The position numbers and the translations under genes are program-made. Source: Parvibaculum sp. (GTDB lineage Bacteria > Pseudomonadota > Alphaproteobacteria > Parvibaculales > Parvibaculaceae). Taken from it: a DNA stretch of 49,908 bases. This document shows positions 1 through 49,908 of this stretch, one piece after another. Under the pieces are notes generated by a model. It was not told where the DNA came from. It saw only the letters and a program-made list of their open reading frames with translations, and searched no databases. The DNA is taken from positions 1-49,908 of the forward strand of contig JAUXOE010000076.1 in the NCBI GenBank assembly GCA_030682415.1, given 5' to 3'. The first letter of the stretch is position 1; every line of letters begins with the position of its first letter.

Positions 1-25
1 GGGATTCGGTGCGGGGGCAATAAAA

Positions 26-116
26 CCGGGGATAAGTTTCTTCTTCATCCGTACACGGATATTATTTTCGGTGGTTTGTGACAGTTTTATGACAGTTTCG
101 TGACAGAAGGGGGGTC
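26..116. repeat. Second copy of the composite element, inverted relative to 29867-29972: CCGGGGATAAGT, 3x TGACAG (11-bp phase), G6 tract
   Basis: CCGGGGATAAGT 26-37; TGACAG at 79, 90, 101; GGGGGG 109-114. Confidence 0.85.
60..106 (-). promoter_or_regulatory. Candidate PhoB-dependent promoter reading leftward out of the window
   Basis: Minus strand: CTGTCACGAAA CTGTCATAAAA CTGTCACAAAC, then 9 nt, then TAATAT. Confidence 0.6.
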
Positions 117-205
117 CGCTCTTCAGCCATCGGCTGTGCATGCGCGCGCAAGCCGTTGATGTGGCCGGGAAATCCGGCCTGGAGGCTGTTTGATCCGTAG
201 ACGGA

Positions 206-889
206 TTATGCGCTGTCGCGGTTGAAGGCCGCGTCGAAGGTCGATCGGAGGGCGATGTCGACATCGGCCATGGTCGCTGTCAGGCCGAGATCGGCCAGGC
301 TGGTGACGCCATGTTGTGCGATTCCGCACGGCACGATCCCCGAAAAATGATCGAGGTCCGGATCGACATTGAGGCTAACCCCATGAAAGGTCACCCATTT
401 GCGGATGCGCACGCCGATGGCGGCGATCTTGTCTTCGGCCGTCAGCCCGCGCTCGGGGCGGCGGACCCAGACGCCGACGCGGTCGGGCCGCGTCTCGCCG
501 GTGACGTTGAACTGCGCCAGCGTGGCAATCAGCCAGGCCTCGAGGTCCTGCACAAAGGCGCGCACATCGGGGCGCCGGCGCTTCAGGTCGAGCATCACAT
601 AGGCGACCCGCTGGCCGGGCCCATGATAGGTGTATTGCCCGCCGCGTCCGGTCTGGAAGACCGGAAAGCGTTTGGGATCAATGAGATCGGCGGCGTCCGC
701 ACTGGTGCCGGCGGTATAGAGGGCGGGGTGTTCGAGCAGCCAGACCAGCTCCGCCGCGCTCCCCTCGGCGATCGCCGCCACCCGCGCCTCCATCTCCGCC
801 ACCGCCATTTCATAAGGCACCGGCGCATCCGAGACACGCCATTCGAGGTTTTGCGGGTTCGTCTCCGGGCGCGGCAGGGGCTTAACCAT
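206..889 (-). CDS. lipB: Octanoyltransferase LipB
   Basis: Translation has the LipB pattern ...[13 protein letters not shown]...[23 protein letters not shown]...[22 protein letters not shown]... Confidence 0.95.
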
Positions 890-959
890 CGGGTAACTCT
901 AGCATGGCAATTTGGTAGTCCGGTAAAGCACTTGGGGCCCTTTCGGCTCCCCGGGTCAA

Positions 960-1220
960 GTGGAGTTGCGCGTGAATTCGGTCAACAACGTCTTTGTCGA
1001 AATCTCGGTCGTCCTCGGCCGCACGACGCTGCCGATCCACCAGCTTCTGCGGATGGGCCGCGGCGCGGTGATCGAGCTCGGCACCATCCAGGACGAGGAA
1101 GTCTGGATACTGGCCAACAATGTGCCGATCGCGCGCGGCGAGATTATCGTCAAGGGCGAGCGCCTCGCGGTCTCCATCACCTCGGTCATCTCCAGCGCCA
1201 TGGCTGAAGCACGGGGCTGA
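960..1220 (+). CDS. FliM/FliN (SpoA-domain) flagellar motor switch family protein, short stand-alone form, GTG start
   Basis: VNNVFVEISVVLGRTTLPIHQLLRMGRGAVIELGTIQDEEVWILANNVPIARGEIIVKGERLAVSITSV matches the FliN C-terminal domain. Confidence 0.85.
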   Translation: MELRVNSVNNVFVEISVVLGRTTLPIHQLLRMGRGAVIELGTIQDEEVWILANNVPIARGEIIVKGERLAVSITSVISSAMAEARG

Positions 1221-1243
1221 AATCATTCGATTTTTTGTTCGGG

Positions 1244-1271
1244 ACGGGCTCCTTTCGGGGCCCGTTTTTTT
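1244..1271 (+). terminator. Intrinsic terminator downstream of the FliN-like gene
   Basis: acgggctcc-tttc-ggggcccgt stem followed by T7. Confidence 0.8.
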
Positions 1272-1389
1272 GTTCTACATCTCAATTTGTGTGAATTTTG
1301 GAATTATACGGACGTGAGTTGAATTATTCGTCACAATTGCTATCTCTAACGGGAATTGGAAGACCTGCTGCCCTCAGGAGGCGCGCGCC

Positions 1390-1950
1390 ATGTTTCCAGT
1401 CATGCTCGATCTCGGAACGCTGAAAGCTGTGCTCATCGGCGAGGGCGAAGTGGCTGAAAAGCGGCTGGCGGCGCTGGATGCCGCCGGTGCGGCGCATCTT
1501 GAGGTTTATTCGGGCGCGCCGACGCCGGTTCTGGTCAAGCAGGCCGGAAGGCGGCTGAAGGGCGTACGGCCCACAGGCGAGGCATTCCGGGGCGCTCGCG
1601 TCGTGTTTATCGCCGGTCTCGGCGACGCCGAAAGCGTGGCGCTGGCCGGGCTGGCGCGGTCGGCCGGGGCGCTGGTCAATACCGAGGATGTGAAGCCGCT
1701 CTGCGATTTTCACGTGCCCTCGGTGATGCGGCGCGGCGAGCTGACGATCACCGTCTCGACCGCCGGCAAGTCGCCGGGACTGGCGCGGCGGCTGCGGCGG
1801 CATCTGGAAGGGTTGTTCGGGGCCGAATGGGCCGGGCGGCTCGACGAACTGGGCCGGCAGCGCAAGCTCTGGCGCTCTCAGGGCCTCGAAATGGCCGAAA
1901 TCGGCCGCCGGGTCGATGCCTATATCGAAGAGAAAGGCTGGTTGTCATGA
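1390..1950 (+). CDS. Precorrin-2 dehydrogenase / sirohydrochlorin ferrochelatase-type protein (CysG N-terminal domain)
   Basis: MFPVMLDLGTLKAVLIGEGEVAEKRLAALDAAGA...; stop overlaps the next start (ATGA). Confidence 0.85.
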   Translation: MFPVMLDLGTLKAVLIGEGEVAEKRLAALDAAGAAHLEVYSGAPTPVLVKQAGRRLKGVRPTGEAFRGARVVFIAGLGDAESVALAGLARSAGALVNTEDVKPLCDFHVPSVMRRGELTITVSTAGKSPGLARRLRRHLEGLFGAEWAGRLDELGRQRKLWRSQGLEMAEIGRRVDAYIEEKGWLS

Positions 1951-2771
1951 CCGCACTGGATTTGAGCCGGCGTCCCGCCGGCGTCGCGGTCACCGAAAGC
2001 CGCGCCGCCGCCATGGATACGCCGACGCTCGTGTCGCCGCGACTGACGGCCTTGCGCGAAGCCCATCAAGGGCTGACGGGGCAGGCCTTGCTCGAGCAGA
2101 TGATCCGCACCGAATTTCAGGGCCGCATTGCGGTCGTTTCGTCCTTTGGCGCCGAATCTGCGGTGCTTCTGCACATGGTCGCCGAGATCGATCCGTCGAC
2201 GCCGGTGATTTTTCTCAACACCGGCAAGCTCTTCGGCGAAACGCTGCGCTATCGCGACCGGCTTCAGGAGAAGTTCGGCCTGACCGATTTGCGCGCCGCC
2301 GGCCCGCATCCGGCTGATCTTGCTGCAGTGGATCCCAATGGCGGCTTGTGGAACAGCGATCCCGATGCCTGCTGCCATGTCCGCAAGGTGCTGCCGCTTG
2401 AACGCGCACTGAAGGGTTTCAGTGCCTCGATCACCGGCCGCAAGCGTTTCCAGACCTCGACACGGGCCAGCATGCATCCGATCGAGGAAGAGCGTGTGCG
2501 CGGCACCGGCGAGCCCGGCACTGCCGCCGGAACCCGCTTCAAAATCAACCCGCTAGCCTATTGGGGCGAGGCGGAGCTCGACGCCTATGTCGACGCGCAC
2601 AAGCTGCCGCGGCATCCGCTGGTCAAGGACAACTACCTCTCGATCGGCTGCATGCCCTGCACCGAGCGCGTACCGGAAGGCGGCTCCTATCGCGACGGCC
2701 GCTGGGTCGGTCGCGACAAGGACGAGTGCGGCATCCACCTGCCGGCCAATCTGGATGGCGACGGGATTTGA
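1947..2771 (+). CDS. cysH: Phosphoadenylyl/adenylyl-sulfate reductase CysH, APS-reductase-like with Cys-Cys/CxxC motifs
   Basis: VVSSFGAESAVLLHMVAEIDPSTPVIFLNTGKLFGETL...DACCHVRKVLPL...SIGCMPCTERV; start chosen at the ATGA overlap. Confidence 0.9.
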   Translation: MTALDLSRRPAGVAVTESRAAAMDTPTLVSPRLTALREAHQGLTGQALLEQMIRTEFQGRIAVVSSFGAESAVLLHMVAEIDPSTPVIFLNTGKLFGETLRYRDRLQEKFGLTDLRAAGPHPADLAAVDPNGGLWNSDPDACCHVRKVLPLERALKGFSASITGRKRFQTSTRASMHPIEEERVRGTGEPGTAAGTRFKINPLAYWGEAELDAYVDAHKLPRHPLVKDNYLSIGCMPCTERVPEGGSYRDGRWVGRDKDECGIHLPANLDGDGI

Positions 2772-2858
2772 GCTTATTGCGCTAAACCCCCGTCATTCCT
2801 CAATTTGCAGCTTGAGCAAGCCATCCGGATTTGTTACATCGGCGCGGCTTGCGAACAT

Positions 2859-2945
2859 GCGGTCGTGGCGGAATTGGTAGACGCGCAGCGTTGAGGTCGC
2901 TGTGGGGTAACTCCCGTGGAAGTTCGAGTCTTCTCGACCGCACCA
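2859..2945 (+). tRNA. tRNA-Leu (anticodon GAG), CCA encoded
   Basis: GCGGTCG/CGACCGC acceptor stem, CAGCG-TTGAGGT-CGCTG anticodon arm, long variable arm, GTTCGAGTC T-loop, 3' ACCA. Confidence 0.96.
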
Positions 2946-3146
2946 TCGCAGGGCCGGGCTCCGGTCCGGTACAACGGACGAACCGACAAGACCGGTGGCC
3001 GGTCGCTGACAAAGCGCAGGCGCCGGTTTTTCATTTCGGCCGCGGCCGTCCGATTCAAAGGCGTTTCGGATGGCGCGCGGTGGCGGGACCCGGCCAAATA
3101 ACGCACACTCGCGGCCTGTTCGACGAACCAGATTCGCAGGCGCCGA

Positions 3147-4532
3147 ATGACCGATACCTCGACACCCACCCCAGCGGAAGATGCCGTCGACGACGCCTTG
3201 TCGCCGGCCTATGTGCGTTCCGTTGTCGATGCCGTGGACCGGGGCGACAAGGCGCAGGCGCGCGAGCTGGTTTTGCCCCTGCGCCCGGCCGATACCGCCG
3301 AACTCCTTGAATTGCTGCGCAGCGACGAGCGGCGCGATCTGGTCGACATGCTCGGCTCCGATCTCAATCCGGAAGTGCTGAGCGAACTCGACGAGAGCGT
3401 CCGCGACCATGTGATGGAGCTGCTCGACCCGAAGGACATTGCCGCCGCGCTGACGGAAATGGATTCGGACGACGCCGTCTATCTCCTCGAGGACATGAAC
3501 GAGGCCGAGCAGCGCGAAATTCTCGACCAGCTTCCGGCCAGCGAGCGCGCCGTGCTCGAGCAGTCGCTCGATTATCCGGAATACAGCGCCGGCCGTCTGA
3601 TGCAGCGCGAACTGGTCGCGGTGCCGCCCTATTGGGATGTCGGCCAGACGCTCGATTATCTGCGCGAGGCGCCGGATCTGCCGCATGAATTCTACGAAAT
3701 CTTCGCCGTCGATGCGGCCCACAGGCCGATCGGCACGGTGCCGCTGTCGCGGGTCACGCGATCGAAGCGCCCGGTCCGGATTTCCGAGATCATGGAGACC
3801 GAGCAGACGCTGATCCCGGTCGAGATGGACCAGGAAGACGTGGCGCTGCAGTTCAGCAAGTACGATCTGATCTCGGCCGCGGTGGTGGATGAGGACGGGC
3901 GGCTTGTCGGCGTCATCACGGTTGACGACATCGTCGAGGTTATCAGCGAGGAAGCTGCCGAGGATATCCGCTTGCTCGCCGGTGTCGGCGAGGAGTCGAT
4001 TTCGGACACGGTGCTTCAGACCAGCCGCAGCCGCATTCCCTGGCTCGCGGTCAATCTTGTCACGGCGATTATTGCGGCCTCGGTAATTGCCCTTTTCGAC
4101 GCCGCGATCGAGGAGATGGTGGCGCTTGCCGTGCTCATGCCGATCGTTGCGTCGATGGGCGGCAATGCCGGCACCCAGACCATGACCGTGACGGTGCGCG
4201 CGCTGGCGACCCGCGATCTCGTTCATTTCAATGCGCGGCGCACGATCTTGCGCGAGGTGCTGGTCGGCTTTCTGAACGGGATGGTTTTCGCGGTCATGCT
4301 TGGCTGCCTCGGCGGCTTGATCTTCCAGAGTGTCTGGCTGGGTGGGGTGCTGGCGGCGGCGATGATGATTAATCTTGTGGTTGCGGGGCTGACGGGCATT
4401 CTCGTTCCGCTGAGCCTTGATAAGCTTGGCGCCGACCCGGCGGTGTCGTCGCCGGTATTTGTGACGACGACCACGGATGTCGTGGGATTTTTCGCGTTTC
4501 TGGGACTTGCGGCGCTGGTCCTGTTTTACTGA
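3147..4532 (+). CDS. mgtE: Magnesium transporter MgtE
   Basis: MgtE N-domain, CBS pair and TM region MPIVASMGGNAGTQTMTVTVRALA. Confidence 0.95.
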   Translation: MTDTSTPTPAEDAVDDALSPAYVRSVVDAVDRGDKAQARELVLPLRPADTAELLELLRSDERRDLVDMLGSDLNPEVLSELDESVRDHVMELLDPKDIAAALTEMDSDDAVYLLEDMNEAEQREILDQLPASERAVLEQSLDYPEYSAGRLMQRELVAVPPYWDVGQTLDYLREAPDLPHEFYEIFAVDAAHRPIGTVPLSRVTRSKRPVRISEIMETEQTLIPVEMDQEDVALQFSKYDLISAAVVDEDGRLVGVITVDDIVEVISEEAAEDIRLLAGVGEESISDTVLQTSRSRIPWLAVNLVTAIIAASVIALFDAAIEEMVALAVLMPIVASMGGNAGTQTMTVTVRALATRDLVHFNARRTILREVLVGFLNGMVFAVMLGCLGGLIFQSVWLGGVLAAAMMINLVVAGLTGILVPLSLDKLGADPAVSSPVFVTTTTDVVGFFAFLGLAALVLFY

Positions 4533-4562
4533 GCATGTCGGCGAGTGTGGGAGAGTTGAGCG

Positions 4563-5576
4563 ATGCGTAACGCGATCCGATCCGGTGTTTCGGGGTTTCT
4601 TCTGGCGGCAGGGCTCTGCCTTGCGGCAGCGACGGCCTCGGCGCAGGGCTGGAGCGACGGCTCGCCGATGACAACGGCGCGTGCCTTTGCCGGCGCGGCA
4701 TTGCTGGGCGACGATCTCTATGTCGTCGGCGGCGACAGCACGTCGGGTCCACGCTCCGTGGCGGAAATCTACGATGTGCGCGGCAATATCTGGCGTCCCG
4801 CCGTTGCTCTGCCGGTGGGGCTGCAGCATTTCGGCATGGCCGAACTCAACGGCCGGCTCTTCATCGCCGGCGGGCACGAGGCGCCGCCGCCCCGGCGCGC
4901 CGACGATTTTGGTGCTCTGGGCGCCACTGCGTCCGGCGCGGTTTCCGATGGCGGCGACACCGACAATGTGTGGATCTTCGATCCGCGTGTCGGCGCATGG
5001 CTTTCCGGCCCGTCGATGCCAGCCGCACGCGCCGGTCACGGTCTCGTTGCCGTTGACGGCCAGCTCTACGCAATCGGCGGGCGCGGCGAGGGCGCCTCGC
5101 GGGTATTTGTCTACGATCCGGGCCGCGACCGCTGGAGCGTGTCGGGGTCGCCGATGCCGTCGCCGCGTGTTGCCTCCGCCTATGTGGCCGGTGGCGGGCT
5201 CATCTACGCAATCGGCGGACTCGACAGCGCCGGGGCGGCATCGTCGCGGGTCGATATTTTCGATCCGTCGAACGGAAGCTGGCGAACGGGCCCCTCATTG
5301 CCCGAGCCGCGCGCTGGCCATGTCGCGGCCGTTCTCGACGGGCGGCTTCATGTGACGGGTGGCGAGCAGCGGCGGCCGTTGCGCACCTATGGCGATCACT
5401 TCGTGCTCGATCTGGCAACCGGCGTCTGGCGGCGCGCGCCGTCGATGCCGACGCCGCGCCACGGCGCGGTGGCGACCGCCACGGCTGACCGGTTCATCGT
5501 CGTGGGCGGCAGCCCCGGCGCCGGCGTCTACACGGTTTTCACCGAGTCCGACGTGGTCGATATCTATTCCGAATAA
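4563..5576 (+). CDS. Secreted Kelch-repeat beta-propeller protein
   Basis: Signal peptide, then repeated kelch motifs (LYVVGGDS, LFIAGGHE, LYAIGGRG, IYAIGGLD, LHVTGGEQ, FIVVGGSP). Confidence 0.9.
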   Translation: MRNAIRSGVSGFLLAAGLCLAAATASAQGWSDGSPMTTARAFAGAALLGDDLYVVGGDSTSGPRSVAEIYDVRGNIWRPAVALPVGLQHFGMAELNGRLFIAGGHEAPPPRRADDFGALGATASGAVSDGGDTDNVWIFDPRVGAWLSGPSMPAARAGHGLVAVDGQLYAIGGRGEGASRVFVYDPGRDRWSVSGSPMPSPRVASAYVAGGGLIYAIGGLDSAGAASSRVDIFDPSNGSWRTGPSLPEPRAGHVAAVLDGRLHVTGGEQRRPLRTYGDHFVLDLATGVWRRAPSMPTPRHGAVATATADRFIVVGGSPGAGVYTVFTESDVVDIYSE

Positions 5577-5598
5577 GCGGTTAGCGTATTCGGTTCAT

Positions 5599-6489
5599 CT
5601 ATCTCATCAGCTTCAATGCCCGGAAGCCCATCGGGGCGAGACCGGTCATGTAGAAGCCGAGAATGGCCGCACCGAGGAACAGAATGGCGGCCGGCGGCAG
5701 GCCGATGGCGGCGCCGCCGGTTTCGACCGCCCAGCGCAATGCGAACAGCACCACGACGCCACCGACAACCATGATGGCCTGCTGCCAGAGGGCTGTACGG
5801 GGGCCACGGACCGGCGCGAGGCGGTAGTCGAGTGTCTGACCGGCGACCCAGCCGAACAGCAGGAACAGCACCGATGTGTGGCCGTAAAAGCTGCTGCCCG
5901 CGGAGCCTTCGGGCGGCCAAACGAACCATAACGCCGGCACCAGGGCCAGAATCACAGCCAGATGAGCCATGGCCGGCAGGCGCCGCCAGAAGTCGAACGA
6001 GGGGCCGAGCAGCCAGATGAAGAGCACGATGCCGGCAAGGCCGAGCACGGTGCCGACCAGAATGTCGTCGACGTCATGCACGCCCACATAGAGACGGCTC
6101 AGCCCGACACCGGCGGCGATGACGATCGCCGCGATCCAGGCCCATCTTTTCCGGATTTCATAGGCAAGCCACAGCCACATGGCGACCGCCACCTGCGCAT
6201 GGCCCGACGGTCGTCCGGGTGAGCCTTCGACACGATTGTCGATCCAGTAGCGCGGGTCGGGGCGGGCGTCCTGCCAGAAATCCTTCAGCCAGCCGTTGAC
6301 GATGGCGGTAATCGCGATCAGGACCGCGAGCCGCGTGAAGATGGCGCGGTCCCAGAGCCAGTAGCCTAGCGGCAGGAACATCAGGAAAAATGGCGTATAG
6401 CCGAGCCAGGTGAAGACATTGGCGATGGGCGTGGCCCAGTCGCTGCGCAGCGGCAGCACCCAATCCATGTTGTGCAGGAAATCTTCCAC
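5599..6489 (-). CDS. PAP2-family phosphatase, integral membrane
   Basis: KDFWQDARP ... PSGHAQ ... SRLYVGVHDVDDI phosphatase motifs with multiple TM segments. Confidence 0.9.
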   Translation of the reverse strand: MEDFLHNMDWVLPLRSDWATPIANVFTWLGYTPFFLMFLPLGYWLWDRAIFTRLAVLIAITAIVNGWLKDFWQDARPDPRYWIDNRVEGSPGRPSGHAQVAVAMWLWLAYEIRKRWAWIAAIVIAAGVGLSRLYVGVHDVDDILVGTVLGLAGIVLFIWLLGPSFDFWRRLPAMAHLAVILALVPALWFVWPPEGSAGSSFYGHTSVLFLLFGWVAGQTLDYRLAPVRGPRTALWQQAIMVVGGVVVLFALRWAVETGGAAIGLPPAAILFLGAAILGFYMTGLAPMGFRALKLMR

Positions 6490-6597
6490 CGATCGTCCCC
6501 CCCATAGCTGCGGCTTGTTTGGCGGCCGCTTGTTTTAGGCTAGGGTTCTGCCCCGAATCCCGGCCTTGGTCGCCAGTCTAAACGCGGAAACAGCTCG

Positions 6598-7797
6598 ATG
6601 TCACAAAACCGTCATGAAACTGATCCGGTCGTCATCGTCAGCGCGGCGCGCACGCCGATGGGCGGTTTTCAAGGCGCCTTGTCGGGTCTCACCGGCCCTG
6701 AGCTTGGTGCGGCGGCCGTCAAGGGCGCGGTTGCGAGGGCCGGCGTCGGCCCGGCCGAAATCGACGAAGTGCTGATGGGGTGCGTTTTGTCCGCGGGTGC
6801 CAAACAGGCGCCGGCGCGGCAGGCGGCGCTGAAGGCCGGTCTCGACGAGAAAACGCCCTGTACGACGGTCAACAAGATGTGCGGCTCGGGCATGAAAGCG
6901 GTGATGATGGCGCATGACGCCATTATTGCCGGTCACGGCGATGTCGTTGTGGCCGGCGGCCTCGAGAGCATGACCAATGCGCCCTATCTGCTGCCGAAGG
7001 CGCGGGGCGGCCTGCGTCTCGGGCATGGCGAGATCAAGGATCACATGTTCCTCGACGGGCTCGAAGACGCATACGAGGGGCGCCTGATGGGTTCCTATGC
7101 CGAAGACACCGCGCAGCACTACCAGTTCACGCGCGACGCACAGGATGCCTATGCGATGGAGTCCCTGAAGCGGGCCAAGCAGGCGGTCGAGAGCGGTACG
7201 TTTGCGCCGGAAATCGTGACCGTCAGCGCGCCGGGCCGGAAGGGCGCGGTCGAGGTTGCGCAGGACGAACAGCCGCTGACGGCGGATGCGTCGAAAATCC
7301 CGACGCTGAAGCCCGCATTTGCGAAGGACGGCACGGTGACGGCCGCCAATTCGAGCTCGATTTCGGATGGTGCCGCGGCGCTGGTGTTGATGCGTTTGTC
7401 GGAAGCCGAAAAGCGTGGACTTTCGCCGCTTGCCGCCATTCGCGGACATGCGATGCATGCGCAGGCACCAGCCTGGTTCTCGACCGCGCCGGTCGGTGCG
7501 ATCGCAAAGCTGTTGGAGCGCACCGGCTGGAGCACGAAGGATGTCGATCTCTGGGAGGTCAACGAGGCCTTTGCCGTCGTCGCCATGGCCGCGATCAAGG
7601 AACTCAACCTCAGCCACGACAACATGAACATTTATGGCGGCGCCTGCGCGCTCGGCCATCCGATCGGTGCTTCGGGGGCGCGCATTCTCGTGACGCTGCT
7701 CAATGCGCTTCAGCAGACCGGCGGCAAGCACGGCATCGCTTCGCTTTGCATCGGCGGCGGCGAGGCGACGGCGGTTGCGGTTGAACGGCTGAACTAG
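6598..7797 (+). CDS. Acetyl-CoA C-acyltransferase (thiolase)
   Basis: VIVSAARTPMGGFQGALS, NKMCGSGMKAV, WEVNEAFAVV, GGACALGHPIGASGARI. Confidence 0.95.
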   Translation: MSQNRHETDPVVIVSAARTPMGGFQGALSGLTGPELGAAAVKGAVARAGVGPAEIDEVLMGCVLSAGAKQAPARQAALKAGLDEKTPCTTVNKMCGSGMKAVMMAHDAIIAGHGDVVVAGGLESMTNAPYLLPKARGGLRLGHGEIKDHMFLDGLEDAYEGRLMGSYAEDTAQHYQFTRDAQDAYAMESLKRAKQAVESGTFAPEIVTVSAPGRKGAVEVAQDEQPLTADASKIPTLKPAFAKDGTVTAANSSSISDGAAALVLMRLSEAEKRGLSPLAAIRGHAMHAQAPAWFSTAPVGAIAKLLERTGWSTKDVDLWEVNEAFAVVAMAAIKELNLSHDNMNIYGGACALGHPIGASGARILVTLLNALQQTGGKHGIASLCIGGGEATAVAVERLN

Positions 7798-8189
7798 GCG
7801 GCGGCTTGCCCGAGCGATGCCTTCACGTGTTCGGCGAGCGCAATCAGGCCGTTCAACGGGCGTATCAGCACCTCGATGTGGCTCATCCGGCCGTCGGTGT
7901 CGACTGTGATCCGGTCGATGCCCTTCAATTTCGTTTCACCGATGCGTGACTCGAATTCGAGAATGATCTCGTTGCCGTCGATCCATTCCTTCGTGTAGGT
8001 GAAGTCCTCGAAACCCGCCACGACCATGGTCAGAATGGCTATCACATAGTCCTTCGAAGTCTTCGGCTTGTAGAAGGCGGGGGAGGAGATGGTCGCGCCG
8101 TCGGCGACAATGGTCTGCAGCAGCGCCGGGTCGTGGTTCTCGACATAGGCGTACCAGCGGGTCAGAAAGGTCTGGGCGGGATTGCTCAT
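7794..8189 (-). CDS. NTF2-like/SnoaL-type small protein
   Basis: Compact 131-aa alpha+beta protein with SnoaL-like pattern (FLTRWYAYVENHDPALLQTIVADGATISSPAF...). Confidence 0.7.
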   Translation of the reverse strand: MSNPAQTFLTRWYAYVENHDPALLQTIVADGATISSPAFYKPKTSKDYVIAILTMVVAGFEDFTYTKEWIDGNEIILEFESRIGETKLKGIDRITVDTDGRMSHIEVLIRPLNGLIALAEHVKASLGQAAA

Positions 8190-8252
8190 CTGTCGGGCTC
8201 CTGTCCGGTATGTTTATAACGGTGTTATAGTTTGCCAAGAGACAACCCGTCA

Positions 8253-8687
8253 ATGCCTCTCCACCTGATCAAGCTTTGCGTTGGCGCAGAAGATATTGCG
8301 GATCTGGCGACATGGCAGGCGGCGCGGCTGGCCGAAATGAAAAAACGCAAGCAACCGCAAAAGCTTGTGCATGTCACACGAATGACGCCGAAGCGCGCCG
8401 ACGAGATTCTGGCCGGCGGCTCGCTTTACTGGGTGATGAAGGGTGTCATTCGCTGCCGCCAGCGTCTGATCGGCATCGAGCCTTTCAAGGACGGCGAGGG
8501 CATCGGGCGCTGCCGTCTTGTGCTCGACAAGGAGATCGTCGCGACGCGGCGCCAAGATCGCCGGCCCTTTCAGGGCTGGCGCTATTTCGAGGCGAAGGAC
8601 GCACCGCCCGACGTCAAGAAGGGTGATCCCGGCGAGGATATGCCGGACGAGATGCGGCGCGAGCTGGAAGAACTCGGGCTGCTCTAG
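8253..8687 (+). CDS. DUF1489 family protein (alternative start 8232)
   Basis: MPLHLIKLCVGAEDIADLATWQ...GGSLYWVMKGVIRCRQRLIGIE...FQGWRYFEAKDAPPD. Confidence 0.85.
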   Translation: MPLHLIKLCVGAEDIADLATWQAARLAEMKKRKQPQKLVHVTRMTPKRADEILAGGSLYWVMKGVIRCRQRLIGIEPFKDGEGIGRCRLVLDKEIVATRRQDRRPFQGWRYFEAKDAPPDVKKGDPGEDMPDEMRRELEELGLL

Positions 8688-8760
8688 GCCCGCCCGTCGG
8701 GGCGGGTGACAGCTACCATCTTGTGTGATGGGCTGAGGGAAACAGAGCCTGGGGGAAAGC

Positions 8761-9657
8761 ATGCGTCGTGACATCGAATTCAAAACCGAAGATGGCGTGA
8801 TGTTGCGCGGCTGGTTCTATCCGGCGAAAGGCGCGACCGGGCCTGCGCCCGCGGTCGTCATGGCGCATGGCTTTTCGGCTGTGAAGGAAATGTATCTCGA
8901 CGATTTTGCTGCCTTTTTTGCCGAGGCGGGCATCTCGGCGCTGGTCTATGACCACCGCAATCTCGGGGCGAGCGATGGCAGCCCGCGTGGGCACATCGAC
9001 CCCAGGCAGCAAATCGACGGCTATCGCGACGCGATTACCCATGCGCAAACGCTGAAGGAGGTCGACCCGAACCGCATCGGCATCTGGGGATCGAGCTATT
9101 CGGGCGGGCATGTGCTGGTGGTCGCCGCCATCGACAGGCGCGTCAAATGCGTGATCGCTCAGGTGCCGCTGGTCGCCGGGCTCGAGACCGCACGGCGGCT
9201 CATTCGGGGCGATCACTGGAAGGGCATGCGGGCGGCGTTTGACGCCGACCGCATGGCGAGAATGGGTGGCGGCGCGCCGGCCCGTATGCCCGTGACAGGC
9301 CCGGAGGGCACGCCTTCGGCTCTGCCGACCGCCGATACCTGGGAATTTTTCACGGCCTTTGCCAAGGAACGTCCAACATCCTGGCAGAACGAGGTGACGC
9401 TGCAATCGGTAGAACTCTTCACCGAATACGAGCCCGGCATCTACATTCCGCGCATTTCACCGACGCCGCTGCTGATGGTGGCGGCACTCGAAGACCACCT
9501 GACGCCTTTCGACATGACGGCAGCTGCCTTTGAAACGGCGCTGGAACCAAAGAAATTCATGGCGCTGCCCTGCATGCATTTCGAGGCTTATACCGGGGAG
9601 ATGTTCAAGATGTCGGCGCCCGTGCAGCGCGACTGGCTGACAACGCATCTCAAGTGA
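8761..9657 (+). CDS. Alpha/beta hydrolase
   Basis: VVMAHGFSAVKEMYLDDFA, GIWGSSYSGGHVLVVAA nucleophile elbow. Confidence 0.88.
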   Translation: MRRDIEFKTEDGVMLRGWFYPAKGATGPAPAVVMAHGFSAVKEMYLDDFAAFFAEAGISALVYDHRNLGASDGSPRGHIDPRQQIDGYRDAITHAQTLKEVDPNRIGIWGSSYSGGHVLVVAAIDRRVKCVIAQVPLVAGLETARRLIRGDHWKGMRAAFDADRMARMGGGAPARMPVTGPEGTPSALPTADTWEFFTAFAKERPTSWQNEVTLQSVELFTEYEPGIYIPRISPTPLLMVAALEDHLTPFDMTAAAFETALEPKKFMALPCMHFEAYTGEMFKMSAPVQRDWLTTHLK

Positions 9658-9661
9658 GGCG

Positions 9662-10528
9662 TCAGACCTGCATATTGTCGATCAAGCGCGTCTTGCCGAT
9701 TTTCGCGGCCACCAGAATGCGCGCGGGCCCGGTCGGACGGCCGGTCGGAAATTCCGCCAACGAGGCGGCTTCGCGCACTTCCAGATAGTCGAGCTTGTCG
9801 AAGCCGAGCGCCAGAATTTTCGCCGCACCGGTCTTTGTTGCTTCCGGAATAAGCGTTCCAGCAGAAACACTTGCAGCCGTTTCCTTGATGATTACATTGA
9901 GCTTGCCCGCCGCCTTGCGTTCTGCCGGTGTCAGATAGACGTTGCGCGACGACATGGCGAGACCGTCGGCTTCGCGCATGATCGGACCGCCCAGAATTTC
10001 GACCGGGATGTCGAGATCGGCGGTCATGCGGCGGATGACCATCAGCTGCTGCCAGTCCTTTTCACCGAAGATCGCGATGTCGGGCATGGTGCGCAGGATC
10101 AGCTTGGCGACCACTGTCGCAACGCCGGCGAAATGCGTCGGACGGAACTGTCCCTCGAGCGGTTCGGTGACACCGGTCAGCGAAATGGTCGTGGAAAAGC
10201 CGTCCGGATACATGTCGGCGGCATCCGGCGCGAAAATCAGGTCGGCCTTGCCTTCGAGCTTTGCGGCGTCGGCGGCCTCGGTGCGGGGATAGGCCGAGAA
10301 GTCCTCATGCGGGGCAAACTGCGTCGGGTTGACGAAGATCGAGACGACAACGCGATCGGCTTTTGTCCGCACCAGATCGACAAGGGAAAGATGCCCCTCG
10401 TGCAGCGCGCCCATTGTCGGCACCAGCGCAACGGTGCTGCCCTCGGCGCGCCATGCGGCAACAGCCGCGCGGAGGTCTGCGGTGTTGCGGGCGACGGGGA
10501 CTTTGTGGCTCGTGGTGTCGAGCGACAT
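9662..10528 (-). CDS. panC: Pantothenate synthetase PanC
   Basis: VALVPTMGALHEGHLSLVDLVR...SIFVNPTQFAPHEDFSAYPRT...FGEKDWQQLMVIRRM; start at MSLDTT chosen 1 nt after the upstream stop. Confidence 0.96.
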   Translation of the reverse strand: MSLDTTSHKVPVARNTADLRAAVAAWRAEGSTVALVPTMGALHEGHLSLVDLVRTKADRVVVSIFVNPTQFAPHEDFSAYPRTEAADAAKLEGKADLIFAPDAADMYPDGFSTTISLTGVTEPLEGQFRPTHFAGVATVVAKLILRTMPDIAIFGEKDWQQLMVIRRMTADLDIPVEILGGPIMREADGLAMSSRNVYLTPAERKAAGKLNVIIKETAASVSAGTLIPEATKTGAAKILALGFDKLDYLEVREAASLAEFPTGRPTGPARILVAAKIGKTRLIDNMQV

Positions 10529-10529
10529 G

Positions 10530-11708
10530 TCAGGCGAGCTTGCCTTCGATCGCCCGCGCGAACAGGTCTTCATAGACCGGCACGCTCATCGGCAGCGGGT
10601 TGCCGCCGGTGCAGGGGTCTTCGAGTGCCATCGCAGCCAATTGCGGGATGATGCCGCTATCGACGCCGATCTCGCTCAGCGTGTTCGGGATGCCGATCTC
10701 CTCACGCAGGGCCAGAACCCAGTCGACGAAGCCATTGAAACTACGGTCCTTTAGCGCCAGGTAGTTGGCCGCCGCGACGATCTTTTCTTCAATGGCTTTG
10801 CGGTTGTGCAGCAAGACATAGGGCATCACCACGGCGTTGGTGAGACCATGATGCGTGCCCCGCAGCGACGAGCAGGGATGGCTCATTGCGTGCATCGAAC
10901 CGAGACCTTTCTGGAAGGCCGTTGCACCCATCGACGATGCGGCGAGCATGAACGAGCGCGCCTCGATATTGCTGCCGCGCTTTACCGCCTCCGGCAGCCA
11001 TTCCTTGCAAAGCCGCATGCCTTCAAGCGAAACGCCTTGCGCTAGCGGGTGCCAGAAGGGCGCGCAATAGGCTTCGAGATTGTGGGAGAGCGCGTCCATG
11101 CCGGTCGCCGCCGTGATGCTCGGCGGCAGGCCGACGGTCAATTCCGGATCGCAGATCACGTCGACCGGCATCATCTTCGGATGAAAGATGATTTTCTTGG
11201 TGTGGTCACTCTCGTCGGTGATGACAGCGGCGCGGCCGACTTCGGAGCCGGTGCCGGCGGTCGTCGGCACCGCGATGACCGGCGCAATGCCGTTCGGGTC
11301 GGCACGTGTCCACCAGTCCTCGCGATCCTCATAGTCCCACATCGGCCGTTTCTGGCCGGACATGAATGCGACCGCCTTGCCGGCGTCCATGGCGCTGCCG
11401 CCACCGAAAACGATGACGCCGTCATGCTTGCCGCGCTGGAATGCCTTGAGGCCCGCGTCCACGTCCGCGCTCACGGGGTTGGGATGAACATCGGCGAAAA
11501 GCGCGGCGGCGAGGCCGTTCTTTTCCAGGAGCGCCAAGGCTTCGGCGATCATCGGCAACGGCTTGAGGCCGGGATCGGTGACCAGCAGCGGCCGTTCGAT
11601 ACCGGCTGTGCCGCAGGCCTCGGCCAATTCCTTGATACGCCCGGCGCCGAAGCGCATTTTGGTGGGGAAGTTCCAGTTGCCGGTGAGGCTTGGATAGGTA
11701 TCGATCAT
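10530..11708 (-). CDS. Iron-containing (group III) alcohol dehydrogenase
   Basis: GGGSAMDAGKAVAFM, PTTAGTGSEVGRAAVITD, GMDALSHNLEAY, AMSHPCSSLRGTHHGLTNAVVMP. Confidence 0.93.
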   Translation of the reverse strand: MIDTYPSLTGNWNFPTKMRFGAGRIKELAEACGTAGIERPLLVTDPGLKPLPMIAEALALLEKNGLAAALFADVHPNPVSADVDAGLKAFQRGKHDGVIVFGGGSAMDAGKAVAFMSGQKRPMWDYEDREDWWTRADPNGIAPVIAVPTTAGTGSEVGRAAVITDESDHTKKIIFHPKMMPVDVICDPELTVGLPPSITAATGMDALSHNLEAYCAPFWHPLAQGVSLEGMRLCKEWLPEAVKRGSNIEARSFMLAASSMGATAFQKGLGSMHAMSHPCSSLRGTHHGLTNAVVMPYVLLHNRKAIEEKIVAAANYLALKDRSFNGFVDWVLALREEIGIPNTLSEIGVDSGIIPQLAAMALEDPCTGGNPLPMSVPVYEDLFARAIEGKLA

Positions 11709-13099
11709 TTTGTTTGCGTTCTCAGGTGATAACTCTTGGGCCGCGTCAGGCTTTCATAGCCCACGGGCGATAGCGTGGCGCCCCGGCCCGTATTCTTGAC
11801 GCCGGTCCATGCGAGTGCGGGATCGAGATAGTCGCAGCGATTGAGAAAGAAGGTGCCGGTTTCGAGGCGTTCGCCAAGCTTTTCTCCGGTTTCGGTATCT
11901 TCCGTCCAGACGGAGGCAGTCAATCCGTAAGGGCTGTCGTTCATCAGTGAGATGGCCTCGTCGTCCGACGCGACTTTCATGATGCCGATCACCGGGCCGA
12001 AGGTTTCCTCGCGCATCACTTCCATCTGGTGGTTGACGTCCACCAGCACCTCAGGGCCCAGATAAGGAGAACCCGGCCGTGACGCCGGGAAATGCGCCTC
12101 GCCGATCAATGCCTTCGCGCCGCCGCGGACGGCCTGGGCGATCTGGCCGCGCACAAAGGTTGCGGCGGAGGTGCGGACCATAGGGCCAATCGTCGTTTCC
12201 GGGTCGAGCGGGTCGCCGAGCTTGTATTTCTTTGTCAGGTCGACGAAACCTTCAACGAAATCGTCATAGACGTCGGCATGGACGTAAAGCCGTTCCTTGC
12301 CGCAGCAGGACTGCCCGGAGTTGAAGTAAGCACCGTCGACCAGGTTTTCGACGGCGAAGGGCAGGTTGGCGTCGGCGCGAACATAGGCCGGGTCCTTGCC
12401 GCCGAGTTCAAGGCCGATGCCGATGAAACGGTTGACCGCCGCTTTCACGACCGCGCGGCCGCCGGCCACCGAGCCGGTGAATTGCACGAAATCGACGCGT
12501 GGGTCGCCGATCGTTTTCTCGGTCATTTCGTGGCTCATATGGATCGCCTGGAAGAGACCGTCTGGCGCCCCGGCCTTTTCGAAAGCCACGGCAAAACGTT
12601 CGGCGCAAAGCGGCGTCTGGCCGGAATGCTTCAAAATGATCGCATTGCCGGCCATGATTGCCGGGACGACCGAATTGACGGCGATCAGATAGGGGTAGTT
12701 CCAGGCAGCAATGGCGAGCACGGTGCCGACCGGCTCGCGGCGCACCCAACGGCGGAAGCCTTCCTTGGGCCCTGCGTCGATGTCGGCCAACGTCTCGGGT
12801 GCAATGCCGATCATGTAGCGCGCGCGCTCCTCGAAGCCACGCAGCTCGCCGGCTCCATAGGCGACGGGACGACCCATCTGCCACGCAAGTTCCGGCACGA
12901 TTTCGTCTTTCATCGCGACAAAGGCTTCGATGAAACGGGTGCAGAGGGCGGCGCGTTCGGCGAGGGGAACGAGTTTCCACGCAGCCTGTGCGGCGCGCGC
13001 GGCGTTCAACGCGCCGTCGACCTCTTCCCATGAGGCGAGGGGCCGTTCGGCATAAACACTGCCGTCGACCGGGGAAATGACTTTCAGTGTGGCGCTCAT
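11705..13099 (-). CDS. NAD(P)-dependent aldehyde dehydrogenase
   Basis: AAWNYPYLIAVNSVVPAIMAGNA, LELGGKDPAYV, FNSGQSCCGKERLYV, EETFGPVIGI; start at MSATLK overlaps the upstream stop (ATGA). Confidence 0.93.
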   Translation of the reverse strand: MSATLKVISPVDGSVYAERPLASWEEVDGALNAARAAQAAWKLVPLAERAALCTRFIEAFVAMKDEIVPELAWQMGRPVAYGAGELRGFEERARYMIGIAPETLADIDAGPKEGFRRWVRREPVGTVLAIAAWNYPYLIAVNSVVPAIMAGNAIILKHSGQTPLCAERFAVAFEKAGAPDGLFQAIHMSHEMTEKTIGDPRVDFVQFTGSVAGGRAVVKAAVNRFIGIGLELGGKDPAYVRADANLPFAVENLVDGAYFNSGQSCCGKERLYVHADVYDDFVEGFVDLTKKYKLGDPLDPETTIGPMVRTSAATFVRGQIAQAVRGGAKALIGEAHFPASRPGSPYLGPEVLVDVNHQMEVMREETFGPVIGIMKVASDDEAISLMNDSPYGLTASVWTEDTETGEKLGERLETGTFFLNRCDYLDPALAWTGVKNTGRGATLSPVGYESLTRPKSYHLRTQTK

Positions 13100-14463
13100 C
13101 CGCGTTCGAAGCCTCTCTTCAATTCCCAATCCGTGACCCGCCGCTCATATTCGAACTGCTCCCAGCGGCCGGTATGGAGATAGTGCTCCACGACATCGTC
13201 GCCGAGAGCGGCGCGGAGCGTATCCGACTTTTCCAGTTCGGTCAGGGCGTCACGCAGGTTCTTCGCCAGCGACGGAATGCCGCTGCTGACATAGGCATCA
13301 CCGGAAAACTCGGGCTCCAGAGCCATTTTCTTTTCGACCCCGTCGAGGCCGGCCGCCAGCAACGAGGCATAGGCGAGATAGGGGTTCAGGTCGGCACCGC
13401 CAATGCGGCATTCGATGCGCAGGCTCTTGCCCTGACCACACATACGGAAGCCCGCCGTCCGGTTGTCGTTGGACCAGACGATGTTGGTGGGGGCGAAGGA
13501 CCCGTTGACGAAGCGCTTGTAGGAATTGACCTGCGGCGCCAGGAAATAGGTCAATTCTCGCGCGTGCCGAAGCTGGCCCGCCAGGAATTGCTGACACAGT
13601 TCCGACATGCCGTGAGGTTTGGCGTCCTTGTCGAAAAAATGCGCCTCCTTCGCCTTCTCATCCCACAGCGACATATGGATATGGCAGGACGAGCCGGCCA
13701 GTTCGTAGTTCCACTTGGCCATGAAAGTTATCGCCTTGCCGTGCAGCCAGGCGATTTCCTTGATGCCGTTCTTGAGGATGGTATGCCGGTCGGCCATTTC
13801 GAGCGCCTCGGCATAGCGGATGTTGATTTCCTCCTGACCGGGGCCCCACTCGCCCTTCGAATTCTCGACCGGGATTCCGGCGCCTTCCAGCCCGTTGCGG
13901 ATGGCGCGCATGATGCCTTCCTCTTTCGAGGTGGCGAGCACGTGATAGTCCTCGATATACCAGTTGGCGGTCTTCAACCCTTGGTAGCGCTTCTCATGCG
14001 CCGCCTCATAAGTTTCATCGAAGAGGTAGAATTCGAGTTCAGACGCGGTGAATGCTTTCATCTTCATCGCCGCGATGCGCTTCAGTTGCTTCTTCAGAAT
14101 GGCGCGTGGCGCATGGGGCACGTCTTCGCCGTGATGATCGAGCGTGTCGCAAAGTACGAGGGCCGTTGCCGGAAGCCAGGGAATACGGCGCAATGTTGCA
14201 AGGTCCGGCTTCAACACGAAGTCGCCATAGCCTTGCGCCCAGCTCGCGGCCTTGTAGCCCGGGACCGGCTCCATGTCGGTGTCGACGGTCAGCAGATAGT
14301 TGCAGGCATGGGTTTCATGTACCGCCGTGTCGAGAAAATATCCGGCGGCCATGCGCTTCCCAACCAGGCGACCCTGCATGTCCGGCATCGCCATGACCAC
14401 GGTGTCGATGTCGCCGGCGGCGACGAGGTCGGAAAGCTGGTCGAGAGTAAGCATGCCATTCAT
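13096..14463 (-). CDS. Glutamine synthetase family protein (gamma-glutamylputrescine synthetase/PuuA-like)
   Basis: MAMPDMQGRLVGKRM, ASELEFYLF, HIHMSLWD, NSYKRFVNGSFAPTNIVWSNDNRTAGFR. Confidence 0.88.
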   Translation of the reverse strand: MNGMLTLDQLSDLVAAGDIDTVVMAMPDMQGRLVGKRMAAGYFLDTAVHETHACNYLLTVDTDMEPVPGYKAASWAQGYGDFVLKPDLATLRRIPWLPATALVLCDTLDHHGEDVPHAPRAILKKQLKRIAAMKMKAFTASELEFYLFDETYEAAHEKRYQGLKTANWYIEDYHVLATSKEEGIMRAIRNGLEGAGIPVENSKGEWGPGQEEINIRYAEALEMADRHTILKNGIKEIAWLHGKAITFMAKWNYELAGSSCHIHMSLWDEKAKEAHFFDKDAKPHGMSELCQQFLAGQLRHARELTYFLAPQVNSYKRFVNGSFAPTNIVWSNDNRTAGFRMCGQGKSLRIECRIGGADLNPYLAYASLLAAGLDGVEKKMALEPEFSGDAYVSSGIPSLAKNLRDALTELEKSDTLRAALGDDVVEHYLHTGRWEQFEYERRVTDWELKRGFERG

Positions 14464-14679
14464 TCGGAAGGACTCCTCGGGATTGCCACGTCAGGGGGAA
14501 CGGCGGAAATGTCGAATTCGTGTGGGCCGCCGGCCGCGCGGGCCGAGTGTAGCCGGTCGGACGGGGGGGACCGCAAGAGTGGTGCGCAGGGGCTGCTGCC
14601 GCGCGGGGCCAGTTGACGCTCATGGCCGCACTACCCAAACTCCGCTCGCGATTCGGACGGCGGGATTTCTGGGGGATAT

Positions 14680-15525
14680 ATGACTGAATCCGGGGACGGG
14701 CGGCGGCCCGCCCATGTGGTCGTTCTGGGCAATGAAAAGGGCGGATCGGGCAAGACCACGACCGCCATGCATCTGATTGCCTTGCTTTTACATGAGGGCA
14801 TGCGCGTCGGGTCGGTCGATCTCGACGGGCGCCAGCGGTCCCTGACGCGCTATGTGGAGAACCGCAAGGCCTGGGCCGATGCCGCCGGGGTCAAGCTTGT
14901 GATGCCGGACCATGCCGTGATCGCCCGCTCGACGCTTGGGACCGTCAGCGAAGCCAATGCAGCGGATGAGCTGGCGCTGGATGCCGTCATGGCGCGGCTT
15001 GAGGCCGAAAACGACTTCATCGTTATCGATTGCCCGGGCAGCGACAACCATTTGTCGCGGCTTGGGCATGCGCGCGCGGATACGCTGGTGACGCCGATGA
15101 ATGACAGTTTCGTCGACTTCGATCTGCTCGGCCGGGTCGATCCGCAAACCTACCGCATCAAGGGTCCAAGCGTTTACAGCGAGATGGTTTGGGAAAGCCG
15201 GAAGCGCCGTGCCATGCGCGATGGCGGCGAGATCGACTGGGTGGTCATCCGGAACCGGCTTTCGCATCTCGATGCCAAGAACAAGCGGCGTGTCGAGGCC
15301 GTGCTCAGTGCGCTGGCAGACCGGATCGGCTTTCGTACAGGGCCGGGCTTTGGCGAACGCGTGATCTTCCGCGAGATGTTTCCCTCCGGACTGACGCTGC
15401 TCGATCTTCGGGAAGAGGGTGTCGACGCCCAGATGTCGATGTCGCACGTGGCGGCACGGGCCGAAGTCCGGGCATTGATCGATGCGCTGGTGTTGCCGGT
15501 CGAGGAACGGCGTGCTTCCGCCTAG
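14680..15525 (+). CDS. mipZ: Division-plane positioning ATPase MipZ
   Basis: VVVLGNEKGGSGKTTTAMHLIALLLHEGMRVGSVDLDGRQRSLTRYVENR (ParA/MinD-like Walker A; alphaproteobacterial MipZ signature). Confidence 0.95.
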   Translation: MTESGDGRRPAHVVVLGNEKGGSGKTTTAMHLIALLLHEGMRVGSVDLDGRQRSLTRYVENRKAWADAAGVKLVMPDHAVIARSTLGTVSEANAADELALDAVMARLEAENDFIVIDCPGSDNHLSRLGHARADTLVTPMNDSFVDFDLLGRVDPQTYRIKGPSVYSEMVWESRKRRAMRDGGEIDWVVIRNRLSHLDAKNKRRVEAVLSALADRIGFRTGPGFGERVIFREMFPSGLTLLDLREEGVDAQMSMSHVAARAEVRALIDALVLPVEERRASA

Positions 15526-17138
15526 CCGCGGCTCTCGGTCTTTGCCGTCCGCGGCATGGCCCAATTTGCGGGCGGAATGGCAATGCAGGGAATGCTCTGG
15601 CGCGCGAGACGGCCGCAGGCGGTCTTTGCCAGGGTTTCGTTGTCGAAGCCGCCGAAGCGCGAACGATAAAGCGTTCGGTTGTCGGCGGTCTTGACCGGAA
15701 TGGTGACGGGCACAGCCGTACCGAGTTCGCCCGGCGCGGCGCGCAATGCCTTGCGGATACTGCCAACGGCATCAGCCTGGTCGGCATAGGCGCCGATCTG
15801 AATGATCCATGTGCCCTCGGGAATAAGGGGGTCGCCTTCGCGCCAGGACTGTCGTGCGGCAGGTGCTGTGCGTGCGGGGTCGTCAAGTGCAGCTTCGCGT
15901 ATCAGCGGGCTGGCCGGCGCGTCCGGACTGATACTCGCATTGGCCGGGGCTACGAGGAAGTTGCCGATTTCGCGTCCCGCCTGACGACCTGCGTCCTCGG
16001 CTGTGCGCAAGGCGGCCATTGTATAAGCGGTCACGTTGTCCACGGGCGCCGACGGCTTTTTTGTCGCCGCTGCTGGTTCGGCGAGCGCGGTCAGGACGAT
16101 CGGCGCTGCCGTTGTCATGCCGGCGTCGCCCTCGGCATAACCCGCCGTATCGGCGCCGTCGTCGATCATGGCCGCAAGTTGCGCCAATGCGGCGCGGTCT
16201 TCGGCGGGAGCGACTGTGAACTGGGTCTCAGGCCTTACAACCGGAACGGGCGGAGGCGCTGCCGCGAACTGTGTCCGGCTTGTCTTCATCGCGACGGCTT
16301 GCGGGAGGGCGCGGTCCAGAATCTCGATCATGTGCTGGTCGCGCGATTTGGCTTTTTCGCCTCCGATGACAACGCCGATCAGGAATTTATCGTCGCGCTC
16401 GACCGTGGCTGTCAGATTGAAGCCGGATGCGTTGGTGTAACCGGTCTTGAGGCCTGTTGTGCCTCGGTATTCGCCGAGCAGGCGGTTGTGATTGCGGATG
16501 CTGGTTTTGCCCCAAACGAACTGTTCGGTGCTGAAATAGTGATAATATTGCGGGAAGTCGCGATGCATGCGTTGCGCCAGCGTGGCCTGGTCCCGGGCGG
16601 TTGTCTTTTGCGCGCTGTTCGGTAGGCCTGAGGCATTCTTGTAGGTCGTACGCGTCATGCCGAGGTCGCGCGCCTTCTTGGTCATGGCGTTGGCGAAATT
16701 TGCTTCGGTGCCGGAGATGAAGGCACCGGTTGCCGAGGCGACGTCATTGGCGGAGCGGGTGACGAGGGCGAGGATCGCGTCCTCGACCCGGATCGTTTGA
16801 CCGGGACGAAGGCCGAGTTTCGACGGCGGCTGGTTGGCGCCGCGCTGGGTCATCGTGATCCGGGTATCGAGCGTGATTTCGCGCTTTTCCAGCTTCTCGA
16901 AGAGGAGATAGAGCGTCATCACCTTGGTCAGCGAGGCCGGATAACGGAGTTCGTCGGCGTTCCGCGAATAGAGAACTTTGCCGGTGTGGGCGTCCATGAC
17001 GAGGGCAGCGGTTTGCGGCTTCGCCGCATAGGCGGGGAGGGCCGTGATGGCCGTCAGCAGGATGGCGGCCATTATGGCGGCTACCCCCCTGAATCCATGA
17101 GAGATGCGCACGATACTCACAAGCGCAGACCCCGACAT
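15522..17138 (-). CDS. D-alanyl-D-alanine carboxypeptidase (PBP5/S11 family) with C-terminal SPOR domain; exact start uncertain (ORF opens at 17174)
   Basis: RYPASLTKVMTLYLLFEKL (SxxK), RSANDVASA (SxN), TTGLKTGYTNASGFN (KTG); C-terminal WIIQIGAYADQADAVGSIRKAL SPOR pattern. Confidence 0.88.
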   Translation of the reverse strand: MSGSALVSIVRISHGFRGVAAIMAAILLTAITALPAYAAKPQTAALVMDAHTGKVLYSRNADELRYPASLTKVMTLYLLFEKLEKREITLDTRITMTQRGANQPPSKLGLRPGQTIRVEDAILALVTRSANDVASATGAFISGTEANFANAMTKKARDLGMTRTTYKNASGLPNSAQKTTARDQATLAQRMHRDFPQYYHYFSTEQFVWGKTSIRNHNRLLGEYRGTTGLKTGYTNASGFNLTATVERDDKFLIGVVIGGEKAKSRDQHMIEILDRALPQAVAMKTSRTQFAAAPPPVPVVRPETQFTVAPAEDRAALAQLAAMIDDGADTAGYAEGDAGMTTAAPIVLTALAEPAAATKKPSAPVDNVTAYTMAALRTAEDAGRQAGREIGNFLVAPANASISPDAPASPLIREAALDDPARTAPAARQSWREGDPLIPEGTWIIQIGAYADQADAVGSIRKALRAAPGELGTAVPVTIPVKTADNRTLYRSRFGGFDNETLAKTACGRLARQSIPCIAIPPANWAMPRTAKTESRG

Positions 17139-17333
17139 ATCCTGAAGACCCCTCTTGCTGACACGTCCGGCCAAAGCCTCAAACGCGCCATCCCGAATAT
17201 TCGCCCACGCGAACTGTAGCGCCGGAACCAGAGTTTGCGAAGGCCCTTTGACCCGAAAACGACAAAAAACCGTATATTTTCCCGATGCTTGAGCCGATCA
17301 GGTCAAGATTAAGCCGTAGGTGTTACAGTTTGG

Positions 17334-17357
17334 TTAACGACGTTAAGGGCGCGTTAA
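17334..17357. promoter_or_regulatory. Candidate CtrA-type site: TTAACGACGTTAAGGGCGCGTTAA
   Basis: TTAA-N7-TTAA at 17343-17357, plus the overlapping inverted repeat TTAAC-GAC-GTTAA at 17334-17346. Confidence 0.55.
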
Positions 17358-17419
17358 TGGGCTGGCTGATGACGCCAGAATCGACGTATCCAAGTAAACG
17401 GGGCATTGGGCGGGACAAA

Positions 17420-17812
17420 ATGGATTTTCAGACGCTGAGACTGACGGCCAAGCCGAACCAATATCTCGTTGCCCCTGCCGGCTTCTGCGCGCAGGCTGAA
17501 CCCCATCGCATTGCTCCCGATTTTGGTCTCGATCCGGTGGCGCTCAGGCGCCGATTTCACGACCTGGCGCTCGCGCAGCCCCGGGTCGTCCGCGTCGATG
17601 CGGATGATGGGCGCTTGTTGGACACCTATGTGCAGCGAAGCGCGCTTCTTGGCTTTCCGGACACCATTTCGGCCCAGTTTTTGGCCGCCGGGGCCGCAAG
17701 GTCGAGCATCGCGATCTACAGCCGCTCGCGCTACGGCTATTCGGATTTAGGTGTCAACAAGGCACGGATCGATGCCTGGTTGCGGGATCTCGCTGCCACA
17801 TGCCCGGTTTGA
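17420..17812 (+). CDS. DUF1499 family protein (short form)
   Basis: C-terminal SSIAIYSRSRYGYSDLGVNKARIDAWL resembles the DUF1499 'SxSRxGxSDLGVNxxRI' signature; start at MDFQTLRL inferred. Confidence 0.65.
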   Translation: MDFQTLRLTAKPNQYLVAPAGFCAQAEPHRIAPDFGLDPVALRRRFHDLALAQPRVVRVDADDGRLLDTYVQRSALLGFPDTISAQFLAAGAARSSIAIYSRSRYGYSDLGVNKARIDAWLRDLAATCPV

Positions 17813-17824
17813 TTGGGTTGGGCT

Positions 17825-17853
17825 TTGAAATTCGATATGTTCGACTATGTAAT
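17825..17853 (+). promoter_or_regulatory. Candidate sigma70-type promoter upstream of clpS
   Basis: TTGAAA - 17 nt - TGTAAT about 100 nt before the clpS ATG. Confidence 0.35.
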
Positions 17854-17953
17854 AGAGGGTGTTGTTGTCAGCCGGGACGGCCGTTGCCCTGCAATTATGC
17901 TCGTCGGCACCTGTCCGGCCGGGACGGACGCGATGAATTGGCAGGAACGGGGA

Positions 17954-18286
17954 ATGTCGGACGACAAGCGGCGCGGCGGTGAAGATGGTGGCGCAGGCAC
18001 CGGCGTCATCACCAAGACGAAACCGAAGACGAAGAAGCCCTCGCTCTACAAGGTTCTGCTCCTCAACGACGACTACACACCGATGGAGTTCGTCGTTCAT
18101 GTACTGGAGCGGTTCTTTAGCAAGGGGAGGGACGAAGCGACGGTCATCATGCTCCATGTACATCAGCATGGTGTCGGCATCTGCGGCCTCTATACCTATG
18201 AGGTGGCGGAGACCAAGGTGACGCAGGTGATGGATTTCGCGCAGCAGCATCAGCATCCGCTGCAGTGCACGATGGAGCGAGAATAG
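17954..18286 (+). CDS. clpS: ATP-dependent Clp protease adaptor ClpS
   Basis: [24 protein letters not shown]...[37 protein letters not shown]. Confidence 0.96.
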
Positions 18287-18325
18287 CGCGTTCAGGCTGT
18301 AGCCCAGCAGAAGGGAAGGTTCGGA

Positions 18326-20716
18326 GTGCCGACGTTTTCACGCAGTCTCGAGGAGGGGCTTCACCGCGCGCTGGCGCTCGCCAATGAACGCAACCACGAG
18401 TACGCGACACTTGAACATCTGCTGCTGTCGCTGGTCGATGACCAGGACGCAGCGGCCGTCATGCGGGCCTGCAATGTCGACATGGAGTTGTTGCGTCATC
18501 AATTGACCAATTATGTCGACAACGAGCTTTCAAGCCTTGTTGTCGACGACGGACAGGAATCGAAGCCGACGGCCGGCTTTCAACGCGTGATCCAGCGTGC
18601 CGTCATCCATGTTCAATCGTCGGGACGTGAGGAGGTGACAGGTGCGAATGTGCTTGTTGCGATGTTTGCCGAGCGCGAGAGCCATGCCGCCTATTTCCTT
18701 CAAGAACAGGACATGACGCGTTACGACGCTGTCAACTACATCAGCCACGGGATTGCCAAGCGAGCCGATATGACCGAGGCGCGGCCGGTGCGCGGTGCGC
18801 AGGAGGAGCCGGAGGCGAATGAGCGTGGCCGCAAGGAGCGCACGACCGAGGCACTCGACAACTACTGCGTCAATCTCAATGAAAAGGCCAAACAGGGCAA
18901 AATCGACCCGCTGATTGGGCGCACGCGCGAAGTTGAGCGCACAATCCAGATTCTTTGCCGCCGCTCCAAGAACAATCCGTTGTTCGTCGGTGATCCGGGC
19001 GTCGGCAAAACGGCGATTGCCGAAGGTCTGGCGCGACGGATTGTTAAGGGCGAAGTGCCCGACGTGTTGCGGAATGCCACGATCTTCTCGCTCGACATGG
19101 GGACGTTGCTGGCAGGCACACGCTATCGCGGCGATTTCGAAGAGCGCATCAAGGCGGTCATCAAGGAGATCGAAGCCTATCCTGGCGCGATCATGTTCAT
19201 CGATGAAATCCACACGGTGATCGGCGCCGGGGCGACCAGCGGCGGCGCGATGGATGCGTCCAATCTGTTGAAGCCGGCGCTTGCCAGCGGCAATGTGCGT
19301 TGCATCGGGTCGACGACCTACAAGGAATACCGGCAGCATTTCGAAAAGGACCGGGCGCTAGTGCGGCGCTTTCAGAAAATCGATGTGGCTGAACCTTCCG
19401 TGCCTGACACGATCAAGATACTGAAGGGGCTCAAGCCCTATTTTGAGGACTTTCACAAGGTTCGGTACACCAACGACGCTGTGAAAGCGGCTGTGGATTT
19501 GTCGGCGAAGTACATGCATGACCGGAAGCTGCCGGACAAGGCGATCGACGTGATTGACGAAGCCGGTGCGTCGCAAATGCTGCTGCCGGAGTCGCGGCGC
19601 AAGAAGACAATCGGCGTCGCGGAGATCGAGGCCGTGGTGGCGACGATGGCGCGCATTCCGCCGAAGTCGGTGTCAAAGAGCGATACGGAGAAGCTGAAAG
19701 ACCTCGATACCGAGTTGAAGCGCGTCGTATTCGGGCAGGACACCGCGATCGAAGCATTGGCGGCATCGATCAAGCTGGCCCGGGCCGGGTTGCGTGAGGC
19801 GGAAAAGCCCATCGGTTGCTATCTGTTTTCCGGTCCGACCGGGGTTGGTAAAACGGAGGTCGCGCGGCAGCTTGCGTCCGTGCTCGGCGTCGAGATGCTG
19901 CGCTTCGATATGTCCGAATATATGGAACGGCATACGGTGTCGCGTCTGATCGGTGCGCCGCCTGGATATGTCGGTTTCGATCAGGGCGGCCTCCTGACCG
20001 ATGGTGTCGATCAGCACCCCCATTGTGTGCTGCTGCTCGACGAAATCGAAAAGGCACATCCCGATCTCTTCAATATCCTTCTGCAGGTTATGGATCACGG
20101 GAAACTCACGGACCACAACGGCAAGAAGATCGATTTCCGGAATGTCGTTCTCATCATGACGACCAATGCGGGCGCTGCCGATATGGCAAGAACGCCGATC
20201 GGATTTGCGCGCACAAAACGCACGGGCGATGACGAAGATGCCATCAAGCGGTTGTTCACACCGGAATTCCGTAACCGTCTCGACGCCACCATACCTTTCG
20301 GACATTTGCCGGAAGACGTGATCTCGCGCGTGGTCGAGAAGTTTGTACTGCAACTCGAGGCGCAGCTGGCGGATCGCAACGTGACGATCGAGCTGACGCC
20401 GGATGCCAATAAGTGGCTGGCGACGCGTGGCTATGACGAGCAGATGGGTGCGCGTCCGCTCGCGCGGGTCATTCAGGAACACATCAAGAAGCCTTTGGCC
20501 GACGAGGTGTTGTTCGGGCGGCTCGTGAAGGGGGGGCATGTCCGCGTTGCGGTCAAGGACGATGCCCTCGACTTCGATATCGAGGCAGCACCGCCACGCA
20601 GTTCGGGGAATGCCGGAAACGATGGGCCGAAGAAGCCCCGCGTCCGGAAACCGAAAGACCGGCCGGATGATGGTTCGGGCGGTAGCGTGCCCAAAGTGCC
20701 TTTGCTGGCGGAATAG
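18326..20716 (+). CDS. clpA: ATP-dependent Clp protease ATP-binding subunit ClpA, GTG start
   Basis: Double Clp N-domain, two Walker A boxes ([18 protein letters not shown]), 796 aa, downstream of clpS. Confidence 0.96.
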
Positions 20717-20835
20717 CGGTATCGGGTTTTGTCCGATGCCAGTGAATTGAAGACGGCCATGAGGCATGCGTGCTTTGTGGCCGTTTTCGATGCAAACGAC
20801 CAAGAGAAACGTCCAACTCCAGGGAGATTGAAGAG

Positions 20836-21204
20836 ATGATCGGTTACGTAATGGTCGGAACCAACGACCTCGACAAGGCAACGAAGTTTTATGATGAGCT
20901 GCTCGGCGAAATTGGGGCCAAGCGTGCTATGTCGGATCCGGGCCGGTTCGTCGGCTGGAGCAATGGCGGTCCGATGCTCGCGGTGACGAAGCCGCATGAC
21001 GGCAACAAGGCGAACTTCGGCAATGGTACGATGGTGGCGTTGGCGGTCGGGTCGCGCGCCAATGTCGACAAGGTTCACGCGAAGGCAATGAGCCTCGGCG
21101 GCAAGGACGAGGGTGCACCGGGCGTGCGTGGCGGTAGTTTCTACGGCGGTTATTTTCGCGATCTGGACGGCAACAAGTTTGTTGCCTTCCATATGGGCGA
21201 ATAG
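20836..21204 (+). CDS. VOC family (glyoxalase/bleomycin-resistance-like) protein
   Basis: MIGYVMVGTNDLDKATKFYDELLGEIG...GGYFRDLDGNKFVAFHMGE. Confidence 0.9.
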   Translation: MIGYVMVGTNDLDKATKFYDELLGEIGAKRAMSDPGRFVGWSNGGPMLAVTKPHDGNKANFGNGTMVALAVGSRANVDKVHAKAMSLGGKDEGAPGVRGGSFYGGYFRDLDGNKFVAFHMGE

Positions 21205-21223
21205 GGAATCGCTACTCGGCATG

Positions 21224-21260
21224 AAGGCCGCCGTGTTCACACGGCGGCCTTTTTCTTTTT
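21224..21260 (+). terminator. Intrinsic terminator after the VOC gene
   Basis: aaggccgccgtg-ttca-cacggcggcctttttcttttt. Confidence 0.85.
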
Positions 21261-21266
21261 CGGATG

Positions 21267-22877
21267 TCAGTTCTTCTTCAGCCGGTAGATGGCGACGTCG
21301 ATGTCGGACGAGTAGTAGATGTCGCCATTGGCCACGACCGCGATGCCGGTTGGAATGTAGAGGTCGGGGGCACCGTCGGGCGCCTCGAAGCCGATCGGAA
21401 GGTTGGACTTCAGAATGGTTGACTTGCCGTCCGCAGGATTGATCGCCGAGATGCGTTTTGCACCAACCTCGGCGACGACAATCCGGCCGTCGGGTGCGAT
21501 GTCGAAGCCTTCCGGTTCGGCGAGCCCTTCGGCGATCACTGTGCGTTCGCCGGTGTCTGTGTTGATGCGCGAAATGCGACCGCCCGTTCTCTCACCGACA
21601 TAGACGGAGCCATCGAGACCGAGCTTCATCATGGCCGGCCCGGAGAGGCCCGTGGCGAGGTCGGTGCGGCTGGACCAGTCCGCAGCGTCGACGCGAACAA
21701 TCGCGCCGCGCGAATATTCGGTAACCAGGACGCTGCCGTCCGAGAGCACCAATGCCTCTGCCGGTGTTGTGAAGCCATGATGGAGGCCAAGCGAAGCGCC
21801 TGTTTCTTCGTCGAACAGCTGCACTGCACCTGCTGTCAGCGCAGCAAACGCGATACGTCCATTGGCAACCGAAACGCTCAGCGGATAGTCGATGTCGGAG
21901 GCAAAGACACGCCCAAGCTCCGTCACTTCGCCCGAGGCCGGATCGACCATGCGTGCGGCAAAAAGATCGGCCACATAGAGGGCGCCGGCATCCGACATTT
22001 CAATGTCCCCGGCGACGGCCAGAGCGCCGGAGACAATTGTCCGTGCTTCGCCAGTGTCCGTATCGATGGCAATGACGGCGTTGTCCGCCATATTGGTGAT
22101 GTAGAGATTGTCTTCGGCGTCGAGCGCCAGGTTATCGATTGCCGGCGCGACCTCCGCGATCAGTGTCTTCTCGCCGCTTGCCACGTCGATGCGATAGACA
22201 TGACCGGCAGCTGTATCGACTGCGTAGAGATTTCCTTTTGAATCGAAGTTCACAGCCGCGGGGACGTTGAAGCCAGTGGCAACGATCTCGATCGTGGCCG
22301 CCTCGACATCTACACGAACGACCTGCTTCTTGAACCAGAGTGGCCCGTAAAGCTTGCCGTCGGGACCGAAGTCGAAGCCGTTGAGTCCACCCATGCCTTC
22401 CATGATCTTGCGCGGCGGGTTTGTGCCGGAGGGATCGAGTTCATAGAGCGCGTCGCCCAGGAAAACCTGCGTTGCGAACAGGCGGCCATCATCGGTCCAG
22501 GCCAGCGAATTCATGCCAGGCAGGCTTTCGGCCAGCGTCAAAAGGCGACCGTCCGGTTTGCGGGCGTAGACCTTGCCGTCGAGGAAAGCCGTCCAGGCGA
22601 TGGTGCCGTCCGGTCCTTGTTCGACATCGTCGGCCATGCCTTCGGGTGGCCCCTCGGCGATTCTCGTCTCGCCTGTGTCGCGGTTCACCTCATAAAGCGC
22701 GCGGCCGACGACGCTGCCGGCAAGCAATCGTCCATCGGAGGTAATTGTCAGCCCGTGGATACCGTGGAACGGCGAGGGCGCGACGACGGTCTCTTGCGTG
22801 TAGCTCTCGCTTTCCGAGCAAGCCGTCGCCAACGAAAATGCGACGGCCAGCGCCGCCGCTGTGCGGACGATCTTCAT
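21267..22877 (-). CDS. Putative lipoprotein with NHL/SMP-30-like beta-propeller repeats
   Basis: Lipobox LATAC; repeated 'GxxFDxxGNLYxxD' blades (NFDSKGNLYAVDTAAG, LDAEDNLYITNMADN, DIAPDGRIVVAEVG). Confidence 0.8.
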   Translation of the reverse strand: MKIVRTAAALAVAFSLATACSESESYTQETVVAPSPFHGIHGLTITSDGRLLAGSVVGRALYEVNRDTGETRIAEGPPEGMADDVEQGPDGTIAWTAFLDGKVYARKPDGRLLTLAESLPGMNSLAWTDDGRLFATQVFLGDALYELDPSGTNPPRKIMEGMGGLNGFDFGPDGKLYGPLWFKKQVVRVDVEAATIEIVATGFNVPAAVNFDSKGNLYAVDTAAGHVYRIDVASGEKTLIAEVAPAIDNLALDAEDNLYITNMADNAVIAIDTDTGEARTIVSGALAVAGDIEMSDAGALYVADLFAARMVDPASGEVTELGRVFASDIDYPLSVSVANGRIAFAALTAGAVQLFDEETGASLGLHHGFTTPAEALVLSDGSVLVTEYSRGAIVRVDAADWSSRTDLATGLSGPAMMKLGLDGSVYVGERTGGRISRINTDTGERTVIAEGLAEPEGFDIAPDGRIVVAEVGAKRISAINPADGKSTILKSNLPIGFEAPDGAPDLYIPTGIAVVANGDIYYSSDIDVAIYRLKKN

Positions 22878-22919
22878 TGATTATTCCCCCTCCCATGTGG
22901 CGACAGACGCGCCTGGCGT

Positions 22920-23339
22920 TCAGTTCATCGCCGCCTTGATGCGTTCGGCATGTTTCTTCAGTTCATCGAAGTCGGCCATCTGACGCGCATGCAGCTTCAG
23001 GTCGATACCTTGCGAGCGCGGGATGATATGGGTGTGAATGTGAAAGACGGTCTGGCCGGCCGGCGCGCCGTTGAGCTGCGCAACCAGTATGCCCGGCGCA
23101 GCGAAAGCCTTCTTCACCGCTGCGGCGATCTTCTTGACGGTTTTGGCCATGGCGCCGGCATATTCGAGATCGAGGTCGAGCAGGTCTTCGGCCGGGTATT
23201 TGGGGATCACCAGCGTATGTCCCTCGGCTTGCGGCATGACGTCCATGAAGGCGAGCGTCATCTCGTCTTCATAGACTTTGAAGCAAGGCGCTTCATCCCG
23301 GAGAATCTTCGCGAAAATATTGTTCGGATCATAGGCCAC
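22920..23339 (-). CDS. HIT family protein
   Basis: FAKILRDEAPCFKVYEDEMTLAFMDVMPQAEGHTLVIPK ... VFHIHTHIIPR. Confidence 0.95.
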   Translation of the reverse strand: MAYDPNNIFAKILRDEAPCFKVYEDEMTLAFMDVMPQAEGHTLVIPKYPAEDLLDLDLEYAGAMAKTVKKIAAAVKKAFAAPGILVAQLNGAPAGQTVFHIHTHIIPRSQGIDLKLHARQMADFDELKKHAERIKAAMN

Positions 23340-23341
23340 GG

Positions 23342-24541
23342 TCAGAATTCATCCTCTTGATGGTCGTCATCGCCGCTATCGTGCCGGAAGGGCGCGTATT
23401 CGCCAAGGGCGGCGATGTCCCGATCGACATATTGGCGCTCGCGGCACAGATATTCGGCCACGGCCTCGCGGAACGACGGGTTGGCAATCCAGTGTGCCGA
23501 ATGGGTTCGCGCCGGCAGGTAGCCGCGGGCCAGCTTGTGTTCACCCTGCGCGCCGGCCTCGACTCGCGCCAGCCCCCTGACAATGGCGAATTCGATCGCC
23601 TGATAGTAACAGCACTCGAAATGCAGGAAGGGGTGGTGCTCGATGGCACCCCAGTTGCGACCATAGAGGGCATCGCCGCCGATGAAGTTCAGCGCGCCGG
23701 CGATGAGACGCCCATTGCGGCGGGCCATCACCAGAAGCGTTTCCTGTGCCATCCGTTCGCCGATCAGACTGAAGAACTCGCGACTGAGATATGGAGACCC
23801 CCATTTGCGAGCTCCTGTGTCCATGTAGAACGCAAAAAAAGCGTCCCAATGATCCTCGGTGATGTCGGCGCCGGTAACCCACTCGACGGCGACGCCATTT
23901 TCCCGCGCCCGCTCACGTTCCTTGCGGATCATCTTGCGTTTGCGCGAAGAGAGGTCGGCCAGAAAGTCGTCGAACGAGCCATAGCCGCGGTTGTGCCAAT
24001 GGAACTGCTGGTCGGTGCGCTGCAAAAACCCGAGATGGGCGAGCCGGTCCCATTGGCGCTCTGCGAGGAAAGTGACGTGGAGCGACGAGACGCCGAGGCG
24101 TGCGGCAAGCTCGACCGCGCCGGCGGCGAGTGCGTCTTCGACCGCCTCGCGGCCGGGGCCCGGCGGCACCAGCAGGCGTGGACCCGCTGCGGGCGTGAAC
24201 GGAACCGAGGCCTGCAGTTTGGGGTAGTAGCGGCCGCCGGCGTTTTCAAGCGCGTTGGCCCAACCGTGGTCGAAGACATATTCGCCACGACTGTGGCTCT
24301 TGAGGTAGAGCGGCATGGCGCCTGCCAGCCTGCCGCGATCGTCTTCAAGCAATAGATGTTGCGACAGCCAGCCGGTGCGGCGCGTCGCCGATCCGCTTTC
24401 CTCGAGGGCCGACAGGAAGGCGTGCGACACGAATGGATTGGCCGGTTCGCCTGGCGGGTTGGCGCAGGCGTCCCATGCGCGTGCATCGACGCCGGTCAGG
24501 CTGTCGACGACCCGGATTATGGCCTGCTCGCTGTCTCCCAT
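23342..24541 (-). CDS. GNAT/FemAB-like protein (DUF482, 'peptidogalycan biosynthesis' family)
   Basis: NPFVSHAFLSALEESGSATRRTGW..., FECCYYQAIEFAIVRGLARVEAGAQGEHKLARGYLP. Confidence 0.85.
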   Translation of the reverse strand: MGDSEQAIIRVVDSLTGVDARAWDACANPPGEPANPFVSHAFLSALEESGSATRRTGWLSQHLLLEDDRGRLAGAMPLYLKSHSRGEYVFDHGWANALENAGGRYYPKLQASVPFTPAAGPRLLVPPGPGREAVEDALAAGAVELAARLGVSSLHVTFLAERQWDRLAHLGFLQRTDQQFHWHNRGYGSFDDFLADLSSRKRKMIRKERERARENGVAVEWVTGADITEDHWDAFFAFYMDTGARKWGSPYLSREFFSLIGERMAQETLLVMARRNGRLIAGALNFIGGDALYGRNWGAIEHHPFLHFECCYYQAIEFAIVRGLARVEAGAQGEHKLARGYLPARTHSAHWIANPSFREAVAEYLCRERQYVDRDIAALGEYAPFRHDSGDDDHQEDEF

Positions 24542-24568
24542 GCCGCAATTCTAGAGAAGGGCGTCGCT

Positions 24569-25036
24569 TCATGCGATCTCGAAAATGGCCTCGATTTCGA
24601 CTGTGATCTGGAAGGGGAGGCTCGGCGCGGCGACGGCCGAGCGGGCATGACGTCCGGCGTCGCCGAAAATTTCGACAAGGAGGTCGGATGCCCCGTTGAT
24701 GACGGCCGGTTGCTGGTCGAAGTCGGGCGTCGCGTTGACGAAGCCGAGAATTTTTACCGCGCGCTTTACCCGGTCGAGATCGCCGCCGCAGGCGGCCTTC
24801 AGCTGCGCCAGCACATTGAGCATGGTCAGCCGGGCGGCGGCCTTGCCGGCGTCAATGTCGTGATCCTTGCCGAGTTTGCCCTGATAGGCGATGCCCGAGC
24901 CGCCCATCGGTCCCTGACCGGAAATGAAGACCAGATTGCCGGTGACAACATAGGGCACGTAGGTGCCCGCGGGCCCGGCTGGCGCCGGCAGCTCAATTCC
25001 CAGTTCCTTCAGGCGTCCATCGATTTTCCCAGCCAT
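24569..25036 (-). CDS. RidA (YjgF/YER057c/UK114) family protein
   Basis: LVFISGQGPMGG...YQGKLGKDHDIDAGKAAARLTMLNVLAQLKAACGGDLDRVKRAVKILGFVNA. Confidence 0.9.
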   Translation of the reverse strand: MAGKIDGRLKELGIELPAPAGPAGTYVPYVVTGNLVFISGQGPMGGSGIAYQGKLGKDHDIDAGKAAARLTMLNVLAQLKAACGGDLDRVKRAVKILGFVNATPDFDQQPAVINGASDLLVEIFGDAGRHARSAVAAPSLPFQITVEIEAIFEIA

Positions 25037-25142
25037 CCGCATTCTCCCGTCCATGCCCGCGCTTGCCGCGCTTGTTCCAGAAGCTATACCTAACCTTTCG
25101 GACGAACCGGCGAAAGCCCGACGGGCATGGGAGAGGCCGCAA

Positions 25143-26183
25143 ATGAACGAAACGCGCAGGCCGATGGACGACGGATTCTTCATGCCGGCCGAATGGGAGC
25201 CGCATGAGCGCTGCTGGATGCAGTGGCCGTCTCGAGGCGAGGTGTGGGGCGAGCGTTTACCGCAAGCCTACGCGGCCTATGCCCAGGTTGCGCGAACGAT
25301 AGCGGGCTTTGAGCCGGTGTCGATGATCTGCCGCCCCGAGGATGAAGCCCAGGCACGGCTTGCCTGTGGCCGTGACGTCGAGGTCGTTCCGTTGCCCATT
25401 GACGATAGCTGGGCACGGGATTCCGGTCCGATTTTCGTTGTCGATGGCAAGGGCGGTGTCGCCGGCACACATTGGCGTTTCAACGCCTGGGGCAACGCCT
25501 ATCAGAACTACGATCACGACGCGGCAGTCGGCGGCCTCGTTCTTGAGCGGCTCGGTATGCGTGTCTACAAGGGCGGCATGGTGCTGGAGGGCGGTTCGAT
25601 ATGCGCGGATGGATATGGAACGTTGCTGACGACCGAGGAATGCCTGCTCAACGACAATCGCAATCCGGAGCTGACACGTCAGCAGATCGAAGAAAATCTG
25701 GCATTGAATCTCGGTGTGTCGCGGATCATCTGGCTTGATCGAGGGCTTCAGGATGACGAGACGAGCGGCCATGTCGACATGATTGCCTGCTTTGCTGGGG
25801 AAGGGCGCGTGTTGCTGCACATGCCGGAGGATCGCAACGATCCAAACCATGCCCGTATGCAAGACAATCGCGAACGGATCGAAGCGGCGCGCGATGCGCG
25901 CGGGAAAAAGCTCGAAGTCATCGAAATTCCGCAACCCCGGCGAAATCTTCTGCGGCCCGACGGACGTCGGCTCTGCACATCCTATGTCAATGCCTATGTC
26001 GCAAATGGCGGCGTCGTGATGCCGACTTATGACGATCCGAATGACGGCAAGGCGGCCGAGATCATGGCAGAGGCTTTTCCGGGGCGTCAGGTGATGCAGG
26101 TGCCGGCGCTTGAAATTGCGCAAGGCGGCGGCTCGATCCACTGCATCACGCAGCAGCAGCCGAAAGGAACTTCGATAAAATAG
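25143..26183 (+). CDS. aguA: Agmatine deiminase
   Basis: MPAEWEPHERCWMQWPSR, DDSWARDSGPIFVVD, WRFNAWGN, GGGSIHCITQQQP catalytic Cys; start at MNETRR inferred. Confidence 0.93.
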   Translation: MNETRRPMDDGFFMPAEWEPHERCWMQWPSRGEVWGERLPQAYAAYAQVARTIAGFEPVSMICRPEDEAQARLACGRDVEVVPLPIDDSWARDSGPIFVVDGKGGVAGTHWRFNAWGNAYQNYDHDAAVGGLVLERLGMRVYKGGMVLEGGSICADGYGTLLTTEECLLNDNRNPELTRQQIEENLALNLGVSRIIWLDRGLQDDETSGHVDMIACFAGEGRVLLHMPEDRNDPNHARMQDNRERIEAARDARGKKLEVIEIPQPRRNLLRPDGRRLCTSYVNAYVANGGVVMPTYDDPNDGKAAEIMAEAFPGRQVMQVPALEIAQGGGSIHCITQQQPKGTSIK

Positions 26184-26188
26184 GCGGG

Positions 26189-26908
26189 TTATCCGTGCGT
26201 GGTCAGGCGCGCGGCGCGTCCGCCATTCTTCTTGTCCGCATACATGGCGCGGTCGGCGCGGTCGAGCAGTTCCTTAGGCGAGGTTTCGCCTGTATATGAC
26301 GCGAAGCCAAGGCTGGCGCTGACCGAGATCTTGTGCGATTTGCAGGCGATTTCGAGCCGTGCGATGCCGCGCAGCATCTCGCGGGCGCGTTCACGTGCGC
26401 GCTTGTGGTCGGCGCGTACGAAGAGAATGGCGAATTCGTCGCCGCCAAGGCGTGCGGCGTAGTCTGTGGCGCGGATGCTCTTGCTGAGAAAAGCGCCGAC
26501 CGTTCGCAAGACTTCGTCGCCCGCTACATGTCCACAACGATCGTTGATGGTCTTGAATCCATCGAGATCGATATAGGCGAGCAGCCCGGCTTCTTCGTAA
26601 CGTGCGGCGCTCAGCAGGTTGCGGCGCAGGACTTCGTCGAAGCCGCGCCGGTTGAGCAGGCCGGTCAACTCGTCGGTCTGCGTCAGCGCTTCCAGCCGGC
26701 GTACACGTTCGTTCAGTTCGACAATTCGTATTTCGGCCTCGTCGGCGAATGCTAGTGCCCTATCGACCAAGTCGCGGCTTGCCGGTCCGCGCGAGACGGC
26801 GCCGATGCTTCGGCGGAACCGCTCCGTCGGCGGATCGACTTGCAACACCCCTTCACCCAGCGAAGACGGCCGCGTTCCAGTGCCTGCCATGCGCTTTACG
26901 TAGCCCAT
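26189..26908 (-). CDS. GGDEF-domain protein (putative diguanylate cyclase)
   Basis: TDELTGLLNRRGFDEVL ... AARLGGDEFAILF. Confidence 0.92.
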   Translation of the reverse strand: MGYVKRMAGTGTRPSSLGEGVLQVDPPTERFRRSIGAVSRGPASRDLVDRALAFADEAEIRIVELNERVRRLEALTQTDELTGLLNRRGFDEVLRRNLLSAARYEEAGLLAYIDLDGFKTINDRCGHVAGDEVLRTVGAFLSKSIRATDYAARLGGDEFAILFVRADHKRARERAREMLRGIARLEIACKSHKISVSASLGFASYTGETSPKELLDRADRAMYADKKNGGRAARLTTHG

Positions 26909-27086
26909 CGTTCCCCTCGCAATTTTCTTGCGATCCCCTTCAAGGCCTGTTCATCCGGCTATGGGAAATGCAAGGGCTTTGCCAAAGAAAAACCTTTTTA
27001 AAATCAATGCATTGAGGGGGCGGAGCCATGTTGGCGCCCGGCAAAATATTCCTGTTCGACTCAGCTTTGCCGGGTCAACCGGGCTG

Positions 27087-27980
27087 TTATTCGAGGTCGC
27101 GAACGAGGCGGAATCCGGCAATCGAAAGCCGCTCGTCCGGGAGGCGGTTCTCTCGCGCGCCGATCCGCACGGGCCCTGGTGTGTCTGTCCAAGAGCCCCC
27201 GCGGAGGATGCGGATGCCGCAATTTTCGGCCGCGTTCGGGCTGCCGTCGCGCGGTCCGAGCCTGTAGTCGCCCAACCAGCAGTCGGCGAGCCAAACCCAC
27301 ACGTTTCCGACCATGTCGTAGAGGCCGAAAGGATTTGGAAGGAAACTTCCCACCGGACTTGTGTACATGAAGCCGTCGTCGCAGGGCTCGGCGACCTTTG
27401 CCGCCTTGTTCTTGGCGGTCAGGTCGTTAACGCTGGCGTAGTCGCAGGTGAGACTGTCGTCGTCGCCCCAGAAATTCATGCCTGTCGTGCCGCCGCGCGC
27501 TGCATATTCCCATTCGGCCTCGCTCGGCAGGCGATAGTTTTTTCCGGTTCGTTCTGTCATCCACGCTGCATATGCGTTTGCGTCGTGCCATGAGACGCAG
27601 ACGACGGGGTGCGATGGATCTTGCGGGAAGCCGGGCGCGCGCCAGCTCGCGGTTTCGTCGACGCGCCAGCCGTCGTCGGTGAAGGCGAAGCAGCCTTGCT
27701 CCGGTTCGTGGTTTGTAGCTTCGGTGAAGGCTGCAAATTCCGCCACCGTGACGGCGAGGGGTGCCATCGCGAAGGGCTTTGAAATGGTAACTTCGTGGCG
27801 TGGGTATTCGCTGATGTCGGCGGCCGGGTCGTCTTCGTCGGCACCCCGCATGAACGACCCCGTCGGCAGGACGATGAGCGTGGGGCAATCGTCGCAGTCG
27901 CGCATCGTCTTGAAGGAATCGGGCGCATCGCCGCAGGCGGAGAGCCCGATCAATGCGCCTGCCAGCAAAGCACGAATCAT
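27087..27980 (-). CDS. SUMF1/FGE-sulfatase-domain lipoprotein
   Basis: Lipobox LSAC; VVCVSWHDANAYAAWM, YRLPSEAEWEYAARGG, GLYDMVGNVWVW, RILRGGSW. Confidence 0.88.
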   Translation of the reverse strand: MIRALLAGALIGLSACGDAPDSFKTMRDCDDCPTLIVLPTGSFMRGADEDDPAADISEYPRHEVTISKPFAMAPLAVTVAEFAAFTEATNHEPEQGCFAFTDDGWRVDETASWRAPGFPQDPSHPVVCVSWHDANAYAAWMTERTGKNYRLPSEAEWEYAARGGTTGMNFWGDDDSLTCDYASVNDLTAKNKAAKVAEPCDDGFMYTSPVGSFLPNPFGLYDMVGNVWVWLADCWLGDYRLGPRDGSPNAAENCGIRILRGGSWTDTPGPVRIGARENRLPDERLSIAGFRLVRDLE

Positions 27981-28942
27981 GGCGCCACCCGATCGCGCGG
28001 CGGGCGCCCGGCAAAGAAATCGTCGAGATTGTCGAGCGCGCGGAAACCCATCGCGTTGCGCGTTTCGAGTGTTGCGCTTCCCAGATGCGGTAGCAGAAAG
28101 GCGTTCGGCAATCCGAGATAACCCGGATGCAGGTTCGGCTCATTGTTGAAGACATCCAGCCCGGCTGCGCCGACGCGGCCGGAGGCAAGCGCGGCAATCA
28201 ACGCGTCGTCGTCGACAATGTCGCCGCGTGCCGTGTTGACGACGATGGCGCCGGGCGGCAGCAGCGCCAGGGTTTCGGCGTTGACGATGCGGCGCGTTTC
28301 GGGTGTCGAGGCGCAATGGATCGACAATATGTCCGAGGCGCCGAACAGCGATGCGACGTCCGCGTGGAAGACCGCGCCTTTTTCGGCATCGGGCTCCAGG
28401 CGTTTGCGATTGTGATAGTGGATCGTCATGTTGAAGGCGCGCGCGCGGCGGGCGACGGCCTGACCGATACGCCCGAGCCCCAGAATGCCGAGACGCTTGC
28501 CCGAGATTTCGCGGCCGAGCATGCCGGTTGGCGCCCAGTTTTTCCAGCGGCCCTCGCGGATAGTGGCAGCGCCGGAAGCCGCGCCGCGTGCGGCGCCGAG
28601 CATCAACAGCATTGCGATTTCGGCCGTTGCGTCGGTCAGCACGTCGGGTGTGTTGGTGACAGCGATGTCGCGGCTCGCGGCCGCGGCGACATCGATATGG
28701 TCGTAGCCAACCGAAAACGTAGCAATAACGCGGATTTCTGCCGGAAGGGCGGCGATCAGCTTGGCGTCGATCCTGTCCGTTACGGTGACGAGGAGACCGT
28801 CCTTGTCCGCTGCGCGGGCGAGCAGGTCGTCGCGTGCGTACAGGCGATCATCCGTGTTCAGGTCGGCTTCGTAGTCGCGGATGGCGCGCGCTTCTACCTC
28901 TGTCGGGAGCTTGCGGGTCAGGAGGATGCGGGGACGGGACAT
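27977..28942 (-). CDS. D-2-hydroxyacid dehydrogenase (glyoxylate/hydroxypyruvate reductase type)
   Basis: LGILGLGRIGQAVARRARAF NAD motif, VVNTARGDIVDDDALIAALASGRVGAAGLDVFNNEP, catalytic H in LLPHLGSAT. Confidence 0.93.
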   Translation of the reverse strand: MSRPRILLTRKLPTEVEARAIRDYEADLNTDDRLYARDDLLARAADKDGLLVTVTDRIDAKLIAALPAEIRVIATFSVGYDHIDVAAAASRDIAVTNTPDVLTDATAEIAMLLMLGAARGAASGAATIREGRWKNWAPTGMLGREISGKRLGILGLGRIGQAVARRARAFNMTIHYHNRKRLEPDAEKGAVFHADVASLFGASDILSIHCASTPETRRIVNAETLALLPPGAIVVNTARGDIVDDDALIAALASGRVGAAGLDVFNNEPNLHPGYLGLPNAFLLPHLGSATLETRNAMGFRALDNLDDFFAGRPPRDRVAP

Positions 28943-29038
28943 TGCGGGCCCTTGGCGTTCGATTGATTATCCGGTTTAGCCGATGGTGTAGGATTACAAA
29001 AGGCCGGGACACGACGACGGGAAGGAAAGCCGGAAGCC

Positions 29039-29866
29039 ATGCGAACGACAAGCTCGGGTTTTGTTGCTGTCCTGTTGTGGACTGTCGCATTGCATTCAAC
29101 TGCCGCAGCGGTCGAAGCGGAATTGCAGATGCATCGCGCCGTGTACGAACTGTCTCTGGTGCGATCACAGGCGGTCAGCGATGTAGCCGGCATTGAAGGG
29201 CGGATGGTCGTGGAATGGCGCGGCGGACGCGAATGCGGCGGCTATACGTCGATGCAGCGGGTGGTGACGCAGGTGACGGGGGAAGAGGACAGGGCGGTCA
29301 GCAACGACATCCGGCTGAGCACCTGGGAGGCGGCGGATGGCGGCGAGTTCCGGTTCGAGCGGACGGAGTATGTAAACGGCCAACTCGTTGAAAATGAAAG
29401 CGGAATCGCCCGCCGCGCGGGGCCGAAGGGCGCGGTGACGGTCGAGCGCGAGGGGGTGCCTCCGATCGAGATGCCCGCCGAGGTGCTGTTTCCGGTGGCC
29501 TATAATCTGCAGTTGATGGCAGCGGCGAAGGCCGGCCGGCAACTCTTCAGCGCCCCGATTTTCGATGGCACGGAGGAGGCCGAGAATCCGACAAATGCCT
29601 TTATCGGCAAGGACTTAGAGGTACCGGACGACGCTGTTTCCGCGGCTGTGAGCGGCAGCGCTGTGCCGCTGCTGTCCGAAATGACGGCGCGGCCGGTCAG
29701 GCTGAGCTATTTCGACCGCGACGCGCGTGAGGGCCTGCCCAATTTCGAAATGGGCTATGTCCTTCTATCCAATGGCGTTTCGGCGTCGCTGGTGCTCGAC
29801 TACGACGATGTGGTGATGAACGGACGGCTGAGCGAGGTTCATTATTTCGCAGCAGGCAGTTGCTGA
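29039..29866 (+). CDS. Cell envelope integrity protein EipB-like (DUF1849)
   Basis: Signal peptide; HRAVYELSLVRSQAVSDVAGIEGRMVVEWRGGRECGGYT...; last residue Cys, consistent with the EipB Cys pair. Confidence 0.8.
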   Translation: MRTTSSGFVAVLLWTVALHSTAAAVEAELQMHRAVYELSLVRSQAVSDVAGIEGRMVVEWRGGRECGGYTSMQRVVTQVTGEEDRAVSNDIRLSTWEAADGGEFRFERTEYVNGQLVENESGIARRAGPKGAVTVEREGVPPIEMPAEVLFPVAYNLQLMAAAKAGRQLFSAPIFDGTEEAENPTNAFIGKDLEVPDDAVSAAVSGSAVPLLSEMTARPVRLSYFDRDAREGLPNFEMGYVLLSNGVSASLVLDYDDVVMNGRLSEVHYFAAGSC

Positions 29867-29972
29867 AGACCCCCCCCTCTGTCACAAATCTGTCAAAAAA
29901 CTGTCACAAATCGACTTATCCCCGGCCGGCGCCGCGACTTATCCCCGGGGCGAAGTCCGACTTATCCCCGGG
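29867..29972. repeat. Composite intergenic repeat: C8 tract, 3x CTGTCAcAAAt (11-bp phase) and 3x CGACTTATCCCCG (23-bp phase)
   Basis: CTGTCA at 29879, 29890, 29901; CGACTTATCCCCG at 29912, 29935, 29958. Confidence 0.9.
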
Positions 29973-31232
29973 TCAGCGCGGCAGGCCACGACCCTTGCCG
30001 ATCGACTTGTCTCCGAATCGTGCTCTCAGCCGGTCCATCGCGCGTTCGGCGGTGGCGCGCCGCGTCGCCGCCGGGTCGAGCATGTCGGGCGGGTCGGCGA
30101 GATCGGCGGGCACGAGTTGCGAAATGCCGACGCCGAGCAGGCGGAAGGCGGGCCCGACCGCCTCCTTCGCCAGCAGGGGGGCGGCGATGCGATAGATCAC
30201 ATCGGCCAGCTGCGTCGGATCGTGCAGGGTCTGGTTGCGGGTGCGGGTCTTGAAGTCGGCGGTCTTCAGCTTCAGGACCACGGTCGCGCCGGACAGGCCG
30301 GCGGCCTTGGCGCGGCGGGAGACCTTTTCGCAGAGCGGCCAGAGGATGCGGTCAAGCGCGGCGGCGTCCGAAATATCGTCCGCAAACGTCGTTTCGGCCG
30401 AAATGCTTTTGGCGCCCTGGGACGGTTCGACGGTGCGGACATCGAGGCCGCGGGCGAGGCGCCAGAGCCGGCTGCCCATCGAGCCGTAACGCGCCATCAG
30501 CTCGTTTTCCTCCATGCGCTGGAGCTGCGAAATGCGGGTGATGCCGTCGCGGGCGAGCTTGGCCTCGAAAGCCTTGCCGACGCCCCAGATCAGCGAGACA
30601 GGTTTTGCGGCCAGGAAGGAGTGCGTTTCGGCGCGGCCGATGACCGAGAAGCCGCGCGGCTTGTCGAGGTCGGAGGCGATCTTGGCCAGAAACTTGTTGT
30701 GGCTGAGGCCGACCGAGACGGTGATGCCGATCTCCTTTTCGATGCGGTTGACGAGGCGGGCCATGCTGAGCGCCGGCGATCCGTGATGCAGGCGTTCGGT
30801 GCCGGACAGGTCGAGAAAGGCCTCGTCGATCGACAGCGGCTCGACCAGCGGCGTCAATTCCTGCATCAACTGCCGGACTTCGCGGCCGACTTTCGCGTAT
30901 TTGGCCATGTCGGGCGGTATGACGACGGCTTCGGGACAGGCGGCCATGGCCTTGAACATCGGCATGGCCGAGCGGACGCCGCGCACGCGGGCGATGTAGC
31001 AGCAGGTCGAGACGACGCCGCGCTTGCCGCCGCCGATGATCAGCGGCTTGTCGCGCAGGGTGGGGTCGTCGCGCTTTTCGACGGCGGCATAGAAGGCGTC
31101 GCAATCGAGATGGGCGATCGAGAGATCATGCAGCTCGGGATGGAACTTCAGGCGCGGCCGTTTGCAGGACGGGCAGCGCGCCACGCCTTCGGGGGCAGGG
31201 GCGAAGCAATCGCGGCAGAAGCCGTCGCTCAT
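29973..31232 (-). CDS. dinB: DNA polymerase IV (DinB, Y-family) with N-terminal zinc-ribbon extension
   Basis: [70 protein letters not shown]-term [18 protein letters not shown]. Confidence 0.95.
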
Positions 31233-32137
31233 GTGCCGCCTCCATCGGGCCACAACCAGGCCGCGCCGCGGACGCCGCTTGAGTCACCGTGCTGGTGGGG
31301 GCGCAAGCGGGTGACGACGGTGTCGGAGAAGACCCAGGCGCCCCAGCGGGCCGGGACTTCGTCGTAGATGGCTTCGATGTTCGACATGCCGCCGCCAAGG
31401 ACGATCACTTCGGGGTCGAGAATGTTGATCGTGTGGGCCAGCGCGCGGGCGAGGCGGTCGGCGTAGCGGCGGAGCGCCAGGCGGGCGGGACGGGCGCCCG
31501 TTTGCGCCGCGGCGACGATTTCTTCGGGCGTCAGCGCCTCGCCTTCTTCCTCCTTGTAGAGGCGGGCGAAAGCGGGCCCCGAAGCCCATGTTTCGATGCA
31601 GCCCTTCTTGCCGCAATAACAATCCGTACCCGGATATTCGTCCGGGTGCATCCAGGGCAGCGGATTGTGGCCCCATTCGCCGGCAATCGCGTTGGGGCCC
31701 GCCAGCAGCCTGCCGCCGATGACAATGCCGCCGCCGACGCCGGTGCCGAGAATGACGCCAAAGACCGAGGCGGCGCCGGCGCCCGCGCCGTCGGTTGCTT
31801 CGGAGAGGGCGAAACAATCGGCGTCGTTGGCGAGGCGGAGGGGGCGGGCCAGCGCCGTTTCGAGATCGCGCCCGAAGGGATGGCCGATCAGCCAGGTGCT
31901 GTTGGCGTTTTTGACGAGGCCTGTCGCCGGCGAGATCGTGCCCGGCATGCCGATGCCAACCGTGCCTTGTTGTCCGGTCTCGGCTTCGAGGGCGGCGACC
32001 AGATCGCGGATCGCGGCGATGGTGGCCTCATAGCGCCCCTGCGGGGCGGCGATGCGGCGGCGCGTCAATTCGCGGCCTTCAGCGTCGAGCGCGAGGGCTT
32101 CGATTTTGGTGCCGCCGAGGTCGATGCCAATGCGCAT
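31229..32137 (-). CDS. ROK family sugar kinase
   Basis: [55 protein letters not shown]. Confidence 0.94.
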
Positions 32138-32160
32138 GGGGAGATTTCACGATTCAGGTT

Positions 32161-33441
32161 GTGCGGGGTGTTTATATTACGATGAAGGAAGGCGTGGATG
32201 GCCCGAATAAATCGGACCATGGCGGCTTTTGGGGGATCGGGTGCATGGCGTTTGTTGCGTTCTGGTTGCTTGCCTTTGTTCTGCTCGCCTTGCCCGCCCA
32301 GGCGGATGACCGCCTGACAGTCGTGCTGGTGGGGGATACCGGGCTCAATGCCGGCGGGGCGCTGGTCGATGCGCGGGGCGGCTGGAAGGGCGGGCGGCTG
32401 GTGACGGCGGCGGAAGCGCTGGAGGGCATCGGGCCGTGGTTTCAGGGCGATGTCGTGTTCGCCAATCTCGAAAGCGTGGTGACCGACCGCAACGACATTC
32501 CGGCGCGCGAAAAGATGTTCGTGTTCCGCATGCATCCGCAAGGTGTGCATGGGCTGGCGGCGGCGGGGATCAATGTGTTCTCGCTCGCCAATAATCATGC
32601 GCTCGACTACGGGACGCGCGGGGCCGGCGAGACGCTGGCCCATGTGGCGGCGGTGCCGGGACTGAAGGCATGGCCGGGGCTCGGGCGGACGCGCACGGAA
32701 GCGATGCGGCCGCATGTTTTCGAGTTGCGCGGGCTCAAGGTGGCGGTGTCGGCGGTCGGCAATGCCGGCGGCGGGTTGCCGGCGGGCGAGGGCCATGCGG
32801 GGATGCTGCAGGAGCGGACCGACTTTGCCGAGGTGGCGGCGCGGCTGAAGGACGAGGCGGCGGATCTGCGGATCCTGTCGGTGCATTACGGGCGCGAGTT
32901 CGCGCCGCTGACCGATGCCGTGGATATTGCGCGCTTCCGGGGCGAGGCGGCGGGGGCGGGCGCGATGATCGTTGCCGGGCATCATGCGCATGTGGCCAAG
33001 GGGGTCGAGATTTCGGGGGCGCATCTGGTTGCCTATGGGCTCGGGAATTTTCTGCATCTGGGCACGCAGAACATGGCGCGGTTCGATATCTGCCGCGATT
33101 TCGGGTTGCTGCTGCGGGTGGGGCTGGCGCGGGGCGCGGCCGGGCTTGCGGTCGAGACGGTGGAGGCGGTGCCGCTCAAGGGCATGCATTTGCGGGTGGA
33201 ACCGATGGGCGGCGCAGCGGCGCGGCTGCGGCTTGAGGTGCTGAATTATCTGGGGGGGCGGCTCGACGGGGAGGATGCGCGGGGCTTGCGCTTTCGTCCG
33301 CAGGCGGACGGGTCGGGGCTCTGGTGCGCGGCCGGGGCGAGCGATGCGCGCTGTGCGGGCTGGGAGGAGCCGGAGGAATCGGTGCGAGAGGCGGAGATTG
33401 TGGCGGCTTGCGGGAAGGATGTGAGAAGAGGGAATTTTTGA
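32161..33441 (+). CDS. CapA family protein (poly-gamma-glutamate-synthesis/metallophosphatase-like); start could be 32182
   Basis: GDVVFANLESVVTD, INVFSLANNHALDYG, SVHYGREFAPLTD, IVAGHHAHVAKGVEI. Confidence 0.88.
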   Translation: MRGVYITMKEGVDGPNKSDHGGFWGIGCMAFVAFWLLAFVLLALPAQADDRLTVVLVGDTGLNAGGALVDARGGWKGGRLVTAAEALEGIGPWFQGDVVFANLESVVTDRNDIPAREKMFVFRMHPQGVHGLAAAGINVFSLANNHALDYGTRGAGETLAHVAAVPGLKAWPGLGRTRTEAMRPHVFELRGLKVAVSAVGNAGGGLPAGEGHAGMLQERTDFAEVAARLKDEAADLRILSVHYGREFAPLTDAVDIARFRGEAAGAGAMIVAGHHAHVAKGVEISGAHLVAYGLGNFLHLGTQNMARFDICRDFGLLLRVGLARGAAGLAVETVEAVPLKGMHLRVEPMGGAAARLRLEVLNYLGGRLDGEDARGLRFRPQADGSGLWCAAGASDARCAGWEEPEESVREAEIVAACGKDVRRGNF

Positions 33442-33476
33442 AGGGAAGGCAGGTCGCACGCGAAGGGAAGAAGGGG

Positions 33477-33600
33477 TTCACGCGGAGACGCGGAGTCGCG
33501 GAGAGGAGAAGGTTTCTGGCGCTTCCGCCTTCGCTCCTGGCGGAGCTTCCGCCTTCGCCAAGGCTGCGGCGGACAGGTCGGCGGACAAGTCGCGCCGGAA
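33477..33600. repeat. Intergenic repeat modules: TTCACGCGGAGACGCGGAGTCGCGGAGAGG, then GCTTCCGCCTTCGC x2 and GGCGGACAGGTC/GGCGGACAAGTC
   Basis: Internal near-tandem repeats read directly; GCTTCCGCCTTCGC at 33521 and 33545. Confidence 0.6.
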
Positions 33601-33612
33601 ACAAAAAACAAT

Positions 33613-33705
33613 GTCATTGCGAGGAGCGAAGCGACGAAGCAATCCAGAAGCCGCAAACTCCGAGACTGCCGCTTCTGGATTGCTTCGCCTTCGGCTCGCA
33701 ATGAC
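33613..33705. repeat. Imperfect long palindromic repeat (GTCATTGCGAG...GAAGCAATCCAGAAGC // inverted copy)
   Basis: Left arm 33613-33651 and right arm 33671-33705 are inverted copies with GTCATTGCGAG outer ends. Confidence 0.85.
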
Positions 33706-33729
33706 GAATCTGTTTTTCCGTTGGAGATG

Positions 33730-34434
33730 TCAGAACCCGTCCGCCTTCAGCTTTTCCGAAATGAAATCTTCCGCGGCGCTCCATTCCGTTGTGTGGAAGT
33801 GGCTGTCGGGGGCCTGTCCCAGCAATTTGGCGAGGCGGGGGTCGGCGATGAAGTGGACGCGGTGGGAGGGGGCATGGGCCCTGGCGACCGATGAAATGTT
33901 GTGGGGGATGTCGTCGAGGAAGAAGACCGGGGCCTTGACGCGCTCGGCCATGCGGCGGACGGCGCCGCCTTTCAGGCCCTTGTTGGCGATGACCGGGTAG
34001 TCGATGCCTTGCGCGGCGAGGCTGGCGGCGCGGGTTTCGCGGGCTTCGAAGGGGACATTGGTCAGGACGACGATCTGGGCGCGTTCGGAGAGGCGGGAAA
34101 GCGCTTCGGCGGCGCCGGGGACGACCAGCAGCGAATGGGTCTGGGCGGCGAAGAAACCGTCGAGCAGGGCCGGCATGGCGGCCGGCAGCACAGGCTCGCC
34201 GGTTTCGCGGCTCTTGATGTTGCCGGTCAGCGCGAAACTCTGCAGGTCGAGCCAGAGGCCCTGGGTTTCGAGATAGAGCTCGAGGCCGGCGACGAACTGG
34301 ATCAGTACCTCGTCGGCGTCGGAGACGATGATCGGGCGGCCGGGGATCAGATCGAGGGCGTCGATCTGGGGGATCACCGCCTCGTCAATGGCCAGCGGGT
34401 CCGGTTTCGGCGGCTTCGGGCTTTCGGCATTCAT
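33730..34434 (-). CDS. HAD-family hydrolase-like protein
   Basis: RPIIVSDADEVLIQFV (DxD), IVVLTNVPFEAR, FFLDDIPHNISSV. Confidence 0.85.
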   Translation of the reverse strand: MNAESPKPPKPDPLAIDEAVIPQIDALDLIPGRPIIVSDADEVLIQFVAGLELYLETQGLWLDLQSFALTGNIKSRETGEPVLPAAMPALLDGFFAAQTHSLLVVPGAAEALSRLSERAQIVVLTNVPFEARETRAASLAAQGIDYPVIANKGLKGGAVRRMAERVKAPVFFLDDIPHNISSVARAHAPSHRVHFIADPRLAKLLGQAPDSHFHTTEWSAAEDFISEKLKADGF

Positions 34435-34754
34435 GACCAGTGATGCTCCTCACCGCCCGGCAGCGCCCGGCGGGCGGCGGCCGGAAGCTCGGGCGCGAGG
34501 CCGGCTTCGGCACAAAAGGCCAGCAGGCGGGGTTCGTCGTTCAGCAGATATTCGAGGACGAAACCGAGGAATACCGGGTCGGCGGCGCGGGCGCGCAACT
34601 CGTCGGGCGCCAGGCCCGAACGGTCGAGGAAGTCGCCCAGCAGGTCCTCGTCGGCCGCGATGTGCCCGAGAGCGTGGATCGCCACGAATTCAGCCTCGTC
34701 TGCGGTCATTTTCCTCGTCATCCGATTTGCACACGCAACGTTAATCATAGGCAC
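34431..34754 (-). CDS. DUF3572 family protein
   Basis: AIHALGHIAADEDLLGDFLDRSGLAPDELRARAADPVFLGFVLEYLLNDEPRLLAF; overlaps the HAD gene by ATGA; next to divK. Confidence 0.85.
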   Translation of the reverse strand: MPMINVACANRMTRKMTADEAEFVAIHALGHIAADEDLLGDFLDRSGLAPDELRARAADPVFLGFVLEYLLNDEPRLLAFCAEAGLAPELPAAARRALPGGEEHHWS

Positions 34755-34921
34755 AGTTTAATTAGAAACCGAAGGAAAGCGGGCGCCGGAGACCCCTCGT
34801 TAAAGACTTAGTTAAGGATATTCGGGTCATATGATCCAAGCGGCGTCCCTGTCGGGCGTCCCGGTGACCGGGGATTCGGGTCGACTACGGGCTTGCCCGG
34901 TACAAGTGGAGTTCTGGAGCT

Positions 34922-35296
34922 ATGGACGCAATGTCTAAGAAGGTCCTGATCGTCGAAGACAATGAGCTCAACATGAAGCTCTTCCACGATCTTTTGGACG
35001 CGCACGGCTATCAGACGCTGCAGACGCGGGACGGCATCGAGGCGCTTGAAATCGCGCGGACGAATCGCCCCGACCTTATCCTCATGGACATCCAGCTGCC
35101 GGAAGTGTCGGGGCTCGAAGTCACCAAGTGGATCAAGGAAGACGACAGCCTGCGCTCGATCCCGGTGATCGCCGTCACGGCCTTCGCCATGAAGGGCGAC
35201 GAGGAGAAGATCCGCGAAGGCGGCTGCGAGGCCTATATCTCGAAGCCGATTTCGGTGACGCAGTTCCTGGAGACGGTTCAACGTTTCCTTCGCTAA
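34922..35296 (+). CDS. divK: Single-domain response regulator DivK
   Basis: [30 protein letters not shown]...[22 protein letters not shown]; followed by pleD. Confidence 0.95.
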
Positions 35297-35326
35297 AGAC
35301 AATTTTCTCGGCAAGGACGGGATCCT

Positions 35327-36700
<1,374 letters not shown>

Positions 36701-36854
36701 AGTTTCCTTCTTCCTGTCGAGATCAGATGCAGTCTTCGTTTGTCTTCGCGCAACAAGACTGCCGGTTAACCTTGTATATTCATGGTTAACATGGCCGGTC
36801 CCAGAAATGCGGCCCGAATTCCTTTATTGGCACAACAGAGCGTGCTAGCTTTTC

Positions 36855-37107
36855 TATGGGCATTTCGGTTTCGCCGCCGATGCGCATCCGCTCTCGCTGG
36901 GGGGTGAGTCGGACGCGGTACAGGTGGCGATTTGTGTCCTCGTGGGGTGCTCAGGTCCGCCGCATCTCCTGGGTCCGCGAGGCACGGCCGGTCGGGGCGT
37001 GGTTCATGGAGTGGCCTCCTCTGATAAGCCGCGGTTACCCCGGCCGGCCACCTTTCTATTTCGATCGCAGCAACGAAAAAGCCGGTCCCTGAGGGACCGG
37101 CTTTTTT
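36855..37107 (+). ncRNA. Candidate structured non-coding RNA between pleD and rpmG, family unassigned
   Basis: Complementary helices: 36883-36893/36906-36917, 36923-36927/37048-37052 enclosing 36938-36945/36975-36982 and 36988-36997/37038-37047; ends at a strong terminator; no supported ORF. Confidence 0.5.
37077..37107. terminator. Bidirectional intrinsic terminator (serves rpmG and the + strand transcript)
   Basis: aaaagccggtccc-tga-gggaccggctttttt. Confidence 0.92.
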
Positions 37108-37133
37108 GCGTTCGGAGCGCCTGGAGACGGCGC

Positions 37134-37301
37134 TTACTTGATCTTGGTTTCCTTGAACTCGACATGCTTGCGCGCGATCGGGTCGTATTTCTTGATGACC
37201 ATCTTTTCGGTCATGGTGCGGCTGTTCTTCTTCGTCACGTAGAAGTAGCCGGTGTCGGCCGTGCTTTCGAGCTTGATCTTGATGGAGGCGGGCTTCGCCA
37301 T
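37134..37301 (-). CDS. rpmG: 50S ribosomal protein L33
   Basis: [55 protein letters not shown]. Confidence 0.97.
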
Positions 37302-37409
37302 GACCGGAAATCCTTGCAATTACAGGGGCTTGAGGCATCAGCCCGGAAGGCCGCGCCGGAATCTCCGGCTGGCCGATTTGGGCGCAGACTACTCAGGCGC
37401 AGGCTGAAG

Positions 37410-38615
37410 TCAAGCCGGGCCGCCAATACGCGGGGCGGTGAAGAAGCGCCAGCCCGCGACCAGCAGATAGACGCCGCAGAAGCCGGCCATGACGACGATC
37501 AGGCCATGCGGGTCCCAGAGGTCCATGCCGATGCCGGCCATGGGCGGGCCGATCAGCGCGCCGGTCGAATACATCAGCACGAAGGCCGCATTGGCCGAGG
37601 CGAGGTCGGCGCCGCGGAAGCGCTGGCCAAGCAGGGTCAGGCCGACCGTGTAGAGGCCGACGACGACGCCGCCGAAGACGAAGAGCGTGGGCGCGAAGAG
37701 CCAGAGATTGTGGGCGACCAGCGGGATCGCCGAAGCACCGAGCAGGCCGACAAGAGCGCAGACCAGCAGCACCATGCGGCGGTCGGCGCGGTCGGCCCAG
37801 ATGCCGATCGGGATCTGACAGAGAATGTTGCCGGCGGCGAAGATCGAGAGCACGAAGGCGGCGGTCTGTTCGGTCATGCCGGTGCGCACGCCATAGACCG
37901 GCAGCAGATTGAAGATGTTGGTTTCGGTGGCGCCGTAGACGAGGCCTGCCAGCGTGGCGGCCGGGGCGACGACCAGAAAGCTCGCGAAACTTTTGGTCGG
38001 GCGTTCGGTGACGCGGGGGGCGAGGCCGCGGCCGAAAAGGATCAGCGGTATGCCGGCGGCGAGGATCAGCACGCCGATGGTGGCGAAGGGCAAGAGGCCC
38101 TGCGTGCCGACCAGAAAGAGCAGCACCGGGCCGGAAGCGAAGCCGCAGGAGAGCACCGTGCCGTAAATGCCGATCAGACGGCCGCGGTTTTTTTCATCCG
38201 CCAGCGTGTTGATCCAGAATTCACTGACGACGAAGAGGCCGGTCAGCGCCAGACCGTTGGCGAAGCGGATCGGGAACCAGATCCAGACATCGGGAAAGAT
38301 GTAATAGGCCGGCATGGCGACGGCCGAGACCAGAATGCAGGTCATCAGGAAGGTGATTGCCGGAACCCGGCGCAGCAGCGCCGGGATGAAGGGCGTCAGC
38401 ATGAATGTCGCCAGCGCCGGCATGGCCGTGTTGAGGCCAATGATCGAGGCGGGCACGCCCTGACGCTCCATCAGCAGCGCCAGCAGCGGGATCGAGACTC
38501 CAAGGCCCATGCCGACGACGCTGATGCAGGCGATGACCGCGACGAGGCTGCTGCGGCGCTCCGCGGGTGAGAGCGGCGCGTCGGCCAGCATGGTGAGGGT
38601 TTTCGGGTCTTGCAT
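37410..38615 (-). CDS. MFS transporter
   Basis: 12-TM-like hydrophobic pattern; start inferred at MQDPKTL. Confidence 0.9.
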   Translation of the reverse strand: MQDPKTLTMLADAPLSPAERRSSLVAVIACISVVGMGLGVSIPLLALLMERQGVPASIIGLNTAMPALATFMLTPFIPALLRRVPAITFLMTCILVSAVAMPAYYIFPDVWIWFPIRFANGLALTGLFVVSEFWINTLADEKNRGRLIGIYGTVLSCGFASGPVLLFLVGTQGLLPFATIGVLILAAGIPLILFGRGLAPRVTERPTKSFASFLVVAPAATLAGLVYGATETNIFNLLPVYGVRTGMTEQTAAFVLSIFAAGNILCQIPIGIWADRADRRMVLLVCALVGLLGASAIPLVAHNLWLFAPTLFVFGGVVVGLYTVGLTLLGQRFRGADLASANAAFVLMYSTGALIGPPMAGIGMDLWDPHGLIVVMAGFCGVYLLVAGWRFFTAPRIGGPA

Positions 38616-38685
38616 GGGTTCTTCTTTTTCGCGGTTCGGAATGTACCGCGTTTGCAGCATATGCCGCACCTCAGAGCCCCCGCCC

Positions 38686-38729
38686 CGAAAAATTCTTCGA
38701 ATTTTTCGACCCGCCCCCCAGGGGCGGGT
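38686..38729. repeat. Two adjacent perfect hairpins
   Basis: CGAAAAATTC-TTC-GAATTTTTCG (38686-38708) and ACCCGCCCC-CCA-GGGGCGGGT (38709-38729). Confidence 0.9.
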
Positions 38730-38776
38730 GGGTGTTGTATTCAACGGTCAAAGTGGCTCTGCGCCGGTGAAACCGC

Positions 38777-39457
38777 TCAGGCGCGGATCAGGGGTTTGTT
38801 GTTGCGGTAGGCGTAGAGCGGGATGCGGGTGCGGGGGCCTTCCTTGTGGCGGCGGCCGATCTCGCGGAGGACGAATTCGGTGACGTCGATCACCGGCAAT
38901 TTCAGCGCATCGGAGAGCGGATACCAGTCGAGTTCGCTCAGTTCGCCGCTGCCTTTGAGCACGCCTTCGGCGCTCGAGGCCGGGGCGGCGAAAAAGCGGG
39001 CGTGGAAGCGGATCGGGCTCGAGGCCGGCGTGATGGCGCGGGCGACGAAATCGAGGATGTCGAGGCGGGGCGCAATCCCGCGTTCGCGGAAGGGCTGCCA
39101 GCCGTTGCCGGATGTGTCGCCGACCTGGCCGGGGCGGGCGACGATGAGGCCGGTTTCCTCGAAAGTTTCGCGGATGGCGGCCATGGCCAGCGCCTCGGCC
39201 TTGGCGCCGGCGGCGGCGCTTTGCATCATCCGCGCGGTCTCGCCGGAAAAACCCGTGGCCGGTCTTGCGAGAAGATCGCCGGCATCGAGCTTGCCGCCGG
39301 GAAAGACGAAAGCATCGGGAATGAACTTCATCCGCGCATGGCGGCGGCCCATCAGGATCAGCGGTTCGCTGCCCGCGTCGTCGATCAGGACGAGGCTGGC
39401 GGCGTCGCGCGGGCGGATGGCGCGGGGGCGCGGGGCTTCGGCATTCACGGCCATCAA
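38777..39457 (-). CDS. NUDIX hydrolase
   Basis: FIPDAFVFPGGKLDAGD ... AMAAIRETFEETGL (Nudix box). Confidence 0.9.
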   Translation of the reverse strand: MMAVNAEAPRPRAIRPRDAASLVLIDDAGSEPLILMGRRHARMKFIPDAFVFPGGKLDAGDLLARPATGFSGETARMMQSAAAGAKAEALAMAAIRETFEETGLIVARPGQVGDTSGNGWQPFRERGIAPRLDILDFVARAITPASSPIRFHARFFAAPASSAEGVLKGSGELSELDWYPLSDALKLPVIDVTEFVLREIGRRHKEGPRTRIPLYAYRNNKPLIRA

Positions 39458-40221
39458 TCCTCGATCGCGTCGCGGATGGCGTTGCCGCCGCGGAAATAGA
39501 TGAAAGGCACGGCGCGCGCGTTTTGCGCGGCGACGGCCAGGCGCAGGCGCTCGTCGATCTCGTCGAGGACGACACGGGTGATGTTGGGCAGATCGAGATC
39601 GCGCGCATCGGCGATGGTCAGCCAGTGCAGGCCCTGCAATTCGCCGGAGCCCGTCGTCTGCAGCGGATCGCCCTGAATGGTTTCGGCGTCGGCGATGAAG
39701 AAGCGGGTGTCGAAGCGGCGGGTGCGATAGGGCGGCGTGATGGCGCGGGCGACGAAGTCGAGCGAACCGAGTGCCGGCGCGACGCCTTGTGCAAAGTATT
39801 CGTTCCAGTCGGGATGACTGCTGCGCGGCGGCGCCTCGACCGGGCGGCCGATGACGAGACCGGTTTCCTCGAAGGTTTCGCGGATCGCGGCCATGGCCAG
39901 CGCGCGGGCGCGGCGTTCGGTCGGGGTGCCGCGCATGCGCGCCATCAGGCGGCGTGTCACCGGGTCACGCAGGTCCTCGGCCGGGACGATGCGGCTGTCG
40001 GCGGGATCGACGCGGCCGCCCGGGAAGACAAATTTGTTGGGCATGAATTTGTGATCGGCGTGACGCTGACCCATCAGTACCTGGGGCGCGGCCGCGTCGC
40101 GGCGGACGATGATCAGGGTCGAGGCATCGCGCGGACGGACCGCCCGGCCTTGCGTGGTTTCGCGATATTCCTGCTCGCGCGACTTCTTGGGGTCGAAAGC
40201 GCCCCGCGGTTCCTCGCTCAT
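39454..40221 (-). CDS. NUDIX hydrolase (paralog of the adjacent gene)
   Basis: FMPNKFVFPGGRVDPAD ... AMAAIRETFEETGLV; ATGA overlap with 38777-39457. Confidence 0.9.
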   Translation of the reverse strand: MSEEPRGAFDPKKSREQEYRETTQGRAVRPRDASTLIIVRRDAAAPQVLMGQRHADHKFMPNKFVFPGGRVDPADSRIVPAEDLRDPVTRRLMARMRGTPTERRARALAMAAIRETFEETGLVIGRPVEAPPRSSHPDWNEYFAQGVAPALGSLDFVARAITPPYRTRRFDTRFFIADAETIQGDPLQTTGSGELQGLHWLTIADARDLDLPNITRVVLDEIDERLRLAVAAQNARAVPFIYFRGGNAIRDAIED

Positions 40222-40458
40222 GATTCCGTTCCGATGCTCAAAATGGCTTGATGGGCTGGAGGATGCCCGCCAGCGGGGAGGCTGTCCAGCGCCGGAAAGG
40301 GCCGGAATCAGGGTGTTTACCTTCGGTACATATAAAGGCCGCTATTGTCGGCGAAATATGGTCTATTCCCGCGCATTGTCATTCAACTTGAGGCCGTTCG
40401 CGCCGTGTTGCGCGATGGCGGCCGTCAACCCGGGTTTCAGTCATTGAGTAACGGACAT

Positions 40459-41472
40459 ATGGCGGAAGTTTCATCCGCCGCGGCCAGCAGCTGGACGCAA
40501 GTTCTCAACCGCTATCGCAAACCGAGTCAGACGCGCAGCACCATCGAGCTGGCGATCACGGCGCTGCCGCTGGTGGCGCTGTGGTTTGCGGCCTGGTTCA
40601 CCTATTCGCTCGGCTATTGGTGGGCGCCGCTGGCGATCGCCATTCCGGCGGCCGGATTTCTGGTGCGTCTGTTTGCCATCCAGCATGATTGCGGCCATGG
40701 CTCGTTCTTTCCGCAGCGTTGGGCCAATGACTGGGCCGGCCGGGCGCTCGGCGTGTTGACGGTGACGCCCTTCGACGTCTGGCGGCGCGCCCATGCCGTT
40801 CATCATGCATCCTGCGGCAATCTGGACCGGCGCGGCATCGGCGATATCGACACGCTGACGGTTGCGGAATACCGGGCGCGGTCGCGCTGGGGCCGGCTGC
40901 AATACCGGATCTATCGCAACCCCGTGGTGTTGTTCGGCGTCGGACCGGCCTATCTGTTTCTGCTGCAGCAGCGATTGCCGGTGGGCATGATGCGCGACGG
41001 CTGGCGGCCCTGGATCAGCACGCAGGCGACCAATGCGGCGATGCTGGCGATTGCGGCGGCGCTGATCTGGCTGGTCGGCTTCAAGGCGTTCTTTCTGGTG
41101 CATCTGCCGATCGTCGCGATCGCATCGTCGATCGGCGTCTGGATGTTCTATGTGCAGCATCAGTTCGAGGGCACGTTCTGGCGCAAGACGCTGAGCTGGG
41201 ACTTTCACGAGGCGGCGTTGCATGGCTCGTCGCATTACGATCTGCCGCGGCTGCTGCGCTGGTTCACGGCCAATATCGGCGTGCATCATGTGCACCATCT
41301 TCACGCGCGCATTCCGTTTTACCGGTTGCCGCGGGTGTTGCGCGATCATCCCGATCTCGGCCGGATCGGCCGGCTGACGCTGGGCGAGAGCCTGCGTTGC
41401 GTGCGGCTGGTGTTGTGGGATGAAGACAAGCAGCGGCTGGTGTCGTTCCGCGAGGCGCGGGCGCAAGCCTGA
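40459..41472 (+). CDS. Membrane fatty acid desaturase
   Basis: Histidine boxes HDCGHG, RRAHAVHH, HHVHHLHARIPFY. Confidence 0.93.
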   Translation: MAEVSSAAASSWTQVLNRYRKPSQTRSTIELAITALPLVALWFAAWFTYSLGYWWAPLAIAIPAAGFLVRLFAIQHDCGHGSFFPQRWANDWAGRALGVLTVTPFDVWRRAHAVHHASCGNLDRRGIGDIDTLTVAEYRARSRWGRLQYRIYRNPVVLFGVGPAYLFLLQQRLPVGMMRDGWRPWISTQATNAAMLAIAAALIWLVGFKAFFLVHLPIVAIASSIGVWMFYVQHQFEGTFWRKTLSWDFHEAALHGSSHYDLPRLLRWFTANIGVHHVHHLHARIPFYRLPRVLRDHPDLGRIGRLTLGESLRCVRLVLWDEDKQRLVSFREARAQA

Positions 41473-41477
41473 TCCGG

Positions 41478-41918
41478 TCAGTCCTCGGTCTGACCGCCGA
41501 AGCCGTGCATGCGGAGCGCCCACTGCCAGCCGACGACCGCGCCCTTGAGGCGGGGCAGGAACCAGAGCGACAGCGCGAGCGTCAATGCCGGCCAGAGCGT
41601 GGCATGTAGCCAGATCGGCGGCAGGTAAGCCAGTTCCGTCCAGAGCATCATCGGCACCACGATATGACCGACCACCATGATGGTGAAATAGGGCGGCGCA
41701 TCGTCGGCCTGGTGATGCAGCAATTCCTCGCCGCAATGTCCGCAGCTGTCGGCGACCTTCAGAAAGCGCCCAAAGACATAACCCTTGCCGCAGGCCGGGC
41801 AGCGCTGCGCGAAGCCGCGCCGGATCGCCGGAAAGGCTGGCCGGGGCGCCGCGTCCGCTGCCTCGAAGACGAGGGGGTCGGTCATGTCCGTTGGGGTACT
41901 CATTGATACGTCGACCAA
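41478..41918 (-). CDS. DUF983 family membrane protein (zinc-ribbon N-terminus; start may be 41903)
   Basis: RCPACGKGYVFGRFLKVADSCGHCGEEL followed by two TM segments. Confidence 0.88.
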   Translation of the reverse strand: MVDVSMSTPTDMTDPLVFEAADAAPRPAFPAIRRGFAQRCPACGKGYVFGRFLKVADSCGHCGEELLHHQADDAPPYFTIMVVGHIVVPMMLWTELAYLPPIWLHATLWPALTLALSLWFLPRLKGAVVGWQWALRMHGFGGQTED

Positions 41919-42019
41919 TTCCGTTCAGGCGTCGCATTCTCCGCCTTGCATGTCCCAGTAAAATGGTCGGAAACCGGGCGCGATGAAATGTGGCAGGTTG
42001 CCGCGCGACATGGCGGCTG

Positions 42020-44365
42020 TCAGCGGCGGGTGTCGGGCTTTCGGGCCGGCGCGCCTTGCTTGCCGCGGGGGCGGCCGCGCGGCGGACCGCGACGGGCGGG
42101 CGGGCGCTGGCGGTCGCTGCGGCCGGCGGGTTTGCCCTGGCTGCCGCCTTCCAGAAGGGCAAGGCGCAGACCGCCAGTGATCGGCACGGCTTCTTCGAGG
42201 CGCACCAGCACCGCATCGCCGAGACGATAGGTGAGGCCGGTGCGTTCGCCGATCAGGGCGTGGAGAATTTCGTCGTGATGGAAGAAATCGCCGCCCAGCG
42301 TCGAAATCGGCACGAAGCCGTCGGCGCCGGTCTCGTCGAGCTTGACGAAGAGGCCGAAGCGGGTGACGCCGGCGACGCGGCCGCGGAACTCGGCGCCGAT
42401 GCGCGCTTCGAGATAGGCGGCGATGAAGCGATCCTTCGAGTCGCGTTCGGCCAGCATCGAGCGGCGCTCGGTCATTGAAATATGTTCGGCGATTTCGACA
42501 AGGCCCGCCGCATCGTCGTCGCTCTGGCCGTCCTTGCCGAGGCCCAGGCCGGCGATCAGCGCGCGGTGAACGACGAGGTCGGCATAGCGGCGGATCGGCG
42601 AGGTGAAATGCGCGTAGCGGCGCAGGTTGAGGCCGAAGTGACCGATATTGTCGGGCGAATAGACCGCCTGGGCCTGTGAGCGCAGAATGACGTCGGAGAC
42701 CATGCGGTCGTGTTCGGTGCCGTCGACCGCTTTCAGGATGCGGTTGAAATTGGCGGGGCGGACGGCTTCGCCCTTGGCGAAACTCAGATTGAGCGTGGCC
42801 AGAAATTCGGCCAGCGCCATCAGCTTTTCGCGCGTCGGCGCGTCATGGATGCGGTAGACGACCGGACGGTGCCGGGCCTCGGCGGATTCGGCGGCGCAGA
42901 CATTGGCCTGGATCATGAACTCTTCGATGAGTTTCATCGATTCATGCTTCTCGCCGATGCGGATGGCGGCGACGCGCCCCTCGGCGCTGATGTCGATCTT
43001 GTATTCGGGCAGATCGAGATCGAGGGGGCCGCGCGCTTCGCGGGCTTTTGCGAGGATGCGATAGGCGGCCCAGAGCGGTTTCAGCACCGGTTCGAGCAGC
43101 GGGCCGGCGATGTCGTCCGGATTTCCGTCGATCGCCTGCTGGACCTGCTTGTAGTTGAGGCTGGCGGCCGAGCGCATCAGGCCGCGGATGAATTCGTGCC
43201 CGCGTTTCACGCCGTTGCGGTCGAAGACCATGCGCACGGCGAAGCAGGCGCGGTCCTCGCCGTCGACCAGCGAGCAGAGATCGTTGGAGATGCGCTCCGG
43301 CAGCATCGGCACGACGCGATCGGGGAAGTAGGTCGAGTTGCCGCGCTTGTGCGCTTCGCGGTCCATCGGCGAGCCGGGCTTCACATAGGCGGCGACATCG
43401 GCGATGGCGACGATGGCGACGACGCCACCTTCGTTTTTTGGATCGTCGTCAGGCGCGGCCCAGACCGCATCGTCATGGTCGCGCGCATCCGGCGGATCGA
43501 TGGTGATGAGGGGAATGTCGCGCAGATCGACGCGGCCCTTGAGGCCCTGATGTTTCGCCGCTTCGGCATCGGCGATGACGCTGTCGGGAAAGGCATCCGG
43601 GATGCCGTGGGTGTGGATGGCGATCAGGCTGATCGAACGCGGATCGTCGCCGTCGCCGAAGACTTCGCGCACGCGGGCGCGGGGGATGCCGTGGCGCTTG
43701 CCGGGGATGGTTTCGGCCAGCACCAGATTGCCGTCCTCGGCGCCGTTGGTGTCTTCGACGGCGATTTCGAACTCGACCCGGAGTTTCTTGTCGACGGGGA
43801 TCAGGCGGGCGATCTTCGTGCCCTTGGCGCGGCGAAGAAGGCCGAGGACGCGTTCAGCACCCTTGCCGACGCGGCGAATGACATGGGCCTCGAAGGGATA
43901 GCTCTCGTCATCGGATTTTTCGATGCGCGCCAGCACGCGGTCGCCGACACCGGCCGGCGGTTCGTCGAGACTGTCGCGCTTCGGCCGCCGCTTGGTGTCC
44001 GGTGCGATGACGATCAGCGGCGGCGGCGTTTCGCCGGGCCAGGAGACCGGCCGCGCGATCAGATCGCCATCGGTGTCGGTGTGGGTGATTTCGATGATGG
44101 TGACGGGCGGCAGTTCGCCGACGCGGCGCAGGCTTTTCGTTTCGTCCTTCGCGATCAGGCCTTCGTCCTTCAGCTCCTTCAACAGCTTCTTGAAGGGCAG
44201 ACGATCCTCGCCCTTGATGCCGAAGGCGCGGCCGATCTCGCGTTTGCCGAGCTTGCCGCCGCTTTCAGCTATGAATTTGAGAATGTCGTCGCGCGACGGG
44301 AGGCGGCCGCTGGACTTGCTTTTCTTTCCGGGGCCGGTTTTTTTGGGCTTGCTGCGTTCGGCCAA
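42020..44365 (-). CDS. rnr: Ribonuclease R
   Basis: RNB motif ITIDPPDARDHDDAVWA, YVKPGSPMDREAHKRGNSTYFPDRVVPMLPERISNDLCSL, C-terminal S1 domain and basic tail. Confidence 0.96.
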   Translation of the reverse strand: MAERSKPKKTGPGKKSKSSGRLPSRDDILKFIAESGGKLGKREIGRAFGIKGEDRLPFKKLLKELKDEGLIAKDETKSLRRVGELPPVTIIEITHTDTDGDLIARPVSWPGETPPPLIVIAPDTKRRPKRDSLDEPPAGVGDRVLARIEKSDDESYPFEAHVIRRVGKGAERVLGLLRRAKGTKIARLIPVDKKLRVEFEIAVEDTNGAEDGNLVLAETIPGKRHGIPRARVREVFGDGDDPRSISLIAIHTHGIPDAFPDSVIADAEAAKHQGLKGRVDLRDIPLITIDPPDARDHDDAVWAAPDDDPKNEGGVVAIVAIADVAAYVKPGSPMDREAHKRGNSTYFPDRVVPMLPERISNDLCSLVDGEDRACFAVRMVFDRNGVKRGHEFIRGLMRSAASLNYKQVQQAIDGNPDDIAGPLLEPVLKPLWAAYRILAKAREARGPLDLDLPEYKIDISAEGRVAAIRIGEKHESMKLIEEFMIQANVCAAESAEARHRPVVYRIHDAPTREKLMALAEFLATLNLSFAKGEAVRPANFNRILKAVDGTEHDRMVSDVILRSQAQAVYSPDNIGHFGLNLRRYAHFTSPIRRYADLVVHRALIAGLGLGKDGQSDDDAAGLVEIAEHISMTERRSMLAERDSKDRFIAAYLEARIGAEFRGRVAGVTRFGLFVKLDETGADGFVPISTLGGDFFHHDEILHALIGERTGLTYRLGDAVLVRLEEAVPITGGLRLALLEGGSQGKPAGRSDRQRPPARRGPPRGRPRGKQGAPARKPDTRR

Positions 44366-44367
44366 GG

Positions 44368-47061
44368 TCAGTCCGCCGGTTCAGCGACGTTGACGGCGCT
44401 TTTCGACTTCGACGCCTGCTTCTTTGCGGCCGGCTTCTTTTTCGGCGCTGTCTTTTTCGCGGCTGTCTTCTTCGGCGCGGCTTTCATTGCCGCCGGCTTT
44501 TTCGCGGGCTTTGCGTCGCCGTTCTTTTTGGCCGCCGGTTTTTTTGCCGGTTTCTTCTTGCCGCTCTTCGCTTCGCGTTCGGCGATGAGCGCGAGCGCTT
44601 CCTCGAGCGTCACCGACATCGGGTCGCCCGATTTCGGCAGCGTCGCGTTGGTGGACGCGTGCTTGATGTAGGGCCCGTATTTGCCTTCGCGCACCTGCAC
44701 CGGCTTGCCGGTTTCGGGATGCTTGCCCAGTTCCTTCAGCACCTTGCCGGCGCGCTCCTCGGCGCGGATGATTTTTTCGGCGAGGACGGCAATCGCACGG
44801 TTGAGACCGATGTCGAAAAGCTCTTCGGGGTCTTTCAGGTTGGCGTAGGTGCCATCATGCAGAACGAAGGGGCCGAAGCGGCCGAGGCCGGCGGTGATCT
44901 TCTTGCCGGTTTCGGGGTGGATGCCGACTTCGCGCGGCAAGGTCAGCAGGCGGAGCGCTTTTTCGAGATCGACATCGGCCGCCGACATTTTGGCGGGCAG
45001 GCCACTGCGTTTCGGCTTGTCGTCGGGCTCAAGCGGCGCGCGTTCGACATAAGGCCCGAAACGGCCGGTCTTGAGGCTGATCTCGGCATTGGTTTCCGGA
45101 TCAATGCCGAGCACGCGGTCGCCGGATTGTTCTTCGCCGTCGGCGCCGACGGTGAGCTGGCGGGTGAACCGGCATTCGGGATAGTTCGAGCAACCGACAA
45201 AGGCACCGAAGCGGCCGACCTTCAGTGAGATGCGGCCATCGGCGCAGGCCGGGCATTTGCGCGGGTCGGAGCCGTCCTCCTTTTCGGGGAAGACATGCGG
45301 CGCCAGCACTTCGTTGAGGCGGTCGAGCACTTCGGTAATGCGCAGTTCGAGCGCCTTGGCGACGTCGACGGTGAATTCCTTCCAGAATTCGCGCAGCAGA
45401 TCCTTCCAGTCGAGTTCGCCGGCCGAGACCTTGTCGAGTTTCTCCTCCAACGCTGCCGTGAAGTCGTATTCGACATAGCGGGTGAAGAAGTTCTCGAGGA
45501 AGGCCGTGACGAGGCGGCCCTTGTCGTGCGGAACGAAACGGTTCTTGTCCATGTGGACATATTCGCGGTCGCGCAAGGTCTGCAGCGTCGAGGCATAGGT
45601 GGAGGGGCGGCCGATGCCGAGCTCTTCCATGCGCTTGACCAGCGTCGCTTCGGTGAAGCGGGGCGGCGGCTCGGTGAAATGCTGTTCGGGGCGTACCTTG
45701 TCGAGGCCGAGCTTGTCGCCCTTGGCGACCTTCGGCAGGCGGCCGCCATCCTCGCCTTCCTCCGGCTCGTCGCGGCCTTCCTGATAAAGGCGCAGGAAAC
45801 CGTCGAAGACGATCACGGAGCCGGTGGCGCGCAGACCGATGGGTGCGTCGTCGGCTTCGATTTCGATGGTGGTGCGCTCAAGCTGCACGCTTTCCATCTG
45901 GCTGGCGACGGTGCGGTTCCAGACCAGTTCGTAGAGGCGGCGCTGGTCGTCGTCGAGGCGACCGGCAACGTGTTTCGGCAGGCGCGCGAGATCGGTCGGG
46001 CGGATCGCTTCGTGCGCTTCCTGCGCGTTCTTTGCTTTTGTCGTGTAGACGCGTGGCGCGTCCGGCAGATAGGCCTCGCCGAATTCGTTGTTGATGACGG
46101 TGCGGGCCTGGGCGATCGCTTCCGGTGCGATCTGCACGCCGTCGGTACGCATATAGGTGATGAGGCCGGTGGTTTCGCCGTCGATCTCGACGCCTTCATA
46201 GAGGCGCTGGGCGACCTGCATGGTGCGGCTGGCGGAGAAGCCGAGCTTGCGCGAGGCTTCCTGCTGGATGGTGGAGGTGGTGAAGGGCGGGTTCGGGTGG
46301 CGGCGCGCCGGCTTGCTCTCGACCGATTTCACCGAATAATGCGAGGCCTTGATGCGGGCTTCGATCTCGCGGGCGCTCTTTTCGTCGGCGATGTCGAACT
46401 TGTCGAGCTTCTTGCCGTCGACATTGACAAGACGCGCGACAAAGGCCGCACCGCCACCCGTCTTCATGTCGGCTTCGACGGTCCAGTATTCGCGGGCGCG
46501 GAAGGCCTCGATTTCGAGTTCGCGGTCGCAGATCAACCGCAGCGAGACCGATTGAACGCGGCCGGCCGAGCGCGAGCCCGGCAGCTTGCGCCAGAGGACC
46601 GGCGACAGCGTGAACCCGACCAGATAATCGAGGGCGCGGCGGGCGAGGTAGGCGTCGATCAATTCCTTGTCGAGGCCGCGCGGATGCAGCATTGCCTCGG
46701 TGACGGACTGTTTGGTGATGGCATTGAAGACGACCCGCTGGATTTCGACGTCCTTGAGCGCCTTCTTTTTGTTCAGGACTTCAAGCACATGCCAGGAAAT
46801 CGCCTCGCCTTCGCGATCCGGGTCAGTGGCCAGGATCAGGCGGCTGGCGCCTTTGACGGCGGCCGCAATTTCGTTGAGGCGCTTCTGGGATTTGGCATCG
46901 ACGTCCCAGGCCATGGCGAAGTCGTCGTCCGGCAGGACCGAGCCGTCTTTCGACGGCAGATCGCGGACATGGCCGTAGGAGGCCAGGACCTTGTAGCCCT
47001 TGCCGAGATACTTGTTGATGGTCTTCGCCTTGGCCGGCGACTCGACAATAACGACGTCCAT
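44368..47061 (-). CDS. topA: DNA topoisomerase I with Lys/Ala-rich C-terminal tail
   Basis: MDVVIVESPAKAKTINKYLG, TDPDREGEAISWH, GLITYMRTDG, CPACADGRISLKVGRFGAFVGCSNYPEC. Confidence 0.97.
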   Translation of the reverse strand: MDVVIVESPAKAKTINKYLGKGYKVLASYGHVRDLPSKDGSVLPDDDFAMAWDVDAKSQKRLNEIAAAVKGASRLILATDPDREGEAISWHVLEVLNKKKALKDVEIQRVVFNAITKQSVTEAMLHPRGLDKELIDAYLARRALDYLVGFTLSPVLWRKLPGSRSAGRVQSVSLRLICDRELEIEAFRAREYWTVEADMKTGGGAAFVARLVNVDGKKLDKFDIADEKSAREIEARIKASHYSVKSVESKPARRHPNPPFTTSTIQQEASRKLGFSASRTMQVAQRLYEGVEIDGETTGLITYMRTDGVQIAPEAIAQARTVINNEFGEAYLPDAPRVYTTKAKNAQEAHEAIRPTDLARLPKHVAGRLDDDQRRLYELVWNRTVASQMESVQLERTTIEIEADDAPIGLRATGSVIVFDGFLRLYQEGRDEPEEGEDGGRLPKVAKGDKLGLDKVRPEQHFTEPPPRFTEATLVKRMEELGIGRPSTYASTLQTLRDREYVHMDKNRFVPHDKGRLVTAFLENFFTRYVEYDFTAALEEKLDKVSAGELDWKDLLREFWKEFTVDVAKALELRITEVLDRLNEVLAPHVFPEKEDGSDPRKCPACADGRISLKVGRFGAFVGCSNYPECRFTRQLTVGADGEEQSGDRVLGIDPETNAEISLKTGRFGPYVERAPLEPDDKPKRSGLPAKMSAADVDLEKALRLLTLPREVGIHPETGKKITAGLGRFGPFVLHDGTYANLKDPEELFDIGLNRAIAVLAEKIIRAEERAGKVLKELGKHPETGKPVQVREGKYGPYIKHASTNATLPKSGDPMSVTLEEALALIAEREAKSGKKKPAKKPAAKKNGDAKPAKKPAAMKAAPKKTAAKKTAPKKKPAAKKQASKSKSAVNVAEPAD

Positions 47062-47330
47062 CGAACGCTCAAACTCTCTATATAAATGTGGCCTGCCGTC
47101 GCCAAGCGCCGACGGCGCGCCGTGCGATCTGGTCGCCGATCTGCCGTGAGGTGCACAGGTGAGCCGCCGCTACCGGCCGCCTTCAGCCGCCGGCTGAACA
47201 TGGTGAAAAGGGGAGACACTGTCAAATCCGGCAGAAAACCGCCGAAATTTCCTTGTGCGCCGCGATATGAGCCTGGCCGGCGGCCGCAGGATCTCAAAAT
47301 CGGCGGCCATTTTCGCGATTGCATTGGCGT

Positions 47331-48446
47331 TCAGACGAGGCTGACACGGTTGCCGGGATCGCGATGGAGACGGCCGGCGAGCTCCAGTTCGAGCAGGACG
47401 GCGCGGGCGACAGGAACCGAAACGCCCGATTGACGCAGAATCTCGTCAAGCGGCATGGGGGTCGGCCCCAGCGCAGCCAGCAATGCAGCACGGTCGCCAT
47501 CATCAATCTCGCGGGAAACCGCCAAATCGGACCCCGGGCCGTCATATGTGGAGGGCCCCGGTTCGCGCCATCGGCCGCCTGTCGGGGTCGCCAGGGCGGC
47601 GATGACATCCTCCGCCGTCTCGACCAGGGGGGCGCCGTCCTTGATCAGACGGTTGGAGCCGCCGGCGCGAGGGTCGAGGGGGGAGCCCGGAACGGCGAAA
47701 ACGTCGCGGCCTTGCTCAAGGGCGAAGCGGGCGGTGATGAGCGAACCGGAGCGCAACGCCGCTTCGACCACGATGACGGCCAGCGAGAGGCCGGAGATCA
47801 GCCGGTTGCGGCGCGGGAAGTGACGCGCCTGAGGACTGGTGCCGGGCGGCATTTCGGAGACCAGCGTTCCGCCGTCGGCGATCAAGGCCTGCAGTTCGCG
47901 GTTCTCGTCCGGATAGACGATGTCGAGGCCGCCGGCCAGCACGGCGGCGGTGCCGGTGGCCAGTGCCGCGCGATGGGCGGCCGTGTCGATGCCGCGGGCG
48001 AGGCCCGAGACTACAACGAAACCTTCCGTACCCAGTTCTTTGGCCATGTCGCCGGCGATCCGGCGGCCGGCGGCAGACGCATTACGCGAGCCGACAATGG
48101 CGATTGAGGGGCGGGCCAGCAGTTCGGCGCTGCCCATCACGGCGATCACGGGCGGCGGCGGGTCGATTGCGGCGAGGCGTGCCGGATAATCGCCGTCGCC
48201 CCAGACCAGAAGCCGGGCGTCGAGCCGGGTCAGTTTTGACAGTTCGGCTTCCGCATCGGCGGCGGTGGCGATCTTGACGGCGCGTTTCGTGCCGCCGCGC
48301 GCGGCGAGATCAGGCAGCGCGTCGATGGCGGCTACCGCGCTGCCGCAATGCTGCAGCAGATCGCGAAAGGTGACGGGGCCGATATTGTCGCTGCGGGCGA
48401 GACGAAGACGGGCGAGGCGCTCGGTGTCGGAGAGCGGCGCGCCCAT
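47331..48446 (-). CDS. dprA: DNA-processing protein DprA/Smf
   Basis: IAIVGSRNASAAGRRIAGDMAKELGTEGFVVVSGLARGIDTAAHRAAL, GTSPQARHFPRRNRLISGLS; start inferred at MGAPLSDTE. Confidence 0.95.
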   Translation of the reverse strand: MGAPLSDTERLARLRLARSDNIGPVTFRDLLQHCGSAVAAIDALPDLAARGGTKRAVKIATAADAEAELSKLTRLDARLLVWGDGDYPARLAAIDPPPPVIAVMGSAELLARPSIAIVGSRNASAAGRRIAGDMAKELGTEGFVVVSGLARGIDTAAHRAALATGTAAVLAGGLDIVYPDENRELQALIADGGTLVSEMPPGTSPQARHFPRRNRLISGLSLAVIVVEAALRSGSLITARFALEQGRDVFAVPGSPLDPRAGGSNRLIKDGAPLVETAEDVIAALATPTGGRWREPGPSTYDGPGSDLAVSREIDDGDRAALLAALGPTPMPLDEILRQSGVSVPVARAVLLELELAGRLHRDPGNRVSLV

Positions 48447-48451
48447 GGCGG

Positions 48452-49096
48452 TCAGGCCTCGGACGTCTTTTGTCCGATGCGGGATTCCGTACCGGCGAGA
48501 AGGCGGCGGATGTTGTCGCGATGCGCAATGTAGATCAGCGCGGCCAGCAGAACGCCGAGACCGACCAGATGCCACTGATCGAGCCAGGCGAGATAGATTG
48601 GCGTCAGCAGCGCACCGACCAGTGCCGACAATGACGAGTAGCGCGAGATCGCGGCGACAAGGGCCCATGTGGCACAGAACAAGAGTCCGACCGGCCAATG
48701 CAGCGCCAGAAGAACGCCGATGAAAGTGGAGATGCCCTTGCCACCCTTGAACCCGAGCCAGATCGGATAGAGATGGCCGAGAAAGGCGGCCAGCGCGGCG
48801 ATCGCCGACATCCAGACCGGATCGGTTCCGGTCACGACACCGAGCTGTGCGGCGACGAGGACGGCGACGGCGCCCTTGCCCGCATCGCCGATCAACGTGC
48901 CTGCCGCCACCCAGCGATTGCCGGTCCGCAGCGCGTTGGTGGCACCGATATTGCCGGAGCCGATGTCACGGATGTCGCCGAGACCGGCCAGGCGCGTCAG
49001 CAGCAGGCCGAAAGGGATGGAGCCCAGCAGATAGCCGAGCACGGCAACGGCGAGCAGAAGCGGCGCGGCGGCTGCAAAATCGATGTCAGCGGGCAT
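48452..49096 (-). CDS. plsY: Glycerol-3-phosphate acyltransferase PlsY
   Basis: [54 protein letters not shown]. Confidence 0.97.
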
Positions 49097-49161
49097 TCAG
49101 ATCTACCTCCCCTTGATCCCTCCCGCAGGCGGCGGGTGGAAGAGAATTGCAACGACAGAGG

Positions 49162-49908
49162 TTAGTGTCCAGCCCCGTCGCCGCGAACATAGACCGTGCG
49201 GCCGCCGACCATGGTGCGGATGGCGCGGCCCTGGAAGCGGCGGTCCTCGAAGGGCGTGTTCTTCGAGATCGATTTGAGCTTCGAGGGATCGAGAACCCAG
49301 GGCGTGTCGGTGTCGATGAGGACCAGATCGGCGGGGAGGCCCGCGGCGAGACGTCCGCGGACCAGACCGAGCAGATCGGAAGGCGCGTGGGTCAACGCCG
49401 CCAGCAGGCGGGCCAGCGGCATGTCGCCATTGTGGACGAGGGCGAGTCCCGCCGGCAGCAGGGTTTCGAGGCCGATGGCGCCGAAATTCGCCTCGGCAAA
49501 GGGCCGGCGCTTCACTTCGGCGTCCTGCGGGTCGTGGCTCGAGACGACGACGTCGATGGTGCCGTCGGCCAGTCCCTCGACCAGCGCCCGGCGGTCGGCC
49601 TCGCCGCGCAAGGGCGGGGAGAGCTTGAAGAAGGTGCGATAGCTCTGGACGTCGTTCTCGTTGAGCTGGAGATGCGCCGCCGAGACGCCGCAGGTCACCG
49701 GCAGGCCGCGATTTCGGGCGCGGCGGATAATCTCGACCGAGGCCTCGCAGGAAATCTGCGCAACGTGATAGCGCCCGCCCGCGAGTTCAAGGAGGCGCAG
49801 GTCGCGTTCGATGATGATGGTCTCGGCGACGGCGGGAATACCGGCAAGGCCGAGGCGGGTCGCCAGCTCGCTCTCGTTCATCACGCCGCCCGAGAGCGAC
49901 GGCTCCTC
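49162..49908 (-). CDS. pyrC: Dihydroorotase (PyrC-type), 5' end truncated by the window edge
   Basis: EEPSLSGGVMNESELATRLGLAGIPAVAETIIIERDL..., VVVSSHDPQDAEVKRRPFAEANFGAIGLETLLP; frame remains open to the last base. Confidence 0.9.
   Translation of the reverse strand, partial: EEPSLSGGVMNESELATRLGLAGIPAVAETIIIERDLRLLELAGGRYHVAQISCEASVEIIRRARNRGLPVTCGVSAAHLQLNENDVQSYRTFFKLSPPLRGEADRRALVEGLADGTIDVVVSSHDPQDAEVKRRPFAEANFGAIGLETLLPAGLALVHNGDMPLARLLAALTHAPSDLLGLVRGRLAAGLPADLVLIDTDTPWVLDPSKLKSISKNTPFEDRRFQGRAIRTMVGGRTVYVRGDGAGH

Follow-up and report, generated by a model that had tools for sequence, protein, structure and literature searches.

Dispersed, polar repeat arrays on a common helical phase suggest a chromosome-organizing signal in Parvibaculum

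Do two distant sites on a Parvibaculum contig share a composite sequence by chance, as a regulatory site, or as part of the architecture of the chromosome? Both sites lie in a stretch of 49,908 nt (contig JAUXOE010000076.1; the whole stretch is referred to below as the window), for which the original prediction claimed three shared modules in the same order and in inverted orientation. Indeed, the layout of CGGGGATAAGT, three TGACAG repeats at 11-bp steps and a G-run was recovered at both sites. Site 1, on the plus strand, consists of a CGGGGATAAGT module (27–37) upstream of the TGAC array, a core (75–106) in which TTTG precedes three TGACAG repeats (79–84, 90–95 and 101–106) at exact 11-bp steps, and the G-run AAGGGGGGTC (107–116). 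For site 2, on the minus strand, a single copy of the first module had been mentioned, whereas three are present: GGGGATAAGT occurs at 29960–29969, 29937–29946 and 29914–29923, exactly 23 bp apart, within CGGGGATAAGT modules that span 29960–29970, 29937–29947 and 29914–29924. The last of these is located 17 bp before the first TGACAG, which is a recurrent distance, and is followed by the core (29879–29910; TTTG and three TGACAG at 11-bp steps, with the repeats at 29879–29906) and by the G-run AGGGGGGGGTC (29868–29878). Around the core, the information content in this genome is about 74 bits, and modules of the CGGGGATAAGT type are enriched around the elements. The G-run tail is lineage-specific, being found at 51 of the 66 copies in this genome and at 3 of 60 in a second genome, G001.

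Site 2 is situated between the 3′ ends of two convergent genes, dinB (DNA polymerase IV; 29973–31232, minus strand; IMS, E = 8e-49) and a gene for an EipB-like protein (29129–29866, plus strand; PF08904, E = 1e-66), both of which end at the site. The DinB protein shares 96% identity with that of a Parvibaculum sp. MAG, which places the window in this genus. Site 1, at the contig start, lies 3′ of a lipB-like gene for a lipoyl/octanoyl transferase (206–889, minus strand) that ends toward it, and the gene on the opposite side is beyond the contig end. The window contains no other TGACAG triples. A palindrome, ATCCGTACACGGAT, at positions 47–60 and without a strand assignment, represents an optional third motif that was found near 12 of the 66 copies; the palindrome TCCGTNNACGGA, which often takes the form ATCCGTACACGGAT and precedes A/T-rich DNA, is 13–22 times denser near elements, at 47–60 and at other element loci, and it may be a hairpin, a terminator or a third binding module. 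The only Rfam matches in the window, neither of them at the elements, were one tRNA and the small RNA EcpR1 (RF02500, Atu_C6, 85.7 bits; 36935–37054, plus strand), a known alphaproteobacterial sRNA related to the cell cycle.

A chance origin, which the original prediction had considered hard to accept, can be discarded. The exact TGACAG triple occurs in 64 copies in this 2.97-Mb genome, compared with an expectation of about 1e-4 (18 fixed bases, 3 Mb); the double-repeat matches of the window were equalled in 0 of 100 shuffles; and GGGGATAAG was found within 300 bp of 46 of the 66 copies (70%), for which the density far from elements predicts about 1–2%. Thus, the element is dispersed and genome-wide, as had been proposed. 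The search of the genome and its relatives, which had been set beforehand as the check that could refute the proposal through a lack of further copies or of conservation, revealed both. The general form [TGACR-N6]x3 is present in 48–76 copies in 14 of 27 Parvibaculum genomes, in 16 copies in one incomplete genome and in 0–2 copies in the remaining 12. The element is thus dispensable in the genus, as these 12 genomes manage without it. Elsewhere in the family, the genera contain 0–1 copies of the general form, and in a class-wide sample of 387 alphaproteobacterial genomes only the two Parvibaculum genomes that it included exceeded the background, the highest count outside Parvibaculum being 7, located in tandem repeats. 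The half-site differs between species: it is TGACAG here, TGACGG or TGACAG in G014, and TGACGTT (CGTCA half-sites) in G017 and G026. Parvibaculum indicum (G020) has no element genome-wide by pattern, a de novo search of 200 kb of its DNA for 11-bp triples recovered no recurrent motif, and the one orthologous gap examined was empty. No credible match was found in phages, and a literature search retrieved no description of the motif. In the G000 assembly, many copies lie at most about 600 bp from contig ends (e.g., C49, C106, C114, C146, C199, C201, C202 and C220), and further contigs with copies near their ends are C235, C237, C265, C277, C282, C286 and C293; the repeat therefore probably contributes to the fragmentation of this assembly into 296 contigs.

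The original prediction had left it open whether the modules form one element or a Pho box that recruits a second factor. The arrangement of the modules argues for one element. Near elements, motifs of the GGGGAYAA type, most of them located 5′ of the core, are about 9–380 times denser than elsewhere, the factor varying with motif and strand (this genome and G001), and their distances to the first TGAC cluster at 17, 28, 40, 51, 62 and 73 bp. In a Rayleigh test, the upstream positions showed a period of 11.25 bp here (R = 0.90, n = 86) and of 11.2 bp in G001 (R = 0.83, n = 58), with R values of 0.35–0.65 marking the 99.9% level of the null. Sites in opposite orientation were phased as well (R = 0.93 and 0.87), as were downstream CTGTCA sites, and the phase is shared with the TGAC repeats out to about 100 bp. 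In G017 and G026 the same module resides on the 3′ side of the core, at a fixed +11/12 bp. The modules differ in number, side and order but stay in helical phase and, because this phase of about 11.2 bp is common to both, the GGGGAYAA and TGAC modules belong to one composite element. Taken together, the element is a polar composite of about 100–130 bp in which three TGAC(A/G) at 11-bp steps are combined with GGGGAYAA/TTRTCCCC on the same helical phase. At one locus, L073 in G005, tandem CCCGGGGACAAGAAAATAAAAACGTCCCCG units adjoin an element, suggesting a local expansion of the GGGGAYAAG module.

Where are the copies located with respect to genes? With genes predicted by a simple codon-based caller, 60 of the 63 copies in this genome and 53 of the 60 in G001 fall outside genes. 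The gaps that harbor them are convergent in 33 of 97 cases (34%), compared with 30 of 226 other gaps (13%; odds ratio 3.4, p = 3e-5), and divergent gaps are underrepresented. In tandem gaps there is no clear preference of element orientation relative to gene direction (29 L-R- versus 23 L+R+, both genomes). The neighboring genes are unrelated; their sequence starts, which were not subjected to a family search, suggest an Era-like GTPase, TrpS, DnaB and RpsB.

These positions bear on the possibility that the triple is a Pho box with three half-sites, bound by PhoB during phosphate starvation in an expanded Pho regulon of about 60 operons. The likeness to the operators of PhoB, a member of the OmpR family, is considerable: Pho boxes have the same layout of CTGTCA at 11-bp steps, with TGTCA half-sites in 11-bp direct repeats; over 35 bp, the core shares 91% identity with a site on a Nitratireductor plasmid, 26 bp before an operon for DUF4956, a polyphosphate polymerase and a phosphate transporter; and upstream of phoB, at a distance of about 6 kb, G001 has a related triple. 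PhoB is present, the core is a plausible PhoB site, and binding to the copies may well occur. However, the element prefers gaps without promoters, its neighbors are not the phosphate gene set, and its presence does not follow PhoB, since the PhoB of P. indicum, which has no elements, is 87–91% identical. In addition, the half-site drifts to the CGTCA form in sister species while PhoB is conserved, and a Pho regulon predicts neither the even spacing nor the orientation rule described below. The element set is thus poorly explained by Pho regulation, and we regard this reading as improbable, with about the same standing as the replication signal discussed next.

On the scale of the chromosome the copies are evenly spaced, at about 47–82 kb. 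The coefficient of variation of the spacing is 0.60 in G001 (one contig of 3.59 Mb), 0.61 in G014 and 0.54 in G018, compared with 0.92–0.98 for random placement (p ~5e-5, 3.5e-4 and <2e-4, respectively). Moreover, the distance between neighbors depends on their relative orientation. Among gaps shorter than 26 kb in five genomes are 27 of 44 facing pairs (-> <-, 3′ sides inward), 10 of 146 tandem pairs and 0 of 49 pairs that point apart (<- ->). The median gaps of facing pairs are 17–45 kb. An interval that lies on the 5′ side of one or more elements typically measures 40–85 kb and can be 30–110 kb long, whereas intervals with 3′ sides only are mostly short. Shuffling of the labels resulted in p values of 0.0005–0.028 in each of the five genomes. 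The rule was first seen in G001, G014 and G018, and G017 and G026, tested afterwards, agree; pooled p values for the rule are too optimistic, given the common ancestry of the genomes and its discovery in three of them.

The orientation also shows a modest bias from ori to ter, which comprises 41 of 60 copies in G001 (68%, p = 0.003) and 32 of 48 in G014 (67%, p = 0.015). For this mapping the origin was placed by the parS pair, because sampled loci gave too noisy a GC skew, and the terminus was taken as antipodal to parS. In G001 the orientation changes at the parS/ori locus, and at the parS flanks on contig C7 of G018, 3 of 4 copies on the left are minus and 9 of 10 on the right are plus. In four species (G014, 1409913; G017, C12:113066; G018, C7:224432; G026, C1:130007), a plus-oriented element follows the parS pair on its right at a distance of about 3 kb, and G001 has none at this position. 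A search for dif sites led instead to a repeated promoter motif of the TetR type, CATAATGGTGATTATATAAA. Two copies of it, separated by 1.3 kb, lie beside a TetR-like gene (L220; G001, C1, 30988 and 32274), and it is also present in G000 and G018; it is probably an operator, not dif.

The switch and the biases are what would be expected of a signal for replication polarity or recombination, similar to KOPS, Chi or Ter, that is read by a machine moving along the replication arms. Yet one third of the copies point the wrong way, many of them far from ter, and these minority copies lie at rule-governed distances rather than at random; about 60 copies of an array of about 28 bp also differ greatly from the short, frequent and strongly skewed KOPS and Chi. 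This explanation is therefore also improbable in our judgment. The comparison with KOPS, the FtsK-gamma sites of E. coli, which are dispersed and asymmetric and follow the ori-to-ter direction (PMC2680272), illustrates the point. The dispersal, the asymmetry and the polarity are shared, whereas KOPS is the 8-bp GGGNAGGG with a strong skew and the element is a phased array of about 100 bp with about 60 copies, a rule for neighbor distances and a skew of about 67%, which is far weaker.

Two features of the copies are informative about their history. An orthologous neighboring gene accompanies a G001 element for 41 of the 66 copies of this genome, and 40 of these 41 elements have the same orientation. 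The dinB-EipB site is kept, with varied sequence, at L139, L140, L141, L143, L144, L146, L147 and L149, and it is also present in G001, while at L142, L145, L148, L150 and L151 it is absent and the genes nearly abut. The flanks of orthologous element pairs are more similar (identity 0.49–0.52) than those of non-orthologous pairs (0.30), whereas the cores of orthologous pairs are no more alike (0.81 versus 0.80), and the cores within this genome have an identity of 0.90. Thus, the places of the element are old and were inherited vertically together with the orientation, and within each genome the cores change in concert, either by co-evolution with a reader protein or by homogenization. At its base, the dinB tree does not separate one gain with losses from several gains.

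Concerted evolution, together with the many near-identical intergenic copies, is also a property of dispersed mobile repeats of the REP/RAYT, MITE or transposon-end type, which would be homogenized by transposition. Immunity that extends over tens of kb occurs in some dispersal systems, and target immunity of this kind might account for the even spacing. Against this reading, which appears slightly less probable still than the two above, stand the vertically inherited positions and orientations, the observation that no terminal inverted repeats or sharp borders were seen, and modules that vary in number, side and order yet stay in helical phase; in addition, immunity would not distinguish -> <- from <- ->. 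A Y1/RAYT transposase was found in 0 of 15 element-bearing genomes and only in P. indicum, which lacks the element. Dispersed and intergenic like REP/BIME and MITE sequences, the element thus differs from them in its stable places, its phasing, its even spacing and the missing RAYT gene; a REP-type imperfect palindrome or hairpin was likewise not found in the core, which consists of direct repeats without significant folds. Very unlikely, finally, are transcription terminators or 3′ processing signals, which the convergent gaps, the frequent location within 60 bp of a stop codon and the C/A-rich other strand of the core with its Rho-site-like 11-nt YC spacing would fit, but about half of the copies are in tandem and some in divergent gaps without clear orientation relative to genes, the z scores of the RNA folds are ordinary (-0.3 to -1.7), and the spacing, the phase and the orientation rule would be left unexplained.

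Of the original alternatives of a regulatory or a chromosome-architecture element, architecture is thus the better supported, on the basis of the even spacing, its dependence on orientation and the enrichment in convergent gaps, and local regulation recedes. It is likely that the element is a functional, protein-binding site with a role on the scale of the chromosome, and the evidence suggests a previously undescribed chromosome-organizing signal rather than a set of ordinary gene switches. Three further systems offer parallels. The ParR/parC and TubR/tubC plasmid centromeres consist of helically phased direct repeats of about 11–12 bp on which a protein array assembles, as we predict for the element itself, but they form a single plasmid locus beside their own par genes, whereas the element has many chromosomal copies and no known partner gene. 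The nucleoid-occlusion sites of Noc and SlmA are similar in number to the element copies, and they are palindromic and without orientation. Like the element, these sites (NBS and SBS) are specific and scattered around the chromosome (PMC4331003, PMC4117426). The element, however, is made of polar direct repeats and not of a palindromic site. At the boundaries of animal chromatin domains, the relative orientation of CTCF sites decides between long domains and short boundaries; the organisms and the sequences are unrelated, and the likeness would be confined to the way of working, polar sites whose relative orientation sets long or short intervals.

From the anatomy, distribution and spacing we infer a chain that leads from the array via a protein to a domain. 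A putative oligomeric DNA-binding protein would land on the composite array with one protomer per helical turn, on one face of the DNA, and the protomers would assemble into a polar nucleoprotein array. In mechanical terms, the long intervals on the 5′ side and the mostly short ones with 3′ sides only would be explained most simply if each element served its 5′ side. We hypothesize, on the basis of the spacing, that the array would thereby load, anchor or stop a chromosome-organizing machine, for example SMC or a DNA translocase. To our minds, the chances that a polar nucleoprotein array organizes the chromosome by acting on the DNA at its 5′ side are evenly balanced. Regarding the reader, the search brought up no binding factor: no regulator of the OmpR/PhoB type was specific to G001 and G014, the two element-bearing genomes compared, as all those common to both have an orthologue in P. 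indicum. More tentatively, and with a clearly smaller probability, the elements could constitute a bacterial CTCF-like system of polar, phased boundary or loading elements with a lineage-specific reader protein and directional domains of about 50 kb, in which neighbors would enclose either a domain or a short gap, depending on their relative orientation.

The domains of bacterial chromosomes are commonly explained by transcription, SMC complexes and abundant nucleoid proteins, and no comparable element that would specify domains through its sequence and orientation is known to us. With all copies changing in concert at fixed places, the set may represent a case in which a protein and its sites throughout the genome co-evolve. 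If the proposed chain holds, Parvibaculum would provide about 60 mapped, polar, natural sites per genome together with element-free relatives within the same genus, so that domain formation and its evolution would be open to direct testing.

Follow-up and report, generated by a model that had tools for sequence, protein, structure and literature searches.

The RNA encoded at positions 36935-37054 (+ strand) of the window, by which we mean the whole 49,908-nucleotide stretch of Parvibaculum sp. DNA that was analysed, is with high confidence EcpR1 as it occurs in Parvibaculum, where it would act in trans and be transcribed independently from the gap between divK-pleD and rpmG. In related bacteria EcpR1, also named SmelC291 and Atu_C6, is a small RNA induced by stress, and it slows down the cell cycle. 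Comparison of the entire window with Rfam returned two matches, a tRNA at 2859 and RF02500 (Atu_C6, EcpR1), the latter scoring 85.7 bits in cmscan, where the gathering score is 60, and covering the full model (1-113 of 113). The sequence-only reading had put this RNA forward as new and had named an unambiguous hit to an existing Rfam family as the outcome speaking against that claim; this is what the search gave, in the place published for EcpR1, and the novelty of the RNA is rejected. A characterised cell-cycle small RNA is thereby placed in Parvibaculum and no new class is opened, and we show here that the RNA belongs to the EcpR1 family, that its structure is conserved, that its SL1 loop is invariant and by prediction single-stranded, and that synteny is shared.

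In Sinorhizobium meliloti, EcpR1 is located between the divK-pleD operon and rpmG and comprises two stem-loops, with an invariant SL1 loop UCCGCCGCAUCU, followed by a terminator (PMC4414408). The same gene order is found here: a divK-like response regulator (34922-35296, + strand, recognised by response-regulator domain matches) adjoins pleD (35327-36700, + strand; NCBIfam NF007135 PleD, 660.6 bits, cut-off 474), which is followed by EcpR1 and then by the convergent rpmG for ribosomal protein L33 (37134-37304, - strand; TIGR01023, 75.7 bits, cut-off 23.95), and nearly all loci have retained EcpR1 between pleD and rpmG. With rpmG convergent, the earlier argument that no gene follows in the sense direction, so that the RNA is not a leader, is borne out, and a free-standing, structured RNA with its own putative promoter-like element and terminator is supported. 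Open frames overlap the gap on both strands, but covariation at the RNA level and the Rfam match account for the conservation, and a protein encoded in the gap is considered unlikely. Elsewhere in the window, at 38777-40221, two adjacent minus-strand ORFs resemble tandem NUDIX-type hydrolases by eye.

The letters and coordinates given in the sequence-only reading were correct, and the folding of the gap that it had judged by eye proved far better than chance, with z = -4.75 for 36855-37110 and z = -3.46 for 36918-37056, none of 200 shuffles being as good in either case. In a structure alignment of 23 Parvibaculum loci, representing 22 distinct sequences, five helices belonging to three stem-loops (SL0, SL1 and SL2) are supported, with 98.4% of cells paired and double-sided changes at 11 pairs against a shuffled mean of 4.4, all slid versions being far worse; the covariation check that had been suggested, RNAalifold, recovered the main helices unprompted when run on these loci. 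The two hairpins that had been described as enclosed are real and correspond to SL1 (36938-36982, + strand) and SL2 (36986-37049, + strand), whose helices (helices 3-5) show 97-100% pairing and include double-sided changes: both helices of SL1 are 100% paired across the 22 distinct sequences and include doubly changed pairs, while SL2, which has a UCCUC-containing loop, is 97.3% paired with four doubly changed pairs. The SL1 loop UCCGCCGCAUCU (36956-36967, + strand), the known mRNA-pairing region of EcpR1, is identical to the published loop and invariant in Parvibaculum, with a predicted unpaired probability of 0.95-1.0.

The 5' side of the locus is occupied by a further hairpin, SL0 (36869-36933, + strand), which is supported by covariation of its basal helix, folding of its middle stem and a covariance-model search, and which has no Rfam match over its length. 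Its basal stem (36871-36878/36923-36930), closing a hairpin of about 60 nt (36871-36930), has 99.4% of its cells paired and double-sided changes at two pairs, and its apical stem (36893-36898/36903-36908) carries a GGGG loop. Between species the middle stem shares only about 60% identity, but 23 of 23 sequences fold it with 7-12 pairs, and the apex GCUGGGGGG is invariant in the Parvibaculum alignment, a combination of free stem and fixed apex that is the pattern expected of a functional RNA hairpin. SL0 also appears in the single-sequence fold. The 5' hairpin of the sequence-only reading thus exists, although it is merely the inner part of this longer stem-loop.

The closing helix that had been proposed to enclose the hairpins, GGTGG(36923)/CCACC(37048), did not survive the alignment: across the 22 distinct Parvibaculum sequences 60.9% of its cells are paired with no compensatory change, and its middle pair is broken in 20 of 22. 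GGTGG instead pairs with TCGCCGCC (36871-36878) and so closes SL0 as a separate 5' hairpin, which leaves no three-way junction. A wholly new class of structured RNA built around such a junction could draw on the strong folding of the sequence and on the lack of an Rfam match at 36869-36933, but it faces a full-length RF02500 match in that family's own locus and a junction helix that is unconserved and whose 5' strand is part of a different helix that covaries; we give it almost no credence, and the Rfam match and the broken closing helix have already refuted it.

A different question is whether SL0 belongs to the EcpR1 transcript at all. A likely sigma70-type promoter, CTTTAT-N17-CTAGCT, can be read by consensus at 36822-36850 (+ strand), and in nearly all Parvibaculum loci CTTTAT and a hexamer resembling a -10, with 17 nt between them, are found 13-19 nt upstream of SL0. 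This arrangement fits better than the TTGGCA (36827) suggested previously, which is a poor -35 element because just 12 nt separate it from the likely -10, and which is not kept in all relatives. From the conserved CTTTAT element just before it, SL0 would appear to form the 5' end of the EcpR1 transcript, and promoter-like element and terminator together would delimit a primary transcript of about 250 nt (36857-37107, + strand), its start being uncertain by a few bases. The strong terminator noted earlier is upheld as a predicted Rho-independent hairpin of 15-16 bp ending in a T-run (approximately 37075-37107, + strand), which was not listed by a simple terminator scan; with an A-run before the hairpin and a T-run after it, the terminator is possibly shared with the convergent rpmG. 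SL0 might alternatively represent the 3' end of the pleD mRNA or an element that is processed off, with EcpR1 starting near 36908, as would accord with S. meliloti, where transcription begins just 29 nt upstream of the dominant 5' end and this stretch is dispensable (PMC4414408). We regard such a separation as unlikely, given that SL0 covaries as RNA, that it directly precedes the core in Parvibaculum and that the conserved promoter-like element is placed immediately ahead of it rather than within it. Judging from these sequence comparisons, the EcpR1 transcript of Parvibaculum probably includes SL0.

The covariance model of SL0 finds one copy in each of 23 Parvibaculum genomes, directly 5' of the EcpR1 core, as is expected because the same loci built the model; the search found no second copy in genomes of the genus, and among the genomes searched outside Parvibaculum SL0 was not found beside EcpR1. 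A single weak match (E 0.0068) was obtained in genome G033, far from the EcpR1 of that genome, and one Parvibaculum genome with a weaker EcpR1 (G019, 63 bits) gave no SL0 match. SL0 would probably act as a 5' stabiliser or as a second binding site of EcpR1. It is conceivable, though we consider it rather doubtful, that the hairpin was gained as a second functional domain, its apex GCUGGGGGG, fixed on a stem that covaries while its sequence is free, serving a new partner (an mRNA, a protein or the RNA's own SL2 loop), perhaps with targets other than gcrA and dnaA. A kissing interaction between the SL0 apex and the SL2 loop is predicted at -10.6 kcal/mol, a value equalled or bettered by 18% of shuffles, and an antisense search with the apex gave only one one-mismatch site elsewhere.

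Of 27 genomes of Parvibaculum, a genus assigned to Hyphomicrobiales, Parvibaculaceae in the NCBI taxonomy, 25 have an EcpR1 match above the cut-off, as do 35 of 40 genomes of the order set. A class-wide draw of 385 genomes gave at least ten matches, the counts being lower bounds due to the strict filters of that search; five of ten class-wide matches belong to two other families, and four of these five have pleD and rpmG adjoining. In the two Parvibaculum genomes where EcpR1 was not found (G013 and G022) a close pleD is also missing, and what matches pleD there are paralogues with an identity of only about 40%; these drafts therefore probably lack the locus. G027, a genome of another genus (g2) of the same family, is listed as 100% complete, and in it neither EcpR1 nor a closely related pleD orthologue was found, which appears to be a joint loss of the EcpR1-pleD locus. 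An exact SL1-loop match in that genome (L154) was rejected as EcpR1, since it lies antisense in an apparent coding gene with no EcpR1 around it.

The gcrA and dnaA mRNAs of S. meliloti are repressed through pairing with the SL1 loop, a function of the loop that was proven by mutation (PMC4414408). By extension from that species, EcpR1 would be made under stress or on entry into stationary phase, may be trimmed to its SL1-SL2 core, and would repress its targets through antisense pairing of the SL1 loop with the 5' regions of their mRNAs; in Parvibaculum it is likewise a likely trans-acting mRNA repressor working through this loop. Duplex tests set the pairing of the SL1 loop against that of scrambled loops and of same-locus windows. 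For the gcrA region belonging to the window, the share pairing at least as strongly was 96% among scrambled loops and 81% among same-locus windows (65% and 66% as the genus average); for dnaA it was 14% and 19%, respectively, with 44% and 21% as the genus mean. Since mRNA folding is ignored and the loci are related, the test neither proves nor excludes targets. A whole-genome search for the antisense of the SL1 loop gave 56 one-mismatch sites besides itself versus 37 for the reversed pattern and is therefore uninformative. As judged from these predicted duplexes, gcrA is not supported as a target in Parvibaculum and the signal for dnaA is weak, and the SL1 loop is kept while one proven target of EcpR1 apparently is not. 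That the match is a decaying, non-functional remnant in this lineage might be argued from gcrA and dnaA pairing not being clearly kept and from the lack of both EcpR1 and a close pleD in genus g2, but throughout Parvibaculum compensatory changes preserve the stems and the SL1 loop does not vary, making decay very improbable.

Among known EcpR1 RNAs, a putative copy in Methylosinus sporium also adjoins rpmG and has SL1 and SL2, with its transcript seen by RNA-seq (PMC12403871), whereas the Parvibaculum transcript is predicted; target prediction in that species gave no clear cell-cycle set (PMC12403871). Compared with S. meliloti EcpR1 and RF02500, the Parvibaculum RNA is alike in its core, in the SL1 loop UCCGCCGCAUCU and in SL2, and it shares with the S. 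meliloti RNA the pleD-rpmG locus, the orientation, a promoter-like element and a terminator. It differs in that S. meliloti EcpR1 pairs with gcrA whereas no such pairing was evident in the Parvibaculum duplex test, and in that the dispensable 29-nt leader of S. meliloti (PMC4414408) is replaced by the hairpin SL0 of about 60 nt. With the EcpR1 family already known, the only fresh detail is this extra hairpin, a 5' domain that seems specific to Parvibaculum among the genomes searched and would be simple to test.
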